Below are positions 1 to 64,000 of a DNA stretch of 64,000 nt, piece by piece. The notes beneath the pieces were generated by a model. The model worked only from the letters and a program-made list of their open reading frames with translations. It was not told where the DNA came from and ran no database searches. The translations under genes were made by a program, and so were the position numbers. Within the stretch, counting starts at the first letter, position 1; each line of letters starts with the position of its first letter. The stretch is taken from the NCBI RefSeq assembly GCF_018603515.1, contig NZ_JACATN010000004.1, positions 1-64,000 of the forward strand, read 5' to 3'. The stretch is from Zobellia barbeyronii. Its GTDB lineage: Bacteria; Bacteroidota; Bacteroidia; Flavobacteriales; Flavobacteriaceae.

Positions 1-3000
1 ATAGTACTTCCGAGGTCGTCGTTTCCGAACAAGCAGCACCGAATGCGGGAACCGATGGAACATTGATTATCTGCACAGGTACAACAGTAACAGAAACTCA
101 GCTTTTTAATGAACTCGGTGGAACACCTGATTCTAGTGGAACTTGGTTACCCGTAATGGCTGGTGCAGGAACATACACTTATACCGTAATCGCTACTTTA
201 CCTTGTACCGTTGATAGTACTTCCGAGGTAGTCGTTTCCGAACAAGCAACTCCGAATGCAGGAACCGATGGAGCATTGACCATTTGCGAAGGAACTACGG
301 TAACAGAAATACAACTTTTTAATGAACTCGGTGGCACTCCCGATTCTGGAGGAACTTGGACTCCTACTCTTGCAGGTGCTGGGACCTATACCTATACCAT
401 AGCGGCAACTTCGCCTTGTACAACTGACTCGACATCGGAAATAGTCGTTTCCGAACAAGCAGCACCGAATGCGGGAACCGATGGAACATTGACCATATGT
501 CAAGGCGCAACAGTAAACGAAAGTCAACTTTTTGCCGAACTAGGAGCCACACCCGATTCTGGTGGAACTTGGTCTCCGGTAATGGCAGGTGCAGGAACCT
601 ACACCTATACCGTAACGGCAACATCGCCATGTACAGGAAATGATACTTCGGAAATTATCGTAACAGAACTCATAAATCCGAATGCAGGTACCGATGGTTC
701 TTTGACCGTTTGTGAAGGCACTATCGTAACGGAAAGTCAACTTTTTAATGAGCTTGGTGGAAGTCCGGACCCTGGCGGAAGTTGGACACCTGCCCTTGCG
801 AGTTCTGGAACATATACCTATACGGTAACTTCCTCGTGTACTGGAGATGACACCTCCCAAGTTATTGTTACAGAGCAAGTATTACCTAATGCTGGTACCG
901 ATGGAACATTGACCATATGTGAAGGAACTACCGTAACCGAAACACAACTATTTGATGAACTTGGCGGCTCCCCAAATCCTGGTGGAAACTGGACGCCTAC
1001 CCTTGCTGGTGCAGGAACATACACGTATACCGTTGTAGCTACTTCTGCATGTACTGTAGATGGTACCTCGGAAGTGGTCGTAACAGAAGAACCGACTGCA
1101 AATGCTGGTATTGATGGAACATTGACCATTTGTGAAGGAACTACTGTTACTGAAGCACAACTATTTAATGAACTAGGTGGAACACCCGATTCTGGTGGGA
1201 CATGGTCACCAACAATGGCTGGAGCAGGAACATACACCTATACCGTAATGGCAACTTCGCCATGTACAGCAAATGATACTTCGGAAGTTGTGGTAACAGA
1301 ACAAGTAAATCCGAATGCAGGTTCTGATGGTTCTTTGACCATTTGTGAAGGCACAACTGTTACTGAAAGTCAACTTTTCGCAGAACTTGGTAACATTCCC
1401 GACTCAGGGGGAACATGGTTACCAGCAATGGCCGGTGCAGGAACATATACCTATACTGTAACTGCAACTTCGCCTTGTACCGTAGATAGTACTTCAGAAG
1501 TAATCGTATCTGAACTACCAACTCCGAATGCAGGAACAGACGGTAGTTTGATCATTTGCACGGGCGAGACCGTAAACGAAGCTCAGCTCTTTGCTCAACT
1601 AGGCGGAACACCAGATTCAGGAGGGACTTGGTCTCCGGTTATAGCTGGCGCAGGAACGTACACTTATACAATAGCAGCAATTTCGCCATGTACCATTGAT
1701 AATACTTCAAAAGTATTAGTCACTGAACAGCTATTGCCTAATGCAGGAACCGATGGAACATTAAACATATGCGCAGGCGAAACCGTAAACGAAACACAGC
1801 TCTTTGCTCAACTTGGAGGTGCTGATTCAGGTGGAACATGGACGCCTACGATGGCCGGTGCAGGAACGTACACTTATACAATAGCAGCAATTATGCCGTG
1901 TGCCATTGATGATACTTCAGAGGTGGTGGTCTCCGAACAAGCATTACCTAACGCAGGAACCGATGGAACATTGACCATATGCGCGGGTGAGACCTTAAAT
2001 GAAACTCAGCTATTTACTCAACTCGGCGGAACACCAGATTCAGGAGGAACCTGGTCACCTGTTATGGCTGGAGCTGGAACATATACCTATACCGTAACTG
2101 CAACTTCACCTTGTGCCATTGATGATATTTCAGAAGTGATTGTTACAGAGCAGGTACTACCAAATGCAGGTACAGACGGAACATTACAACTATGCGAAAG
2201 CAATACACTTACAGAAGCGCTACTTTTTGCTGAACTTGGGGGCTCACCAGACCCTAATGGAAGCTGGACTCCTACCCTTGCGGGTGCAGGAACATATACT
2301 TATACCGTTTTAGCAACTTCGCCATGTACAGGAAATGATACTTCTGAGGTTGTTGTAACCGAAGAAGCTGCGCCTAATGCTGGCTCGGATGGAACATTGA
2401 CCATTTGCGAAGGAATCACGGTAACGGAAACTCAACTTTTTGCTCAACTCGGTGGAGCACCAGATTCTGGTGGAAGCTGGACTCCGGCAATGGCAGGCGC
2501 AGGGACGTATACATATACCGTAATTGCAACTTCGCCTTGTACTGTAGATAGTACTTCAGAAGTAATCGTATCTGAACAACCAACCCCGAACGCAGGAACA
2601 GACGGAAGTTTGATTATTTGCACGGGCGAGACCGTAAACGAAACACAGCTATTTGCCGAACTAGGTGGTACACCAAATTTTGGTGGAGTATGGACACCTA
2701 CAATGGCTGGAGCAGGAACATATACTTATACCGTATCGGCAATCGCCCCATGTACTTTAGATGATAGCTCCATAGTAATCGTATCTGAACAACCAATTCC
2801 AAATGCAGGAACGGACGGAACTTTGACAATTTGCAAAGGAACTATCGTAACAGAAACACAACTCTTTGATGAACTTAACGGAACTCCCGATACTGGCGGC
2901 GATTGGACACCTACTTTGGCTGGTGCAGGAACCTACACCTATACCGTAAAAGGTAATGTATGTTCAAACGCAATAGCGACCGTCACCGTTAATGAAGAAA

Positions 3001-3983
3001 TTCAGCCGAATGCCGGAACTGATACAACGCTCACCATATGCCCAGGTTCCACTGTCACAGAAGCAGAACTTTTTTCCCTCTTAGGCACTGATAACACCAG
3101 CGGTACGTGGAGTCCAAATCCTGAAGGAGCCAGTGCAGGTATATTTACCTATAGTATTCCTGGAAACCTATGTGGAGGTGATTCAAATGCAACCGTTACG
3201 GTGACCGTTTCTAATCTAGATTCTGATGGTGACACCATATTAGACTGTTATGAATTAATAGATGGTACCAATCCTTTTGACGACTGCGATTCCATTGGTG
3301 GAAAACCATTACTCAGCAGTGATTGCGACAATGATAAACTCACAGAAGAAGAGGAAGCTTTATTGGGTACAGATCCAATGAATCCGGATTCTGATGGTGA
3401 TGGCGTAATAGACGGACAAGAAGTAACTGATAGTACAGACCCATTGGACAATTGCGATTTCTTATTGGAAAGCCAAACCCTTGCTCCAAGTAGAATCTGG
3501 AATGATGCGGACTGTGATATGGACAACCTGACAAATGAACAAGAAATAGACAGGGGAACCGACCCTACCAATCCTGATACCGACGGTGATACTATTAATG
3601 ATGGACAAGAAGTGATGGATAATACTGACCCACTTGACCCTTGTGATTCTATTGGTGGCAAAGCACCGAATAATATTTCCTGTGAATTATTTATTGAGTT
3701 AGACCTCGTTAAACAAGGAGATATTTTAAACGGAAGTTTTAGGATAATTAATATTGATAGATACCCTGACCATCAGGTAGAGATATTTAATAGATGGGGG
3801 GTTCTAGTTTGGGAGTCTTCTAAATATGATAACAACAATAATGCTTTTGAAGGATTATCAAAAGGGAGAATTACTATTATAGAAAACCAAAAATTACCAT
3901 CTGGAGTTTATTTCTATAAAATAAAATATGTAGCTAAGGGTGAGGATAAAATGAAAGAAGGATACCTCTATCTACAAGATTAA
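1..3983 (+). CDS. Repetitive T9SS-secreted surface adhesin, 3' part
   Basis: The reading frame is open from the first complete codon at base 3, so the true start lies upstream of the window. The visible part (about 1326 codons) has three regions. First come 15 tandem units of about 71 residues, each opening with PNAGTDG and carrying two cysteines, QLF..LGG and AGAGTYTYT. Next are acidic Asp-rich stretches of thrombospondin type-3 style (DSDGDGVIDGQE and similar, about bases 3215-3660), expected to bind calcium. Last is a C-terminal domain of about 100 residues with IFNRWG and LPSGVYFYKI, typical of the type-B (gliding-motility-associated, CHU_C) T9SS sorting domain. The protein is probably exported by T9SS and held at the cell surface as an adhesin. 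The units look Ig-like with one disulfide each (inference). The gene is followed 15 bases later by a PorP/SprF gene, the usual partner of such cargo. Confidence 0.9.
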   Translation, partial: STSEVVVSEQAAPNAGTDGTLIICTGTTVTETQLFNELGGTPDSSGTWLPVMAGAGTYTYTVIATLPCTVDSTSEVVVSEQATPNAGTDGALTICEGTTVTEIQLFNELGGTPDSGGTWTPTLAGAGTYTYTIAATSPCTTDSTSEIVVSEQAAPNAGTDGTLTICQGATVNESQLFAELGATPDSGGTWSPVMAGAGTYTYTVTATSPCTGNDTSEIIVTELINPNAGTDGSLTVCEGTIVTESQLFNELGGSPDPGGSWTPALASSGTYTYTVTSSCTGDDTSQVIVTEQVLPNAGTDGTLTICEGTTVTETQLFDELGGSPNPGGNWTPTLAGAGTYTYTVVATSACTVDGTSEVVVTEEPTANAGIDGTLTICEGTTVTEAQLFNELGGTPDSGGTWSPTMAGAGTYTYTVMATSPCTANDTSEVVVTEQVNPNAGSDGSLTICEGTTVTESQLFAELGNIPDSGGTWLPAMAGAGTYTYTVTATSPCTVDSTSEVIVSELPTPNAGTDGSLIICTGETVNEAQLFAQLGGTPDSGGTWSPVIAGAGTYTYTIAAISPCTIDNTSKVLVTEQLLPNAGTDGTLNICAGETVNETQLFAQLGGADSGGTWTPTMAGAGTYTYTIAAIMPCAIDDTSEVVVSEQALPNAGTDGTLTICAGETLNETQLFTQLGGTPDSGGTWSPVMAGAGTYTYTVTATSPCAIDDISEVIVTEQVLPNAGTDGTLQLCESNTLTEALLFAELGGSPDPNGSWTPTLAGAGTYTYTVLATSPCTGNDTSEVVVTEEAAPNAGSDGTLTICEGITVTETQLFAQLGGAPDSGGSWTPAMAGAGTYTYTVIATSPCTVDSTSEVIVSEQPTPNAGTDGSLIICTGETVNETQLFAELGGTPNFGGVWTPTMAGAGTYTYTVSAIAPCTLDDSSIVIVSEQPIPNAGTDGTLTICKGTIVTETQLFDELNGTPDTGGDWTPTLAGAGTYTYTVKGNVCSNAIATVTVNEEIQPNAGTDTTLTICPGSTVTEAELFSLLGTDNTSGTWSPNPEGASAGIFTYSIPGNLCGGDSNATVTVTVSNLDSDGDTILDCYELIDGTNPFDDCDSIGGKPLLSSDCDNDKLTEEEEALLGTDPMNPDSDGDGVIDGQEVTDSTDPLDNCDFLLESQTLAPSRIWNDADCDMDNLTNEQEIDRGTDPTNPDTDGDTINDGQEVMDNTDPLDPCDSIGGKAPNNISCELFIELDLVKQGDILNGSFRIINIDRYPDHQVEIFNRWGVLVWESSKYDNNNNAFEGLSKGRITIIENQKLPSGVYFYKIKYVAKGEDKMKEGYLYLQD
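39..3215 (+). repeat. 15 tandem 213-bp coding repeats
   Basis: Units begin at 39, 252, 465 and so on, an exact period of 213 bp in the first units. Each encodes about 71 residues from PNAGTDG to the next. Some units are one or two codons shorter, for example the ninth (LGGADSGG lacks the TP of its neighbours) and the fourth (shortened before SSC). The last two diverge most. DNA similarity between units is high enough to permit recombination-driven gain or loss of units. Confidence 0.95.
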
Positions 3984-3998
3984 ACAGAGTAAATAAAC

Positions 3999-4937
3999 AT
4001 GAAAAGTACCATACTAAAAATCTTGTTTTTACTTCTGACGATGCAATTAAGCTTCGGGCAGCAGGATGCTCAATTTACCCAATACATGTATAACACATTA
4101 ACGGTGAATCCTGCCTATGCCGGCTCTAGAGATGTTCTTGGTGTTTCACTACTACACCGGTCTCAATGGGTTGGGATGGACGGAGCTCCTAGTACGCAAA
4201 CTTTTAACATACAAAGCCCTTACAACGACACAGTTGGATTAGGGTTTTCCATCGTACATGACGAAATTGGAAATAACACCAACCAAAATACCAATTTTGA
4301 TGTTGCTTTTTCGTACAGTGTACCTACTTCCGAGAATTATGAACTCTCATTTGGTCTCTCTGCTGGTGGGCAATTATTGAATATCGATTTTAATAAATTG
4401 AGAAATTATAGCGCTAGTCTAGCTCCATCTGTAGAAAAAGAATTGTATAAAAAATTTACCCCCAATGTGGGAGCCGGAGTATACTTTCACTCCAATAAAT
4501 TTTATGTTGGTCTTTCGGCACCTAATATTTTAGAAACCGAACATTTTCAAAACCCAGATGACAATGGTTCAGTAATAGCTTCTGAGCGAATGAATCTTTA
4601 TCTGATTTCCGGATATGTTTTTGACCTAAATCCATCTTTAAAATTCAAGCCCGCATATCTTATAAAAGCTGTTACTGGCGCTCCCCTTCAGGTAGACCTT
4701 TCTGCTAACTTCTTAATCAAAGAAAAATTCACCTTGGGCGCTGCCTATAGGTGGGATGCCGCAATGAGTGCGCTATTTGGTTTCCAAATGGGCAAGCAAT
4801 TCATGCTAGGACTTGCTTATGACCGTGAAATATCTTCATTAGGTGGTTCGCAATTTAATGATGGTTCTTTTGAAATATTCCTTAGGTACGAATTTATCAA
4901 GAATAACAAAATTGATTTAACCCCTAGATTCTTTTAG
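3999..4937 (+). CDS. PorP/SprF family T9SS outer-membrane protein
   Basis: This 312-residue protein has a Sec signal peptide ending near SFGQ and then the family signature QDAQFTQYMYN, followed by NPAYAGSR and HRSQWVG. The rest alternates short beta strands as expected for an outer-membrane barrel and ends in aromatic residues (RFF). Members of this family are needed for secretion or surface attachment of type-B cargo. SprF for the gliding adhesin SprB in Flavobacterium johnsoniae is the known example. It lies 15 bases after the adhesin and 2 bases before the OmpA-family gene, so the three are almost certainly one operon. Confidence 0.93.
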   Translation: MKSTILKILFLLLTMQLSFGQQDAQFTQYMYNTLTVNPAYAGSRDVLGVSLLHRSQWVGMDGAPSTQTFNIQSPYNDTVGLGFSIVHDEIGNNTNQNTNFDVAFSYSVPTSENYELSFGLSAGGQLLNIDFNKLRNYSASLAPSVEKELYKKFTPNVGAGVYFHSNKFYVGLSAPNILETEHFQNPDDNGSVIASERMNLYLISGYVFDLNPSLKFKPAYLIKAVTGAPLQVDLSANFLIKEKFTLGAAYRWDAAMSALFGFQMGKQFMLGLAYDREISSLGGSQFNDGSFEIFLRYEFIKNNKIDLTPRFF

Positions 4938-4939
4938 AA

Positions 4940-6868
4940 ATGAGCATAAAGCCCACATATCTGCTAGTTCTGCTCTTTTTGAGCACTTGGGGTTCTAGCT
5001 GTTTTTCACAAGGAAAAAAGAAGAAAGCGGAAGCTGATAATTTTGACCATTATGCCTACATGCAGGATATTGAATCCTACCCTTCTCTACTTGAAAAAGG
5101 ATATGATGAGACTACAATCCATAAAAAATTAGGCAATGCCAATTATCATAGTGCCAACTACGATGTTGCTACATTCTGGTACGAGAAACTTTTAGAAAAT
5201 GATGAAGTAGCGGTATCTCCCGACTACCTTTACCGGTATGCCCTAGCTCTTAAATCTATAAAAAGATATGATGAGTCTAATCTATGGATGGAAAAGTTTC
5301 AGAAAATAAAGAATAACGATACACGCGCCAACCTTTTTACCAGTAACCCAGATTACTTAAAAGAGATACAGATTCCTAAGGAGCAATATATTATTGAGAA
5401 TCTCAGCGATATCAATTCTCCAGAATCAGATTTTGCTCCTTCGTATTTTGCAGGAAACCTAGTATTCACAACTTCTAGAGATCTTGATTTACAGAAATAC
5501 AGCAAACTGCCCTACCTCAACCTATATCAATCTGAAATATCAGAAGAAGGCAAAACGGGTAAGTTATCTTTGTTATCAGAGATTTTGAATAGCAAAGCCA
5601 ATGAATCCTCTACCTCTTTTTCCAAAGATGGAGAAACCGTTTATTTTACAAGAAATAACTTCTCAAAAAAATCATTTAAAAGAGATAAAAATGGGATTAG
5701 TAGACTAAAAATTTATAGAGCTTTTAAGAACGGTGATTCTTGGGGGGAACCAGAAGACCTTCCTTTTAATGACACCAATTATTCGGTTGCTCATCCTTCT
5801 TTAAGTAGTGATGGCACCAAACTCTATTTTGCGTCAGACATGCCCGGAGGGAAAGGTGCATCTGATATTTATGTAGTTACCGTTTTATCCGACGGAACCT
5901 TTGGAGAGCCGGTAAACATGGGAGCTCTTGTTAATACAGAAGGAAAGGAAACCTTTCCTTTTATTGCTAATTCAGACATCTTATATTTTGCTTCTAACGG
6001 TCATCCTGGCCTTGGTGGTCTTGATATTTTTAAAGTAGACCTGAATAAAGAAAATAAGCCTACCAATTTGGGAAGTCCAATTAATAGTTCCGATGACGAT
6101 TTTTCTTTGGTGACGGATGCATCAGAAGAAATTGGTTATTTTGCTTCAAACCGAAAAGGAGGAAAAGGTAGTGACGATATCTACGGATTAAAACGAAGTG
6201 ATTCTGACTGCTTTACTTTTATTGAGGGTAATGCCTATGATAAGGATTCTGAGAAACCCTTAGCGGAAACCATAGTGGAAGCACTTGATTATGATGGTCA
6301 AAAATTAGCAGAAACCGTAACAGCCTCAGATGGTTCTTATACTATCCGAATACCTTGTCAAGAAAAACAATATCAACTGTCAGGCAAAAAAGAAGGTTAC
6401 GAAGTAGGAACGCTCTATATGCTAACCACCAGCGACAAAAAACAAATTAAGGATACCCGTCTAGAGTTAGAGCAATCTACCAAGGTTGTTGACGTTGGTT
6501 CCGACTTGGTCAAAGTTTTAAAACTTACCCCTATCTACTTTGACCTGAATAGCTCTTACATTAATAAAAGTGCATATCCTGAACTAAATAAGGTGGTTGA
6601 TTACATGAGTAAAAGACCGGATATTAAAATAGCCGTAGGCTCACATACCGATAGCCGAGAAGGAGACCAATACAATGTATGGCTATCCAGAAGACGTGCC
6701 ATGAGAACGGTACAATACATCACATCCAAAGGTATAGACCCTTCACGAATTTCAGGAAAAGGTTATGGAGAAACTCAATTATTGAACCGATGCGCCAATG
6801 GCGTTCGTTGTTCGGAAAGCGAACACCAATTGAATAGACGTTCAGAATTCATCGTGATCGAAAAATAA
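4940..6868 (+). CDS. PorE-like TPR / beta-propeller / OmpA-domain protein
   Basis: The 642-residue protein has a signal peptide ending near CFSQ. It is followed by a TPR-like helical region (about residues 35-130) and a PD40/WD40-like propeller with repeated strands such as VFTTSRD, KLYFASD, ILYFASN and GYFASNR (about 165-410). A carboxypeptidase-regulatory-like domain follows (about 420-505). The C-terminal OmpA domain (about 530-642) carries HTDSREGD and the peptidoglycan-binding pattern NxxLSxxRA. This domain order is that of PorE, the T9SS component linking the machinery to peptidoglycan, and of OmpA-family proteins commonly encoded next to PorP/SprF. Here it is probably a dedicated periplasmic anchor for the preceding adhesin and SprF-like protein. 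Whether it is the core PorE or an accessory paralogue cannot be told from the window. Confidence 0.88.
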   Translation: MSIKPTYLLVLLFLSTWGSSCFSQGKKKKAEADNFDHYAYMQDIESYPSLLEKGYDETTIHKKLGNANYHSANYDVATFWYEKLLENDEVAVSPDYLYRYALALKSIKRYDESNLWMEKFQKIKNNDTRANLFTSNPDYLKEIQIPKEQYIIENLSDINSPESDFAPSYFAGNLVFTTSRDLDLQKYSKLPYLNLYQSEISEEGKTGKLSLLSEILNSKANESSTSFSKDGETVYFTRNNFSKKSFKRDKNGISRLKIYRAFKNGDSWGEPEDLPFNDTNYSVAHPSLSSDGTKLYFASDMPGGKGASDIYVVTVLSDGTFGEPVNMGALVNTEGKETFPFIANSDILYFASNGHPGLGGLDIFKVDLNKENKPTNLGSPINSSDDDFSLVTDASEEIGYFASNRKGGKGSDDIYGLKRSDSDCFTFIEGNAYDKDSEKPLAETIVEALDYDGQKLAETVTASDGSYTIRIPCQEKQYQLSGKKEGYEVGTLYMLTTSDKKQIKDTRLELEQSTKVVDVGSDLVKVLKLTPIYFDLNSSYINKSAYPELNKVVDYMSKRPDIKIAVGSHTDSREGDQYNVWLSRRRAMRTVQYITSKGIDPSRISGKGYGETQLLNRCANGVRCSESEHQLNRRSEFIVIEK

Positions 6869-6923
6869 CCTATTTCCCCTCCAAGAAATACTGTATGAAG
6901 CACTAAAATTCTTCAAGGAGCCT

Positions 6924-6931
6924 TATTTTTG
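6924..6931 (+). promoter_or_regulatory. Bacteroidota -7 box upstream of ctaA
   Basis: TATTTTTG matches TAnnTTTG. It lies 18 bases before the ATG at 6950 and overlaps a possible TTG start at 6929, which argues for the downstream ATG. No clear TTTG -33 element is visible. Confidence 0.5.
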
Positions 6932-6949
6932 CATAAAGGAAATTCAGCT

Positions 6950-7984
6950 ATGCAGAAAAATTTCAGAAAGGTTGCTAAAGTTGCTTTGGTACTCGTATAT
7001 CTCGTTATTGTTGCCGGTGCCGTAGTGCGTGGCACAGGTAGCGGAATGGGCTGCCCAGATTGGCCTAAATGCTTTGGCCACTATATTCCTCCAACAGAAA
7101 TTTCTGAACTACAATGGAAGCCTGATACCGATATTAAAAAAGGCCAAATAATCATTGTAGATGAAACCCTTCAAGTTGCTTCCGAAAGTTTTAAAACCAG
7201 TACCACCTTTGATAAAGATAAATGGGAAACCTATACCAAGCACGATTATGCGCAATTTAATGCGGCACACACTTGGATAGAATACATTAACCGTCTGTTT
7301 GGGGCCCTGGCTGGCTTAGCCACTCTAGTCCTAGCTATCATGTCTATTCGTCTGTTCAAAACAAATAAAAAAATAACCATTCTATCTTGGCTGGTAGTAT
7401 TTGGCATGGGCTTTCAGGCTTGGTTAGGTGCAACCGTTGTCTATTCCCTTTTAGAGCCTGTAAAGATTACTGTGCATATGGTAATGGCATTGGTTATTGT
7501 GGCTTTCCTTCTTTACATCATACATATAACCAAAGCTACAACCGAAAAAGTGAAGACTTATAAGGACATTGTACCGCTTTTATCCTTTGTGCTTTTCATG
7601 ACCCTAGTACAAGTTATTCTAGGTACTCAGGTTAGGCAATTTGTAGATGACCGAATGGATATTTTAGGCGATGCCGCTAAAAACCTATGGCTATCAGATG
7701 CGGATTGGGAATTTTACGTACATCGCTCATTTTCTATAGTCATTGTATTATTGAACATCTTTTTAGCACAGCGTATCTATAAGTATAAGCTCAATTTTCC
7801 AAAAATTAACTGGGTTTTGATTTTCTTGTTTATTGAAGCTATGTCCGGTGTTGCTATGTATTACTTTCATTTTCCATTTACTTCGCAGCCTATACATCTG
7901 GTATTGGCCAGCTTGCTTTTTGGAGTCCAGTTTTATTTGCTTTTAGAAGCTATAAGTGCCAAAAGAAGCTATAAATCTTTGTAA
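6950..7984 (+). CDS. ctaA: Heme A synthase, CtaA/COX15 family
   Basis: This polytopic membrane protein (344 residues from the chosen ATG) oxidises heme O to heme A for aa3-type cytochrome oxidase. The family pattern is clear. Helix 1 ends in AGAVVRGTGSGMGCPDWP, with a paired Cys in CPDWPKC. Heme-ligand-type histidines lie in helices 2 (AAHTWIEYINR), 4 (VHMVMALV), 6 (YVHRSFSIV) and 8 (PIHLVLASL), and LGTQVRQF follows helix 5. A longer frame starts at TTG 6929, but that codon lies in the -7 box. The ATG at 6950 has AAAGGA 10-15 bases before it. The gene is separate from the OmpA-family gene upstream. Confidence 0.93.
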   Translation: MQKNFRKVAKVALVLVYLVIVAGAVVRGTGSGMGCPDWPKCFGHYIPPTEISELQWKPDTDIKKGQIIIVDETLQVASESFKTSTTFDKDKWETYTKHDYAQFNAAHTWIEYINRLFGALAGLATLVLAIMSIRLFKTNKKITILSWLVVFGMGFQAWLGATVVYSLLEPVKITVHMVMALVIVAFLLYIIHITKATTEKVKTYKDIVPLLSFVLFMTLVQVILGTQVRQFVDDRMDILGDAAKNLWLSDADWEFYVHRSFSIVIVLLNIFLAQRIYKYKLNFPKINWVLIFLFIEAMSGVAMYYFHFPFTSQPIHLVLASLLFGVQFYLLLEAISAKRSYKSL

Positions 7985-7989
7985 CTTTG
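7982..7989 (+). promoter_or_regulatory. -7 box overlapping the ctaA stop codon
   Basis: TAACTTTG matches TAnnTTTG exactly and includes the TAA stop of ctaA. It sits 23 bases before the next ATG (8012). This suggests the following gene has its own promoter. No TTTG -33 element at the usual spacing was found. Confidence 0.45.
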
Positions 7990-8011
7990 TCAACCCTTAA
8001 AAATTGCGGTT

Positions 8012-8506
8012 ATGATTTACAAAATACGTATCATCTTAGATGCCAAGGAAGATATATTCAGAGATCTTGAGATAGAGTCAGGCACTTCTATGGAGGAGTT
8101 TCACAACGCTATTGCTCAATCTTTTGGATTTCTAGGTAACGAAATGGCTTCTTTTTATACCTGTGATGAAGAGTGGATTCAAGATGAGGAAATCGCACTT
8201 TTTGACATGAGTGACAATGGTTCTGATGTTAAGCTGATGAACGAAACTTTTCTAGAAGATGTTATGACCGAGGATAGCCCTAAGCTTATCTATGTCTATG
8301 ATTTCTTAAGCATGTGGACGTTCTTCGTAGAACTTGCCGATAAGGTTGAACCTGAATCTGGCATAACCTATCCTAACGTATTATTCAGTTTTGGAGAGCT
8401 TCCGGAAACACCGCCGGAAAAGAATTTTGAGTCAAAACCAGCTTATGATTTTGACGACACCTTTGACAATTATGACGACCTTGATTTTGACGAAAACTGG
8501 AACTAA
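8012..8506 (+). CDS. pRiA4b ORF-3-like (TnpR-passenger-type) protein
   Basis: This 164-residue cytoplasmic protein begins MIYKIRIILDAKEDIFRDLEI, and an amphipathic region (SMEEFHNAIAQSFGF) follows. There is a YTCDEEW segment, a YVYDFLSMWTFFVEL segment and a very acidic C-terminus (repeated DFDD, NYDDLDFDE). This is the pattern of the plasmid pRiA4b ORF-3 family, often named 'IS1096 element passenger TnpR family' in Bacteroidota. The name is historical: no transposase or inverted repeat is nearby, and the gene looks resident. The molecular function is unknown. Confidence 0.75.
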   Translation: MIYKIRIILDAKEDIFRDLEIESGTSMEEFHNAIAQSFGFLGNEMASFYTCDEEWIQDEEIALFDMSDNGSDVKLMNETFLEDVMTEDSPKLIYVYDFLSMWTFFVELADKVEPESGITYPNVLFSFGELPETPPEKNFESKPAYDFDDTFDNYDDLDFDENWN

Positions 8507-8618
8507 TCCATTCTAGATTCCTGCATTTTTTTAGCAAATCGAACATCAAAATAAATCTATTTAGCATTCTGATTAACAGCAATCTACACGCATCAAGAAT
8601 TAAAAAAGCTATTGAATT

Positions 8619-9677
8619 ATGATTAACCTATACCCTACCCAAATCGAAACAATTTCCCTTCACCGCGTGGGGAATAAAAACAAAAGCGAAGGTCTTTTTC
8701 TTTCTGAAGAGCCCTTTTCTTTGAATGATGAGACCACTGGTCTTTTAAAAGAATATTTCTTTAAGCCTTTTCGTGAAAAGGAAGAGAACTATTTTAAGCT
8801 TGTAAATGATGTAGATGTTGAGTTTAATGAACTACACAAAATAGTTTCAGACATTTTTGCGGACCCAGAGAGTATGCATGCCAATTCTAAAAAAATTGCA
8901 CAGCATCTTTTTGAGCAATCTAATCACCCGCATATTAAAAGCGGAGAGGTTTATGTTGCGCATTTATCTAACGTTATGTTAGATAATGTAAAGACCGATG
9001 CAATTGGTATTTTTAAGAGTGAGCTTAAACACGATTTTCTTCAGTTTGAAGAAAAAGGAAGCAACTTAGATATCGTAATTCAACAAGGTATAAACATAAA
9101 TAAACTAGACAAAGGCTGTCTGATTTTTAATGTAGATAAAGAAGAGGGTTACAAAGTGCTTTCTGTAGATAGTAACCGTTATGACACCAAATACTGGCTT
9201 GAAAATTTCTTGGATGTAGATGCCCTTGCAGATGAAAACTTCTACACTAAAAACTATTTAAAGTTTTGTCAGAATTTTGCCAAAGATGTAGTGCTACCAG
9301 CTGAAGACAAGCAGCAAGAGGTTCTTTTTATGAACCGTGCGGTTAACCATTTTGCAAAGAACGATGCTTTTGAGGAAACCAGCTTTTTGAACGAAGTAAT
9401 GGAGAACCCAGAATTAATACCTGAATTCAAACATTACAAAGAGGAAAAAGGTCCTAAATATAGTATTGAAGACGTGTCTAACTTTGATATTGCCAACAAA
9501 GCAGTATCCGATGCACGTAAGAAAATAAAGAATGTTATAAACCTTGACACCAACATACAAATTAAGTTGGACTTTATAAACCCAGAATCTGCGGAGAAAT
9601 TTGTAGAAAAAGGATGGGATGAAGAACGCCAAATGTACTATTACCTAGTATACTTCAATAAAGAGGAGAAAAACTAG
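8619..9677 (+). CDS. Nucleoid-associated protein, NdpA/YejK (NA37) family
   Basis: This 352-residue soluble protein has the family's opening (IETISLHRVGNKNKSEGLFLS), a central block with SGEVYVAHLSNVML and GIFKSELK, and the late segment FMNRAVNHFAKNDAF. These match the 37-kDa nucleoid-associated family (PF04245), whose Escherichia coli member YejK binds DNA and topoisomerases. The length is usual. It is monocistronic: about 110 bases separate it from the upstream gene, and an 18-bp perfect hairpin follows it. Confidence 0.85.
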   Translation: MINLYPTQIETISLHRVGNKNKSEGLFLSEEPFSLNDETTGLLKEYFFKPFREKEENYFKLVNDVDVEFNELHKIVSDIFADPESMHANSKKIAQHLFEQSNHPHIKSGEVYVAHLSNVMLDNVKTDAIGIFKSELKHDFLQFEEKGSNLDIVIQQGININKLDKGCLIFNVDKEEGYKVLSVDSNRYDTKYWLENFLDVDALADENFYTKNYLKFCQNFAKDVVLPAEDKQQEVLFMNRAVNHFAKNDAFEETSFLNEVMENPELIPEFKHYKEEKGPKYSIEDVSNFDIANKAVSDARKKIKNVINLDTNIQIKLDFINPESAEKFVEKGWDEERQMYYYLVYFNKEEKN

Positions 9678-9686
9678 TACTTATAT

Positions 9687-9729
9687 TAGTTGGTATTTAA
9701 AAGAGAAATCATCTTTTAAATACCAACTA
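9687..9729. terminator. Perfect 18-bp hairpin between convergent genes
   Basis: TAGTTGGTATTTAAAAGA at 9687-9704 is exactly complementary to 9712-9729 around a 7-base loop. It lies between the nucleoid-protein stop (9677) and the end of the minus-strand gene (9736), so it probably terminates both. There is no long U-run on either side. Confidence 0.8.
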
Positions 9730-9735
9730 TCTTAT

Positions 9736-10824
9736 TTAGTGATCTATTTTTATATTTTGTTCTAGTATTTGTTTCATACTTACATCTTCATAATTACGCC
9801 GTACAAAGTTCAAGGCCAAGTCTAATACTTCTCCCATAGTTTTAGCTTTTTTAAACTGCATATCAAGTGTCAGTTCATAAATTGCATCTCGTAACATCTC
9901 AATATTTTCCGGAGTAGAGATATGATCCTTTTTGGCAATAGCAATTAAGCGTTTTATTCGAGCTCCCGAACTTAGGATTCGCTTAGCAACAATAGACCTT
10001 TCTTCCAATTTATACTGATCTATAGAATCTCTTGTCAATTTTTTTCTAACAAGCTCTACCATTTGGTAGTTTTCCTTAAAAAATTGTGGCCTATATACTT
10101 TTAATTTTCCTTCAAAACATTGCTGATCAAAATCTATGGCACGAATACGATAGACCACATGATCAAAATCGTGTACCGGTACTATAACGTAGTTGTAAGA
10201 CCTCATATCCCCTAACAAACGTATCATACAACGTTCGTTGAATTTAACGAACCCTTTGGCTAATTGCGATTTTTCAGATTCAGTACAGTTGGGTAACATA
10301 TCTTTTATAAAAACATCACCGGGAATACCTGCAATATGCTCCTCGATCAATGTGTCTTTATACACCAAAAAGTGAAGGTTGTAAGGAGAAAGCATATGCT
10401 CTAGTTCCAAACCATAAATACGTGAGGCATCGGTTTTTTTTACGTAGAAATAAGTAAAGTTATCATTCAATATATTTCTAACCTTAATCCGAAAAGGCTT
10501 TGAGTTACCAAAAGTGCAAAAGTCTACGGAATCAACATTTAAATACTTATGAATATTCTCATTACCATCAGAGAGAAGTATGGAGTATACTTTTTTAAGA
10601 CTATTGTCTATTTCTATTCTATCAAACTCAGAGTAATATACACGAACCCATAATGTATCTTGATCATCGGCATCATAAACTACCACTGAGCCTGCAAAGC
10701 GCAGCAAATCTTCATAAAAAATAGGAATTTCTGTTTTACGGCTATAATGCCCTAAATATTGATCCAATTTTTTACAAACCGGGTAAGCCGGCTTTTTCTT
10801 AGACATTAATCGTTCTTCTGACAT
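9736..10824 (-). CDS. Unnamed protein with kinase-like fold motifs
   Basis: I do not recognise an established family name for this 362-residue soluble protein. From residue 120 onward its order of motifs resembles a protein or lipid kinase. FTYFYVKKTDASR (Lys 129/130) looks like the ATP-binding strand, and GLELEHML like helix C with an acidic residue. FLVYKDTLIEEHIAGIPGD looks like a hinge. GDMRSYN (Asp 206, Asn 211) has the D-x4-N spacing of a catalytic loop, and AIDFD (Asp 231-Asp 233) sits where DFG would be. The first 110 residues and the Lys/Arg-rich helical C-terminus (250-362) match nothing I know. It has no signal peptide or membrane segment. The gene stands alone, convergent with the nucleoid-protein gene and divergent from the giant adhesin. 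The CDS is secure; the kinase reading is inference. Confidence 0.8.
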   Translation of the reverse strand: MSEERLMSKKKPAYPVCKKLDQYLGHYSRKTEIPIFYEDLLRFAGSVVVYDADDQDTLWVRVYYSEFDRIEIDNSLKKVYSILLSDGNENIHKYLNVDSVDFCTFGNSKPFRIKVRNILNDNFTYFYVKKTDASRIYGLELEHMLSPYNLHFLVYKDTLIEEHIAGIPGDVFIKDMLPNCTESEKSQLAKGFVKFNERCMIRLLGDMRSYNYVIVPVHDFDHVVYRIRAIDFDQQCFEGKLKVYRPQFFKENYQMVELVRKKLTRDSIDQYKLEERSIVAKRILSSGARIKRLIAIAKKDHISTPENIEMLRDAIYELTLDMQFKKAKTMGEVLDLALNFVRRNYEDVSMKQILEQNIKIDH

Positions 10825-10987
10825 ACTACAAATTTACTTACAAATTACTCATTTCAATCTAATAACGTAATCGTTCCTAATAGATTTCATGCTTAAAACA
10901 ACATATTTTGGGCTGTTGGCAACATTTATTTATTTAAGAGTGTAAACCTTAGTTATTTTGAAGCTAGACCCACTTGAAACCAACCCA

Positions 10988-13900
10988 ATGATTAATCTGT
11001 TTAAGCCCTACTTTAAAGCGATTCTTTTTTTCCTAATCGCATTTAGCACATTTTCTGGATTTGCACAATTAAGTGACCTGCATTATCTACCCCCGATGAA
11101 GCAAGGTCAAAATAACCAAGGTATACAATACCAAGCTGTACATCTATCAACTCCAGAAACCACTGCTTTCACGATAAATGCATACAGAGGTACTAATACC
11201 ACTCCCATACAGACATTCTCTATTGATAATTTAAACCCAGCTGCTTGGAACTTAGCAAATGGGGACAATAATATTACCCTAGTAGATAACAATAATACCG
11301 GAATAGTACTTACTAATAGTGGATTACGTTTTGAAGCTCCTGGTGGTGAAAAATTCTATGTAAACTACAGAGGTAAATCTGCTGCGCAGGCTGCTTCTTT
11401 GACTGCTAAGGGTCGGCAGGCTATGGGTACTAATTTTAAATGGGGTGGTGTTCCCAATAAGGGAAGTCAAGTTTCTAAATCCAACACTTTGGGTATCATG
11501 GCTACTGAAGATAACACTACGGTTACCCTATCTGGTTATGATCCTGGTTGTGAATTTAGAGTGGGCGCTAATAGAGCGGGTATAACTGCAAATTCATATA
11601 CGGTAACATTAGATAAGAACGAATCATTTGTTTTTGAAACCTATATAGGTACAGCTCCTACCCAAGCTCATGAAGATGGTTGGATCGGTGCTTCTATTGT
11701 AGCTACTAATGATATTGTTATAAGTAATGGTTCTATCAATTTTGGTAGCCAAGATGGCGCTAGTCATAGAGATGCCGGTATTGATCAACCCGTACCCGTA
11801 AATAAGTTAGGTAAAGATTATGTCTTTATAAGAGGTAACGGTAATGTTAATGGACTTACTGAATTTCCTTTGGTAATTGCTACGGCAGACAATACACAGG
11901 TATTTGTTAATGGTGGCACCACATCTATAGCTACCATAAATAATGGTGAATATTTTAAAGTACCTAGCTCTTACTACTCTTCTAATACAGTAGGTGCAAA
12001 TATGTTTGTACAAACATCAAAAGATGTTTACGCTTATCAATCCATGGCGGGATCAAGTGCATTGTATACACAAGGATTAAATTTTGTGGCTCCCGTAAAC
12101 TGTCTTTTACCAGACAAGATGGATAATATTCCTGATATCCGAAACATTGCCGGAAGTATTGTCACTGGTGGGTTAACAATTACGGCATCAGTAAACACTC
12201 CTGATAGCAACGTTAAAGTATTTCAAAATGGGGTTGAAATTAGTAAACCTGCATCTGACCCAGTAGCCGGGTCCGCTGATTGGAAAACATTTTTTATACC
12301 TAATCTAAACGGAAATATTAGCGTAACATCTACCGGTCCTATGGCCATTGGTTTTTTTGGATATAGCGGAGCGCAAGGTGTTGCAGGCTATTTTTCCGGT
12401 TTTGATACCGTACCAGAAGTAAGACTAGAAATCAATGGAGGTACTGTTGGGGATTGCTTTGCAGGATCAAGTATTTTTGAAGCTTCAGATGATAATTTTG
12501 ATGCGTATCAGTGGTTTTTTGATGGTGTATTAATCCCAGGGGCAAACTCTTTTGATTATGCTGCCACCGTTGCAGGAGACTACTTTGTTAGAGGAACTAA
12601 AGGTCCTTGTACGTATGACTCCCAGTCTATTACAGTTTTCTATTGCGAACCAGATGTTTTTATTGAAAAAACCGTAGACAAACCAGAAATAAATGAAGGA
12701 GAAACAGCCACTTTTACCATTAGGGCTGAAAATAAATATTTCCGTGACATTACGAATTTACAGATTACCGATAATATCCCTGCTGGGTTAACCTTAGTAA
12801 ACGCCAATACAATTACAGGAAGTTGGAACGGAACAGTTTGGAACATTGGAACTTTAGAACCAGGAGATATTGTTTTTCTAGAGCTTGAAGTAAGAGCAGA
12901 TGAAATAGACACCTTACCCTTATTAAGCTTAACGAATACTGCATATAACACACAAGACCAGGTAGATGCGAATACTACAGAAGATAGTTCGTCTTCTCAT
13001 ATTCTAGTTCACAACGATTTTGACAACGATGGGGTAAATGATATTGTTGATTTAGATGATGATAATGATGGTATTTATGATGAAGATGAATGCGATACTC
13101 TTTCCGTAAGTATTTCAAACGGAAACTCAGTTACTAGTGACCTATTGAGCGTAAATGACTATTTAATATTGGACTTATATGAGATAGATAATTCATTTAC
13201 TATAGGTATTAATGGTAGTGATGTTGCTGGAGAAATACAATTAGAAAATGGAGTACCAGGAAATATAGCACGGTTTTTAGACGGAACTATGCCCGGTACA
13301 AATGGGAACCCTAGTATTTGGACAATTAGTGGTTCAGTGGGTGATCCTGTTATGCGTGTTATTATAAACCAAAATGGTGCCTTTGAATTATTTGCTAAAA
13401 GAACATCTGGTGGTAGTTTAGAACCAATGGTCTTGGACACTCCTGCAAATACAATTCCTTGGAATGCATCCGGAGCCAATACGGTTACAATAGGCCAAGA
13501 ACTAAGAGGTCCGACCGTATTACGGGGTACACTTCTTACAGCTGGTTGTGATACAGATAATGATGGTTACCCAGATTCTTTAGATTTAGATAGTGATGAT
13601 GACGGTTGTAGTGATGCAAACGAATTTTATAAAAGTGATACTGCCGATGGTGGCGATGGCGGAGAATACGGTACAGGAGTTCCTGTAGTTGACCCTACTG
13701 ATGGAACCGTAAACGCAGCGTCTTACAATCAGGTATTTGCTCCGGTTATTGTACTGGGCAATACTACTGAAGAACTAGGTGGTACGGATATTAATGGTCA
13801 AGATGTAAGTTTAGGAGATACCTTTAATTATGTAATACGCTTTCAAAATACCGGTGATGATGATGCAACCAATTTCACTATAAGAGATGTTTTACCTAAT

Positions 13901-16900
13901 AATGTTACCTTAGACAATATAAATATTGATGATGCTCCAGGAGTAACAAATACATATGACTTAAGTACACAAACTATTAGTTTTAGTATTCCTGATAATT
14001 TGGTACAAGTTGGTGATCCTGAATATAATATTAAGATTACAGTTTCAATTTCTGGGGACTGTTCTGAATTTGTTGCGGCCTGTGCTTCTCAGTTAGAAAA
14101 TAACGCTTTTGCAACGTACCAAGGTATTATCAATACCAGTACATTTTCAGATGAGGATGGTAGCAACACTGCCGGTTCTTGTACCTCTACCTTAGAAGTA
14201 GCAGCAAACAATGTAGCTGATGCACTTACCAATTGTAATGTGGCACGTTCCGTACAACTTTGTGGGGCCGATGCTGAACTTACAGCTGGTTCAGGTTTTG
14301 AAACTTACAATTGGGCAATTGACACAAATAATAACGGAACAATTGATTCAGGAGATACTTTATTGAATGATGGAGATCCTGACAGTGACCCAAGTACTTT
14401 AACTATAACTACCGTAGGTAATTATATTGTTGAAAAAACAGTGAGTAATGGTTGCTCTAACCATACAGAATTAATTTCCGTAGAACGCTATGGAGCAACT
14501 CAGACTAATCCAATTATTGAATACTTTAATCAAGTTAATGGTGATAGTAACCCTGATAACAACATTCAAGGAGAAATCGTTACTTGTTCTATAGATGGAA
14601 ACTCAATGCCCAATATTTTCCTTTGTGGTACTAGTGATAGCGCATTTATTCAATTAGGTATAACAGATGCACAAAGCATTACTTGGCAGAAATTAGATGA
14701 AAGCAGTTGTAATGAAGCAACTTGTGGTGAAGTTAGCGATGACTGTGCCAATACTGATAGTAATTGGACTTGGACTCAAGAGGCTGTTTCAAATAATTTT
14801 ACCATTACTGAAAGTGGAAAATTCAGAGTGGTTATCGCCTATGAAGGTGGATGTTTTAGCAGATTCTATTTTAACGCATATCAAAACACCCTTAATATTC
14901 CTGAGCCAGATTCTTCTGATATTATTTGTGATACAGATGGTTCAATACGGGTTATTGATTTAGGCCCGGGATATGGTTATCAATTATTTGATGTAGCTAA
15001 CAACACTATTGCTGTTCCTTTTACTGCGGGTCAAGGCCCAAACTTTAATATTACTACTAGCGGTACTTATAAGGTTCAAATTACGCAACTTGATCCATCT
15101 ACTGGGGCTCCAATAGCCAATAGCTGTGTGTTTGAAACTGAAGATATCGGAATTCAAGAAAGAATTTTTGAAGTAACCCTTAGTAGTACCCCTGAAGATT
15201 GTGATGAACTTGGAACCGTAGGTATTCAGGCATTAAACGTTTCTCCAGAGTACAGCTATGAGCTTTTCTTTGATAACGGTAGCGGAAGTGCCGGTGCGTT
15301 TGTTAAAAACAATTTGGTTTCTACAGACAACACCCACACTTTTACAGGAGTTGCCGCAGGAGACTACGTAGTTGTAACTACTACAACAGATGGCTGTAGA
15401 GATGTTGATACGATTACCGTAGCCGAAATTCCTAAGTTGATATTAACTGCTGCAATCCAAGAAGATATTACCTGTACTCCAGGCGTTATCAACCTAACTC
15501 CATCAGGAGGAACAACGAACTATAAATATGCTATTTGGAGTAAAAATGGCGTCCTTAATTATACTGACGAAGCTAGTATTCCTGATACAGATTATACTCC
15601 TAACACAACATTTTTATTTGGTTATGAGGGCAGTCCTTCTACCTATGTTCCTAATGCTGACGGCGATTATGTTTTTGTTGTCAAGGATGATAACGGTTGT
15701 TTTGGATTCTCAAATAGTGTACATATAGACGATTTAGGTACGGTAAGTATCACTGCTTCTAATTCAGAAATTACTTGTGCAGATTCATCTACTTCTGTAT
15801 TAACTATTAATGCTACAGGGGGTACCGCACCTTATCAATATAGTTTAGATGGTGGCACAACCTACCAAACTGAAAATTTCTTTAACAATATAGCTGCTGG
15901 TAATTACACGATTACCGTTATGGACTCTAGTGGTGTTACCGGAACTGGTTGTGAAGAATCTATACCATATGAGGTTGTTCAACCTTTTAGACTTACAGCA
16001 TCTCCAGCAATTATTGAAGACGCTTCTTGTGATACTTCTGGTGCTACAATTCCAACCGCTCTAGTAAAGATATTGAATACCACTGGTGGTCAAGCTCCGT
16101 ATGAGTACAGTTTTGATGGCGGAAGTACTTTTGATATAATTGAAGAAAAACGTTTGGCTTCAGGTACTCACCAATTGGTAGTAAAAGATGCCTTAGGATG
16201 TTCTACAGATTTAGAAATTACGGTTCCTAACATCATTGCAGACCCTAGTTTTGGTAATGATGTTACTTATACTTGTGATGGTAATGGCGTCATAACCATT
16301 ACACCATCTAATACAACAGATTTCTCATACGAATACCAACTAAACGGCACTGATAATACGCCTATAGATAATAATATATTTAATGCTGTAACTCCGGGTA
16401 CACAAACTGTAACTGTAGGGTATACAAGTACTATAGCAGCCAATCAAAGTACATTGTTTCTTGAAAACTTTGGAACTGGAGTTACTACTCAAATTGCAGA
16501 AGTAGGTCCTGGATATTGTTACGAGCCTCAAGATGGTACAGATACCGCTTGTAATTTAGGCCCTGCCGGAATTTTGGTTAATGCTGAGTATGCTGTAACC
16601 AATAGAGTAACCAATCCTAATATCACTTGGAGAAGCCCTAATGACCATACTGGTTTGACCGATGGTAGATTTATGGCAATAGGTGTGAGCGTCTCAGCAG
16701 GAAACAATAACATTCTGTGGTCTAGAACAGGTTTAGATGTATTGGCAAATCAAGATATTACAATTTCTTTTTACGCGTATAACTTACAAGTAGATGGTAC
16801 TCCTGGTCGCGAACCTGAAGTACTTGTAGAACTAGTTGATGCCTCTGGAACTGTAATTAACAGTATGGCAACAACTGCTATTGACAAAAACAACAATGCA

Positions 16901-19900
16901 GATGACTGGCATTTAAGAGAGGTAACTTTTAACCCTGGTGCAAATACAGTTGCCGGTGTTTTATTACGTACCAATCTAGATAGTGATGACGGGAACTTCT
17001 TAGTTTTAGATGATATTCAGGCAATCCAAACTCCTGAAATATGTGAAAAAACACAAGATATTACGGTTGTTATAGAATCTGGAAAAACTTTTGAAGTAGC
17101 TATTTTAGGAAGTGCAAACCCAACTTGTAACGGTACTGATAATGGAGACATTCGTTTTGAAGTAACTAATTTTGATCCTACTTTTGGATATAGGTATTCT
17201 ATTGACGGAGGTACTACTTGGACAACAGAAACTACTTCTCCAATAAATACCCCTTCTACCCTTGCCGATGGTACATACAGTGTAATGGTCGAAAAAATAG
17301 ACGACAATACGTGTACTGCTACCTCAGCTACTACCGTTACCCTAACCTCACCAAACGTATTAACAGCAAGTTTACAACAGACAGCTGAGTTTACATGTTT
17401 TAATACTGGTGCTACATTAAAAGCAACGGCAACTGGAGGTACTCCTGGTTATGAATATCAGTTAGAATTAACAGATGGAACTGTAATTAGACCTTCTAAT
17501 AGTTCATCACAATTCCTAAATGTACCACAAGGGGACTACTATGTAAGAATTAGTGATTTAAATAACTGTGAAACTTTATCTTCTATAGCTGTTACAATTG
17601 CCCAACCAAATACGGTAAGTTTTGATTTAACTGCTACGCAATGTTATGACGGACTTAGCAACGGAACAGTAACTGCAACCGTAACTGACGGAAATGGAAA
17701 TTATTCATTCAGAATAAATAGTGGAGCATGGCAACCCCCTACTCCTATTACAGGTTTAGCATATACTTTCAGTAACTTATCAGAAGGAACTTTTGATATT
17801 GAAGTAACTGACCAGTATGGCTGTGTTTCTGCTATACAGTCTATTACCATTGCTCCAACAATTACACTTAGTGTGGTTCCAACAAATGCTAGTGTTTGTG
17901 CCGATGGTACTTTAACAGCAACGGCGTCTGGTGGTGACAGCAATTTTGTATACGCCTTTATTCCTTCAGGAAATACAGTTGCAGATAGTGATTTCTCTGC
18001 TTCTAACACTACCTCTATTGCTTTAGCTAATATTGGTAATTATGATATTTATGTAAGAGATAAAGCAAATGGTACCGATGCATGCCAAACTATGGTAACT
18101 GAGACCATTGCTGCTAATCCAGTTTTAGCAATGACCGCTGTACCAACAGACCCTGAATGTCATGATGGTACTGGTAGTATTGCAGTGAATATTAGTGACG
18201 GACTATCACCTTTCGATTATCGTTTGGTAGATATGACCAATGGAACACCTGATCAAGTTCAAACTAATGTTACGGGTAATACCAAAACATATTACAACTT
18301 GGCGCCAGGTACCTATGACGTGATTATTACAGATGACGCTGGTTGTTCAGAAAATGAAACTGTGGTTATTAATCAACCTGCCGAGTTAACTGCCGTTATA
18401 GTTTTAGCCTACGCTAGTGACTGTACTGGTGGAGCAGCTGATTTTGGTTTCGATTTTACCAGTGTTACAACCGGACTTGCAGGAACAATTGAATATAGTG
18501 CTGATGGTGGTACCACTTGGGTATCATCTCCGGTATTCAGAGGATATGCTTCTGGCGATGAGGTTTACCCTTCTCTTCGTACAGTAGATGGTAGCAGCAA
18601 TTTAATCTGTCAGACGGACCTTCCTAGAGAGATTATACCTTATCCTTTAGATGATTTAGATATAACTACTTCTTCTGTAGTTGAAAACTGCGATGAACTA
18701 AAAGTTGAAGTACAAGGTGGTGAGGGAATACCTGGATATGAATATGCATATTCTAATGACCCTTCAAATTTTGATGCTACAACAGCTACATGGCATGTTG
18801 GTGGTAGCACTCATCTTGATGGTACTGCCGTAACAGCAGGTCATGGTAGTTATGAATTCACGAACTTGATTCCGGGTAGAACTTATGTGTTCTACGTTAG
18901 GGACAGTAATACGCCAAGTTGTACAAGACAAAGTACTGTAAATGTAAATGAGATTGCAGGTGGTTTACCTATGGTCATCACTGCAGATATTACCCCGTCT
19001 TGTAGCACTTCAAATAATGGAGCCATTACATATACAATTGTAGACGAAGATGGTATTACCGAACCAAATATGGAATGGTTCTTATATGATGTTAATGGCG
19101 TGCTTATTAGAGATAGTGCAGGTACGGTTGTATATAGCAATACCATAACAATCACCAATCTAGCACCAGACGAATATTATATAGAAGTAAGACAAATAGA
19201 TGGTGGTGGTGCACAACAATGTATCAGCGCCAGTGAAAACGAAATCTTAGATGAGTTAGAAATCATTACAGGAGACACAAGTTCAATTCAAGATATATCT
19301 TGTGAGAACCCTGGCTTAATCAAAATAGATAATGTTCAAGGTGGTGGAGGTACTTATTTCTATACCATTACTGGTCCTAGTCCTTTTACTACTATTTCAA
19401 CTACAAGTGATAATCCAATTGAGATAGCTGCGAATTCTCCTGCTGGCACATATACTGTTACTGTAGAAGATCAATATGGTTGTTCGTACAACCTAATTGA
19501 TGTTCCAATGAATTTCATGGCCGCACCAAGTATTGATGATGTGGTGATAGCTAATTGTAACACCAATGCATCTGTTACCATTAATGCAACTGGTACAGGT
19601 ACAATTCTATATTCTTTAGATGGTGGAAGTACATATCAAAACAATGGAGGTGTTTACAATACTGTTCCTGCGGGTAACTATGATGTATTTATAAAAGATG
19701 CTTCTGGTTGTACAGACACTTTAAATATAGACGTACACCCTACTCTACAAGCTTCGGCAAGTTTAGATAAACAATTAGGTTGTGATGCTGGTTTTGAAGC
19801 AGAAATAGCAATAGAAGGTCTTGCTGGTTCTGGAAATTATGAATTTGAAATCTTAGATAGCGCCTCAGCTGATGTAGTTTCACGTCAAACCCTAACAGGT

Positions 19901-22900
19901 GGTGCAATGAACGTAGCAGTAGGTGTTCCGGATAATACTACAGATACAGATTACACAGTTAATGTCTATGACATAGGAACCGCTTTACCAAATTGTAGCA
20001 GGACCTTTACTGTGAAAATTCCGGCAGCAATAAGACCAGATTTTACTGGCAACCCTACAGGTGTAAGTTGTTCTGGTGCAAATGATGGTAGTATAGAATT
20101 GGTTCAAACCAACAATGGTAACAATCCATTAACCTATACATTAACGCCAATGCCTGCAGGTGCATCTTGGGATGCTACCACCCAATCATACATAAACCTA
20201 CCCGGTGGCACGTATGATGTGGAAGCTAGAGGACCTAACAACTGTCCAATAGTAAAATCTATAACAATAAATGAAAATGCGCTTATTACTTTTGCCTTAC
20301 CTGTTGTAGACCAATTTGGTTGTACTAGTGATAACTACACTAACAACGCAACTATTACTATTGATTTGAGTAGTATTTCTAACGGAAGTGGTACTTATAA
20401 TCGTTTTGAATTCATAGATGATGCTACTTCTAATGTACTCCAAAATAGCAGCAGCTTAGTCTATGAGTACACAGATGTTGCGGGTGGCAATGTTATTGTT
20501 CGCGTATATGATGATGAAGGTTGTTCTGTAGAACAGACGGTAACGGTAAATGCTTATGATGCTTTAGTTGATGCTACAGTTGTAGTAACACGCGAAATTG
20601 ACTGTGTTAATAGTGGTGAAGATTTAAGAATAGACGTTACTAGCTCTATTACCAATTCTACTACTGACCTTAGCAATTATGAGTTTAGAATCTTGCCTTC
20701 CACTACTTACCAAGCATCTAATGAATTCTTGAATAGGTTAGAAGGTAATTATACTATAGGTATAAGAAATATTACTACGGGTTGTGAAATTACAAGAAGC
20801 CACTCCGTAGAAGACCCAAATACATTTAATGTAGTTGTAGATAAATTATCTGATGTTGTTTGTCACGGAACTGATGGAAGTATTCAAATTACTTTTACCG
20901 ATGCTACTTACACTGGTAATTTTGATTGGGAAGTTTTAAATGCCGATGGCACAGCAACAAGCCGAACGGATGACGAAGGTATTTTTAGTGGTACAGGTAC
21001 AACCACTTCTGTTCCAGTAGCTGCAGGTAATTATATTGTTAGAGTTGCACAAGTTGGTTTCCCAGAATGTAGCCAAGAACGTGCAATTACTATCACAACG
21101 CCAAGCGCACCAGTTACTTTGGCTACTATAGAAACTAAGGATGTTGGTTGTTCCAATGATATGGGTAGTGCCAATATTATACCTAACGGTGGTGAAGCAC
21201 CTTATGATATTATATTAACCCACACCCCTTCTGGCAAAACTTACCCAGCTAATGCTGTGAACAGTTACTTGTTCAGAGGTTTAAGCGATGGACAGTATTC
21301 TGTTGAAGTGACGGATAACTTAGGTTGTACGGTACCTTTTAACAATGCATTTGTATTGTCTCCACCAGAGCCAATAGCTGCTAGTATTCAATCAATCGTA
21401 GAATTAGTTTGCGAAGGTGGTACCGATGCAGAAATAACCGCAGAATTTACACTAAGAACTATTAGCAACCCTACACCAAGTTATAGATATATTCTTAAAA
21501 CTTATGATAGTGATGCTCCAGGTGCTAATCTGTTACAGACTTCAAACTCTCAAACTACAGCTACTTTTAGCAACTTAAGGTCTGGTTTCTATAGCGTTAC
21601 TATTTTAGACGATTTAAATTGTTCTGACGAAACCAACATTGTAGAGATTGTTGAACCTACCGAAGTAGAAGGATCAATAGTAACCGCACAACGTTTGGGC
21701 TGTTTGTCTGATGCAGAGTTATTGTTAACAGCTTCTGGCGGTACAGGGCCATATGCTTGGAACACTACTGGTATTCCTCCGTTCAATAATATGAACGAAA
21801 CTAGTGGACCTAACACCCATTTGTTTACGGGTATTACTGCGGGTACTTATCAATACTATTTACAAGATAGTGAAGGTTGTATCTCCGTTCTTACGAACAG
21901 TATTACTATCAATCCAATTATTCCTTTAACGGTAACATTGGATAATGATAATCCAACAATTAATTGTAATGGTGATAATTCTGGAGTTATTAATGCAGAA
22001 GCTGCAGGCGGATTAGGTAATTACCAATACGCGTTGTTCTCAGATTCAGGTTTAACTAACGAAGTAAGTCCGAATCAACCAACAGGTTTATTTACAGATT
22101 TATTGGCAGGCACCTATTTTGTTAGAGTACAAAGTGATGATTGTCAAGTAACATCTTCGGCAATAACAATTACACAGCCAGACCCACTTGTTATAGATAC
22201 GGGTAACACCATTTTCAATAATGTAACCTGTAACGGAGCAGATGATGGTAGCATTACTGTAAATATGCTTGGTGGAACAGGTATTTATCAATATGCCATA
22301 TCTCCTAACTTAGATAGATTTAGTGATGACAATACTTTTGACGAGCTTGCTCCAGGAGATTACACCATAATTGCTCAAGATTCTAACGGATGTTTTGAAC
22401 TTTTTGAAGCTACCATAGAAGAACCTGAAGTATTAGAAGTATCCGCTATAGCCACACCAGAAATTTGTGTTGGCGAAGAAGATGGTACTATTGAGTTAAC
22501 TATTACTGGTGGTACTGCCCCATATAGCACCCGTCTATTAGATGAAACCAATTTTGTTCTAGATAGAACTAGTTTTGCGAACATGGCCAGCGGGTTGTAC
22601 ATCATCTATATTGAAGATGCTCAAGGTTGTGAAGAAACTATTACGGTTACTGTTGATGCTGGGGTTAATCTTGGAGCTCAGGTAGAGCCTGTCTACGGTT
22701 GTAATGGAAATACTCCTAACAACTATGTGAATATTGTACTTGAAGATTTAAGTATTGAGAACGATGTACTCTTTGGGTTAGATACAACAGACCCTTCTGA
22801 AATGCAATTGAATCCATTCTTCCGTGACATAGCTCCCGGGACACATTACATTGCTATTTCGCATGAAAATGGATGTATGACAACCTACAATTTCGAAATA

Positions 22901-23389
22901 GCAGCTTTTGACCCATTAACCTTAACTGTGTCAGAAACTAATATTAATGAAATTACAGCAGTAGCAGGTGGCGGTAGAGAAAACTACACCTACTATTTTG
23001 GTGATACGAATAATGGTACTGACAATGTATTTTACATCACCAAAACGGATACCTATTTGGTTAGAGTTATTGATGAAAATGGTTGTGAATTCACGGAAAG
23101 TATTTTCATGGAATTCATTGATATAGAGATTCCAAATTTCTTTACACCAAATGGTGATGGAGCAAACGACATCTGGAAACCAAAGAATATAGAAATCTAT
23201 CCAGACATCTTCATCAGCATTTATGACAGGTACGGTCGTACAGTTTATAAGTTCAGAGATAACGAAGACGGTTGGGGTGGATTCTATCAAAAATCAGAAT
23301 TGCCTTCAGGTGATTACTGGTACGTAATTAAATTGAATGGTGAAGCAGACACAAGAGAGTTTGTTGGACATTTCACCTTATACAGATAA
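10988..23389 (+). CDS. Giant SprB-type T9SS surface adhesin (4133 aa)
   Basis: I start this gene at ATG 10988, which gives a clean signal peptide (MINLFKPYF to FSGFAQ), rather than the TTG 30 bases upstream. The N-terminal module (about residues 30-530) resembles IgGFc-binding-protein-type domains of Bacteroidota (LRFEAPGGEKFYVNYRG, KGRQAMGTNFKWGG, ATEDNTTVTLSGYDPG). It is followed by a DUF11-like domain (about 553-650), two Asp-rich TSP3-like stretches (about 677-703 and 853-881) and a second DUF11-like domain (about 918-1018). About 25 SprB-like repeats run from roughly 1486 to 4035 (GGxxPYxYSxDGG..., ending in D..GC). A jelly-roll-like insert occupies about 1822-2018. The C-terminus (about 4048-4133: NFFTPNGDGANDIW, IYDRYGR, GHFTLYR) is a type-B T9SS sorting domain. 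It is probably a mobile cell-surface adhesin of the kind used in gliding. A hairpin follows the stop. Confidence 0.93.
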   Translation: MINLFKPYFKAILFFLIAFSTFSGFAQLSDLHYLPPMKQGQNNQGIQYQAVHLSTPETTAFTINAYRGTNTTPIQTFSIDNLNPAAWNLANGDNNITLVDNNNTGIVLTNSGLRFEAPGGEKFYVNYRGKSAAQAASLTAKGRQAMGTNFKWGGVPNKGSQVSKSNTLGIMATEDNTTVTLSGYDPGCEFRVGANRAGITANSYTVTLDKNESFVFETYIGTAPTQAHEDGWIGASIVATNDIVISNGSINFGSQDGASHRDAGIDQPVPVNKLGKDYVFIRGNGNVNGLTEFPLVIATADNTQVFVNGGTTSIATINNGEYFKVPSSYYSSNTVGANMFVQTSKDVYAYQSMAGSSALYTQGLNFVAPVNCLLPDKMDNIPDIRNIAGSIVTGGLTITASVNTPDSNVKVFQNGVEISKPASDPVAGSADWKTFFIPNLNGNISVTSTGPMAIGFFGYSGAQGVAGYFSGFDTVPEVRLEINGGTVGDCFAGSSIFEASDDNFDAYQWFFDGVLIPGANSFDYAATVAGDYFVRGTKGPCTYDSQSITVFYCEPDVFIEKTVDKPEINEGETATFTIRAENKYFRDITNLQITDNIPAGLTLVNANTITGSWNGTVWNIGTLEPGDIVFLELEVRADEIDTLPLLSLTNTAYNTQDQVDANTTEDSSSSHILVHNDFDNDGVNDIVDLDDDNDGIYDEDECDTLSVSISNGNSVTSDLLSVNDYLILDLYEIDNSFTIGINGSDVAGEIQLENGVPGNIARFLDGTMPGTNGNPSIWTISGSVGDPVMRVIINQNGAFELFAKRTSGGSLEPMVLDTPANTIPWNASGANTVTIGQELRGPTVLRGTLLTAGCDTDNDGYPDSLDLDSDDDGCSDANEFYKSDTADGGDGGEYGTGVPVVDPTDGTVNAASYNQVFAPVIVLGNTTEELGGTDINGQDVSLGDTFNYVIRFQNTGDDDATNFTIRDVLPNNVTLDNINIDDAPGVTNTYDLSTQTISFSIPDNLVQVGDPEYNIKITVSISGDCSEFVAACASQLENNAFATYQGIINTSTFSDEDGSNTAGSCTSTLEVAANNVADALTNCNVARSVQLCGADAELTAGSGFETYNWAIDTNNNGTIDSGDTLLNDGDPDSDPSTLTITTVGNYIVEKTVSNGCSNHTELISVERYGATQTNPIIEYFNQVNGDSNPDNNIQGEIVTCSIDGNSMPNIFLCGTSDSAFIQLGITDAQSITWQKLDESSCNEATCGEVSDDCANTDSNWTWTQEAVSNNFTITESGKFRVVIAYEGGCFSRFYFNAYQNTLNIPEPDSSDIICDTDGSIRVIDLGPGYGYQLFDVANNTIAVPFTAGQGPNFNITTSGTYKVQITQLDPSTGAPIANSCVFETEDIGIQERIFEVTLSSTPEDCDELGTVGIQALNVSPEYSYELFFDNGSGSAGAFVKNNLVSTDNTHTFTGVAAGDYVVVTTTTDGCRDVDTITVAEIPKLILTAAIQEDITCTPGVINLTPSGGTTNYKYAIWSKNGVLNYTDEASIPDTDYTPNTTFLFGYEGSPSTYVPNADGDYVFVVKDDNGCFGFSNSVHIDDLGTVSITASNSEITCADSSTSVLTINATGGTAPYQYSLDGGTTYQTENFFNNIAAGNYTITVMDSSGVTGTGCEESIPYEVVQPFRLTASPAIIEDASCDTSGATIPTALVKILNTTGGQAPYEYSFDGGSTFDIIEEKRLASGTHQLVVKDALGCSTDLEITVPNIIADPSFGNDVTYTCDGNGVITITPSNTTDFSYEYQLNGTDNTPIDNNIFNAVTPGTQTVTVGYTSTIAANQSTLFLENFGTGVTTQIAEVGPGYCYEPQDGTDTACNLGPAGILVNAEYAVTNRVTNPNITWRSPNDHTGLTDGRFMAIGVSVSAGNNNILWSRTGLDVLANQDITISFYAYNLQVDGTPGREPEVLVELVDASGTVINSMATTAIDKNNNADDWHLREVTFNPGANTVAGVLLRTNLDSDDGNFLVLDDIQAIQTPEICEKTQDITVVIESGKTFEVAILGSANPTCNGTDNGDIRFEVTNFDPTFGYRYSIDGGTTWTTETTSPINTPSTLADGTYSVMVEKIDDNTCTATSATTVTLTSPNVLTASLQQTAEFTCFNTGATLKATATGGTPGYEYQLELTDGTVIRPSNSSSQFLNVPQGDYYVRISDLNNCETLSSIAVTIAQPNTVSFDLTATQCYDGLSNGTVTATVTDGNGNYSFRINSGAWQPPTPITGLAYTFSNLSEGTFDIEVTDQYGCVSAIQSITIAPTITLSVVPTNASVCADGTLTATASGGDSNFVYAFIPSGNTVADSDFSASNTTSIALANIGNYDIYVRDKANGTDACQTMVTETIAANPVLAMTAVPTDPECHDGTGSIAVNISDGLSPFDYRLVDMTNGTPDQVQTNVTGNTKTYYNLAPGTYDVIITDDAGCSENETVVINQPAELTAVIVLAYASDCTGGAADFGFDFTSVTTGLAGTIEYSADGGTTWVSSPVFRGYASGDEVYPSLRTVDGSSNLICQTDLPREIIPYPLDDLDITTSSVVENCDELKVEVQGGEGIPGYEYAYSNDPSNFDATTATWHVGGSTHLDGTAVTAGHGSYEFTNLIPGRTYVFYVRDSNTPSCTRQSTVNVNEIAGGLPMVITADITPSCSTSNNGAITYTIVDEDGITEPNMEWFLYDVNGVLIRDSAGTVVYSNTITITNLAPDEYYIEVRQIDGGGAQQCISASENEILDELEIITGDTSSIQDISCENPGLIKIDNVQGGGGTYFYTITGPSPFTTISTTSDNPIEIAANSPAGTYTVTVEDQYGCSYNLIDVPMNFMAAPSIDDVVIANCNTNASVTINATGTGTILYSLDGGSTYQNNGGVYNTVPAGNYDVFIKDASGCTDTLNIDVHPTLQASASLDKQLGCDAGFEAEIAIEGLAGSGNYEFEILDSASADVVSRQTLTGGAMNVAVGVPDNTTDTDYTVNVYDIGTALPNCSRTFTVKIPAAIRPDFTGNPTGVSCSGANDGSIELVQTNNGNNPLTYTLTPMPAGASWDATTQSYINLPGGTYDVEARGPNNCPIVKSITINENALITFALPVVDQFGCTSDNYTNNATITIDLSSISNGSGTYNRFEFIDDATSNVLQNSSSLVYEYTDVAGGNVIVRVYDDEGCSVEQTVTVNAYDALVDATVVVTREIDCVNSGEDLRIDVTSSITNSTTDLSNYEFRILPSTTYQASNEFLNRLEGNYTIGIRNITTGCEITRSHSVEDPNTFNVVVDKLSDVVCHGTDGSIQITFTDATYTGNFDWEVLNADGTATSRTDDEGIFSGTGTTTSVPVAAGNYIVRVAQVGFPECSQERAITITTPSAPVTLATIETKDVGCSNDMGSANIIPNGGEAPYDIILTHTPSGKTYPANAVNSYLFRGLSDGQYSVEVTDNLGCTVPFNNAFVLSPPEPIAASIQSIVELVCEGGTDAEITAEFTLRTISNPTPSYRYILKTYDSDAPGANLLQTSNSQTTATFSNLRSGFYSVTILDDLNCSDETNIVEIVEPTEVEGSIVTAQRLGCLSDAELLLTASGGTGPYAWNTTGIPPFNNMNETSGPNTHLFTGITAGTYQYYLQDSEGCISVLTNSITINPIIPLTVTLDNDNPTINCNGDNSGVINAEAAGGLGNYQYALFSDSGLTNEVSPNQPTGLFTDLLAGTYFVRVQSDDCQVTSSAITITQPDPLVIDTGNTIFNNVTCNGADDGSITVNMLGGTGIYQYAISPNLDRFSDDNTFDELAPGDYTIIAQDSNGCFELFEATIEEPEVLEVSAIATPEICVGEEDGTIELTITGGTAPYSTRLLDETNFVLDRTSFANMASGLYIIYIEDAQGCEETITVTVDAGVNLGAQVEPVYGCNGNTPNNYVNIVLEDLSIENDVLFGLDTTDPSEMQLNPFFRDIAPGTHYIAISHENGCMTTYNFEIAAFDPLTLTVSETNINEITAVAGGGRENYTYYFGDTNNGTDNVFYITKTDTYLVRVIDENGCEFTESIFMEFIDIEIPNFFTPNGDGANDIWKPKNIEIYPDIFISIYDRYGRTVYKFRDNEDGWGGFYQKSELPSGDYWYVIKLNGEADTREFVGHFTLYR
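15450..23105 (+). repeat. About 25 SprB-like protein repeats
   Basis: This coding segment repeats a module of roughly 80-100 residues: a Cys early on, GG(T/E)xPY or GxGxY, a YSxDGG-like strand, xLxAGxYxVxVxDxxGC. Unit boundaries are marked by D-x-x-G-C-like turns. Units are diverged, so this is an old expansion, unlike the near-identical 213-bp units at 39-3215. The jelly-roll-like segment at about 16450-17040 interrupts the series. Confidence 0.8.
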
Positions 23390-23398
23390 GCAAATTAA

Positions 23399-23425
23399 TA
23401 GAGGTAGCTAATTCAGCTACCTCTA
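23399..23425 (+). terminator. Hairpin after giant adhesin gene
   Basis: TAGAGGTAGCT at 23399-23409 pairs with AGCTACCTCTA at 23415-23425 around a 5-base loop, ten bases after the adhesin stop. Only a short T-rich stretch follows, so termination may be partial. Confidence 0.65.
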
Positions 23426-23528
23426 CTTTACGGACAAAAACAACTTAATACTAGGGTTTTACAACTTATAGTTGTGCTTTTAAGAATGTTTAAGTTTCTT
23501 AAGCATCTAATGACCCTTTAAACTTATA

Positions 23529-25577
23529 ATGAACCAAAAGTTAATTTTATTATTTTTAATCATGATGGTTTCCGCTGCTGGGTTTTCCCAGTTGAGCGAC
23601 CTTCACTATTTGCCGCCATTAAAACAAGGTGGCAACAACCAAGCAGTTACCCAACAAAGTATTTATTTATCCAGTCCAGAAACCACAGCGTTTACTGTAA
23701 ACATTTATCAAGGTACATCTACCACTCTTTATAGTACAACTACATTATCTAAAACTACACCTCAAGAAATAGCACTACCCAATGGCGACAATGATATTAC
23801 AATGATGAGTAATGGTAATACTGGTGTTGTTTTAACTATTGGTGGTTTACGTTTAGAAGCTCCTGGTGGAGAAAAATTCTATGCGAATTATAGAGGTAGA
23901 TCTGGCTCACAAGCAACTTCCTTAACGAGTAAAGGAAGGCAAGCAATGGGAAACCATTTTAAGTGGGGAGGAACTCCTAATAGAGGAACTCAAGCGAGTT
24001 TAACGAATTCACTAGGCATAATGGCTACTGAAGATGGCACTACAGTAACGGTTTCAGGATATGATCCAGATTGTGAGTTTAGATTAGGAAATGATAGAGA
24101 TGGTATAATAGCCGATTCTTATACCATAAATTTAGATGCCAATGAATCTTTTGTATTCGAGGCATATGTTGCAGAAACTCCCGCTAATGCAGATGGTTGG
24201 CTGGGGGCGGATGTAATTTCCAATAACCCTATAGTTATAAGTAACGGTGGTCTTAATACTGGAGCCAGGGTTGGTTACAGTGGTAGAGATGCTGCTATTG
24301 ACCAACCGGTACCTCAGAATAAACTGGGAAAAGAATATGTTTTTATTAGAGGAAATGGAACAAGTGAAACAGAAATACCAATAATAATCGGTACTCAAAA
24401 CGGTACAAATATTTATGTAAACGGAAGTACCACAGCTATCGCTACTATAAACGATGGTGATTATTTTGAAATACCTGAAAACAATTACTCGGTTTCTTCT
24501 GCAGGAGGAAATATGTATGTAACCACTTCTAAAGATGCCTATGCCTATCAATTAATGGCGGGTGCAAGTGCTATTTATACCCAAGGACTAAATTTTATTG
24601 CTCCTGTAAATTGCTTATTACCAGATACAGTAGATAATATTACGCATATAGAAGATGCCGCTGGAGTAACTATGACCGGTGGGGTAACTCTAATTGCCTC
24701 TACCACTACCCCAGATGCCAACATTACAGTAACGGACGGTAGTGGACCAATAGCCCTACCAGCGCCTTCCGCTGTTGCTGGAACAAGCTTATGGAAAACT
24801 TATTATGTTGCAGGATTAACAGGAGATGTAACCATAGAATCAACCGGGCCAATAGCAGTTGGATTTATAGGTTTTAGTGGTGCAAGAGGTATTGCTGGAT
24901 ATTTCTCAGGTTTTGACACCGTACCGGCAGTAGACCTACAAGTTACAGGTGGTGGTTGCTTGCCAACCGCAGAAGTAGAGGTTACTGACCCCAATTTTGA
25001 TGATTACCAATGGTTTGAAAACGGTGTCCTTATTGCAGGTGCAAATAATTCTACTTATACACCAACCAATGCCGGCGATTATTACGTACGGGTTACAAAA
25101 GGAGGTTGTACTTATGATTCACAACCTTTAACCGCTTACTATTGCGATCCAGACATTATTCTAAGCAAAGATGCAGACCAAAATACGGTTACCGAAGGAG
25201 ATACGGTCACTTTTACAATTACCGTTGAAACTTTAGGAATAGACCCAGTCACCAACCTAGTTTTAACAGATGTTCTACCTCCAGGCCTAGAATTAATTTC
25301 CTCTTCCATATCCAAAGGAACATTCACTTATCCTAATTGGAATGTTGGGGGCATGACTTCCGGTGATTTAGAAACTTTGACTTTGGTCACTAGGGCCAGT
25401 TTAGACAACATTTATTCTACGACCGCCAACTATACAAATACGGTAACCAACAGCCAAGACCAAATTGACTCAAATATCACTACGGACGACCCTTCCGAAA
25501 CGGTAACAGTAAACAAGAGTACCCCTACTACTGTAATAACGAATAGAAGAATTACCTATCGCGTAAATAGAAATTAA
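23529..25577 (+). CDS. Short paralogue of the giant adhesin N-terminus
   Basis: This 682-residue protein has a signal peptide ending in GFSQ. It is colinear with the first 650 or so residues of the preceding giant adhesin: both share QLSDLHYLPP, the LRLEAPGGEKFY block, SKGRQAMG, DQPVPxNKLGK and a YFSGFDTVP block. The IgGFc-binding-like module is followed by one DUF11-like domain (about residues 540-660; VTEGDTVTFTITVET). It then stops with a basic tail, TVITNRRITYRVNRN, where the giant protein goes on to repeats and a T9SS domain. No type-B or type-A T9SS domain is recognisable. It is a tandem partial duplication with its own start and signal peptide, not a frameshifted fragment. Its function is unknown. 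It may act with the giant adhesin at the surface or in the periplasm. Confidence 0.88.
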   Translation: MNQKLILLFLIMMVSAAGFSQLSDLHYLPPLKQGGNNQAVTQQSIYLSSPETTAFTVNIYQGTSTTLYSTTTLSKTTPQEIALPNGDNDITMMSNGNTGVVLTIGGLRLEAPGGEKFYANYRGRSGSQATSLTSKGRQAMGNHFKWGGTPNRGTQASLTNSLGIMATEDGTTVTVSGYDPDCEFRLGNDRDGIIADSYTINLDANESFVFEAYVAETPANADGWLGADVISNNPIVISNGGLNTGARVGYSGRDAAIDQPVPQNKLGKEYVFIRGNGTSETEIPIIIGTQNGTNIYVNGSTTAIATINDGDYFEIPENNYSVSSAGGNMYVTTSKDAYAYQLMAGASAIYTQGLNFIAPVNCLLPDTVDNITHIEDAAGVTMTGGVTLIASTTTPDANITVTDGSGPIALPAPSAVAGTSLWKTYYVAGLTGDVTIESTGPIAVGFIGFSGARGIAGYFSGFDTVPAVDLQVTGGGCLPTAEVEVTDPNFDDYQWFENGVLIAGANNSTYTPTNAGDYYVRVTKGGCTYDSQPLTAYYCDPDIILSKDADQNTVTEGDTVTFTITVETLGIDPVTNLVLTDVLPPGLELISSSISKGTFTYPNWNVGGMTSGDLETLTLVTRASLDNIYSTTANYTNTVTNSQDQIDSNITTDDPSETVTVNKSTPTTVITNRRITYRVNRN

Positions 25578-25645
25578 TCTTTTAGTGTAACATTGTAACA
25601 AGTTTCTCGTCAAGTAGGTATAATCAATCAAAAAAAACACTTGAC

Positions 25646-26548
25646 GTGAGCACCATTCTAACAGTTAATCATCTCACCAAAAAGTTTGGATATCTAACGG
25701 CTGTCAAAGACCTTTCTTTTACCATTGAAAAAGGAAACGTCTACGGCATTCTTGGACCAAACGGAAGCGGTAAATCTACTACTCTAGGTATTGTTTTAAA
25801 TGTTGTAAATGCCACACAAGGAGATTTTGCTTGGTTTGATGGTACAACAACCACTCACCAAGCCTTAAAGAAAGTGGGCGCCATTATTGAAAGACCCAAC
25901 TTCTATCCGTACATGACCGCGCTTCAAAACCTGAAATTGGTTTGTAAAATAAAGGAGGTTAGTGAAGAGAAAATTGAAGAAAAACTAGAGCTTGTTGGTT
26001 TATTAGACCGAAAAAATAGCAAGTTCAGAACCTATTCTTTGGGTATGAAGCAGCGGTTAGCCATCGCCTCCGCCCTATTGAACGACCCTGAAATTCTAAT
26101 TTTGGATGAACCTACAAATGGTTTAGACCCACAGGGGATTCATCAAATACGGGAAATCATTAAAAAAATAGCTTCTCAAGGCACGACCATTTTATTGGCA
26201 TCGCACCTTTTGGACGAAGTTGAAAAAGTCTGTAGCCATGTTATCATCCTAAGAAAAGGAGAAAAATTATACTCCGGCCGTGTAGACGGCTTGTTAGCAA
26301 GTCATGGTTTTTTTGAATTAAAAACTGATAACCTAGATAACTTAAAAAGCTATTTAGAAAAACATGCAAGCTTCGGAAAAATAAAGTTGGAAAATGGCTG
26401 CATCACTGCCATTTTAAAAGAAGAGATGAATGCCGGCGAACTTAACAAAACGCTGTTTGACCAAGGTATAACACTATCTCACCTAGTTAAAAGAAAAGAA
26501 AGCCTAGAAGAGCAATTCCTGACCTTGACCAAAAACCAATCCAACTAA
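25646..26548 (+). CDS. ABC transporter ATP-binding protein
   Basis: This 300-residue protein starts at GTG 25646; no ATG gives a complete N-terminal strand. It has Walker A GPNGSGKST (residues 37-45), the signature SLGMKQ (131-136), Walker B LILDEP (151-156), D-loop GLDPQG and the H-loop His 187 in LASHLLDE. The sequence is of the ABC-2/CcmA type (DrrA/bacitracin-resistance-like), with an extra C-terminal region of about 80 residues. It energises export together with the permease encoded 5 bases downstream. The substrate is unknown. It sits between surface-protein genes but no sequence signal ties it to them. Confidence 0.93.
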   Translation: MSTILTVNHLTKKFGYLTAVKDLSFTIEKGNVYGILGPNGSGKSTTLGIVLNVVNATQGDFAWFDGTTTTHQALKKVGAIIERPNFYPYMTALQNLKLVCKIKEVSEEKIEEKLELVGLLDRKNSKFRTYSLGMKQRLAIASALLNDPEILILDEPTNGLDPQGIHQIREIIKKIASQGTTILLASHLLDEVEKVCSHVIILRKGEKLYSGRVDGLLASHGFFELKTDNLDNLKSYLEKHASFGKIKLENGCITAILKEEMNAGELNKTLFDQGITLSHLVKRKESLEEQFLTLTKNQSN

Positions 26549-26553
26549 AAGCC

Positions 26554-27387
26554 ATGACACGACTCCTTCAAATAGAATTCATAAAATTGTGGAACAACAG
26601 GGCTAGTAAAGTTCTGATTCTGGCGTACTTTGTACTGCTTACCTCTATTGCTTTGGTGGCTGCGGTAAAGTTTGATATTGGTCCAATAAAATTTCACTTA
26701 GCCGAGCAGGGAATCTTCAACTTTCCCTACATATGGCACTTCAATGCTTTTATAACAGCATTTTTTAAATTGTTTCTAGCCATTGTTATCGTATCCATGA
26801 TGGCTAACGAATACAGTAACAAGACTATTAAACAGAATTTAATTGACGGTCTTTCCAAAAAGGAATTTATCCTTTCTAAATTTCTGACCGTTGTTACTTT
26901 CGCTTTAATTTCAACAGTTTTTGTTTTTGCAGTTTCGCTCGTTTTAGGTCTTTTTTACTCCAATTTTACTGAAATCAATATCATTTTCTCAGGATTAGAG
27001 TTCCTTTTAGCCTTTTTCGTGAAGCTAGTCGGTTTTTTCTCTTTCTGTCTGTTCTTAGGTATTTTAGTAAAAAGGTCGGCTTTTGCATTGGGTTTTCTAA
27101 TCTTATGGCAAGTATTTGAAACGTTTATTCGCGGAATCATCAGATGGCGATTCTTTGATGCCGAAACTACTGATATAGTTATGGGTTTCTTTCCCTTAAA
27201 CGCCATGTGGAACCTCATTAAAGAACCTTTTACCAGATTAAGTGCCGTACAAACTGCCGTAAACCAAATGGGCGAAGAAGTTGTACTGAATTATCACGTG
27301 CATTGGTATGAAATATTAATTGTCCTAGCTTGGACGGCCATTTTTATTTATGGGTCTTACGCACTTTTGAAAAAACGAGATTTATAG
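26554..27387 (+). CDS. ABC-2 type transporter permease
   Basis: This 277-residue integral membrane protein has about six hydrophobic segments (near residues 20-38, 66-88, 110-133, 148-172, 175-192, 247-268) and the cytoplasmic motif NEYSNKTIKQNLIDGLSKKE, characteristic of ABC-2 permeases. Its start lies 5 bases after the ATPase stop, so the two form an operon and presumably a 2+2 transporter. The substrate is unknown. Confidence 0.9.
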   Translation: MTRLLQIEFIKLWNNRASKVLILAYFVLLTSIALVAAVKFDIGPIKFHLAEQGIFNFPYIWHFNAFITAFFKLFLAIVIVSMMANEYSNKTIKQNLIDGLSKKEFILSKFLTVVTFALISTVFVFAVSLVLGLFYSNFTEINIIFSGLEFLLAFFVKLVGFFSFCLFLGILVKRSAFALGFLILWQVFETFIRGIIRWRFFDAETTDIVMGFFPLNAMWNLIKEPFTRLSAVQTAVNQMGEEVVLNYHVHWYEILIVLAWTAIFIYGSYALLKKRDL

Positions 27388-27404
27388 AAGATTCTTTACA
27401 TAGT

Positions 27405-27428
27405 TTTCTACTGGTAATCCAGTAGAAA
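27405..27428 (+). terminator. Hairpin after ABC permease
   Basis: TTTCTACTGG at 27405-27414 pairs with CCAGTAGAAA at 27419-27428 around a 4-base loop, 17 bases after the permease stop. There is no strong U-run. Confidence 0.55.
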
Positions 27429-27517
27429 TAAGTCGCAGTTTTCTAGTATTTATTAGTTAGAATTATTAGTGCTATAACCTTTCGATTATATTCAGCTTTA
27501 GAACATAATTGAACACT

Positions 27518-29899
27518 ATGAAATTCTTCTTTTCACTAACTTTTATTTTGACATGTTTCACGGTTATTTCTCAGCAAGCAAATGATTGTATTGATGCTAT
27601 TGTTGTTTGTGGTAACAGCAATATTTCTAGTAATGCTTCAGGTTTTGGAACACAAGAATTAGATGCCGCTACAAACCCTTGTGTAAACCAAGAAGTTAAT
27701 AGCATATGGCTAAGTGTTAGTGTCGCTGTTGGTGGTTCTCTTTCTTTTACAATTCAACCAAAGGACAACGACGCAGAAGTAGATTATGACTTTTTCATTT
27801 TTGGCCCTAACAGCAATTGTCAGAATTTAGGAAGCCCCATACGATGTTCAACCACAAACCCTCTTCAAGCCTCTTTAGATTATAATATTACAGGGTTAAG
27901 CGAAACCGAAATAGATCAAAACGAAGGTCCTGGACCAAATGGGAATAGTTTTGTTTCTTCCATTACCGTTGCTGCAGGAGAACAGTATTACATTCTGGTT
28001 GACAGACCTAATGGCGATGGTGGTTTTAATTTGGAATGGACAGGTACCGCTGGTTTCCTACCCTCTCCTGCTGTTACACAACCAGAAAATATTGAAATCT
28101 GCACATCATCTGACAATACTTTAATTGATTTGACAGAAGATGAAGCCTCAATAACCACTAGCACTACTGCAAACATTTTATATTTCACCACATATAGAAA
28201 TGCTTTTGACGGTACAAACTACATTGCGGACCCTACTCAATTTACCTATACTGGTACTGAAAATGCTATTTTCGTTCGGGTAACGAATCCCAATGGTTGC
28301 TTTGAAATTGTTGATTTTGAAATACAATCTACATCATTTGATAACCCTCCAGATTTGAGCTACGCCATTTGTGATACCGATCGTGACGGAAAAGTAGATT
28401 TTTCGGTAAATGATATTATTTTAGACGCTGAAAATGCAATAGGCAATAGTTCAGCATATGAGTTGACTTTACATCCTGATGAAAATGCAGCAGTCGCAAA
28501 CACAGGTCAGATTACTAATCCTATTTTTTCTTCGCCTAGTACAACAATTTATGCACGCGTTACCTCTAATTTATCTAGCGATTGCTATATAACATACCCT
28601 ATTTCCCTAAACCTTAATTCTTCTGAATTTCCAGCAACCGTTAATCTAGTTCAATGCGATGTAGATCAGGACAATTCAACAGATGGTATTACTAAAATGG
28701 ATTTAAACCAATCCTTTCCAAATGCAGATCCTACATCTATCTCGTATTATGAAACGGAAGCTGACCGGACAGCAGACAATTCCATTGCAAATCCAAACAT
28801 CTACACCAATACCACTCCCTTTAACGCAACTATTTTTTATAAAATTGATGATAATAATTGTGATAGTTTAGGTAAAATAGCAATTGAAGTGAACCCAACA
28901 ACCGTAAGCCTAAATAAAATTAGCCCAGTAGTAGCATGCGCAGAAAATCCTGCAGATGAGTTTCCTGAAAGTACCTTTGATTTAGAAACTATCCGCCTGA
29001 ATACCTATTCCGGAATGGATGTAGCTTTCTATGAAAGTTTAGAAGATGCTTCTTTAGAACAAAATCCGCTTGACGGAAATTACAGAACAACCTCAACATT
29101 TTTATATACGCGTCTAGAGACTAATAATCAATGTAATACTGTGGAGGAAATAGAACTCGTAGTAAATACACCACCCGAACTAACTTTAGAAGAAAGTTAT
29201 ATGGTATGTACGGACGGAGAGCCTTTGGTAATTAATGCTCCGGAAGGTTTTGATGGCTATAGTTGGCTTAAGGTTGATGGAGGATTAGCCCAAGAAATTA
29301 GTAATGAGCAGCAAGTACGTATTAACGAAGCCGGAAGCTATAGATTAGAGGTTGAAATTCAATATAAAAATAGCAATCAAACCTCTAGCTGTTTTACCTA
29401 TACAGATTTTCTAGTTAGCCCTTCAATTCCTGTTATCATTGACGACGTCATCATTCAAGAATCTTTCAACAACAATATTGTGGAGATAAAAGTAAGCGGA
29501 GACGGAGATTACGAGTATTCCCTTAACGGCGAAAATTACCAAAGTGAGCCCAGGTTTGATAATGTAGAAGCTGGCTTTTATACAGTTTTTGTACGTGACA
29601 CAAACGGTTGTGGTGTTACAGAAAAAGAAATTTCAGTCATTGGATTCCCCAAGTTCTTTACCCCTAACGGAGATGGTGCTAACGATATGTGGCAGGTAAT
29701 TGGGGTAAATGCCAATTTTGGAGACCAAGTAATTAACATCTATAATCGCTACGGAAAACTTGTAAAACAACTTTACTCTAACTCTATTGGCTGGGATGGA
29801 TTAATGAACGGACAGCCACTCCCTTCATCTGACTATTGGTTTAGAATCAACTTAGAGAATGGCAAAGAGTTTAAAGGGCATTTCTCGCTAAAGCGATAG
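27518..29899 (+). CDS. T9SS type-B cargo protein with Ig-like domains
   Basis: The protein is 793 residues from ATG 27518; a TTG nine bases upstream is less likely. The signal peptide ends near VISQQ. An N-terminal beta domain with several cysteines (NDCIDAIVVCGN, then DYDFFIFGP and EQYYILVDRP) resembles pre-peptidase or CUB-like modules found at the start of many flavobacterial surface proteins. A series of diverged Ig-like or SprB-like segments follows, and the C-terminus (FPKFFTPNGDGANDMW, IYNRYGK, GHFSLKR) is a type-B T9SS sorting domain. It is probably exposed at the cell surface. The gene is monocistronic. Directly after its stop comes a decayed copy of the uvrB 5' end. Confidence 0.88.
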   Translation: MKFFFSLTFILTCFTVISQQANDCIDAIVVCGNSNISSNASGFGTQELDAATNPCVNQEVNSIWLSVSVAVGGSLSFTIQPKDNDAEVDYDFFIFGPNSNCQNLGSPIRCSTTNPLQASLDYNITGLSETEIDQNEGPGPNGNSFVSSITVAAGEQYYILVDRPNGDGGFNLEWTGTAGFLPSPAVTQPENIEICTSSDNTLIDLTEDEASITTSTTANILYFTTYRNAFDGTNYIADPTQFTYTGTENAIFVRVTNPNGCFEIVDFEIQSTSFDNPPDLSYAICDTDRDGKVDFSVNDIILDAENAIGNSSAYELTLHPDENAAVANTGQITNPIFSSPSTTIYARVTSNLSSDCYITYPISLNLNSSEFPATVNLVQCDVDQDNSTDGITKMDLNQSFPNADPTSISYYETEADRTADNSIANPNIYTNTTPFNATIFYKIDDNNCDSLGKIAIEVNPTTVSLNKISPVVACAENPADEFPESTFDLETIRLNTYSGMDVAFYESLEDASLEQNPLDGNYRTTSTFLYTRLETNNQCNTVEEIELVVNTPPELTLEESYMVCTDGEPLVINAPEGFDGYSWLKVDGGLAQEISNEQQVRINEAGSYRLEVEIQYKNSNQTSSCFTYTDFLVSPSIPVIIDDVIIQESFNNNIVEIKVSGDGDYEYSLNGENYQSEPRFDNVEAGFYTVFVRDTNGCGVTEKEISVIGFPKFFTPNGDGANDMWQVIGVNANFGDQVINIYNRYGKLVKQLYSNSIGWDGLMNGQPLPSSDYWFRINLENGKEFKGHFSLKR

Positions 29900-30012
29900 C
29901 TTCACCAAAAATTTCAATCCAGCCGCAATAGGTCGTAGTTCTTTTGTAATTTTAAAGTAGTCTCAAAGTTCAAATATTCAGCTAATCAGCTGGCAGCAAT
30001 AAAGTAAAACCC
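29890..30012 (+). pseudogene. Decayed copy of the uvrB 5' region
   Basis: From the last codons of the T9SS gene onward this stretch aligns with 32614-32750, the end of the next T9SS gene plus the start of uvrB. Shared blocks include AAAGCGATAG, TTTCAATCCAG, GTAATTTTAAA, GTAGTCTCA, TTCAAA, ATCAGC and ATAAAG. The copy lacks 14 bases between two TTTAAA repeats, which removes the uvrB start codon. It then follows about the first 20 codons of uvrB with many substitutions and fades out. It cannot encode a product. Confidence 0.8.
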
Positions 30013-30292
30013 AATTTATCCTTTTCATCTATTAAAAGATTGAAAACAACGCATTCTCAAGTAAAGTTTATATATTAATCATTCAGCTATAATAGGTGCA
30101 TTCGTCCATTAATGCTCTTATTAATCCAAGTAAGAAAATTCTAGTAGAGATTAAATGCCACATATGAATATATTGCATGGTTTTTTCTAGATTAAAAAAA
30201 TCACAAATAATACCGGAGTCTAACGTGAATAGATTTACAACATTTATCTTAAATTTCTAATGATCTTTTTATGATAAAGTAATTATAAGTCG
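30013..30292. other. Non-coding gap before LRR gene
   Basis: This AT-rich stretch has no convincing reading frame, hairpin or exact -7 box. It may hold the leader of the following gene. Nothing else could be supported. Confidence 0.5.
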
Positions 30293-32623
30293 ATGACCAA
30301 ATTATTAATTCTTTTATTTTTTTCCGGAATGTTCGGAATTATGTCAGCCCAAGTAACTCCTGTGGAAAAAGCGGCACTACTGGCATTTTATAATGCAACT
30401 GATGGACCAAATTGGGTAAGTGAAAATGATGCCGACCTTACCAACGACTGGGATTTTACTGGACTGGTTACGGATGACTGGTTTGGCATTACCATTAATG
30501 GTGTAAATGTAATCGGTATTGACCTGAATACCATCAACACATCAGCCGGGAACAACAATCTTACAGGTATATTACCTGACGAAATGAAAGATTTAAAAGA
30601 ATTGGTTTGGTTAGACCTCATGGCTGGAGAACTTACCGGACCATTTCCTGATTTTCTTTTTTCCTTAGACAAACTTCAGGTATTGAATCTTGCTCAAAAT
30701 AACTTTAATGGTTTTTTGCCCGATAATATTGGTAACCTTAAGGAGTTATCAACCTTACAATTAGAATTCAATCAATTTACTAGCGAAATTCCCCTGTCTT
30801 TAACAACCTTGAGTAACTTAAAAACACTAAATCTTAACGCCAACGCGCTTACGGGTGAAATTCCCGTAGAGATAACCCAAATGTCGGCAATTTCATACCT
30901 GAGTTTAGGAAGCAATTATTTTACAGGCTTTATTTATCCAGAATACGGAAACCTAACTGAGCTCAAAACACTTATTCTGGATGGAAACGAACTAACAGGC
31001 ATAATACCTATAGAACTTGGTAACCTTAACGAACTAGAATACCTCCGTATAGGGCGACAAGATTTAATCGGAAATATTCCTACAGAACTTGGAAATCTTT
31101 CCAATCTATTTTTCTTATCTATCCGACAAACACAAATAAATGGTCCAATCCCTATTGAAATTAGTAATTTATCTAGTTTACGGTACCTCTATCTAAATGA
31201 AAACCAATTAGACGGACAAATTCAACAAGGTTTATCCAATCTTAATTTTTTAGAAATATTAACTTTAAATGGTAACCAATTAGAAAACACTATTCCCAAT
31301 TTCACGACGAACACAAACCTTTATAGACTGGAATTTGGCGATAACCGTTTTCAATTTGGTGATTTTGAAAATCAATTCGACCAGTATAGTATCAATCTCC
31401 CAATATTTAGTGATAATCCTCAGTCAAAAGTTAACGAAATAGAGACTTTATCCCGTAACATAGGCGAGAATATCACCTTAATAACAACAGTTAGCGGCGC
31501 TCAAAACCACTATAAATGGTTCAAAGATGGTGTCGCTATTCCGGATGCGCCCGATAGTCCTTCACTAACACTAAACAATGTTCAGGCTACTGATACAGGT
31601 GTATATCATGCGGAAATAACAAGTGATATCGTTACAGACCTAACATTGGTGCGAAACGATATTACCTTAAATATTGGTTGTGTTACGCCAATTGTAGATG
31701 ACCCACAAGATTTTATTGCTTGCGGGAGTTATACATTACCAATACTTTCAAATGACAATTACTATTATACCGATACAAATGCAGGAGGTACGCAATTAAA
31801 TGAAGGAGATTTAATAACAGCATCCCAAATACTTTATGTGTATGCCGGAGTAAGTGGTTGTTCAAATGAAAACAGCTTCGATATCCAAATAGATAGTCCT
31901 ACACTAGCGGATAACCCACAAGATGTTACTGCTTGCGAGAGCTATACATTACCAACACTTTCTAATTTCAATTACTACTATACCTATCCAAATGCAGGTG
32001 GCACACAATTAAGTGCCGGGGACATAATAACAGCATCACAAATTCTTTACGTGTATGCCGGAACAAGTGGTTGTTCAAACGAGAATGACTTTAATATTCA
32101 AATAGATAGTCCTACCCTAATCGATAGCATTTTAGATGTGGAGGTTTGCGAGAATTACGCTCTACCTATTCTCAACAATGGCAATTACTTTACCCAAACC
32201 AACGGTACAGGTACCGAGCTTTTTGCAGGTGATATCATAAACGTATCCCTGACCGTTTATATTTACAATGAATCTACATCTTGTTCTAATGAAAACAGTT
32301 TTACTATAACGATAGACCCCTTATTATGCGAAGAAACACCAGAACCTGAAATCTCATGTACAATTGATTTTCCTAATTTCTTTACACCAAATAATGATGG
32401 AGCGAATGACAATTATGTTCCCATTACAGATGTCTGTTCTCCAGGAGGTACATTAAGTATTTTTGACCGCTATGCAAAATTAGTGTTCCAAACGAACTCA
32501 CTGGACAACACATGGGACGGGACTTACAATGGCAAACCTTTACCATCTTCAGATTATTGGTATAGATTTGAAAGTGTCGAGAACAAAGAAGTAATAACTG
32601 GCCACTTTACATTAAAGCGATAG
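30293..32623 (+). CDS. Leucine-rich-repeat T9SS type-B surface protein
   Basis: This 776-residue protein has a signal peptide ending near IMSAQ. An LRR cap region (VEKAALLAFYNATDGPNW) is followed by about ten plant-type leucine-rich repeats (LxGxIPxExxNLxxLxxLxL, about residues 60-370). One Ig-like domain follows (YKWFKDGVAI ... DTGVYHAEI, about 395-460). Then come three repeats of 71 residues with paired cysteines (bases 31697-32332) and a type-B T9SS sorting domain (FPNFFTPNNDGANDNY, IFDRYAK, GHFTLKR). LRR proteins of this kind usually bind other surfaces or proteins, so an adhesin or recognition role is likely but inferred. The gene lies between the uvrB relic and intact uvrB. Confidence 0.9.
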   Translation: MTKLLILLFFSGMFGIMSAQVTPVEKAALLAFYNATDGPNWVSENDADLTNDWDFTGLVTDDWFGITINGVNVIGIDLNTINTSAGNNNLTGILPDEMKDLKELVWLDLMAGELTGPFPDFLFSLDKLQVLNLAQNNFNGFLPDNIGNLKELSTLQLEFNQFTSEIPLSLTTLSNLKTLNLNANALTGEIPVEITQMSAISYLSLGSNYFTGFIYPEYGNLTELKTLILDGNELTGIIPIELGNLNELEYLRIGRQDLIGNIPTELGNLSNLFFLSIRQTQINGPIPIEISNLSSLRYLYLNENQLDGQIQQGLSNLNFLEILTLNGNQLENTIPNFTTNTNLYRLEFGDNRFQFGDFENQFDQYSINLPIFSDNPQSKVNEIETLSRNIGENITLITTVSGAQNHYKWFKDGVAIPDAPDSPSLTLNNVQATDTGVYHAEITSDIVTDLTLVRNDITLNIGCVTPIVDDPQDFIACGSYTLPILSNDNYYYTDTNAGGTQLNEGDLITASQILYVYAGVSGCSNENSFDIQIDSPTLADNPQDVTACESYTLPTLSNFNYYYTYPNAGGTQLSAGDIITASQILYVYAGTSGCSNENDFNIQIDSPTLIDSILDVEVCENYALPILNNGNYFTQTNGTGTELFAGDIINVSLTVYIYNESTSCSNENSFTITIDPLLCEETPEPEISCTIDFPNFFTPNNDGANDNYVPITDVCSPGGTLSIFDRYAKLVFQTNSLDNTWDGTYNGKPLPSSDYWYRFESVENKEVITGHFTLKR
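31697..32332 (+). repeat. Three 213-bp coding repeats
   Basis: Units start at 31697, 31910 and 32123, exactly 213 bp apart. Each encodes a DxPxD...CxSYxLPxLSN...YVYAGxSGCSNEN..IxIDSPT-like module. The first two are close in sequence, the third diverged. Confidence 0.85.
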
Positions 32624-32682
32624 TTACCCAGAATATTTCAATCCAGTCACTTTAAATCACTCTTCTTTCGTAATTTTAAAGG

Positions 32683-34671
32683 ATGAAATTTAAAGTAGTC
32701 TCAGAATTCAAACCAACGGGCGATCAGCCACAAGCTATAAAGCAACTTGTAGAGGGAATGGAAGCCGGCGAAAAGTACCAAACCCTATTGGGCGTTACTG
32801 GTTCCGGTAAAACCTTTACCGTAGCCAATGTCATTGAAGAGGTACAACGCCCTACCCTAGTGCTTGCCCATAATAAAACACTTGCTGCGCAGTTGTATTC
32901 TGAATTCAAGCAGTTTTTTCCAGAAAATGCGGTTGAGTATTTTGTCTCTTACTATGATTATTACCAACCGGAAGCTTTTATACCCTCATCCGGAATTTAT
33001 ATAGAGAAAGATCTTTCTATAAATGAAGATATTGAAAAGTTACGTTTGAGTGCTACTTCATCTTTACTTTCCGGGCGTCGTGATGTTCTGGTGGTGGCTT
33101 CCGTTTCTTGTTTGTACGGTATTGGAAACCCTGTGGAATTTCAAAAGAACGTTATCACAATTAAAAAAGACCAAGTAATTGCACGTACCAAGTTTTTACA
33201 TCAACTGGTGCAGAGTCTTTACTCGAGAACTACGGCTGATTTTAGAAATGGTAATTTTAGGGTAAAGGGAGACGTAGTTGATGTTTTTCCTAGTTATGCC
33301 GATCATGCTTTCCGTATTCACTTTTTTGGTGATGAAGTTGAAGAAATAGAAGCATTTGACCCTTTTAACAATAATGTAATTGAGGTTTACGAAACTTTGA
33401 ACATCTACCCTGCCAACATGTTCGTTACTTCTCCTGACATTCTCCAAGGCGCTATTCATCAAATTCAAGATGATATGGTAAAGCAGGTAGACTATTTTAA
33501 GGAAATAGGGAAACCGCTTGAAGCAAAACGCCTTGAAGAGCGCACCAGTTTTGATTTAGAAATGATTCGTGAACTGGGCTATTGTTCTGGTATTGAAAAC
33601 TATTCGCGTTATTTGGATGGTCGTCAACCAGGTACTAGACCTTTCTGTCTTTTAGATTATTTTCCAGATGATTATTTAATGGTTATTGATGAAAGTCACG
33701 TAACCATACCCCAAGTACACGCCATGTATGGTGGTGACCGTTCTAGAAAAGTGAATTTAGTAGATTACGGATTCCGACTTCCTGCGGCTATGGACAACCG
33801 CCCTTTAAAATTCGAAGAATTTGAAGCCCTTCAAAACCAGGCAATCTATGTGAGTGCTACTCCTGCAGATTATGAGTTGGAACTAAGTCAAGGGGTGTTT
33901 GTAGAACAGGTAATTAGACCAACAGGGTTATTAGATCCTATTATTGAGGTAAGACCAAGCCAAAACCAAATTGATGACCTTGTAGAAGAAATTCAATTAC
34001 GGGTAGAGAAAGATGAACGAACCTTGGTTACCACTTTGACCAAAAGAATGGCCGAAGAACTTGCCAAATATCTAACACGAATAAATGTTCGTTGCCGTTA
34101 TATTCATAGTGATGTTGATACGCTGGAAAGAGTAGAAATCATGCAAGACCTTAGAAAAGGTATTTTTGATGTGTTGATTGGAGTAAACCTACTTCGTGAA
34201 GGATTGGATTTACCCGAAGTTTCTTTGGTAGCAATTTTAGATGCGGACAAAGAAGGCTTTCTACGAAGCAATAGATCACTAACACAAACCGTTGGTAGAG
34301 CAGCAAGAAATTTAAATGGAAGAGCCATAATGTATGCCGATAAAATTACAGCGAGTATGCAGATGACTATTGACCAAACAAACTACCGTCGCGAAAAGCA
34401 AATTGCCTATAATACGAAACATGGTCTCGTGCCAAAAGCACTGAATAAAAGTTTGGATAGTGTACTCTCAAAAAACTCAGTTTCTACATATCATTTCCAA
34501 AAAGAAGAGATGAGAGCTGCCGAACCTGACCTCGATTATTTGACAAAAGATCAAGCTGAAAAATTGGTTCGAGAAAAAAGAAAGGCCATGGAAAAAGCCG
34601 CTAAAGAACTTGATTTTATGCAAGCCGCTAAACTAAGAGATGAGATAAAATTGCTTCAAGAAAAAGCTTGA
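32683..34671 (+). CDS. uvrB: Excinuclease ABC subunit B
   Basis: UvrB is the damage-verifying helicase-like subunit of nucleotide excision repair. The 662-residue length is usual. It has Walker A GVTGSGKT (37-44), the beta-hairpin region YYDYYQPEAFIPSSGIYIEKD, motif II VIDESH, helicase motifs TTLTKRMAEE and REGLDLPEVSLV, QTVGRAARN, and a C-terminal UVR motif (LRDEIKLLQEKA) for contact with UvrA/UvrC. The ATG follows AAAGG closely. The first bases of the gene and its leader are duplicated in decayed form at about 29890-30012. Confidence 0.97.
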   Translation: MKFKVVSEFKPTGDQPQAIKQLVEGMEAGEKYQTLLGVTGSGKTFTVANVIEEVQRPTLVLAHNKTLAAQLYSEFKQFFPENAVEYFVSYYDYYQPEAFIPSSGIYIEKDLSINEDIEKLRLSATSSLLSGRRDVLVVASVSCLYGIGNPVEFQKNVITIKKDQVIARTKFLHQLVQSLYSRTTADFRNGNFRVKGDVVDVFPSYADHAFRIHFFGDEVEEIEAFDPFNNNVIEVYETLNIYPANMFVTSPDILQGAIHQIQDDMVKQVDYFKEIGKPLEAKRLEERTSFDLEMIRELGYCSGIENYSRYLDGRQPGTRPFCLLDYFPDDYLMVIDESHVTIPQVHAMYGGDRSRKVNLVDYGFRLPAAMDNRPLKFEEFEALQNQAIYVSATPADYELELSQGVFVEQVIRPTGLLDPIIEVRPSQNQIDDLVEEIQLRVEKDERTLVTTLTKRMAEELAKYLTRINVRCRYIHSDVDTLERVEIMQDLRKGIFDVLIGVNLLREGLDLPEVSLVAILDADKEGFLRSNRSLTQTVGRAARNLNGRAIMYADKITASMQMTIDQTNYRREKQIAYNTKHGLVPKALNKSLDSVLSKNSVSTYHFQKEEMRAAEPDLDYLTKDQAEKLVREKRKAMEKAAKELDFMQAAKLRDEIKLLQEKA

Positions 34672-34986
34672 TTTTGGCCTTTTTTATTGAAAATGACAAA
34701 TTTCTTACCAGGCTAAATATTAAGTTCACTTATAACGCCTTTAAAATCTGATTAACAATCATATAACACCTATTTTTAGACAAGACTAAAATCAATTTTA
34801 TAGCGATATTTCATACTCAAAATCACGTTATAGCACTACCTTATCTTTCCTTCAAAATATAACTGTAAAACACATATTATCCACATACCAGCTTCGTGTA
34901 TTTGATTTTAAAATGACTACCTAAAAAAAGTAAACAATTAGATTTATACACGCAATCCTACCGTTAAAATATTCTTCCTTTAACAG
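34672..34986. other. Non-coding gap after uvrB
   Basis: This is AT-rich sequence between uvrB and the hsp20 terminator. A weak GC-poor hairpin followed by TTTTTT directly after the uvrB stop (about 34665-34686) may terminate uvrB. No reading frame or other structure was convincing. Confidence 0.4.
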
Positions 34987-35025
34987 AAAAAAGAAGCCCC
35001 TTGAAAATGAATCCAAGGAGCTTCT
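34987..35025 (-). terminator. Intrinsic terminator of hsp20
   Basis: On the minus strand AGAAGCTCCTTG pairs, with one wobble, with CAAGGGGCTTCT across a 10-base loop and is followed by TTTTTT. It lies about 90 bases past the hsp20 stop. Confidence 0.75.
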
Positions 35026-35050
35026 CCAACTAACCAACCAAACTTAAATC

Positions 35051-35098
35051 CCCCGATTAAAATCGGGATTATGAAACGTTTTATCTTAACGATAAAAC
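35051..35098. repeat. Two short palindromes after hsp20
   Basis: CCCGAT TAAA ATCGGG at about 35052-35067 is a GC-rich palindrome in AT-rich DNA. GTTTTATC at 35078-35085 pairs with GATAAAAC at 35091-35098. Together with the terminator downstream they make a three-hairpin 3' region for the minus-strand hsp20 transcript. Confidence 0.6.
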
Positions 35099-35112
35099 AA
35101 CCAATCTAACAA

Positions 35113-35538
35113 CTATTTTAACTCAATAAGGCGCTTTGGTTTTGGCAAAGCTTCTTCTTTTTTCGGTAATTCCACCTTTAAAACACCATCTACATAATCA
35201 GCTTTTATAGCATCTACATTAATTGATTCTGGAAGCGTAAAAGCCCTTTTAAAAGATGAAAACCTAAACTCGCGACGCGTATAATTTTCTTCTTTTACTT
35301 CTTCTTCATTCTTAAATTCAGACGAAATAGTTAAAAGTTCATTATCCACTTCAATATTAAAATCTTCTTTTTTTCTGCCCGGTACAATCAACTCAAGGTC
35401 AAAACTCTTTTCATTATCCTTAATGTTAACAGCAGGAGCGTTTCCATTTGTATTCTCCATACCTCCAAACCAATCAGGCTTGAAAATTTCATTCATTAAT
35501 GCTGGGAACGCTAAATTATTTCTCTTTACTACACTCAT
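35113..35538 (-). CDS. Hsp20/alpha-crystallin small heat-shock protein
   Basis: This 141-residue cytoplasmic chaperone has the alpha-crystallin domain at about residues 38-130. The motifs are VNIKDNEKSFDLELIVPG, the ...LTISSE strand, YTRREFRFSSFKRAFTLPE and DGVLKVELPKKE, close to the A-x-x-x-n-G-v-L signature. A C-terminal tail (PKPKRLIELK) supplies the I-x-[IL]-type oligomerisation motif (LIEL). Such proteins hold unfolding proteins under heat or oxidative stress. The gene is divergent from the DUF1456 gene; palindromes in the 256-base intergenic region are candidate operators. Confidence 0.95.
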   Translation of the reverse strand: MSVVKRNNLAFPALMNEIFKPDWFGGMENTNGNAPAVNIKDNEKSFDLELIVPGRKKEDFNIEVDNELLTISSEFKNEEEVKEENYTRREFRFSSFKRAFTLPESINVDAIKADYVDGVLKVELPKKEEALPKPKRLIELK

Positions 35539-35608
35539 GATTTTTATATTTTGAATTAAACTTTAATTTCAGATGGTTAAAGTCAAAATATATACCAATT
35601 CCAAAAAC

Positions 35609-35678
35609 ATGTCTTTTTGACATATTTAACAATTATTTACGTGACTAAATGTCACTTACAATTGTTTTTATGTGACAT
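35609..35678. promoter_or_regulatory. Cluster of GTCAC/GACAT palindromes, candidate operators
   Basis: Three related dyads lie within 70 bases: ATGTC-N5-GACAT (35609-35623), GTGAC-N5-GTCAC (35641-35655) and ATGTGACAT (35670-35678). They are between divergent hsp20 and the DUF1456 gene. The shared half-site (A)TGTCA/TGACA(T) and equal 5-base spacing suggest a dimeric regulator. Its identity is unknown. Confidence 0.45.
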
Positions 35679-35794
35679 TTTAAATTTAATAAGTCATTTT
35701 ATTGCGTTTAGCTAACACTTAACTAGTTATGATTCTTTTACAAGGTTATGGTTCTAAGTGTTATTTGTAATACCTTGCTAAAAAATTCAAGGCC

Positions 35795-36169
35795 ATGACT
35801 AATAATGATGTACTCAAGAAGCTTAGAGTAGCCCTAATGTTCAGGGATGATGATATAATTGATGTTTTGAAACTTGTAGATTTCAAAATTAGCAAAAGTG
35901 AATTAGGAGCCTTTTTTAGAAAAGATGACCATCCTAATTATATGGAATGTGGAGACCAAGTATTACGTAACTTTTTAAATGGTTTAGTAATATACCTAAG
36001 AGGCACCAAAGAGAGTCCTAAAACTCCTGGAGAAGTTCTTTCTAAGAAAACAGTTAAGCCTGAAGCTAAAGTCAATCATACAAAAAGACCTGATTTCAAG
36101 ACCCAACAAGAGAGAAGGATTAACAAAGATGTTTCGAACGTAAAATATAAGAACAAAAAAAAATCCTGA
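35795..36169 (+). CDS. DUF1456 family protein, single-repeat form
   Basis: This 124-residue soluble protein has one DUF1456 module (residues 1-70: NNDVLKKLRVAL, DDDIIDVLKLVDFKISKSELGAFFR, CGDQVLRNFLNGL), followed by a Lys/Arg-rich tail. Enterobacterial YehS has two such modules, and this one resembles its second. The tail could bind nucleic acid (inference). No function is established for the family. A terminator hairpin overlaps the stop codon. Confidence 0.85.
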   Translation: MTNNDVLKKLRVALMFRDDDIIDVLKLVDFKISKSELGAFFRKDDHPNYMECGDQVLRNFLNGLVIYLRGTKESPKTPGEVLSKKTVKPEAKVNHTKRPDFKTQQERRINKDVSNVKYKNKKKS

Positions 36170-36196
36170 GTTCGATGATGAGTCGTAGTCAGGATT
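36161..36196. terminator. Bidirectional terminator, strong on minus strand
   Basis: AATCCTGA at 36162-36169 pairs with TCAGGATT at 36189-36196, with an inner CGA/TCG pair. On the minus strand it is followed by a run of about ten T, ending the small periplasmic-protein gene. It also overlaps the DUF1456 stop. Confidence 0.8.
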
Positions 36197-36215
36197 AAAG
36201 TTCTTGCAACAGGGT

Positions 36216-36551
36216 TTAGCCTGCTATGCGCACAGGCATGGTATAGGTTCTGCCAACTTTGTATTCCTGCACATTTACTTTCTGGTGATTAAGTTTCTCT
36301 TTCACAAAGATTTCCAAAACCTCATTATCTGCATTAACGGTAAGAATTACAATCTCACGCTCTTCATTCAACGTGAACCTTACAAAAGCGGTCATGTCTA
36401 CATGTGTGGACGTTAAAGAATTGTCACTTAATAACTCTGAAATTTGTACCGCTAAGCTTTTTGAAGGATTTTCATTTTCTCCGTCGTTAGCAAAAGTATT
36501 ACCAATTGAAAGTAGCATTGCAGCTACCAAGACTAAACTAATTTTTCTCAT
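36216..36551 (-). CDS. Small periplasmic protein, TonB-C-like fold, copy 1
   Basis: This 111-residue protein has a Sec signal peptide (MRKISLVLVAAMLLSIGNTFA). The mature part of about 90 residues is laid out as helix, then two strands (AFVRFTLNEEREIVILTVNADNE), helix (VLEIFVKEKLNH), then a strand (GRTYTMPVRI). This resembles a TonB C-terminal domain without the membrane helix and Pro-rich linker. A paralogue lies at 44894-45238. Both are on the minus strand and they flank the amino-acid utilisation locus. The family is common in Flavobacteriaceae but I know of no assigned function. Confidence 0.8.
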   Translation of the reverse strand: MRKISLVLVAAMLLSIGNTFANDGENENPSKSLAVQISELLSDNSLTSTHVDMTAFVRFTLNEEREIVILTVNADNEVLEIFVKEKLNHQKVNVQEYKVGRTYTMPVRIAG

Positions 36552-36687
36552 GATTTATCGTTTTAAATGATTTGATGAATTACCTTAAAGACGACAGGTT
36601 CATGAGATCGTTACGAAATGTATTTATTTTAACATATTCTTGTGATTTGAACTATGAACTACATAAGAATACGGGACCTAAGCTACA

Positions 36688-37149
36688 TCAACTCTCAAAA
36701 TTGATATGCCTACTCATATTTTCTTCTACGGATATAAAAGATTCTATACCTCTAATACCCTCTATAGTTAGTATTGCTTCTTGATATAAACTCCTATAAT
36801 GCAAACTATCTTTAGCATGTACCTTAATGAATATATCGTACTTACCCGTGCTGTGATGAATTTTGACCACTTCTTGAATTTTTGTCAATTCTTCTATTAC
36901 CACCTTATATAAAAAGCTCTCTCGTAGATAGATTCCCAAAAAGACAGTCATCTTATAGCCCATTTTACTATAGTCTAAGCTTAAGGTTGAACCTTTAATT
37001 ACCCCCATATTCTTCATCTTTCGGGTGCGCATATGCACTGTTCCTGGAGATATACCGGCGTTCTTTGCTACTTCCGTATATGGCATCTGCGCATCGCCGG
37101 ATAGCAGTGTCAATATCTTATGGTCTACTGAATCAAGTTTATCTCTCAT
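36688..37149 (-). CDS. Lrp/AsnC family transcriptional regulator
   Basis: This 153-residue protein has an N-terminal winged helix-turn-helix (LDSVDHKILTLLSGDAQMP, YTEVAKNAGISPGTVHMRTRKM) and a C-terminal RAM ligand-binding domain (about 70-150: VFLGIYL, HHSTGKYDIFIKVHAKD). Lrp/AsnC proteins sense amino acids and control their metabolism. This gene is divergent from a TonB receptor, lipoprotein, aminotransferase, permease and alanine dehydrogenase series. It is therefore the likely local regulator, responding perhaps to alanine or a branched-chain amino acid (inference). Confidence 0.93.
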   Translation of the reverse strand: MRDKLDSVDHKILTLLSGDAQMPYTEVAKNAGISPGTVHMRTRKMKNMGVIKGSTLSLDYSKMGYKMTVFLGIYLRESFLYKVVIEELTKIQEVVKIHHSTGKYDIFIKVHAKDSLHYRSLYQEAILTIEGIRGIESFISVEENMSRHINFES

Positions 37150-37590
37150 TTGTAGTCTTTTTCTTGGTTATTTAGGGTTCCATTTTAATCCTCATCCATC
37201 AACAGCCAACCTTACTCAACTGATAATTACTCAATATATTTCATCGTTTGGATGATTTTAGTAAAAATAGTTTAATGATTTCGAAAAAACAGATATAATT
37301 CACTAATTAAATCCGTTTTTTTATGAATATAATTAAATTTAGAGCGCTTGTAATTTGTGATGTCATAAAAGTGCTTTTTTAGGTGTAATTCTTCAGATTG
37401 ATAGGTTTTGGAACCATAAAAAAGAGAAAGCTACCATATTAATTATATAATAAAATAAATCTACCTATTCGATAGATAATCATCTTATAACTACCTAAAA
37501 CACAGGGTTAACAAAGGTTTACATATTTTTTTTAATCAAAAAGACGCACTAATATTGCCATGTCGTTACGTCATAAATAAATGACTATCG
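37150..37590. promoter_or_regulatory. Divergent control region, Lrp gene / TonB receptor
   Basis: This is AT-rich non-coding DNA between divergent starts. A near-match to the -7 box (TAATATTG, about 37550-37557) precedes the structured leader by some 35 bases. Lrp-type sites are too degenerate to assign by eye. No reading frame is credible. Confidence 0.4.
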
Positions 37591-37665
37591 GCAGTAAAGT
37601 ATCCGGAACTTTTCTTTAGAACTGCATTTGACCACCGTCCCCCCACGAAATGGAGAAGGTGTGGT
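37591..37665 (+). promoter_or_regulatory. Candidate structured leader of the TonB receptor mRNA
   Basis: This unusually GC-rich patch has two nested pairings. GCAGT (37591-37595) pairs with ACTGC (37621-37625), enclosing AAAGT/ACTTT (37596-37600/37608-37612). ACCAC (37631-37635) pairs with GTGGT (37661-37665), enclosing CCA/TGG around CGAAA. It lies 45 bases before the chosen start. It matches no riboswitch class I know. Confidence 0.3.
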
Positions 37666-37709
37666 TGGGCAAATGAACAATGTTTAGTATCAACCAAAAC
37701 CTTGTACTT

Positions 37710-40658
37710 ATGAAGAACGCTCTAATACTATCACTCTTATTTTTAAACTGTATATACGTATCGTACGGTCAAGAGACAACCATTACCGGATCGGTAATAG
37801 ATGAAGTCGGTGTCGTGTTGCCTGGCACAGATATTATAATTAAAGGCACAACTAAAGGAACACTAACAGATTTTGATGGTAATTACACTATAGATGCCCC
37901 AGCAGATGCTATTCTTGTAGTATCATCATTAGGCTATGCCACCAAAGAGGTCCCTGTAAACGGTCAGACTTCAATTAAGATAACATTGGTCATGGCCGCG
38001 GAACAACTACTTGAAACTATTGTAGTGGGCTCAAGGAGACAAGGGAGGACAAAATTAGACACTCCTGTTCCTGTTGATGTAATCAACATTGCTGAAGCAG
38101 CTATAAACATGCCACAACAAGACATATCTCAAATGCTAACCGCGGCAGCCCCTTCATTTACTGCATTTACCAGTGGTGGGGGTGATTTATCCTCTTTTGT
38201 TAGTCAACCAAGTCTTAGAGGGCTTGCATCTAGTCAAATGCTTGTTCTTGTAAATGGTAAGCGAAGACACTCTTCAGCTATTTTAGCTGGTAATCAAACG
38301 GGGACTCCTGGTCCCGGTGTGGATATGAGATTTATACCTTCCGTAGGAGTAGACCGAATTGAAATTCTTAGAGATGGTGCTTCTGCCCAATATGGCTCTG
38401 ATGCTATAGCAGGGGTAATTAATATGGTTATGAAAAAGGGAACAGGTGAATTTAAAGGTAGTTTAACTGCCGGTGCATACACTAATAAGCCTGGTTACGA
38501 CGATTCAGAATTGACAGCAGATGAAAGAGCTCTCAACAGATCTTTTGATGGTTGGGATGGTCAAAACTTTCAATTCGATGGTAATTACGGTATTGCATTT
38601 GAGAATGATGGCTACTTTAATGCATCCGTTATGTTAGCACAAGCGGAACGTACAGTGAGACCAAGTGTATTGTCTCTGGAGCGCGCTCCCTTATATGACC
38701 AATCTTATTTAACAAACAACAGAACGCAAACTAATGGGACACCAATTATTACAAACCCTGAACTTATAGCCGCACAAGCCAGCGGAGATGCTGGACTTAT
38801 TAGCTCCCTACAAACAGTACAAGGACTTATGTCTGCAAGAGATATTGAACAAATTGATGTGGCTTCATATTCTGGCTTACCAGCTAAAACGAATATGAGT
38901 TTGGCTTTCAATATGGAAACTCCTTTAACAGAAACATCAGATTTTTATGCTTTTGGAGATATTGGCTATCAATATTCTGATGCATACAGCTGTTTTTACA
39001 GAAGATCCGCACAAGCAGACAGATCCAGTTATGATTTGTACCCAAACGGTTTTAGACCTCAAATTTACAATGACCAATACAACATCTCCCTTGCTACTGG
39101 AATTACAGGTATGATCGGAGATTATGATTTTGATTTAAGTAACACATTTGGCACGAACTGGGCCAAATACGGAATGTTCAATACTTGGAATGCAAGTATT
39201 GGCTCTGGCTCACCAACAGATATGAATCTTGGTACGCATAGCTTTTTACAAAACACTATAAACTTAGATGCCTCTCATTTTTATGAAGATATCCTATCTG
39301 GATTAAACGTTGCGTTTGGTGGAGAATTGAGATTTGAAAATTATATTATTCAAGCGGGTCAGGAAGAAAGCTATACAGCTGGTGATGCCGGTGTTGTTAC
39401 TGCTACAGAAGACAACCAAGCAGTTGTTGGCCCAGATGGTTTTCCTTTGGAAGACCTTTACGGAAGTCCTTACATAGACGAATTTGGAAACCCTTTATCT
39501 CTTGAGTATGCAGGTGTAAGTCAAGAATTGGTAAAGAACTACGCACTAAACTGTCAATGTTTTAGAGGTTATGCTCCTGAAAATGAAGGTAACAACTGGA
39601 GATCAGTTATGGCTGCTTACGTAGATATGGAGCTTGATTTTACTGAAGATTTTCTGTTATCCGGTGCACTTAGAGTAGAAAATTACTCTGATTTTGGAAA
39701 TGTATTGACAGGTAAAATAGCCGGGCGCTATAAAATTGGTGAAAACTTTTCTTTCAGAGGTTCGTTCAGTAGTGGCTTTAGAGCTCCTTCTTTACAAGAA
39801 CTGAACTACTCGCATAGTTACACGTTCTTCGTAGACCTTGTTCCTTTTGATGGCACCCTTTATCCTAATAACAGTTCTGCCTCTCGCGCTTTGGGCATTA
39901 GCGCCTTAACCGAAGAAAGATCAAGAAACTACAGTTTAGGTTTCACGACCAAAATTGGAAAAGTTGACATAACAGTTGACGCCTATAAAATTGACATATT
40001 TGACAGAATTTTTGAAACAGGAGAATTTGATTCAACCGAAGCACCTTCACTAGAACCGATCATTGGAAGCGGGTTAGCTAGCTTTAGAATCAACGGTGGA
40101 GACATAAGTACACAAGGTGTTGAAGCAGTTGTTAACTACAACACTAACTTAGGCGCAGGTAAACTTGGCCTTGTGTTAGCAGGTACTTTCAGAAAAAACA
40201 AATTCGAAGGAGTAAATCTACCTGATTTAGATACCAACTTAACAGATCAACAATTAGAAGAAAACTATGTAAGCCGTTCGCTTATCGGTCAATTTGAAAC
40301 AGGTACGCCAAGTTCAAAAATAATCGGAACACTTAACTATTCAGTTGGTAAATTTTCTGCTATGTTAAGAGGTACACGTTTTGGGTCGGTTCAGACTAGA
40401 GATAACAACTTACGAACATTGGTTCCTGAAGGAACCCTAGGTTATGCTGATCAGTTTTTTACACCTGAATTCACTACAGACATAGGTGTTACCTATAAAT
40501 TTAGCGAAGCCTTAAGTCTTACTATTGGAGGAAATAACATCTTCAATGAATACCCAGAAATCTTAAGATACGAGTTACGTGATTTTAACCTATACTCACA
40601 ATACCAGCAAGGATCTGCAGGGGCTTATTACTTTGGAAGATTAACTATCACCCTGTAA
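37710..40658 (+). CDS. TonB-dependent receptor (SusC/RagA-like N-domain, no SusD)
   Basis: I choose ATG 37710, which gives a signal peptide (MKNALILSLLFLNC ... VSYGQ); the frame begins 30 bases earlier. The 982-residue protein has a carboxypeptidase-regulatory-like domain (about 22-105: TITGSVIDEVGVVLPG, SLGYATKEV). The plug follows (about 115-245: VLVNGKRRHSSA, RIEILRDGASAQYGSDAIAGVINM), then a 22-strand-type barrel with C-terminal YYFGRLTITL. It imports a substrate too large or too scarce for porins, driven by TonB. No SusD-like gene is adjacent. The following genes (lipoprotein, Tat-exported aminotransferase, permease, alanine dehydrogenase) suggest an amino-acid-derived or peptide-like ligand (inference). 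Confidence 0.93.
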   Translation: MKNALILSLLFLNCIYVSYGQETTITGSVIDEVGVVLPGTDIIIKGTTKGTLTDFDGNYTIDAPADAILVVSSLGYATKEVPVNGQTSIKITLVMAAEQLLETIVVGSRRQGRTKLDTPVPVDVINIAEAAINMPQQDISQMLTAAAPSFTAFTSGGGDLSSFVSQPSLRGLASSQMLVLVNGKRRHSSAILAGNQTGTPGPGVDMRFIPSVGVDRIEILRDGASAQYGSDAIAGVINMVMKKGTGEFKGSLTAGAYTNKPGYDDSELTADERALNRSFDGWDGQNFQFDGNYGIAFENDGYFNASVMLAQAERTVRPSVLSLERAPLYDQSYLTNNRTQTNGTPIITNPELIAAQASGDAGLISSLQTVQGLMSARDIEQIDVASYSGLPAKTNMSLAFNMETPLTETSDFYAFGDIGYQYSDAYSCFYRRSAQADRSSYDLYPNGFRPQIYNDQYNISLATGITGMIGDYDFDLSNTFGTNWAKYGMFNTWNASIGSGSPTDMNLGTHSFLQNTINLDASHFYEDILSGLNVAFGGELRFENYIIQAGQEESYTAGDAGVVTATEDNQAVVGPDGFPLEDLYGSPYIDEFGNPLSLEYAGVSQELVKNYALNCQCFRGYAPENEGNNWRSVMAAYVDMELDFTEDFLLSGALRVENYSDFGNVLTGKIAGRYKIGENFSFRGSFSSGFRAPSLQELNYSHSYTFFVDLVPFDGTLYPNNSSASRALGISALTEERSRNYSLGFTTKIGKVDITVDAYKIDIFDRIFETGEFDSTEAPSLEPIIGSGLASFRINGGDISTQGVEAVVNYNTNLGAGKLGLVLAGTFRKNKFEGVNLPDLDTNLTDQQLEENYVSRSLIGQFETGTPSSKIIGTLNYSVGKFSAMLRGTRFGSVQTRDNNLRTLVPEGTLGYADQFFTPEFTTDIGVTYKFSEALSLTIGGNNIFNEYPEILRYELRDFNLYSQYQQGSAGAYYFGRLTITL

Positions 40659-40688
40659 TAATTTCAACTAACAATTAAGAAGAAGATT

Positions 40689-41186
40689 ATGAAAACATAT
40701 AAAACTATTATCTTAATTTTTACCGTAGCTCTGGGTCTTTTATCCTGTGAGCAAGAGAGACTAGAACCCGTACTTACTACAGCAGAAGGTGGCGGTACTT
40801 TAAGCACCTATCTAGCATACACGATTGAATCAACTGATCCGTCAGGCTCTAATGTTTATGGCAGGGTAGTTTTCTACAAAACAACTTTAAACCAAACTTT
40901 AGTTCAGGTTTCCCTGAATAATACAGTAGAGGATTTAATGCACCCTGCACTTATTCTAGATGGCGCTATTGGAACAGAAACCACTACTGTAACAACTTTA
41001 GATACTGTAGACGGATCTACTGGTGAATTTGCATCAAGTAAGTTTTTCGTGATTACCGATGAGACTTATTATGACGCTATCGAGACCATGGATACTCACA
41101 TAAACATTTACCTAAGCGCTACCGACGACACTATTGTAGCATCTAGTGATTTAGGTTTGAACGCAGAACCAGTAGAATCAAATTAA
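40689..41186 (+). CDS. Small lipoprotein of the amino-acid locus
   Basis: I recognise no family for this 165-residue protein. It has a lipoprotein signal with lipobox LLSC (Cys 20). The mature part is Thr/Ser/Gly-rich and predicted mostly beta, with RVVFYKTTLNQTLVQVSLNN and a segment resembling allele-type beta repeats but no cysteines after the lipobox. It lies 30 bases after the TonB receptor and 33 before the aminotransferase, so it is in the same operon. It could be a surface or periplasmic substrate-binding partner of the receptor in place of SusD (inference). Confidence 0.8.
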   Translation: MKTYKTIILIFTVALGLLSCEQERLEPVLTTAEGGGTLSTYLAYTIESTDPSGSNVYGRVVFYKTTLNQTLVQVSLNNTVEDLMHPALILDGAIGTETTTVTTLDTVDGSTGEFASSKFFVITDETYYDAIETMDTHINIYLSATDDTIVASSDLGLNAEPVESN

Positions 41187-41219
41187 ACTTAAACTTTTTA
41201 ACTTAAAACACATATTATT

Positions 41220-42407
41220 ATGAAAACATTAGACAGAAGAGCATGGTTGAAACGAGGAGCACTTACAGCAGCTGGAGCAATAGCTGCACCGTATTTAAGT
41301 TATGGGGCATTTGGTAACGAGCCAGTGATCATAGATGCTCAAGGCAATCTTCCATATACTCCTTTTTTTAAAGAGTATTTGCCTTATGAAGTAGACAAAC
41401 CTGTTGAACTTCTTGCAAAATTAAATGCTAATGAGAACCCTTATGGACCATCACCTATGGCTGTTGATGCTTTTCAAAAATATGCGCCAAAAGGTAATCG
41501 TTATGGATGGAAAGAAATGTTCGAATTGGTCGATAAAATTGCTGAACTAGAAGGTGTTAAAACTGAAACTATTATGATGGGGCCTGGTTCTTCTGACCTT
41601 TTAGAGAAAACTGCGATGGTATTTTTCCAAAATGGAGGAAATATTGTTTCTGCGGACCCTGCATACATGTCATTGATAAAAGTAGCCGAAGCTACAGGAG
41701 CAACATGGAAGCCTATCAAACTAAAAGAGGATTGGTCTCATGATTTACCTGCTATGGAAGCGGCAATCGATGCTGACACAAAACTGGTATACATCTGTAA
41801 CCCGAACAACCCAACGGGAAGTATGACAGACCATGAAGAACTTGTTGATTTTTGCTCTAGGGTTTCTGAAAAAGTTCCAATTTTTGTAGATGAAGCCTAT
41901 TTAGGATTTTTAGATGATGCTGCCAAAAAAAGTATGGTATCTCTAATAAACGAAGGTAAAAATGTAATGATTGCACGTACTTTCTCTAAAATTCAAGGTA
42001 TGGCCGGTTTACGTGTAGGTTATATGGTTGCTCAACCAGAAACATTGGCTATCATTCAAAAGGTAACAAGAGGTGGCATGGGTATTTCATTACCATCGAT
42101 TCATGCTGCAATGGCAAGTATGGATGATGTTGAATTTTCAAACAAAACAAGAAAATTGAATTCTGAATGTAGAGAGTATGTTTATTCTGTATTAGATGGC
42201 ATGGGTTATAGCTATGTACCGTCGTCTACAAGCTTTATAATCTTTCCGATTGAAATGGACGGAAAAGCATTCTTAGAAAAAATGACCGCAGAAGGTGTTG
42301 GTGTTCGTGCTTTCAACATTATGGACAAAAACTGGTGTCGTGTTAGTATGGGTACTATGGAAGAAATGAAACTTTTTGGTGCTGCCTTACAAAAAGTACT
42401 GGCTTAA
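41220..42407 (+). CDS. Tat-exported PLP-dependent aminotransferase (HisC-like)
   Basis: This 395-residue protein has a fold-type I aminotransferase core. It shows NENPYGPSP, the NPNNPTG motif (194-200), FVDEAY (Asp 224, Tyr 227), and the PLP lysine Lys 257 in TFSKIQGMAGLRVGY with Arg 265. The C-terminal NWCRVSMGT has the substrate-carboxylate arginine. These make it a histidinol-phosphate-aminotransferase-like enzyme. It begins MKTLDRRAWLKRGALTAAG, a twin-arginine signal (RRxWLK plus hydrophobic stretch and AxA-like site). It is thus probably exported folded with PLP to the periplasm. There are no histidine-biosynthesis genes nearby. It probably transaminates an imported amino acid; the true substrate is unknown. 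Confidence 0.9.
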   Translation: MKTLDRRAWLKRGALTAAGAIAAPYLSYGAFGNEPVIIDAQGNLPYTPFFKEYLPYEVDKPVELLAKLNANENPYGPSPMAVDAFQKYAPKGNRYGWKEMFELVDKIAELEGVKTETIMMGPGSSDLLEKTAMVFFQNGGNIVSADPAYMSLIKVAEATGATWKPIKLKEDWSHDLPAMEAAIDADTKLVYICNPNNPTGSMTDHEELVDFCSRVSEKVPIFVDEAYLGFLDDAAKKSMVSLINEGKNVMIARTFSKIQGMAGLRVGYMVAQPETLAIIQKVTRGGMGISLPSIHAAMASMDDVEFSNKTRKLNSECREYVYSVLDGMGYSYVPSSTSFIIFPIEMDGKAFLEKMTAEGVGVRAFNIMDKNWCRVSMGTMEEMKLFGAALQKVLA

Positions 42408-42535
42408 AATTATGCAATGCCCCCAGAGAGTCGGTTTTTCTAGTCAATTGCCTTGATATTTTAGACGCTGGCTCTCAACGGGTTATTCAACCCTTTTTAC
42501 CTACTCATATCAATAACTCTTAAACTAATCTCCCT

Positions 42536-43681
42536 ATGAATTTCGCCCTTCAAAATACGCTAGAACTATTACTCATTATTGGTCTAGGGTTACTATTACA
42601 GAAAAAAGTAGCGAAGCAAGACCTTAAAGGTGTAAAAGTTATTATTCTAAGTGTTGCCTTACCAGCCGTAATTTTCGTTGCGCTTTTAAAAATAAAATTA
42701 GATAGTTCTTTATTGATATTCCCCTTGCTTGCTCTAGCATTTAACCTAGTTATGCTACTAGCATCAAAATATCTTCTGAACACAACCTTATCTAAAGAAG
42801 AAAACTCAAAAAAACGAACTATAATGATGCTGATGCCTTCTTTGGCACCAGGTCTATCATGCTTCCCTTTCATTGCCATTTATTTAGGCGATGATTCTGT
42901 AGCACTAGCTGCTCTTGCTGATGTTGGAAATAAAATTTTTGTTCTTATACTGCTTTATATGGTTGCCATGCATTGGTATCAAAAAAGAGCTATAAAAGAT
43001 TTACAAACCTCAACCTCTAACAAACTAAAGGGATTAGGTTTAGCGCTCATAAAAGAACCTATTAATTTGGTTATAATTGTTGGTCTCTTACTTCTATCCT
43101 TTGGGTTCAATTTAGAATCTTTACCATCGTTCGTACAAAATACTGCATTACATATTAAAGTAATAATGACCCCTCTTATCCTATTGTTCATAGGCATGGC
43201 GGTACGTATAAAATCTGGAGAATTTGGATTGATTCTCTCTCTTTTAACAAGAAGAGCAGGAATTACATTCTGTATATCCGCTGTTTTCATTTTATTATTT
43301 CCGGCCCTGTCGGCACCATTGGTACTTTTACTAATAGTATTCCCACAAAGCTCATGTAGTTTTTGGCCATTTGCCCATATGAGCGCCATTAGCTCTATGG
43401 AAGAAAATGACAAGCAGGACAAACCAACCTTTGACATCAACTTTGCTGTAAATATTTTAGCATTGTCTTTACCGTTTTCAACCATGTTAGCTATTGGTAT
43501 ATTCTCTTTTAGTGATTTCTTTATCAATCCTACAATTTTACTCTTAATAGGCTTTGGTATGGTTACCCTTTCCTTTATCCCATATATAATTGAGAAAGTA
43601 AAGAAAAATAAAGAAGCAGAATTGTCTGGTCAGTTCAACACTTACGTAGGAATTGATTCACAAACTTCAGAGGAAAGCTAG
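42536..43681 (+). CDS. AEC (auxin efflux carrier)-type permease
   Basis: This 381-residue inner-membrane protein has about ten hydrophobic segments in two halves and a central hydrophilic loop (about 150-170). It shows the AEC-like pattern LxxGLLLQKK near the start, LPAVIFVALL in helix 2, APGLSCFPFIAIYLG and, in the second half, VFPQSSCSFWPFAHM. Members of this family move carboxylates such as malate or malonate, or auxins. In this operon it may carry a 2-oxo acid or amino acid (inference). A 128-base gap separates it from the aminotransferase. Family assignment is likely but not certain. Confidence 0.75.
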   Translation: MNFALQNTLELLLIIGLGLLLQKKVAKQDLKGVKVIILSVALPAVIFVALLKIKLDSSLLIFPLLALAFNLVMLLASKYLLNTTLSKEENSKKRTIMMLMPSLAPGLSCFPFIAIYLGDDSVALAALADVGNKIFVLILLYMVAMHWYQKRAIKDLQTSTSNKLKGLGLALIKEPINLVIIVGLLLLSFGFNLESLPSFVQNTALHIKVIMTPLILLFIGMAVRIKSGEFGLILSLLTRRAGITFCISAVFILLFPALSAPLVLLLIVFPQSSCSFWPFAHMSAISSMEENDKQDKPTFDINFAVNILALSLPFSTMLAIGIFSFSDFFINPTILLLIGFGMVTLSFIPYIIEKVKKNKEAELSGQFNTYVGIDSQTSEES

Positions 43682-43724
43682 TTTAAAAAAATAACTTCCT
43701 TAAATTTATCAAAAAAAACAAAAC

Positions 43725-44804
43725 ATGACTATTGGTATCCCCAAAGAAGTTAAGAACAACGAAAATCGCGTAGGTATGACTCCTGCCGGTGTATTTGAAC
43801 TAACCAAAAACGGCCATATCGTTTATGTGCAATCCGGTGCAGGAGATGGCAGTGGTTTTTTTGATCATGATTACAAAAAAGCGGGTGCTCTTATTTTAGA
43901 CACCATAGGACAAGTTTACGGTATTAGCGAAATGATTGTGAAGGTCAAGGAGCCTATGGCTGAAGAGTATGACCTGGTACAGCCCGATCAAATTATTTTC
44001 ACGTACTTTCATTTTGCATCTAGCGAACCGTTAACAAAGGCAATGATAGAGAGTAAATCTATATGTATTGCTTACGAAACCGTGGAAGATGAAGATGGTA
44101 CGTTACCTCTTTTAACACCAATGTCCGAAGTTGCAGGAAGAATGGCAATTCAGCAAGGTGCGAAATATCTAGAAAAACCTGCAAAAGGTAGAGGCGTTCT
44201 ATTAGGTGGTGTACCTGGTGTTGCTCCTGGCAAAGTTCTTATTTTAGGTGCTGGAGTAGTTGGTGTACAGGCGGCAAAAATGGCTGCTGGCCTTGGTGCT
44301 CAGGTTACTGTTTTAGATATTAATATGAAACGTCTGAGATATATAAACGATGTTATGCCTCCTCATGTAATAACCGAGTTTTCTAACGAATTCAATATCC
44401 GCAAGTACATAAAAACACATGACCTTATTATTGGTGGTGTTCTTTTAAAAGGAGCTAAAGCACCTAATCTTATTACTAGGGATATGCTTAAAGAAATGCG
44501 ACCAGGAACTGTTATTGTAGATGTTGCCGTAGACCAAGGTGGTTGCGTAGAAACTACGAGACCTACCACTCATGAAGATCCTACTTATATTATTGATGAT
44601 GTTGTACATTACTCTGTAGCAAATATGCCTGGAGCGGTGCCTTACACATCTACCGTAGCACTTACCAACGTTACGCTACCGTACGTATTAAAGTTAGCGA
44701 ATTTAGGATGGGCAACTGCCACTGATAAAGACCCAGCACTTAAGAAGGGACTAAACATTATTAATGGAGAAGTGGTTTATGACGGAATAATGGAAGCTTT
44801 CTAA
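43725..44804 (+). CDS. ald: Alanine dehydrogenase
   Basis: This 359-residue cytoplasmic enzyme oxidatively deaminates L-alanine to pyruvate and ammonium with NAD+. The family motifs are GIPKEVKNNENRVGMTP, FTYFHFASS, CIAYETVE, PLLTPMSEVAGRMA, the Rossmann glycine loop LILGAGVVG, VLDINMKRLRY, VDVAVDQGGCVETTRPTTH and NMPGAVPYTSTVAL. The length is usual to slightly short. It is last in the Lrp-controlled locus and is closed by a strong terminator. This fits a catabolic role in regenerating pyruvate from alanine. Confidence 0.96.
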   Translation: MTIGIPKEVKNNENRVGMTPAGVFELTKNGHIVYVQSGAGDGSGFFDHDYKKAGALILDTIGQVYGISEMIVKVKEPMAEEYDLVQPDQIIFTYFHFASSEPLTKAMIESKSICIAYETVEDEDGTLPLLTPMSEVAGRMAIQQGAKYLEKPAKGRGVLLGGVPGVAPGKVLILGAGVVGVQAAKMAAGLGAQVTVLDINMKRLRYINDVMPPHVITEFSNEFNIRKYIKTHDLIIGGVLLKGAKAPNLITRDMLKEMRPGTVIVDVAVDQGGCVETTRPTTHEDPTYIIDDVVHYSVANMPGAVPYTSTVALTNVTLPYVLKLANLGWATATDKDPALKKGLNIINGEVVYDGIMEAF

Positions 44805-44836
44805 AAAAGTTATTTCCTGAATACAACATAATTTAA

Positions 44837-44869
44837 AAAAAAACGGTCTCCTATAAAGAGACCGTTTTT
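44837..44869. terminator. Bidirectional terminator after ald
   Basis: ACGGTCTC and GAGACCGT pair around CTATAAA, flanked by an A-run before and TTTTT after. The hairpin ends both ald and the convergent small periplasmic-protein gene. Confidence 0.9.
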
Positions 44870-44893
44870 CAATTATAAAATGAGAAGCTTTTC

Positions 44894-45238
44894 TTATCGT
44901 TTCGCAACTTCGATTGGAATACGATATACAATACCTTTTTGGAAAGTACCCTTGGATAATTTTTCGTAATCAATAGCTCCTTTCAAATAGGTTCTTAGTG
45001 CTTCGTTATCTGTTTCTATAGAAAGAATTTTTAAATAATTTCCTTCATCAACAGCAACTCTAACTTCTGCTTTTGAGCCTCTAATTTCATTTGGAATTAC
45101 GTTTTCACTTAACATCTCATAAATTTGAGAAGTAAGTAGTTGTACCGCCTTTGGCTGGTGTGATTCTGGAGTGCCGGCAAATGCATAGCCTATGTTCAAC
45201 GCCATCATCACCATAAGTGCATAAACTGATTTTTTCAT
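44894..45238 (-). CDS. Small periplasmic protein, TonB-C-like fold, copy 2
   Basis: This 114-residue protein has a signal peptide (MKKSVYALMVMMALNIGYAFA). The mature part aligns with the protein at 36216-36551: LSEN, AEVRVAVDEGNYLKILSIETDNEAL, a helix and GIVYRIPIEV. The strand-helix-strand pattern and the conserved DNE and G-x-x-Y-x-x-P positions define a small family. It is convergent with ald and shares its terminator. The function is unknown. Confidence 0.8.
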   Translation of the reverse strand: MKKSVYALMVMMALNIGYAFAGTPESHQPKAVQLLTSQIYEMLSENVIPNEIRGSKAEVRVAVDEGNYLKILSIETDNEALRTYLKGAIDYEKLSKGTFQKGIVYRIPIEVAKR

Positions 45239-45452
45239 GATATCTTGTTTTGTTTTGCTAATTCAGATAACTAATTCATATTAAAGATAACACAATCTAA
45301 AGCCTGCATATTATTAATTTAATAAATTTTAACACTATAAAACAGTAATGTCATAAAATAGATATAAAAACTAACGAAACCTCAGCTTTTTACCTCACAG
45401 CCTTACTATGAAAGGAGGGACTGGATAAAAAAAACTCCTTATTTGGAACAAA

Positions 45453-45486
45453 AAAGAGGGATAAACCATGTGGTTCATCCCTCTTT
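45453..45486. terminator. Long hairpin terminator after sucC
   Basis: AAAGAGGGAT (45453-45462) pairs with ATCCCTCTTT (45477-45486), with an inner AACCA/TGGTT stem. It lies 25 bases past the sucC stop on the minus strand, followed by T-rich sequence. Confidence 0.88.
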
Positions 45487-45510
45487 AAAATTTATAAAAA
45501 GTATAAGAGT

Positions 45511-46704
45511 CTAGCTCAATACTTCTTTTACGATATCAGCAGCTTCTTGAAACTGAACTGCAGAATGTACTGCTAAACCAGAATTGTCAATGATTTCTTT
45601 TGCAATTTCTGCGTTAGTACCTTGCAATCTAACAATGATAGGAACTTTAATAGCGTCTCCCATATTCTTGTAAGCTTCTACAATACCATTTGCAACACGG
45701 TCACAACGTACGATTCCACCAAAAATATTAACCAAAATTGCTTTAACACCTTCATCCTTTAGAATGATACGGAAAGCTTCTTCTACTCTTTTAGCATCAG
45801 CTGTACCACCAACATCTAAAAAGTTAGCTGGCTCACCACCTGCCATTTTGATTAAATCCATTGTGGCCATTGCCAATCCGGCTCCGTTTACCATACAGCC
45901 AACATTTCCATCTAAATCAACATAATTTAGACCTAATGCCCCAGCTTCAACTTCAATTGCATTCTCTTCACGTAAATCACGCATTTCTGCATATTGCTTT
46001 CTACGGTAAAGTGCATTATCATCAATAGACACCTTAGCATCTACTGCCATAATCTTATCATCTGATGTTTTCAACACAGGGTTGATTTCAAACATACTAG
46101 AATCACTTTCTACATACGCTTTATACAAGGCTGTAACGAATTTTGTCATTTCCTTGAATGCAGTACCAGAAAGACCTAAATTAAAGGCTATTTTTCTAGC
46201 TTGAAATCCTAAAAGACCTGTAGATGGATCAATCTCTTCAGTGAAAATAAGTTCAGGAGTGCTTTCCGCAACCTCCTCAATATCCATTCCACCTTCTGTA
46301 GAATACATAATCATATTTCTACCTGTACCTCTGTTTAATACAACAGACATGTAAAACTCTTTAGTTTCACTATCGCCTGGGTAGTATACATCTTCGGCAA
46401 CTAAAACTTGGTGTACTTTTTTACCCGCAGCAGATGTCTGTGGAGTAATTAAGTTCATCCCTATGATGTTTCCTGCAATTTCTTCTACTTCTTTAAGGTT
46501 TTTGGCCAATTTTACGCCTCCACCTTTACCTCGACCACCTGCATGCACCTGGGCCTTTATAACGTGCCAACCGGTTCCGGTCTCTGCCGTTAACTGTTTT
46601 GCAGCCTCAACCGCTTCCTTTGGATTATGGGCCACGATACCGCGCTGAATGCGCACACCGAAACTGGCTAAAATCTCTTTTCCTTGGTACTCGTGAAGAT
46701 TCAT
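45511..46704 (-). CDS. sucC: Succinyl-CoA ligase, ADP-forming, beta subunit
   Basis: This 397-residue subunit forms the nucleotide- and succinate-binding half of the TCA-cycle enzyme. Motifs are MNLHEYQGKEIL, the ATP-grasp region VHAGGRGKGGGVKLAK, EINPVLKT, LDGNVGCMVNGAGLAMATMD, FLDVGGTA and NIFGGIVRCDRVANGI. The length is as expected. The alpha-subunit gene (sucD) is not adjacent, as in many Bacteroidota. A -7 box lies 28-35 bases upstream of the start. Confidence 0.97.
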   Translation of the reverse strand: MNLHEYQGKEILASFGVRIQRGIVAHNPKEAVEAAKQLTAETGTGWHVIKAQVHAGGRGKGGGVKLAKNLKEVEEIAGNIIGMNLITPQTSAAGKKVHQVLVAEDVYYPGDSETKEFYMSVVLNRGTGRNMIMYSTEGGMDIEEVAESTPELIFTEEIDPSTGLLGFQARKIAFNLGLSGTAFKEMTKFVTALYKAYVESDSSMFEINPVLKTSDDKIMAVDAKVSIDDNALYRRKQYAEMRDLREENAIEVEAGALGLNYVDLDGNVGCMVNGAGLAMATMDLIKMAGGEPANFLDVGGTADAKRVEEAFRIILKDEGVKAILVNIFGGIVRCDRVANGIVEAYKNMGDAIKVPIIVRLQGTNAEIAKEIIDNSGLAVHSAVQFQEAADIVKEVLS

Positions 46705-46731
46705 ATATTAAGGTATATTTAGATTCAGAAG

Positions 46732-46739
46732 CAAAAATA
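46732..46739 (-). promoter_or_regulatory. -7 box of sucC
   Basis: On the minus strand this is TATTTTTG, an exact TAnnTTTG, 28 bases before the sucC start. No -33 TTTG is seen at the usual spacing. Confidence 0.5.
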
Positions 46740-46894
46740 GCAAACGCAAAGGATTTAGACTAATGAAATATGGAGTTAGTTGCAAGCAGAGAAAATCTTA
46801 TTTCAGAAATACTTGACTGTAACCAATGTAAAATAATCAAAAACACCATTATAATTAACCTAACACATAGGGTTCTAACCCATATGATAGAGCT

Positions 46895-47533
46895 CTAAAG
46901 ATTAAAGTCTTCAAAATCTAACGGGTCAAAATTTTTGAAATTCCCGTTCATTTCTATCGTCTTTTTGGTGCGGTTTACTTCGCTTAACATAGAAATGGTG
47001 GAAATTAAATGAGATTTCATAAATAATAATCGATCTCGTTCACTAGGCATTTGCAGCAATTGGTATTCTTGATTAAACGAAAGTCCCATCTTATGCACCA
47101 ATACATAACTATTGAACTTCTCTAATGGCAATGGGGTATAAGGCACACCCATTAGCTCATATAATTCATGTATTTTATCCAATACTTCTTGCTTTATCTC
47201 TTTTTCAGCATCATTTACACTGTCTAAAAACTGAATGGTACCACCGGCATAGAGTTTCCCTTTCATTTGTTTTTCAAAACTAAGAATACGGAAAACTTGG
47301 CGCGCTACACAGGTTACATCCATCTCACCATTATCATATGTGTTCACTATCTCTACCAATTGTACCTCTGTACCATAGATCATATTATCATTAATATAAA
47401 CTGGAATACCAAAGGTAACCGCCTCTTTTCTACAGTCTACTATTAACTGCTTATAGCGATCTTCAAAAATATGCAGGGGTACTGTCTCACCTGGAAAAAA
47501 AATAGATTGTAAGGGTAATAATGCCAGCTTCAT
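46895..47533 (-). CDS. LON peptidase substrate-binding-domain protein
   Basis: This 212-residue protein consists of the LON N-terminal domain alone (PF02190): LPLQSIFFPGETVPLHIFEDRYKQL, then VTCVARQVFRILSFE, and a helical C-terminal half. There is no ATPase or protease domain. It is a stand-alone form widespread in bacteria. Its role is undefined but probably concerns substrate recognition. It is divergent from lysA. Confidence 0.88.
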   Translation of the reverse strand: MKLALLPLQSIFFPGETVPLHIFEDRYKQLIVDCRKEAVTFGIPVYINDNMIYGTEVQLVEIVNTYDNGEMDVTCVARQVFRILSFEKQMKGKLYAGGTIQFLDSVNDAEKEIKQEVLDKIHELYELMGVPYTPLPLEKFNSYVLVHKMGLSFNQEYQLLQMPSERDRLLFMKSHLISTISMLSEVNRTKKTIEMNGNFKNFDPLDFEDFNL

Positions 47534-47630
47534 AATGTGAAATTTGGTCTAAAAATACAACTGAATTGACTAACCACAAACTTATTTTAAAACCTTGTTT
47601 GTTTTAAAAATAACAATTTGTTGTATTTTT

Positions 47631-47638
47631 TATATTTG
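47631..47638 (+). promoter_or_regulatory. -7 box of lysA
   Basis: TATATTTG matches TAnnTTTG exactly, 61 bases before the chosen lysA start. It lies inside the longer open frame, which supports the downstream start. Confidence 0.5.
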
Positions 47639-47698
47639 TGGTTGATTTTTTGCCCATATGGGATTAACGGATTAAATTTGTATCAAATACCGAAGGAT

Positions 47699-48940
47699 AT
47701 GAATAATGCCGATTTGCTAAATATAGCAAAAACCTATGGAGATCCCGTTTACGTTTACGATTCGGAAAAAATAATTTCTCAGTTTCAGAGACTTACAAGT
47801 GCTTTTAGCAGCGTAAAGAAATTGAAACTTAACTATGCCGCAAAGGCATTGTCCAATATTGCCATACTTAAGCTAATGAATAGTTTAGGCAGTGGCTTGG
47901 ATACGGTTTCTATACAAGAAGTTCAATTAGGATTACTTGCTGGTTTTAAACCTCAATCAATAATTTTCACTCCTAACGGTGTTTCTCTAGAAGAGATAGA
48001 GGAAGCTTCTAAATTGGGAGTTCGTATCAATATAGATAACCTCTCTATTTTAGAACAATTTGGTAGCAAGCATCCAGATGTACCTGTGTGCATTCGTATC
48101 AACCCGCATGTTATGGCAGGCGGAAACGCCAATATCTCAGTAGGCCATATTGACTCTAAATTTGGTATTAGTATACACCAGATTCCGCATTTGTTGCGTA
48201 TTGTTAATGTTACTAACATGAACATAAACGGTATACATATGCATACCGGAAGTGATATTTTAGATATTGACGTTTTCCTATACGCTTCTGAAATACTTTT
48301 TGATACCGCTAAAAACTTCAAAAACCTAGATTTTATTGATTTTGGAAGCGGATTTAAAGTTCCTTATAAAGAAGGTGATATTGAAACCAATGTTGAGGAA
48401 TTGGGTAAAAAATTAGGTACTCGTTTTAACGAGTTCTGTAAAGAATATGGCAAACAACTTACTTTGGCTTTTGAACCAGGGAAATTCTTAGTTAGTGAAG
48501 CAGGTAACTTTCTTGCAAAAGTAAATGTGGTTAAACAAACTACTTCTACCGTTTTTGCTAGTATAGATTCAGGTTTTAACCACTTGATCAGACCTATGCT
48601 TTATGGCGCTACTCATAGAATTTTGAACATTTCTAACCCTAGTGGCAGAGAGCGTTATTATTCTGTTGTAGGTTATATATGCGAGACCGATACTTTTGCC
48701 AGCAACAAGAGAATTAACGAAATAAGTGAAGGAGATATTCTTTGTTTCAAAAACGCAGGTGCTTATTGCTTTACTATGGCCAGTAATTACAACTCAAGAT
48801 TTAGACCTGCAGAGGTTCTATGGCATGAGGGTAAAGCCATATTAATTAGGGAACGAGAGACTTTTGAGGATCTTACTAAACATCAAATAGATGTTAAAAA
48901 TCTCTTTTCTCAGAAGAAGGAAAAAGCTTTAGCAAAATAA
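47699..48940 (+). CDS. lysA: Diaminopimelate decarboxylase
   Basis: LysA is the last step of lysine synthesis, converting meso-diaminopimelate to lysine and CO2. The protein is 413 residues from ATG 47699. The frame extends upstream to TTG 47618, but that segment includes a -7 box and family members start near MNNADLLNIAKTYGDPVYVYD. It is a fold-type III PLP enzyme with Lys 49 in NYAAKAL as Schiff-base residue, HMHTGSD (180-186), FGSGFKVPY and FEPGKFLV. The C-terminal GYICETDTFA and GAYCFTMASNYN are the active-site Cys region and substrate-binding Tyr region. An AAGGAT sits just before the ATG. Confidence 0.95.
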   Translation: MNNADLLNIAKTYGDPVYVYDSEKIISQFQRLTSAFSSVKKLKLNYAAKALSNIAILKLMNSLGSGLDTVSIQEVQLGLLAGFKPQSIIFTPNGVSLEEIEEASKLGVRINIDNLSILEQFGSKHPDVPVCIRINPHVMAGGNANISVGHIDSKFGISIHQIPHLLRIVNVTNMNINGIHMHTGSDILDIDVFLYASEILFDTAKNFKNLDFIDFGSGFKVPYKEGDIETNVEELGKKLGTRFNEFCKEYGKQLTLAFEPGKFLVSEAGNFLAKVNVVKQTTSTVFASIDSGFNHLIRPMLYGATHRILNISNPSGRERYYSVVGYICETDTFASNKRINEISEGDILCFKNAGAYCFTMASNYNSRFRPAEVLWHEGKAILIRERETFEDLTKHQIDVKNLFSQKKEKALAK

Positions 48941-48957
48941 ACTTGTCACATTTTCGT

Positions 48958-48965
48958 TAGTTTTG
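48958..48965 (+). promoter_or_regulatory. -7 box of thioredoxin-family gene
   Basis: TAGTTTTG, an exact TAnnTTTG, lies 34 bases before the ATG at 49000. Confidence 0.45.
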
Positions 48966-48999
48966 GTACATTAGTTGGACTAATACCGCAAAAATCAAG

Positions 49000-49533
49000 A
49001 TGAAAATACCCACCACATACGCTTTAAAATTTGTCCTATTTTTATTTATAGGACTTACAGCCACAAACATTAGTGCCCAAGAGGTTAAATGGTTGAGTTG
49101 GGATGAAGCAGCTGAATTGGTAGCTACCGAAAAGAATCCGAAGAAGATTTTTATAGATGTCTATACAGATTGGTGTGGATGGTGTAAAAAAATGGACAAA
49201 GATACTTTTCAAGATTCTCAAGTAGCCGCTTACATGGCCGATAATTTTTACATGGTTAAGCTAGATGGGGAAGGCAAGGACCCTATTGATTTTAAAGGAA
49301 AAACCTATAAATTTATTCCATCAGGAAAAAAAGGGTATCATGAATTTGCTGCTGCACTTATGCAAGGCAGAATGAGTTATCCAACCACTATTTTTTTAGA
49401 TGAAGAAATGAATATGCTTTCTCCGGTACCTGGCTACCAGAAACCAGAGCCTTTCTTAAATATCGCTAAATACTTTGGCGACAATATTTATAAAGACCAA
49501 GATTGGAAGACCTACACGGGCGAAGGAAAATAA
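49000..49533 (+). CDS. Exported thioredoxin-family protein
   Basis: This 177-residue protein has a signal peptide ending near NISAQ. A thioredoxin fold has active-site CGWC (residues 59-62) in VYTDWCGWCKKMDKDTF and a cis-Pro region RMSYPTTIFLDEE. It is of the thioredoxin_7/DUF255-like exported type of Bacteroidota and is likely a periplasmic disulfide reductase or oxidoreductase. Its partner is unknown. It is monocistronic, with a strong terminator after it. Confidence 0.9.
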   Translation: MKIPTTYALKFVLFLFIGLTATNISAQEVKWLSWDEAAELVATEKNPKKIFIDVYTDWCGWCKKMDKDTFQDSQVAAYMADNFYMVKLDGEGKDPIDFKGKTYKFIPSGKKGYHEFAAALMQGRMSYPTTIFLDEEMNMLSPVPGYQKPEPFLNIAKYFGDNIYKDQDWKTYTGEGK

Positions 49534-49557
49534 GATGCTATAATAAGACATTACGAA

Positions 49558-49594
49558 GCCCGATATCATTTGAATGATATCGGGCTTTTTTTTA
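49558..49594 (+). terminator. Strong intrinsic terminator
   Basis: GCCCGATATCATT pairs perfectly with AATGATATCGGGC around a 2-base loop and is followed by nine T. It ends the thioredoxin-family gene. Confidence 0.95.
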
Positions 49595-49688
49595 TGATTC
49601 AAAAGCTAGATTACTCTATTCTTCTTGTATTCGTTTTTACTTTTGAGTACTTTCATTCTACCAAAGTAAATTTCCAGTTCAAAAGTTC

Positions 49689-52274
49689 ATGAAAACATTC
49701 TTAATCACCTTAATTGCAAGTCTCGCCCTTCTTTCCTGCGCAGACAAAAATAATGCTCCTTTTAAATTGGAAAACGGAGTTTCTTTAGAACTGGCGAACT
49801 ATAGAAAAAGCCAAATTTCCGATATAAACTATCAACTAGATTTTAATATCCCGAAAGACAGAAATTCGCCTATACCCGCCAAATTAGTTCTAAATGTAGA
49901 AATTTCTAATCTAGAGGCTCCGTTGTATCTAGACTTTAAAGAAAAAACTGCCAACTTAAAATCTATTGTGGCCAACAACAAAAAGATTACCGTTGTTCAT
50001 GAAGAAGAACATATTATAATTGCCCCTAAGCACCTTAATATTGGCGAAAACACTATAGAAATTGAATTTATTGCCGGTGAATCATCTTTAAACAGAAACG
50101 ATACTTATCTCTATACACTTCTAGTTCCGGACAGAGCCCGAACACTTTTCCCTTGTTTTGACCAACCCAATCTAAAAGCTACTTACTCCTTAGATATTAC
50201 CGCACCAAAAGATTGGGCAGTACTTTGCGGTGCTCCAAAAGTTAATAAAGAAGAAATTGAAGGTTTTACCAAACATCATTTTGGCAAAAGTGATCAAATG
50301 AGCACGTACTTGTTCTCTTTTGTTGCTGGCGAATTTGAAACTACCCACCAAAATCCGGGTAAGTTTGATATGAAAATGCTTTACAGGGAAACCAATGAGG
50401 ATAAGATTGCTTTTAGTACAGATACTATTTTTAATCTTCATCAACAATCAATATCCTTTTTAGAAGATTATACCGACCACAAATTCCCTTTTCAGAAACT
50501 AGATTTTGCAACTATTCCCGGGTACCAATATGGTGGCATGGAACAGGTGGGTGCCGTTCAATACAAAGAAAGTACTCTGTTCTTGGATGAAACATCTACT
50601 GAAAATCAAAAACTACAAAGGGTAAAACTTATAGCTCATGAAACAAGCCACATGTGGTTTGGAGATTTGGTAACTATGGATTGGTTCAATGATGTTTGGA
50701 TGAAAGAAGTCTTCGCTAATTTTATGGCCGATAAAATAGCTAATCCGGTTTTCCTGGAAATTAATCACGACCTCGCTTTTATGACCACGCACTACCCTAG
50801 GGCATATGGTGAAGACAGGACCAGAGGGTCTAATCCTATTCGCCAAGAATTAGATAATCTAAAGAATGCCGGCTCCCTTTACGGAAGTATTATCTACAGC
50901 AAAGCACCTATAATGATGCGACAATTAGAAGCGGCTTTAGGCAAAGAGGCTTTTCAAAAAGGGGTTCAAAAATATATTAAGACCTACAGTAACAGTAATG
51001 CTACGTGGAACGACCTAATTGCCCTATTTGTAGAAAATACAGACGTGGATATTGAAAAATGGAGTGAGGTTTGGGTAAACGGTCCTGGGCGTCCTATATT
51101 TCATGAACAAATAGTGTACGATTCCAATGAGAGAATAATGTCTTTTACCATAAGCCAAACCGCAGAAGATGATAGCTACCGGGTGTGGCCCCAAACTTTT
51201 GACATTACTCTGGTCTACAAAGATAGTTTGCAGAACATTGCAGTTGATATGAAAGGGAGTAGCGTAGAACTTAGCGCAGCAGTAGGAAAATCAAAACCCT
51301 TATCTATTATCTATAATTCCAATGGCATGGGTTATGGCGTTTTCCCCATGTACGATATAGAAAGCGAAGAAACTCCTGAAATTAAAGATGATATTACGCG
51401 CGGCTACATATACATTAATAGTTATGAAAGTGCCTTAAACGGTTTAATTAAGCCCGAAACTATACTAGAATTCTACCGAGAGAGCTTAGCTACTGAGAAA
51501 AACGAGCTTTTGACCAATCTACTTTCCGGTTACATTAGCAACCTTTTTTGGAAATACCTTTCTCCTGAAGAAAGAATAAAATATCAACCTCTTCTTGGAG
51601 ACATGCTTTGGTCTCAATTACAGATGGAGATACCTGCCAATATGAAGAAAACGCTGTTTTCTACTTTTCGTTCAATTGCTTTTTCTGAGAAATCAACTGC
51701 CCAATTGTATAGCGTTTGGCATAAAGACCATATCATACCCAATTTGAAGTTGAACCAAGATGATTATACCAAAATGGCTATGAGTTTGGCTCTGTTCAAT
51801 CATACGGACTATGAGAACATTTTACAAGAAGCCAAGGAAGATATTAAAAACCCTGATGATTTGACGGAGTTTAATTTCCTGCTCCCTTCGTTATCAAATG
51901 ATTTAGCTGTTAGACGGGAATTTTTTAAATCTCTTAAAGATAAGGACAACAGACAGAGAGAATCTTGGGTATTAAGCGCATTAAGCAATCTAAATCATCC
52001 ATTAAGAGACGAAGAAAGCATTAAAAACTTAAGAACAAGTCTAGACATGTTAGAGGAAGTTCAAAAAACAGGTGATATTTTCTTTCCTAAAGGATGGCTC
52101 AATAATACCATCGGCAAACATACGTCTGCCGAAGCTTATACTATTTTAAATGATTTCCTAAGGGATAACCCCAATTTAGAGCCGACTCTATTGAGTAAAT
52201 TATTGCAAGCGTCCGATGATTTATATAGGGTGCATACTTTTAGCGAAAAAGAAGGTTCAGTTCCTGCCAAGTAG
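49689..52274 (+). CDS. M1 family aminopeptidase lipoprotein
   Basis: This 861-residue protein has a lipoprotein signal (lipobox LLSC, Cys 17), so it acts in the periplasm or at the outer membrane. It has an N-terminal beta saddle, then the exopeptidase motif in the variant form GGMEQ (about 282-286, normally GAMEN). The zinc site is HETSH (His 317, Glu 318, His 321) plus Glu 340 in WMKEVFANF. A C-terminal HEAT-like helical domain covers about 560-850. It trims N-terminal residues from peptides, supplying amino acids. The monocistronic gene has terminators on both sides. Confidence 0.93.
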   Translation: MKTFLITLIASLALLSCADKNNAPFKLENGVSLELANYRKSQISDINYQLDFNIPKDRNSPIPAKLVLNVEISNLEAPLYLDFKEKTANLKSIVANNKKITVVHEEEHIIIAPKHLNIGENTIEIEFIAGESSLNRNDTYLYTLLVPDRARTLFPCFDQPNLKATYSLDITAPKDWAVLCGAPKVNKEEIEGFTKHHFGKSDQMSTYLFSFVAGEFETTHQNPGKFDMKMLYRETNEDKIAFSTDTIFNLHQQSISFLEDYTDHKFPFQKLDFATIPGYQYGGMEQVGAVQYKESTLFLDETSTENQKLQRVKLIAHETSHMWFGDLVTMDWFNDVWMKEVFANFMADKIANPVFLEINHDLAFMTTHYPRAYGEDRTRGSNPIRQELDNLKNAGSLYGSIIYSKAPIMMRQLEAALGKEAFQKGVQKYIKTYSNSNATWNDLIALFVENTDVDIEKWSEVWVNGPGRPIFHEQIVYDSNERIMSFTISQTAEDDSYRVWPQTFDITLVYKDSLQNIAVDMKGSSVELSAAVGKSKPLSIIYNSNGMGYGVFPMYDIESEETPEIKDDITRGYIYINSYESALNGLIKPETILEFYRESLATEKNELLTNLLSGYISNLFWKYLSPEERIKYQPLLGDMLWSQLQMEIPANMKKTLFSTFRSIAFSEKSTAQLYSVWHKDHIIPNLKLNQDDYTKMAMSLALFNHTDYENILQEAKEDIKNPDDLTEFNFLLPSLSNDLAVRREFFKSLKDKDNRQRESWVLSALSNLNHPLRDEESIKNLRTSLDMLEEVQKTGDIFFPKGWLNNTIGKHTSAEAYTILNDFLRDNPNLEPTLLSKLLQASDDLYRVHTFSEKEGSVPAK

Positions 52275-52303
52275 CATTTGATTTTGCGAGGATATTAAGT
52301 AAC

Positions 52304-52336
52304 AAAAAAGAGCACTCTAAGAGCGCTCTTTTTTTT
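52304..52336. terminator. Bidirectional terminator between aminopeptidase and guaB
   Basis: AAAAAAGAGC (52304-52313) pairs with GCTCTTTTTT (52325-52334), with an inner CTC/GAG stem. It lies 30 bases past the aminopeptidase stop and about 23 bases past the guaB stop on the other strand. Confidence 0.9.
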
Positions 52337-52358
52337 GTTATTTGAAGATAATTAATAT

Positions 52359-53831
52359 CTATCTACTGTAATTAGGTGATTCTTTAGTAATAGTTACATC
52401 ATGAGGATGACTTTCGTTAATACCACTTGCTGTAATCTTAACAAAACGGCCATTCTCTTTTAATGCGTTGATGTCTTTAGCACCACAGTAACCCATACCT
52501 GCACGAAGACCACCAACAAACTGGTGAATACTCTCATATAATTCTCCTTTGTATGGTACACGACCTACAATACCTTCTGGAACTAGTTTCTTAATATCAT
52601 CTTCTACATCTTGAAAATACCGGTCTTTACTACCTTCTTTCATAGCTTCAACAGAGCCCATACCACGGTATGACTTAAATTTTCGGCCTTCATAGATGAT
52701 AGTTTCACCTGGAGATTCTTTGGTTCCCGCAAGAAGAGAACCTAACATAACGGTATCCGCACCAGCTGCAATAGCTTTTGGAATATCACCTGTATAGCGA
52801 ATTCCTCCATCGGCAATTACCGGAACACCAGAACCTTTAATCGCTGCTGCTACTTCTAACACAGCGGAAAACTGTGGAAAACCAACCCCTGCAACAATAC
52901 GAGTAGTACAAATAGAACCTGGACCAATACCAACTTTTACGGCATCTGCACCGGCTTCTACTAAATATTTAGCTGCCTCACCTGTTGCAATGTTACCTAC
53001 AATAACTTCTAAATCTGGAAATTTCTTTTTAACTGCCTTCAAAACAGTAACCACACCTTTAGTATGACCATGTGCCGTATCAATAACAACAGCATCAACA
53101 CCTGCATTTACTAGAGCCTCTGCCCTATCTACTGCATCTGGCGTAACACCAATGGCCGCAGCAACACGTAACCTACCGTAGGTATCCTTGTTAGCCATAG
53201 GCTTTTGGGTCAATTTTGTAATATCTCTAAAAGTGATAAGACCTACTAATTTATAGTTCTTATCGACTACCGGAAGTTTTTCAATTTTATTTTCTTGAAG
53301 AATATCTTCGGCTTGGGCCAATGAAGTACCCTCACTTACCGTAACCAAATTCTTAGTGGTCATTACTTCAGAAATTGGACGGTCATTATTTTTTTCAAAA
53401 CGAAGGTCTCTGTTGGTAACAATACCAATTAATTTTCCTTCGCCATCTACTATCGGAATTCCACCAATGCTAAATTCTTTCATATTCGCTTTAGCATCAC
53501 GAACAAAAGAATTTAATGGTAAAGTAACAGGATCTATGATCATACCACTTTCTGCACGTTTTACTTTACGCACCTTTACCGCTTGCTGAGCAATGCTCAT
53601 ATTTTTATGAAGAACACCAATACCTCCTTCTTGCGCAATGGCTATAGCCATTCGTGATTCAGTAACCGTATCCATAGCAGCTGATACAACTGGTACGTTT
53701 ATAGTAATATTACGAGTAAATTTGGTTTGAATATTAACTTCTCTGGGGAGTACTTCAGAAAAGGCAGGGACTAGAAGTACGTCATCATAAGTGAGACCTT
53801 CTCCAACAATTTTATTCAGGTGAGCTTCCAT
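52359..53831 (-). CDS. guaB: Inosine-5'-monophosphate dehydrogenase
   Basis: GuaB oxidises IMP to XMP in guanine-nucleotide synthesis. The frame opens 27 bases upstream, but I start at the Met of [22 protein letters not shown] (490 residues) because a -7 box overlaps the earlier codon. It has a TIM barrel with [10 protein letters not shown], two CBS domains (about 95-215), a catalytic loop [15 protein letters not shown] with the active Cys, [12 protein letters not shown], the flap GMGSVEAM and a C-terminal SGINESHPH. The length is typical. Confidence 0.96.
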
Positions 53832-53855
53832 AGCAATTAATGATTTAATTGCGTG

Positions 53856-53863
53856 CAAATGTA
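53856..53863 (-). promoter_or_regulatory. -7 box of guaB
   Basis: On the minus strand this is TACATTTG, an exact TAnnTTTG, 25 bases before the chosen guaB start. It overlaps the more upstream in-frame Met. Confidence 0.5.
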
Positions 53864-54058
53864 GTGAAATAAATTCGTTATCTCCTTATAATCAATACTC
53901 GTTTGCTTCAAAAGGCAATCGTAAAGAAACCACTCACATTCCTCTGCCTAATATCTTTATATCACATCAAAAAAAACATTAGTCTATTTTTCTATAAAGC
54001 GATTTAAAAGTGAGAAAAAAAATCCATCAGAATTTATGATTTCTATCTTGAAATGCTC

Positions 54059-56533
54059 TTATAATTTGAATTGAAGTGTCGTATAAAATGTTCTTGGTTC
54101 AGACGGAATAATACCTGGTCCCGGGTAGCCCGTAGCTCTTCGGGTAAAATATGAATTATCTAAAAGGTTATTAATTCCCGCTTCTAGCTTCCATTTTTTG
54201 TACGTGTAAGAGAGGGAAAAATCCAAAATATCATATGCAGGAATCACACCTTCTATTCCTCTTTGGTTATCATTTACGTCTTGTGGTGCATTGGTGGCAT
54301 CTGTAAACTGATCAGCAAAATAAGTATACTGAAGACTTCCCAAAAGGTTATCATAACCAAAGTTTAACCCTGTCTTAAGATTGACTTTTGGAATGAACTC
54401 TACTTCATTACCTTCTACATTGTTTCGTTCAGAAGAAAGATATTCAGATTTAGTAATTGCTAAATTGGCAAAATAATTCAATTTCACTTTTTCCGATTGT
54501 GGAAAGAAGGTTTCCTTTAAGCTCCAATTTGCAAAACTTTCCAGACCGTATATAAAAGCGGTTCCGATATTCCCTCTTGCTCTTAATAATTTCCCAGTTG
54601 AAACTTCTTCACCAGCCGCATTAACCTGCGTTTCTTCTTTCAAGATTTCTCCTAGCCTATTATCATAATAGAGCCCATATACGCTTACATCATACGATAG
54701 AATATCTTTAAATCTTCCTCTAGCACCAAAATCTGCGGTAAAGCCATCTTCATCTGAAATATTTGGATCTACTTGAAAAGAAGGGTTTACTACGCGTATA
54801 TCACTGAACGTTACAGAACGGTAGTTTTGAGAAAAATTACCATACAATTCTACACTAGGTGACAGCTTATATGTAGCACCCAACCCCAACAAAACAAAGG
54901 TTCTATCAAAAACCCTATTATCATCTATTTCTCTATTTAGTAATGGATTACCCGCCAAATCTAACGTGATTTCTTGGTAACTACCTATACTTTCTGTTTT
55001 AATATGTTCCAAACGAAAACCAGGCGTTACCGCTAATTTATCTGAAAGGTTGAAAATATTTTCCCCAAATAACGCCACATTAAAGTTTGGAAAATTAAAC
55101 TGAGACTGCCTTTCATAATTCGGAAAACTAGTATCGGCAAAGTTAAAATCAGCATCCGCATCTGCAGAACCAGGTCCCTGTCGTTGATCGTTATTTGTCT
55201 TGTAAATTTTTGAACCCAATAAAAGTGCAGATTCAGTACCTGCCAAATTATACCTTGTTAATACTCTAGCTTCTGCTCCCCAGTTACTAAAATTATCAAT
55301 CAATAATTCTCGTGGCTCAGATATTACATCTTCTTGAGAAACTCTGTTGGTTCTAAAACCCAGTGCTCTACGAGAGGCATTCAAACCGAAAACGTTCAGA
55401 CTAAAATCTGTCTTTGGCGAGAATGCATGATCCAAACGAAACGAATATAAGCGCCAATCTACCTCAAACCAGTTTCTATCACGATTGCTAAAAGTTGGGT
55501 CTTCATAAAATTGGGCATCGGTTAAACCACCTGGTTGTTTCGCTAAATAGTGCAAGAAAGTAGTCTCTAAGCTTACTTTGGTTTTATCGGAAATCTCGTA
55601 ACCTAAATGCGTAAAATAGTTCTTGCTGTTAAAATTTGAATTTGGCCGAAACCCATTTCCATCTTTATAACTCAGATAGGTGTAGTAACTAAATTTACCC
55701 ACCGTACCACTCAAACTATTGAAGCTTGTGAACAGGTCATACGAACCGACGGTCTGGCGAGAAATGAGTTCTATTTCTTTGTTCGGATTTGGTTTTTTGA
55801 ACTTGAAGTTGATCAAACCCCCAAATTGGCTTCCGTATTGCAAAGAAGCTGCACCGCGCACTACTTGAATCTCCTCAAGAGCTTCTGCAGGTGGGGTGTA
55901 ATAGCTTTCTGGGTAACCTAACACATCTGCGCTAATATCATAACCGTTCTGGCGCGTATTAAAATTAGCCGTTCTATTAGGGTCCAATCCCCTACCACCA
56001 ATATTTAACTGCAAACCAGCATCGCCATTATCATAAATATTAAGCCCCACAACCTGACTATAAATTTGTCTTGCGTTGTTAGCTGCAAGGTTGCCAGTAA
56101 GGCCTTCCATTAGAACTACCTCTGTTTTTTTACCGGCATAAATAGCAGTGCCTTCTACCTTTTTTAATTGTTTTAATGCGAATACTTTTTCACGTCTCTC
56201 GGTTAAAACCACTTCTGAAAGTTGTTGAGATTTTATACGCTGAAGTTGAACACTGAGATTAAAAGTGGTATCAAATGTTAATTCCTTTTCATATACATCA
56301 TATTCAAAAGCGAAGACTACTACCGTATACTTACCTCCGGCAATATTGGAGAACTCAAAATTGCCATCGACATCCGTGGTTTTTAGAAGTTGTACCTCTT
56401 TTAAATACACTTCTGCATCTTGAACAGGTTTCCCCTTTTCATCGGTTACGTTGCCAGTAATCGTAATCTGACTAAAGCCAGAAAACGAGATTAAGAATAC
56501 TATGAATATGATACTAAATTCCCTTAATTTCAT
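54059..56533 (-). CDS. FecA-like TonB-dependent receptor
   Basis: This 824-residue outer-membrane receptor has a signal peptide ending GFSQ. A carboxypeptidase-regulatory-like domain (about 22-95: TITGNVTDEKGKPVQDAEVYL) is followed by a plug (about 105-250: NIGGRGLDPNRTANF, EEIQVVRGAASLQYGSQFGGLINF). The barrel contains KQPGGLTDAQF, typical of FecA-type ferric-citrate receptors, and ends RTFYTTLQFKL. It probably imports a ferric or other metal chelate. It is last in a minus-strand operon; its start overlaps the end of the gamma-carboxylase-like gene by 20 bases, suggesting translational coupling. Substrate assignment from sequence is only to the FecA-like group. Confidence 0.92.
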   Translation of the reverse strand: MKLREFSIIFIVFLISFSGFSQITITGNVTDEKGKPVQDAEVYLKEVQLLKTTDVDGNFEFSNIAGGKYTVVVFAFEYDVYEKELTFDTTFNLSVQLQRIKSQQLSEVVLTERREKVFALKQLKKVEGTAIYAGKKTEVVLMEGLTGNLAANNARQIYSQVVGLNIYDNGDAGLQLNIGGRGLDPNRTANFNTRQNGYDISADVLGYPESYYTPPAEALEEIQVVRGAASLQYGSQFGGLINFKFKKPNPNKEIELISRQTVGSYDLFTSFNSLSGTVGKFSYYTYLSYKDGNGFRPNSNFNSKNYFTHLGYEISDKTKVSLETTFLHYLAKQPGGLTDAQFYEDPTFSNRDRNWFEVDWRLYSFRLDHAFSPKTDFSLNVFGLNASRRALGFRTNRVSQEDVISEPRELLIDNFSNWGAEARVLTRYNLAGTESALLLGSKIYKTNNDQRQGPGSADADADFNFADTSFPNYERQSQFNFPNFNVALFGENIFNLSDKLAVTPGFRLEHIKTESIGSYQEITLDLAGNPLLNREIDDNRVFDRTFVLLGLGATYKLSPSVELYGNFSQNYRSVTFSDIRVVNPSFQVDPNISDEDGFTADFGARGRFKDILSYDVSVYGLYYDNRLGEILKEETQVNAAGEEVSTGKLLRARGNIGTAFIYGLESFANWSLKETFFPQSEKVKLNYFANLAITKSEYLSSERNNVEGNEVEFIPKVNLKTGLNFGYDNLLGSLQYTYFADQFTDATNAPQDVNDNQRGIEGVIPAYDILDFSLSYTYKKWKLEAGINNLLDNSYFTRRATGYPGPGIIPSEPRTFYTTLQFKL

Positions 56534-57881
56534 CAGTAAAAGGTATTATCCAATTTTTATGTTCAAATGACTCCCGCTCTTCGCCAAGGTCTACTTTTGG
56601 GTCTATATACGTAGTACTTAACCGCCCATTCAGAGCAACTCGACTATCAACAAATATTTGCACGTTTTTATGTCCGTCTTTTTCAAAATGTCTTTTTAGA
56701 TATTGAGCATATTCTAAAATAAAATCAGGTTGAAAAGACATTTGTTTTTCTTGAAAAGGTGTCAAAAAATCTGAGTTATCCACATAAAACCACTTTCCAG
56801 AATCTTTGCTAACTACTTTGAATTGGGCGTAGCCTGATTTTTCCATTAGCATAACCCGCCATGAAAACCGGTATCCTTCTTCTGTCCAAAATAATTCTCC
56901 GGGATAGACTAAATAACGCCATGGCATTAGTAATTGAATCACAAAAAATAATGAGATTAAAACCAGTTTGGAATTGGTTACCACATTCAGTGGCATAGCT
57001 AAGATTCGTTTGTTATCGAATCTATTTTTAGCAATACGAAAAAGACCACTAAAATAACCTAAGAGCTTATGATGAAAAGATGAATCAAAAAATATTAATG
57101 TAGAAATTATCATGACATACGGAAACATACCTATGGGGAATAACACGCGTGTCATCACATGAAAAACAACTACCATTAAAAAAGCAAAAGGCCGTGTTTT
57201 CTTATACAATAATAAGAATGGAATAGCTAAATCATAACCGGCCCCAAACCAGCTAAAAGCATACTGCACCCATTCTTCATGTAAAAACTGACCTAAAAGA
57301 GGTGTGTCAAATTTTGATGGCAGCCAAATTTTTAAAGGCATGGCTTTAAAAAGCCAATCGGAATTTAGTTTGGCCAGTCCGGCATAAAAATAAACAATGC
57401 CCAACATGAGTTTTACACTATTGATTGTCCACGCTGGGATTTTTTGAAACGCCTTTTTAGAATCTTGTTTGGCATCCAAAGAAAAATAGGCATTGGCCGG
57501 TAGAAAAATCATTAGAAAACTTAGCAGACTAATAAAGTAGTAATGGTTAAGGTAGGTGGTCTTATCCATCAGTTCTATATAAGTAAAGCTGATAAAAAAA
57601 GTGATAATCGCTATTTTGTATTTATAGCCTAATGCCACAAAAATAGCCGAGAGGCTACAGATAATAAATATGAGGTAGGTGTAGACACCCAAAGGTTTCA
57701 CCCATTCAAAACCATAATATGAGAAGAAAAACTTAGGCTGAATGTATAATTTTTCAATCCATCCGTAGCTCCAAAATCTTACAATACTCAGCAACATCAT
57801 CACACCAAATAAAATGCGAAAGACCGCCAAAGGGGCGGCCTCTATAGGGGCTGTAATATGTTTGCTAATGAAACGGTTCAT
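56514..57881 (-). CDS. HTTM / vitamin K-dependent gamma-carboxylase-like membrane protein
   Basis: This 455-residue protein has about eight to nine membrane helices and a soluble C-terminal part (about 335-455). It keeps residues of the human carboxylase GGCX. YLNHYYF (Asn 112, His 113) corresponds to the NNHSY region (His 160 in GGCX). YFYAGLAKLNSDW (Lys 171) aligns with the catalytic Lys 218 segment. VFHVMTRVLFPIGMFPYVM and EEGYRFSWRVML match further conserved blocks. GGCX uses reduced vitamin K, O2 and CO2 to turn Glu into gamma-carboxyglutamate. Flavobacteria have menaquinone, so such chemistry is conceivable; the bacterial function is unknown. It lies 3 bases after the imelysin gene and overlaps the FecA-like gene. 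Confidence 0.9.
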   Translation of the reverse strand: MNRFISKHITAPIEAAPLAVFRILFGVMMLLSIVRFWSYGWIEKLYIQPKFFFSYYGFEWVKPLGVYTYLIFIICSLSAIFVALGYKYKIAIITFFISFTYIELMDKTTYLNHYYFISLLSFLMIFLPANAYFSLDAKQDSKKAFQKIPAWTINSVKLMLGIVYFYAGLAKLNSDWLFKAMPLKIWLPSKFDTPLLGQFLHEEWVQYAFSWFGAGYDLAIPFLLLYKKTRPFAFLMVVVFHVMTRVLFPIGMFPYVMIISTLIFFDSSFHHKLLGYFSGLFRIAKNRFDNKRILAMPLNVVTNSKLVLISLFFVIQLLMPWRYLVYPGELFWTEEGYRFSWRVMLMEKSGYAQFKVVSKDSGKWFYVDNSDFLTPFQEKQMSFQPDFILEYAQYLKRHFEKDGHKNVQIFVDSRVALNGRLSTTYIDPKVDLGEERESFEHKNWIIPFTDEIKGI

Positions 57882-57884
57882 TTT

Positions 57885-59024
57885 CTAGTCGCCATCCGCA
57901 TCAACAAAATCAATACTTACGCTCATAGCAGAAACCATATCTACTTTTAACATAGGAACAATACGCTGCACTTCATCATATGCCAATAGCATATTAGTTG
58001 GCGGCACATTATTTTCAATTTCCTCACGGAAAGGTGCCAATGCTTCAACTTTAGTTTTAGCTAAATCAAATTGATCATTAATCAATTTTGTTAAATCATC
58101 ACCATCTTTAATCGTATTCAATGCATCTAAATAAGATGCTAAGCTTTCACCTGAAGTACTCTTACCGTAATGTACTCCATTAAAGAAATCTTGTACAGCT
58201 TCAAAACCTTCTAAGAAAAGTTCATTAGAAACATCTGCTTTATAATAAGCTTCTACATTTTGAGGAAGTACGTTTTCAGAAAAAGCACCTACAGGGATTC
58301 CCATTTTACCAGCTCTCAAAAACTTCTCATAGTAAAAAACATAGTCGTTTATAAAACGATCCACAGATGCTGTTGAAGATGCTCCGTCATTTTCTACAAA
58401 AGTATCTCTATACCCTGAATTCCATTCAGCAAGCACTCCCGTTGTAAGACCTGCCATATCAGCAATAACATCACCTGTATAAGAAATTAGGCTTTCTTTT
58501 TCAGCTCCATTATATTTTGCAACAATGTCTTCGTCCGTATCTCCCAATCCATTAATTAAATAATCTAAAGCAGGGAAACCTTTTGCATCTCTATTAGAAG
58601 CAAGAGCAAGGTCATAAGTTCCAGAGCTTACAAAACCATCTATTTTAGGCCCATCAGTAGGATAAATGTTCATGTTTAAGCGTAAGCCAACCGTTTCGGC
58701 AGGACCTATTTCAAACATAGAAACCCGTTGCCACATTTTATAAGCGGATAACCAAGATGCTCTAAAAGCTACAAGGTTAACTTCACTAGCATCTCCTTTG
58801 AAGGTATCAAAAGCAGTTTGTAAACCAGTCATTTCAATAGAAAATGCTTCGTGAGAAGGTATGATTATATTATCTGCCCAATTGGTTAGCATTGAGCCAC
58901 GCTCAAAACTCACTTCTTCCGGTTTTGGATCTACAATATCATCTGTAGTATCACTTCCACTACTATCGGAGCTACACGCCCATATCATTGTCGCCACAGT
59001 AAAAATGGCAAGAAACCTCTTCAT
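57885..59024 (-). CDS. Imelysin family lipoprotein
   Basis: This 379-residue protein has a lipobox IWAC (Cys 17) and a Ser/Asp-rich linker. The all-helical imelysin domain has WLSAYKMWQRVSMFEIGPAE and the signature GFPALDYLI (149-157), a variant of the GxHxxE motif of the IrpA type. A C-terminal half-repeat contains MLLAYDEVQRIVPMLKVDM. Imelysin proteins are periplasmic or surface lipoproteins tied to iron uptake, with poorly defined chemistry. The tight coupling to the carboxylase-like gene (3-base gap) suggests it could be substrate or partner of that enzyme (inference). Confidence 0.93.
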   Translation of the reverse strand: MKRFLAIFTVATMIWACSSDSSGSDTTDDIVDPKPEEVSFERGSMLTNWADNIIIPSHEAFSIEMTGLQTAFDTFKGDASEVNLVAFRASWLSAYKMWQRVSMFEIGPAETVGLRLNMNIYPTDGPKIDGFVSSGTYDLALASNRDAKGFPALDYLINGLGDTDEDIVAKYNGAEKESLISYTGDVIADMAGLTTGVLAEWNSGYRDTFVENDGASSTASVDRFINDYVFYYEKFLRAGKMGIPVGAFSENVLPQNVEAYYKADVSNELFLEGFEAVQDFFNGVHYGKSTSGESLASYLDALNTIKDGDDLTKLINDQFDLAKTKVEALAPFREEIENNVPPTNMLLAYDEVQRIVPMLKVDMVSAMSVSIDFVDADGD

Positions 59025-59060
59025 AGCTTATTTTTATTTATTCTAATTAAGCAAAAGTAT

Positions 59061-59100
59061 AAAAAGCAGCCTGTTATTTCCTAACAGATGCTGCTTTTTT
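59061..59100 (-). terminator. Hairpin inside the metal-uptake operon
   Basis: AAAAAGCAGC (59061-59070) pairs with GCTGCTTTTT (59090-59099), and CTGTTA with TAACAG inside it. On the minus strand the hairpin ends in TTTTT between the DUF4856 and imelysin genes. It is likely a partial terminator that lowers expression of the downstream genes relative to the first. Confidence 0.7.
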
Positions 59101-59135
59101 TTCAACACTTAAAATTTAATTCTATACAAGTAAGA

Positions 59136-60365
59136 TTACTCACCCGCTTGCGCAACAGTAAAACCGAATCTTTCTGCGATATCTTCGCAAATCTCATCTA
59201 TAGTTTCTGCTTCAACATCCCATAGTCCGTTTACACCATCTTCCATTAATTCTTCTAAAAGCTCATTAGACTCTTCTTTTGAAAAATAAGGAGCGTCCGT
59301 ACCTGGCTTGCGTGTAAATCGTAAGCTATAAATAAAACCATAAGCTTCAGACAACGCATGAAAAGCGCTTGCATAATTAGGTACTGCATCTGCTAGAGTT
59401 GCTTTTGCACGTTGCATGTAAAATACACCCCTAACGGCAGGTACTAAAGATATTTTCTCTCTAATAATCTCTGCTTGAGCATCACGAATATCATAATCTC
59501 CGGCTACGATAGCCGCACGACCTAACTTAAAGGCTTGGAAAATTTCATCTGCAATACCTGCAAAATCAGGATCTTCTTCTAGTTTCCCTATGTATTCATT
59601 TAAAAAGCTATCCGCCCCTAAATCTGCATTTGGATTAGAAGCATCAGCGTTAAGTCCATAAATGTAGCCATAAGCCTCATCCCATTTATGTTCCATATTT
59701 GTATAAGATGAACCTTCTAATACCGTTCCTGCATCATTGTCTTCTCGACTAGAGCCTTCGTCCAAAACTGCTGTACTCAAATAATTATTCAATGCCTGAT
59801 CGGTCATTAAAGCACCTATCAACCCTTTTGCGAATAATTGGTTGTATTCAAGACCTTGTGCATTAATGTAACGTGTTTTTTCACCATCGGCCAATTGACC
59901 AGCTACACCTGCCTCGGCAGTAACATTCCAATTTGTAAAAACATCATTCACTTGACCATCTATCCATGATTCAAAATCAGCGCGAATTAATGCTTGATCA
60001 GTAGCATTTGTAGAAAAGTAATCTACAGAAGCCGCAGTTTTACTACGAAGACTTTTATCTGAAGCATTTAAATCTGCATCTTCAAAATCTGCAGCACCTT
60101 CTTCATGTGCGTAAATTGATTTTAATGTTTCCGCCGTATTGGTATTAGTAGTAAAAGCACCCAACAGCTCTTGAGCCATTAAAATACGAGTGGTCTGACC
60201 TCCAAAACTTACAGTAGTCTCTCCATTTCTTTCAAAAGAATAACTAGCAGGGTTATCTATTACGATAGCTTCATCCATTTCTGTTCCCGTTGCGTCATCA
60301 TCTGAACTACATGATGTTAAAAAAACTACCGAACTAATGGCTAATGTAAAAAGGACTCTTTTCAT
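59136..60365 (-). CDS. DUF4856 family lipoprotein
   Basis: This 409-residue protein has a lipoprotein signal (lipobox LTSC, Cys 19) followed by an acidic linker (SSDDDATGTEMDE). The all-helical mature part matches the DUF4856 family by its YSFERNGETTVSFGGQTTRILMA opening, NMEHKWDEAYGYIYGLN and HALSEAYGFIYSLRF segments. The helical pairs recall imelysin. The sequence is rich in Glu and Asp, notably at the C-terminus. Function is unknown; it is first in an operon with imelysin, carboxylase-like and FecA-like genes. Its promoter carries a palindrome that could be a metalloregulator site. Confidence 0.9.
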   Translation of the reverse strand: MKRVLFTLAISSVVFLTSCSSDDDATGTEMDEAIVIDNPASYSFERNGETTVSFGGQTTRILMAQELLGAFTTNTNTAETLKSIYAHEEGAADFEDADLNASDKSLRSKTAASVDYFSTNATDQALIRADFESWIDGQVNDVFTNWNVTAEAGVAGQLADGEKTRYINAQGLEYNQLFAKGLIGALMTDQALNNYLSTAVLDEGSSREDNDAGTVLEGSSYTNMEHKWDEAYGYIYGLNADASNPNADLGADSFLNEYIGKLEEDPDFAGIADEIFQAFKLGRAAIVAGDYDIRDAQAEIIREKISLVPAVRGVFYMQRAKATLADAVPNYASAFHALSEAYGFIYSLRFTRKPGTDAPYFSKEESNELLEELMEDGVNGLWDVEAETIDEICEDIAERFGFTVAQAGE

Positions 60366-60379
60366 TATATGATTATTGT

Positions 60380-60402
60380 TTATTTAGACTTGATTTAAAT
60401 AA
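60380..60402. promoter_or_regulatory. Palindromic operator candidate (metalloregulator)
   Basis: TTATTTAGA and TTTAAATAA form an inverted repeat over 23 bases, placed between the -7 box and the DUF4856 start, where a repressor would block transcription. Related TCTAAATAA half-sites occur at about 60454-60462 and 60547-60555. The size and layout resemble DtxR/Fur-type boxes, but the regulator is not in the window. Confidence 0.5.
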
Positions 60403-60406
60403 AGCG

Positions 60407-60438
60407 CAAAACTAATACATGAAGTTTAGCTACGCAAA
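60407..60438 (-). promoter_or_regulatory. Promoter of the DUF4856-imelysin-HTTM-FecA operon
   Basis: On the minus strand TTTG (60435-60438) is followed after 20 bases by TAGTTTTG (60407-60414), the complete Bacteroidota -33/-7 pattern TTTG-N17-23-TAnnTTTG. The DUF4856 start is 41 bases downstream of the -7 box. Confidence 0.75.
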
Positions 60439-60561
60439 ATTATTCTTATTAAATCTAAATAATATTACTATCGATGAATTCTCAATAGGGATTACATCCT
60501 TTGTTTCATATTAATTTCAATCAAATAAATCACTATTTATAATTAATCTAAATAAAAATAC

Positions 60562-60569
60562 TATTTTTG
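60562..60569 (+). promoter_or_regulatory. -7 box of the small Cys protein gene
   Basis: TATTTTTG matches TAnnTTTG, about 87 bases before the ATG at 60657. A TCTAAATAA half-site lies 7 bases upstream of it. Confidence 0.4.
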
Positions 60570-60656
60570 ATTTATCATTTAAAGGCAAAGTTCTTTCTAT
60601 AATCACAAAGAATTTGCCCAATGTTGTTTAACCCCAGATAAACTAAAGATTACACT

Positions 60657-61022
60657 ATGGACGATATTAACCCAATTTACCACAACCCATTTGGCGTAGC
60701 GTTCCAATGGAAACGGAATACTTTGAAGGACGTTAGAAAAATACAGATAGTTTTTAGGGATACAGGTCTACTCTTGACTAGAAACGAGCTGGAAAAGTTT
60801 CAGAAAAATATTGAATGCACCATGAGCAGCAACACGCAATGTGTTGATTGTAACCAGCATGATACTTGCAGGTCTTTACTTTTAGATACACCTGCCCCAC
60901 AAATAACTTTAGCTATGAACTTAACGGAACTGAACGCAGTTCAGGATTTGGTAGAAGGCACTTTGTTTCAATTGAATTTGGATACCTACTTGAACAAAAT
61001 GTGTAATGGACAGGATGATTAA
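60657..61022 (+). CDS. Small conserved-looking Cys-containing protein
   Basis: This 121-residue soluble protein has no signal peptide. The middle contains a Cys cluster: IECTMSS, then QCVDCNQHDTCRS (CxxC and a further Cys five residues on), which could bind a metal. Flanking segments (FGVAFQWKRNTL, KIQIVFRDTGLLLT, FQLNLDTYLNKMC) look like a compact alpha/beta domain. It may belong to a Bacteroidota family of unknown function (possibly DUF6686; I am not sure). It is divergent from the metal-uptake operon and overlaps the convergent HMG-CoA lyase stop by 4 bases. Confidence 0.8.
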   Translation: MDDINPIYHNPFGVAFQWKRNTLKDVRKIQIVFRDTGLLLTRNELEKFQKNIECTMSSNTQCVDCNQHDTCRSLLLDTPAPQITLAMNLTELNAVQDLVEGTLFQLNLDTYLNKMCNGQDD

Positions 61023-61885
61023 TGGTACTTTGAAAAAAGCTCAGTAGCCTTGTTATAAGCGGCTTCAAAAACCATCCAATTAACACCGGAATCTGCTTTT
61101 TCTGCAGTAAAATACGAAAGCATTTTCTCGGTAGGCATATTACCGGTTAATTCGTCTTTTGCCATTGGGCAACCTCCAAATCCTTGAACGGCTCCATCAA
61201 ACCTACGACAGCCGGCTTTGTAAGCAGCATCTACCTTTTCATGCCATTTGGTAGGTGTTGTATGCAAATGTGCACCAAATTCAATATCAGGGTATCTTGG
61301 GATTAATTGCGAAAAGAGGTATTCAATTACTTCTGGTGTTGATGACCCTACCGTATCTGAGAGCGAAAGAATTTTAGCTCCCATTCCGCTTAATTTTTCG
61401 GTCCACTCCCCTACTATATCTACATCCCATGGGTCACCATAAGGATTACCAAAACCCATAGATATATAGGTCACTACCTCTTTACCAGAAGCATCGGCAA
61501 TATTGAGTATTTCCTGAAGGGTTTCTACAGATTGATCAATGGTCTTATGCGTATTCCGCATCTGAAAATTCTCGGAAATAGAAAAAGGGTATCCTAAATA
61601 TTGAATCTCAGAATGCTCGGAAGCATCTTGTGCGCCCCTAACATTAGCCACAATACTTAGCAGTTTGCTATTTGTTTTTGACAGGTCCAACTTTGATAGT
61701 ACCTCAGCGGTATCTACCATCTGCGGAATAGCCTTTGGAGAAACAAAACTCCCAAAATCTATTGTATCAAAACCACAGCCTAACAAAGCCTGAATGTATT
61801 TTACCTTTTCATTGGTAGGTATAAAAGGTTTAATGCCTTGCATGGCATCTCTAGGACATTCAATAACCTTAACCTTTTCCATCAT
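61019..61885 (-). CDS. Hydroxymethylglutaryl-CoA lyase
   Basis: This 288-residue TIM-barrel enzyme splits HMG-CoA into acetoacetate and acetyl-CoA in leucine breakdown. Motifs are IECPRDAMQG (the DGLQ-type region), IDFGSFVSPKAIPQM, ISMGFGNPYGDPWD, SLSDTVGSSTP, the metal-binding HLHTTP and the catalytic-loop GFGGCPMAKDELTGN. The Bacteroidota form is slightly shorter than the mammalian one. Two Met codons open the frame (61885 and 61882); either may be used. Confidence 0.94.
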   Translation of the reverse strand: MMEKVKVIECPRDAMQGIKPFIPTNEKVKYIQALLGCGFDTIDFGSFVSPKAIPQMVDTAEVLSKLDLSKTNSKLLSIVANVRGAQDASEHSEIQYLGYPFSISENFQMRNTHKTIDQSVETLQEILNIADASGKEVVTYISMGFGNPYGDPWDVDIVGEWTEKLSGMGAKILSLSDTVGSSTPEVIEYLFSQLIPRYPDIEFGAHLHTTPTKWHEKVDAAYKAGCRRFDGAVQGFGGCPMAKDELTGNMPTEKMLSYFTAEKADSGVNWMVFEAAYNKATELFSKYH

Positions 61886-61943
61886 GAAAATTAAATTCTA
61901 AGTAGGCAGTTTCAGCTACCCTTTTAACTACTCAAAATTAACA

Positions 61944-62579
61944 TTAATTATCCGATACTAGAATATAGACTGCAATACCAACAAACACAATGATTTGCAG
62001 CCACTTTAAATAAATACCGGCTGCAGAATTTTCTTTAAAATACACGGAAATACTCCCTGATAGGAAAGCTATCATGCTAAAAATAATAAAAGATATAAAC
62101 ATAAACAGCAGTCCAAGAACATAAAACTGCACCATGGTACTTATCTCTTCGCTAAAAAGGAAACCAGGAAAGAATGCCAGAAAAAATATGGTCACTTTTG
62201 GGTTTAGCACGTTCATTATAAAACCTTGCTTGAACAATTGCCAAAGTCCTTTTTTAGGTGCCACACCTTCCGATAAATTTAAAGAACCACTGCTTCTAAA
62301 GACCTTGAATGCAAGATAAAAGAGGTAAATAGCACCCAAAACTTTGATGCCCATAAAGAGAGCCTCACTCTCTCTTATAATTAAAGATACCCCAAAAGCT
62401 AATAAACTGGTATGCACTAGACAACCAGAAATAAGACCGGCTGTAGTTGCTAGCCCATATTTCTTACCATTTACAAGGCTTTGCATTAATACATAAATAT
62501 TGTCTGGACCGGGCGAAACGGACAAAGCCATAGTGGCCAACATAAAAGTGTAAAGTATTTCGTAATTAATTGTACCCAA
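61944..62579 (-). CDS. LysE/RhtB family amino-acid exporter
   Basis: This 211-residue inner-membrane protein has about six helices and the family signature SVSPGPDNIYVLMQSLVNGKKYGLATTAGLISGC, abridged here, with ISGCLVHTSLLAFGVS and NVLNPKVTIFFLAFFPGFL. LysE-type proteins export amino acids or related compounds by proton antiport. The substrate cannot be told from sequence. It is 58 bases upstream of the HMG-CoA lyase gene on the same strand. Confidence 0.92.
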   Translation of the reverse strand: MGTINYEILYTFMLATMALSVSPGPDNIYVLMQSLVNGKKYGLATTAGLISGCLVHTSLLAFGVSLIIRESEALFMGIKVLGAIYLFYLAFKVFRSSGSLNLSEGVAPKKGLWQLFKQGFIMNVLNPKVTIFFLAFFPGFLFSEEISTMVQFYVLGLLFMFISFIIFSMIAFLSGSISVYFKENSAAGIYLKWLQIIVFVGIAVYILVSDN

Positions 62580-62790
62580 ATTCCGTTCTATTTTAAGTAT
62601 AAATCATAGGTTCCAAAATTTTCTTCTGGAAACCTCAATGAGTGCACTAAAGTAAGTACTCTTTTTTATATCTTGTCACAAATTCAGGTTTCAATAAAAT
62701 TCAATTTTTTATGTTCTGAGTTTTTAGCTGGTCGCAATTTCCCCTCCTGTTAGGCCATAAGAGTAATTGCATCACAAAAAAATTAATGAC

Positions 62791-63210
62791 ATGAAACAAA
62801 GTCACATTACATTCACTTTGAGTTTAGTTTTAGTAGCGCTACTTTTAGTAGCTTTTGAAATCAGAAGTGAAACCAAACCAATATCAGAAACCTTCATGCA
62901 GAAAGATAGCCTGTTACGTCATGTAGTGTTGTTTAAGTTCAAACCAGAAACATCAAAAGAAGATATAAAAAAAGTTGAGGAAGCATTTACTGCCCTTCCC
63001 TCAAAAATTCCGCAAATAGTTAATTATGAATGGGGATTGAACAACAGCCCTGAAGGTTTAAACGAAGGTTTTACCCATTGTTTTTTCCTGACTTTTGAAA
63101 GCGAAGAAGACCGTGCTATTTACTTACCTCATCCAGACCACAAAGCGTTTGGTGAAGTTTTGACTCCACATCTAGGTGGTGTACTTGTTGTGGACTACTG
63201 GGCTAAATAA
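62791..63210 (+). CDS. Dabb-domain (stress-responsive A/B barrel) exported protein
   Basis: The protein is 139 residues from ATG 62791; the frame opens 24 bases earlier at TTG. An N-terminal hydrophobic segment (ITFTLSLVLVALLLVAF) is a signal peptide or membrane anchor. The Dabb ferredoxin-like domain follows: LLRHVVLFKFKPETS, NYEWGLNNSPEGLNEGFTH, FESEEDRAIYLPHPDHKAF and VVDYWAK. The His in the first strand and in the HPDH segment are typical. Function is unknown; many members are dimeric stress proteins. Confidence 0.9.
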   Translation: MKQSHITFTLSLVLVALLLVAFEIRSETKPISETFMQKDSLLRHVVLFKFKPETSKEDIKKVEEAFTALPSKIPQIVNYEWGLNNSPEGLNEGFTHCFFLTFESEEDRAIYLPHPDHKAFGEVLTPHLGGVLVVDYWAK

Positions 63211-63234
63211 AAAAATTCTATCCTATAAGCTTAT

Positions 63235-64000
63235 CTAGTTTTCACTACCCTGCCTCTTAAGAAGAGCCTTATTTATTCTTTTAATTAAACCTGGTCCTTC
63301 GTAGATAAAACCAGTATACAATTGAACTAAATCTGCTCCTGCGTCTAGCTTCTCTAGAGCGTCTTCTTCAGAATGTATTCCACCCACACCTACTATAGGG
63401 AAAGCCTTGTTGCTCTTTTCTGCCAAGAACCGAATTACTTCTGTACTTCTTTTGGTCAATGGTTTTCCGCTTAATCCACCCATTTCTTTTGTAAGCGATA
63501 CTTCTGATTTTAAGTTCTCTCTTTCAATAGTTGTATTGGTAGCTATAACACCGTCAATTTTTGTATCGGCAACAATAGTAATGATATCCAACAACTGGTC
63601 ATCCGTAAGGTCTGGCGCAATTTTCAATAAAATAGGTTTTTCCTTCTGTTGTTTCTGCAAAGCCAAATTTGTATTTTCTTTTTTCAGATCCAACAAAAGA
63701 GCAGTCAAAGGTTCTTTGTCTTGAAGCTCCCGGAGTCCCGGAGTATTTGGAGAACTTACGTTGACCACAAAGTAATCTACATGATCAAAAAGTGCATTAA
63801 AACAGATTAGGTAATCCGAAACGGCATCTTCGTTAGGCGTAACTTTATTCTTGCCAATGTTACCTCCAATAAGCACTTTATGTTGTTTCTTTAAACGTTC
63901 TACTGCATCCTCTACGCCCATATTATTGAAGCCCATACGATTCACAATAGCCTGATCAGGTTTCAACCTAAATAATCGCTTCTTAGGGTTTCCTGCCTGT
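63235..64000 (-). CDS. pyrD: Dihydroorotate dehydrogenase (quinone), partial
   Basis: This is the C-terminal part of a class 2 enzyme of pyrimidine synthesis. The frame stays open to the window edge, so the N-terminus is missing. Visible are GNPKKRLFR at the edge, [36 protein letters not shown] with the catalytic Ser, [30 protein letters not shown] and [26 protein letters not shown] for FMN binding. It is convergent with the Dabb gene at a distance of 24 bases. Confidence 0.95.

Follow-up and report, generated by a model that had tools for sequence, protein, structure and literature searches.

A vitamin K carboxylase homologue in a recurrent iron-starvation operon of Bacteroidota suggests that bacteria may gather iron by vitamin K chemistry

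What a relative of the human vitamin K-dependent gamma-carboxylase (GGCX) might do in a bacterium is the question raised by a group of four genes from Zobellia barbeyronii, located in a stretch of 64,000 nucleotides (positions 1 to 64,000 of contig NZ_JACATN010000004.1), which is referred to as the window. To our knowledge, no settled role has been assigned to the bacterial proteins of the vitamin K carboxylase family, and the function that vitamin K carboxylation had prior to blood clotting is an old question. A sequence-only reading of the locus had described an operon coupling such a protein (VKGC) to two acid-rich lipoproteins, an imelysin and a DUF4856 protein, and to a FecA-like receptor, and it had proposed the carboxylation of Glu residues in the lipoproteins to create a metal site for iron uptake. 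The analysis described here suggests that this relative of GGCX, with its catalytic core intact, is part of a recurrent iron-starvation operon, and that bacteria may gather iron by vitamin K chemistry.

The described layout of four minus-strand genes agrees with the coordinates of the open reading frames (Table 1), including the 3-base gap between imelysin and VKGC (57882-57884) and the start of the receptor inside the VKGC gene, which results in an overlap of 20 bases (56514-56533). A hairpin followed by a T-run, found between the DUF4856 and imelysin genes, is a probable partial terminator, since equivalent elements are present in 66 of 103 such gaps of at least 50 bases, compared to 3 of 103 when every gap is shuffled once by mononucleotides. 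This hairpin is absent from the nine hits of a terminator-like scan of the region 52000-64000 (shuffle mean 4.1), where a scan for sigma-70-type promoters gave 18 sites and thus fewer than the shuffle mean of 24.2, and where no Rfam match reached the gathering score.

Table 1. Features of the operon in window coordinates.
Feature	Position	Strand	Basis
DUF4856 lipoprotein, 409 aa	59136..60365	(-)	ORF call, Pfam DUF4856 526.5 bits
Imelysin-fold lipoprotein, IPPA type (GxHxxE His lost), 379 aa	57885..59024	(-)	Peptidase_M75/imelysin (PF09375) 88.6 bits
VKGC/HTTM membrane homologue of vitamin K-dependent gamma-carboxylase, 455 aa	56514..57881	(-)	Pfam, GGCX alignment
TonB-dependent outer-membrane receptor, 824 aa	54059..56533	(-)	Pfam barrel 102.4 bits
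Fur-box-like site, distal, ATTTAGATTAATTATAAAT	60535..60553	(-)	13/14 arm positions vs R. anatipestifer consensus
Fur-box-like site, proximal, ATTTAAATCAAGTCTAAAT	60382..60400	(-)	13/14 arm positions
Hairpin + T-run between DUF4856 and imelysin genes (probable partial terminator)	59061..59099	(-)	
C-terminal Asp-Gly-Asp codons of imelysin	57888..57896	(-)	
His113 codon of VKGC (= GGCX His160)	57543..57545	(-)	
Lys171 codon of VKGC (= GGCX catalytic Lys218)	57369..57371	(-)	

The proposed coupling of the genes is borne out by their recurrence. Among the 79 VKGC loci found in 296 Bacteroidota genomes, 61 display the order imelysin-VKGC-TonB receptor, which is preceded by DUF4856 in 55 cases, and the arrangement is therefore not a product of chance. 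The same order of the last three genes was found in 72 of 80 further loci, mostly from close relatives. VKGC and receptor frames, when begun at the first possible start codon, overlap in 55 of the 61 operons, with 19-26 bases in 31 of them. The most constant neighbour of the VKGC is an imelysin of the IPPA type. In 393 genomes, IPPA imelysins are present in 81 and VKGCs in 107, with 78 containing both (Fisher p 1.4e-53, not corrected for ancestry; G356, with an IrpA-type match only, and G363, below the cut-off, are left out of this count). Both genes adjoin in 77 of 90 imelysin rows, in a count without partial or IrpA-type matches on the imelysin side and without class-B rows on the VKGC side, where the rows were covered in part. 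In a phylogenetic tree, from which the gene in two pieces of L108 was left out, the VKGCs of the iron operons form a single clade of 66 rows (support 100/99), 65 of which adjoin an IPPA imelysin. Conversely, 18 of the 79 loci stand alone, with 17 of these placed outside the iron clade or, in case of L108, unplaced.

The link to iron, which the initial reading had drawn from the imelysin, is strengthened by signals of regulation. We scored a 19-bp box, ATTTAGA-N5-TCTAAAT, whose consensus originates from Riemerella anatipestifer (PMC5609570), and found sites with at least 12 of 14 arm matches upstream of 124 of 127 DUF4856 genes with upstream regions of at least 200 bases, compared to a mean best score of 9.6 in shuffled regions. 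The two sites of the window would qualify as boxes of the Flavobacteriia Fur regulon, and the proximal one is located 16 bases upstream of the DUF4856 start. Matches to the strict pattern number 6 in the 5-Mb genome, against 2 for its reversed control, and the canonical imelysin operon of this genome carries the same rare box. In R. anatipestifer, homologous loci are listed as iron/Fur-regulated in Table 4 of the cited study (PMC5609570). Based on the recurrent gene order, the Fur boxes and these regulated loci, we are confident that the four-gene cluster is an iron-acquisition operon.

Judged from its sequence, the third gene of the operon encodes a true homologue of human GGCX. The protein contains the HTTM (PF05090, 280.5 bits) and VKGC_lumenal_dom (PF22777, 204.3 bits) domains (cut-offs 27.7), and a phmmer search against human GGCX structures aligned two stretches covering both domains with an E-value of 1.9e-44 (9wfn). 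As anticipated in the sequence-only reading, His113 aligns with His160 and Lys171 with Lys218, and the alignment to solved structures makes it likely that both residues share one cavity. The GGCX residues N159, H160, K218, W223, G259 and F286, and likewise H287, F294, F299, W399 and M402, are kept in all 61 operon VKGCs, and N159, H160 and K218 in 73 of 73 VKGCs including four hybrids. In the pocket for the quinol, five of seven named residues are invariant in these 61 proteins, V210 is a Val in 57, and M401 is replaced by Val in all. On the substrate side, where H160 and N159 were described to hold the substrate Glu (PMC12589487), N158 is a Leu in 61 of 61 and R436 is replaced by Gln (49), Met (11) or Glu (1), whereas the propeptide contact Y425 is changed and not conserved. 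Further differences to the human enzyme concern K217 and N290, which are Ala and Thr, and the cysteines of the C99-C450 pair, which are absent. While the membrane part and the first luminal domain of human GGCX (PDB 9bum, 9l20 and others) align with the window protein, the later luminal parts of the 758-residue human enzyme are without counterpart in its 455 residues. The alignment stops near residue 506, with no equivalent of the propeptide-binding clamp (PBD-1 and PBD-2), which is a trait of the animal enzyme and not of the family as a whole. On the cofactor side, the genome of Z. barbeyronii contains menD, and no VKOR was found in it.

The receptor, which had been described as FecA-like, is a TonB-dependent receptor with barrel, plug and carboxypeptidase-regulatory domains. 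Its assignment to FecA is at most loosely right, as it reaches the curated cut-off in none of the 19 NCBIfam models matched, with 77.5 bits for the FecA equivalog (cut-off 1100) and 129.8 of the 223.5 bits needed for the siderophore subfamily, and as its two PDB matches, to YncD/PqqU, are weak (22.8 and 22.7 bits).

The acid-rich character of the two lipoproteins was evident in our analysis, where DUF4856 and imelysin rank second and third in Asp and Glu content among the 27 window ORFs of at least 200 residues. The imelysin combines an M75/imelysin domain with the replacement of GxHxxE by GxxxxE that defines the IPPA type, carrying GFPALD at this place with an Asp standing for the Glu; GxHxxE itself is found in one of 61 (L087) and none of 75 operon imelysins. 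Its C-terminus reads DADGD, and an exact terminal DGD is present in 60 of the 61 operon imelysins of the first set (the count behind the codon row in Table 1 leaves out L099). The motif is absent from 22 of 22 GxHxxE imelysins (L195-L216), which as best-scoring imelysins are biased to the canonical kind. We considered this motif as a mark of the VKGC and rejected it, since the imelysins of five IrpA-DHOR-IPPA operons end in NDGD (5/5), 3pf0 in STDGD, and those of VKGC-less operons in DGD as well. From this distribution, the arm is a property of the IPPA family with or without VKGC. For DUF4856, a profile comparison with the imelysin fold gave a probability of 90% over 36 columns only and this assignment was rejected; the protein has no PDB match and only weakly matches a model for FEA1-related lipoproteins (26.7 bits against a cut-off of 250), and our literature search found no paper naming 'DUF4856'. 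Among its VKGC-linked relatives (the cut sequence of L164 being left out here and below), Glu340 is conserved in 127 of 127, His336 in 124 and Glu173 in 122. Four proteins from VKGC-free genomes (L191-L194), too small and too divergent a set to settle the matter, carry Q, E, E and R at the place of Glu340 and R, H, K and Y at that of His336.

Operons of deviating composition bear on the question whether conserved residues depend on the enzyme. Three genomes (G427, G438 and G485) contain DUF4856, imelysin and receptor without VKGC in four operon copies, the VKGC thus not being obligatory. Of the Glu, Asp, His and Lys residues that are conserved when DUF4856 or imelysin is linked to a VKGC, none is missing from all four copies; Arg46 of DUF4856 differs in all of them, and Asp362 of the imelysin reads Gln in one. 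Glu233 and Glu258, the two Glu conserved throughout operon imelysins, persist in four and five, respectively, of five operons without adjacent VKGC (the partial L097 being left out). We thus found no VKGC-specific Glu in either protein, and the earlier proposal that the conserved Glu residues are the targets is not supported by this comparison; the lipoproteins may still be carboxylated on Glu. The VKGC is also found apart from imelysin and receptor, in L079 of Balneolaceae and in Roseivirga, where it (L129/L133) is separated from both (L262/L263), yet adjoins DUF4856. Hybrid operons (L099, L309-L312) hold both the di-haem peroxidase DHOR, whose PF06537 domain was confirmed in L270 and L311, and VKGC, the latter again following the IPPA imelysin, and in two hybrids IrpA and this peroxidase occupy the place of DUF4856. 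In L091, a haem oxygenase gene is inserted.

Our preferred model describes a Fur-repressed iron-acquisition operon of Bacteroidota, where DUF4856 and the IPPA imelysin, as exported lipoproteins, would trap iron or one of its complexes and pass it to the TonB-dependent receptor of the operon. The VKGC homologue would be a competent membrane enzyme that binds menaquinol, the vitamin K of the cell. With O2 it would generate a strong base at Lys171, and with CO2 it would carboxylate an acidic side chain in a partner protein that is exported as well. The likeliest partner is the IPPA imelysin or the lipoprotein working with it, which might then bind ferric iron better. Operon recurrence, Fur sites, the conserved catalytic core, menD, the co-occurrence of IPPA and VKGC and the single clade of the iron-operon VKGCs support this model, whereas the missing correlation of any conserved Glu or Asp with the VKGC, the VKGC-less operons and detached genes, the changed substrate (N158, R436) and propeptide (Y425) contacts and missing later luminal parts count against it. 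It also leaves epoxide recycling unexplained, as no VKOR was found. A homologue from Leptospira reportedly has an altered activity that hints at a function different from carboxylation, which equally counts against the model. We thus regard it as tentative, with a chance of being correct that falls somewhat short of even. The general claim that bacteria physiologically carboxylate proteins with the help of menaquinol in order to take up iron, and do so widely among Bacteroidota, is more doubtful, and a sharper form, in which beta-carboxylation of a C-terminal Asp in the DGD arm would generate a protein-borne, citrate-like tricarboxylate for Fe(III), is highly improbable, weakened by the presence of the arm in operons and genomes without VKGC.

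The most serious alternative, although in our view unlikely, is that the VKGC acts as menaquinol oxygenase or epoxidase of an iron pathway that carboxylates nothing and instead supplies an oxidising or reducing step, as DHOR may in IrpA-DHOR-IPPA operons. Such a role would agree with the location of IPPA imelysins next to DHOR or VKGC, with the invariance of Lys, His and most of the quinol pocket at altered substrate-side contacts, and with the lack of a substrate residue that tracks with the enzyme. However, a pure epoxidase should have less need for His113 and Asn112, which are strictly conserved, and the presence of both enzymes in the hybrids argues against a simple replacement of one by the other.

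Still less likely, the VKGC might modify another exported protein encoded elsewhere and merely share the iron regulation of the operon. The detached genes in Roseivirga and Balneolaceae and the solitary loci would fit this view, but not its position between the same two genes in most loci, nor the retained proximity to DUF4856 in Roseivirga. Finally, the enzyme could act on a small ligand of the receptor, such as a carboxylate siderophore or a haem product, instead of a protein. The receptor is adjacent in 61 of 61 operons and the gene inserted in L091 points to haem, but GGCX chemistry is known on peptides and none of three flanking ORFs run against Pfam is a siderophore gene; we regard this explanation as improbable.

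The significance of these findings lies in tying one clade of bacterial VKGCs, by gene order, regulation signals and phylum-wide co-occurrence, to iron acquisition through an imelysin and a TonB receptor. The operon narrows the candidate substrates to a few and offers a growth phenotype that is simple to test, which opens the role of vitamin K carboxylation prior to blood clotting to experiment in a harmless bacterium. If the VKGC carboxylates, it would reveal a new way of building a metal site for nutrient uptake and, if it does not, the use of the quinol-oxygenase half-reaction alone.

The described operon shares features with several known systems. In the transporter EfeUOB/M, an imelysin-fold protein is paired with a redox enzyme (PMC3143127), whereas none of the four genes described here is, by Pfam, the permease EfeU or the peroxidase EfeB. 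In RAYM_09779-09794 of R. anatipestifer, serial tags name a TonB receptor, a vitamin K-dependent gamma-carboxylase, an imelysin lipoprotein and a hypothetical protein, the latter a candidate counterpart of DUF4856; the text covered here lists these genes without discussing them as a system (PMC5609570). The IrpA-DHOR(DUF1111)-IPPA operons of the P. aeruginosa PA4370-PA4373 type, described as iron operons under Fur control (PMC3143127), contain an IPPA imelysin that has lost the His of GxHxxE as in our case and, in five Bacteroidota examples, ends in the same DGD, and the one present in Z. barbeyronii carries a Fur-type box like the VKGC operon. In comparison to this arrangement, with the P. 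aeruginosa proteins compared by description, DUF4856 replaces the GxHxxE imelysin, and VKGC and receptor replace, or join, the di-haem peroxidase.

The four minus-strand genes proposed by the sequence-only reading are present in the window, with the 3-base gap and the 20-base overlap around the third gene confirmed, and Pfam assigns them to DUF4856, imelysin (Peptidase_M75), HTTM with VKGC_lumenal_dom, and a TonB receptor. The suggested kinship of the third protein (VKGC) to the human vitamin K carboxylase GGCX is borne out by matches to human GGCX structures (E 1.9e-44), which cover the membrane part and the first luminal domain. The receptor, which had been called FecA-like, does belong to the TonB receptor family, but the FecA label is too precise since its score lies below the curated cut-off, as it does in all 19 NCBIfam models matched; its PDB matches are weak and confined to YncD/PqqU.

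Among 296 genomes of the phylum (at least 90% complete), 68 contain VKGC_lumenal_dom, at 79 places in total. Two of these places are supplied by the window and a second region of its genome (L003), and regions of up to 18 kb were extracted around the other 77. The survey of gene order proposed in the same reading found imelysin-VKGC-receptor in 61/79 loci, preceded in 55 by DUF4856, with VKGC standing alone in the remaining 18. In the six loci without an adjoining DUF4856, the locus stops at the edge of its contig in two (L068, L097), the gene is present behind an inserted haem oxygenase in one (L091), a gene resembling a di-haem peroxidase/oxidoreductase (DHOR) takes its place in another (L099), and DUF4856 was not found at L082 and L083. 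All four genes occur in 72/80 loci from titled records, which as the best 80 of 581 are close relatives, the closest VKGC among them being that of Zobellia uliginosa (87%). DUF4856 is found in 50/296 genomes, 46 of which also contain VKGC (Fisher p 3e-32, uncorrected for shared ancestry). The operon is split in two Roseivirga genomes, where VKGC and DUF4856 stay together (L129, L133) and imelysin and receptor reside elsewhere (L262, beside a second DUF4856, and L263).

The GxHxxE motif is nearly absent from the operon imelysins (1/61 and 0/75), which therefore belong with the IPPA type described in an excerpt of PMC3143127. Within 393 genomes of the order, IPPA imelysins occur in 81, VKGC in 107 and both in 78, and VKGC lies within about 2.3 kb of 77 of the 90 full-length IPPA matches taken. 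Five hybrid loci, three of them missing DUF4856, combine these genes with DHOR and with IrpA, the other imelysin type of IrpA-DHOR-IPPA operons: two show the order IrpA-DHOR-IPPA-VKGC, with no clear adjoining receptor in the scan (L309, L310), two the order DUF4856-IPPA-IrpA-DHOR-IPPA-VKGC-receptor (L311, L312), and in L099 the DHOR-like gene is followed by IPPA-VKGC-receptor, with an imelysin piece upstream. These orders thus identify IPPA as the usual neighbour of VKGC. The genome of the window also holds, on the same contig, a separate IrpA-DHOR-IPPA operon (see table). In three genomes (L314, L315, L316) such an operon lies no more than about 100 bases from the VKGC operon, in convergent orientation.

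An exact Asp-Gly-Asp (DGD) end terminates 60/61 and 73/75 operon imelysins, and both terminal Asp are invariant in an alignment of 137 imelysins; since the codons for Asp, Gly and stop differ among 60 sequences, selection acts on the protein. As a mark specific to VKGC this end was rejected, because it is shared by the IPPA imelysins of separate IrpA-DHOR-IPPA operons (5/5) and by the Psychrobacter crystal-structure protein 3pf0, where it lies in the last six residues, which are disordered in the crystal. With 3pf0 included, the constant C-terminus extends across an imelysin family. In 26 loci chosen for other reasons, the DGD end is found in 28/28 imelysins lacking GxHxxE and having a closed end, and in 0/16 with GxHxxE. 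The arm appears to be characteristic of IPPA imelysins as a family, and is not mentioned in the excerpt of PMC3143127.

Residues of GGCX described in an excerpt of PMC12589487 were mapped through an alignment onto the 61 operon VKGCs. N159, H160, K218, W223, G259, F286, H287, F294, F299, W399 and M402 are kept in all, which points to strong selection on the base, on the greater part of the quinol pocket and on some of the Glu site; the catalytic residues are still invariant in 73 sequences, four hybrids among them. Conversely, N158 is replaced by Leu, K217 by Ala, N290 by Thr and M401 by Val in 61/61, R436 by Gln (49) or Met (11), and the Y395 position holds Tyr (49) or Phe (12). Since these proteins keep the catalytic core but depart from GGCX at other contacts that face the substrate, and lack its later luminal part, the sequences suggest an active enzyme whose substrate is presented otherwise than human clotting factors. 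MenD was found in the genome, so menaquinone is likely made; a search of the same genome for VKOR found none.

Upstream of DUF4856, 124/127 regions contain a site with at least 12/14 arm matches to the 19-bp R. anatipestifer Fur box given in an excerpt of PMC5609570 (shuffle mean 9.6), with two Fur-type sites in the window. The strict box occurs at six places in the whole genome (reversed control: 2), namely at the window operon, in front of the canonical imelysin gene (C32:786397), beside a hemA-like gene and at three others. The same excerpt lists as iron- and Fur-regulated four R. anatipestifer loci with serial tags, annotated as TonB receptor, 'vitamin K-dependent gamma-carboxylase', 'putative lipoprotein imelysin' and hypothetical, with table values of 2.11-3.07 upon iron restriction and 1.36-1.93 upon fur deletion in iron, whose units are ambiguous against a text stating at least 2 for all columns. 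Sequence evidence, together with a single published table of expression values, gives the iron link of the operon good support, and we infer iron transport as its role.

Iron starvation would lift Fur, upon which DUF4856 would be made in excess, followed by imelysin, VKGC and receptor. Such excess is probable given the hairpin and T-run that come after the gene in 66/103 loci (3/103 when shuffled), a structure that probably lowers expression of the genes downstream. With menaquinol and O2, VKGC would generate a base at Lys171 (GGCX Lys218) and carboxylate an acidic residue in a partner protein that is exported. The likeliest partner is imelysin or the companion lipoprotein, which would bind ferric iron with increased affinity before handing it to the receptor.

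Coordinates of features in the window and related loci
Feature	Location	Description	Remark
Hairpin and T-run	59061-59099 (window)	strong hairpin between DUF4856 and imelysin	kept in 66/103 related gaps
Haem oxygenase	L091:11488-12090	PF01126, 62.5 bits	between DUF4856-like gene and imelysin
IrpA-DHOR-IPPA operon	L270:2093-5939 (C32, 782.6-786.4 kb)	di-haem oxidoreductase PF06537	same rare Fur-type box; IPPA ends NDGD
Fur-type box	L256:1501-1519	between hemA-like and AraC-like genes, window genome	names from sequence reading
Second VKGC	L003:8878-10209 (C11)	stand-alone, between ribF-like and serS-like genes, window genome	also near pth-like and long secreted-protein genes; names from sequence reading
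Asp-tail lipoprotein	L225:646-1371	DUF4382-like, 23.0 bits	below cut-off 25
Asp-tail lipoprotein	L226:3095-3793		
Asp-tail lipoprotein	L227:1941-2660		
Asp-tail lipoprotein	L228:687-1403		
Balneolaceae-type VKGC	L228:1495-2943 (= L108 place)	gene in two pieces	in-frame stop between

The main rival to carboxylation holds that VKGC oxygenates the quinol only, as a redox helper in place of the di-haem peroxidase of relatives. Three genomes hold operons that keep DUF4856 but lack VKGC between imelysin and receptor (G427, G438 in two copies, G485), and no VKGC match was found anywhere in their assemblies; as these are 90-95% complete, its absence is likely rather than certain. The enzyme thus seems to assist the transporter without being one of its core parts. 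The idea that Glu residues of the two lipoproteins are modified gained no conserved target: every E, D, H or K shared by at least 85% of the VKGC-linked DUF4856 or imelysin proteins survives in one or more of the four VKGC-less copies, and therefore no single conserved acidic residue stands out, with imelysin Asp362 reading Gln in one copy and DUF4856 Arg46 differing in all four. If carboxylation does take place, it may concern non-conserved acidic residues, for example in linkers near the lipid anchor, and a recent loss of VKGC would likewise leave no mark on its partners.

In a midpoint-rooted tree, the iron-operon VKGCs and the stand-alone L079 form one clade (66 rows, 100/99), separate from a clade of stand-alone flavobacterial VKGCs including the second copy in the genome of the window; other Flavobacteriaceae show neighbours similar to those of this copy. 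Within the iron clade the first to branch are three hybrids, but the fork dividing them from the remainder is weak (91/43). In 4/5 loci of a distinct Balneolaceae VKGC type, the protein encoded directly upstream is a lipoprotein with 7-13 consecutive Asp at its end, so that here too an acidic C-terminus occurs beside the enzyme.

Bacterial VKGC homologues and imelysin iron operons are already in print. So is the control of the R. anatipestifer loci by iron, as listed in the excerpt of PMC5609570. A limited literature collection yielded no paper describing the operon as a system. It is best regarded as an iron operon of the imelysin/TonB kind that regularly includes an enzyme of the vitamin K carboxylase type.
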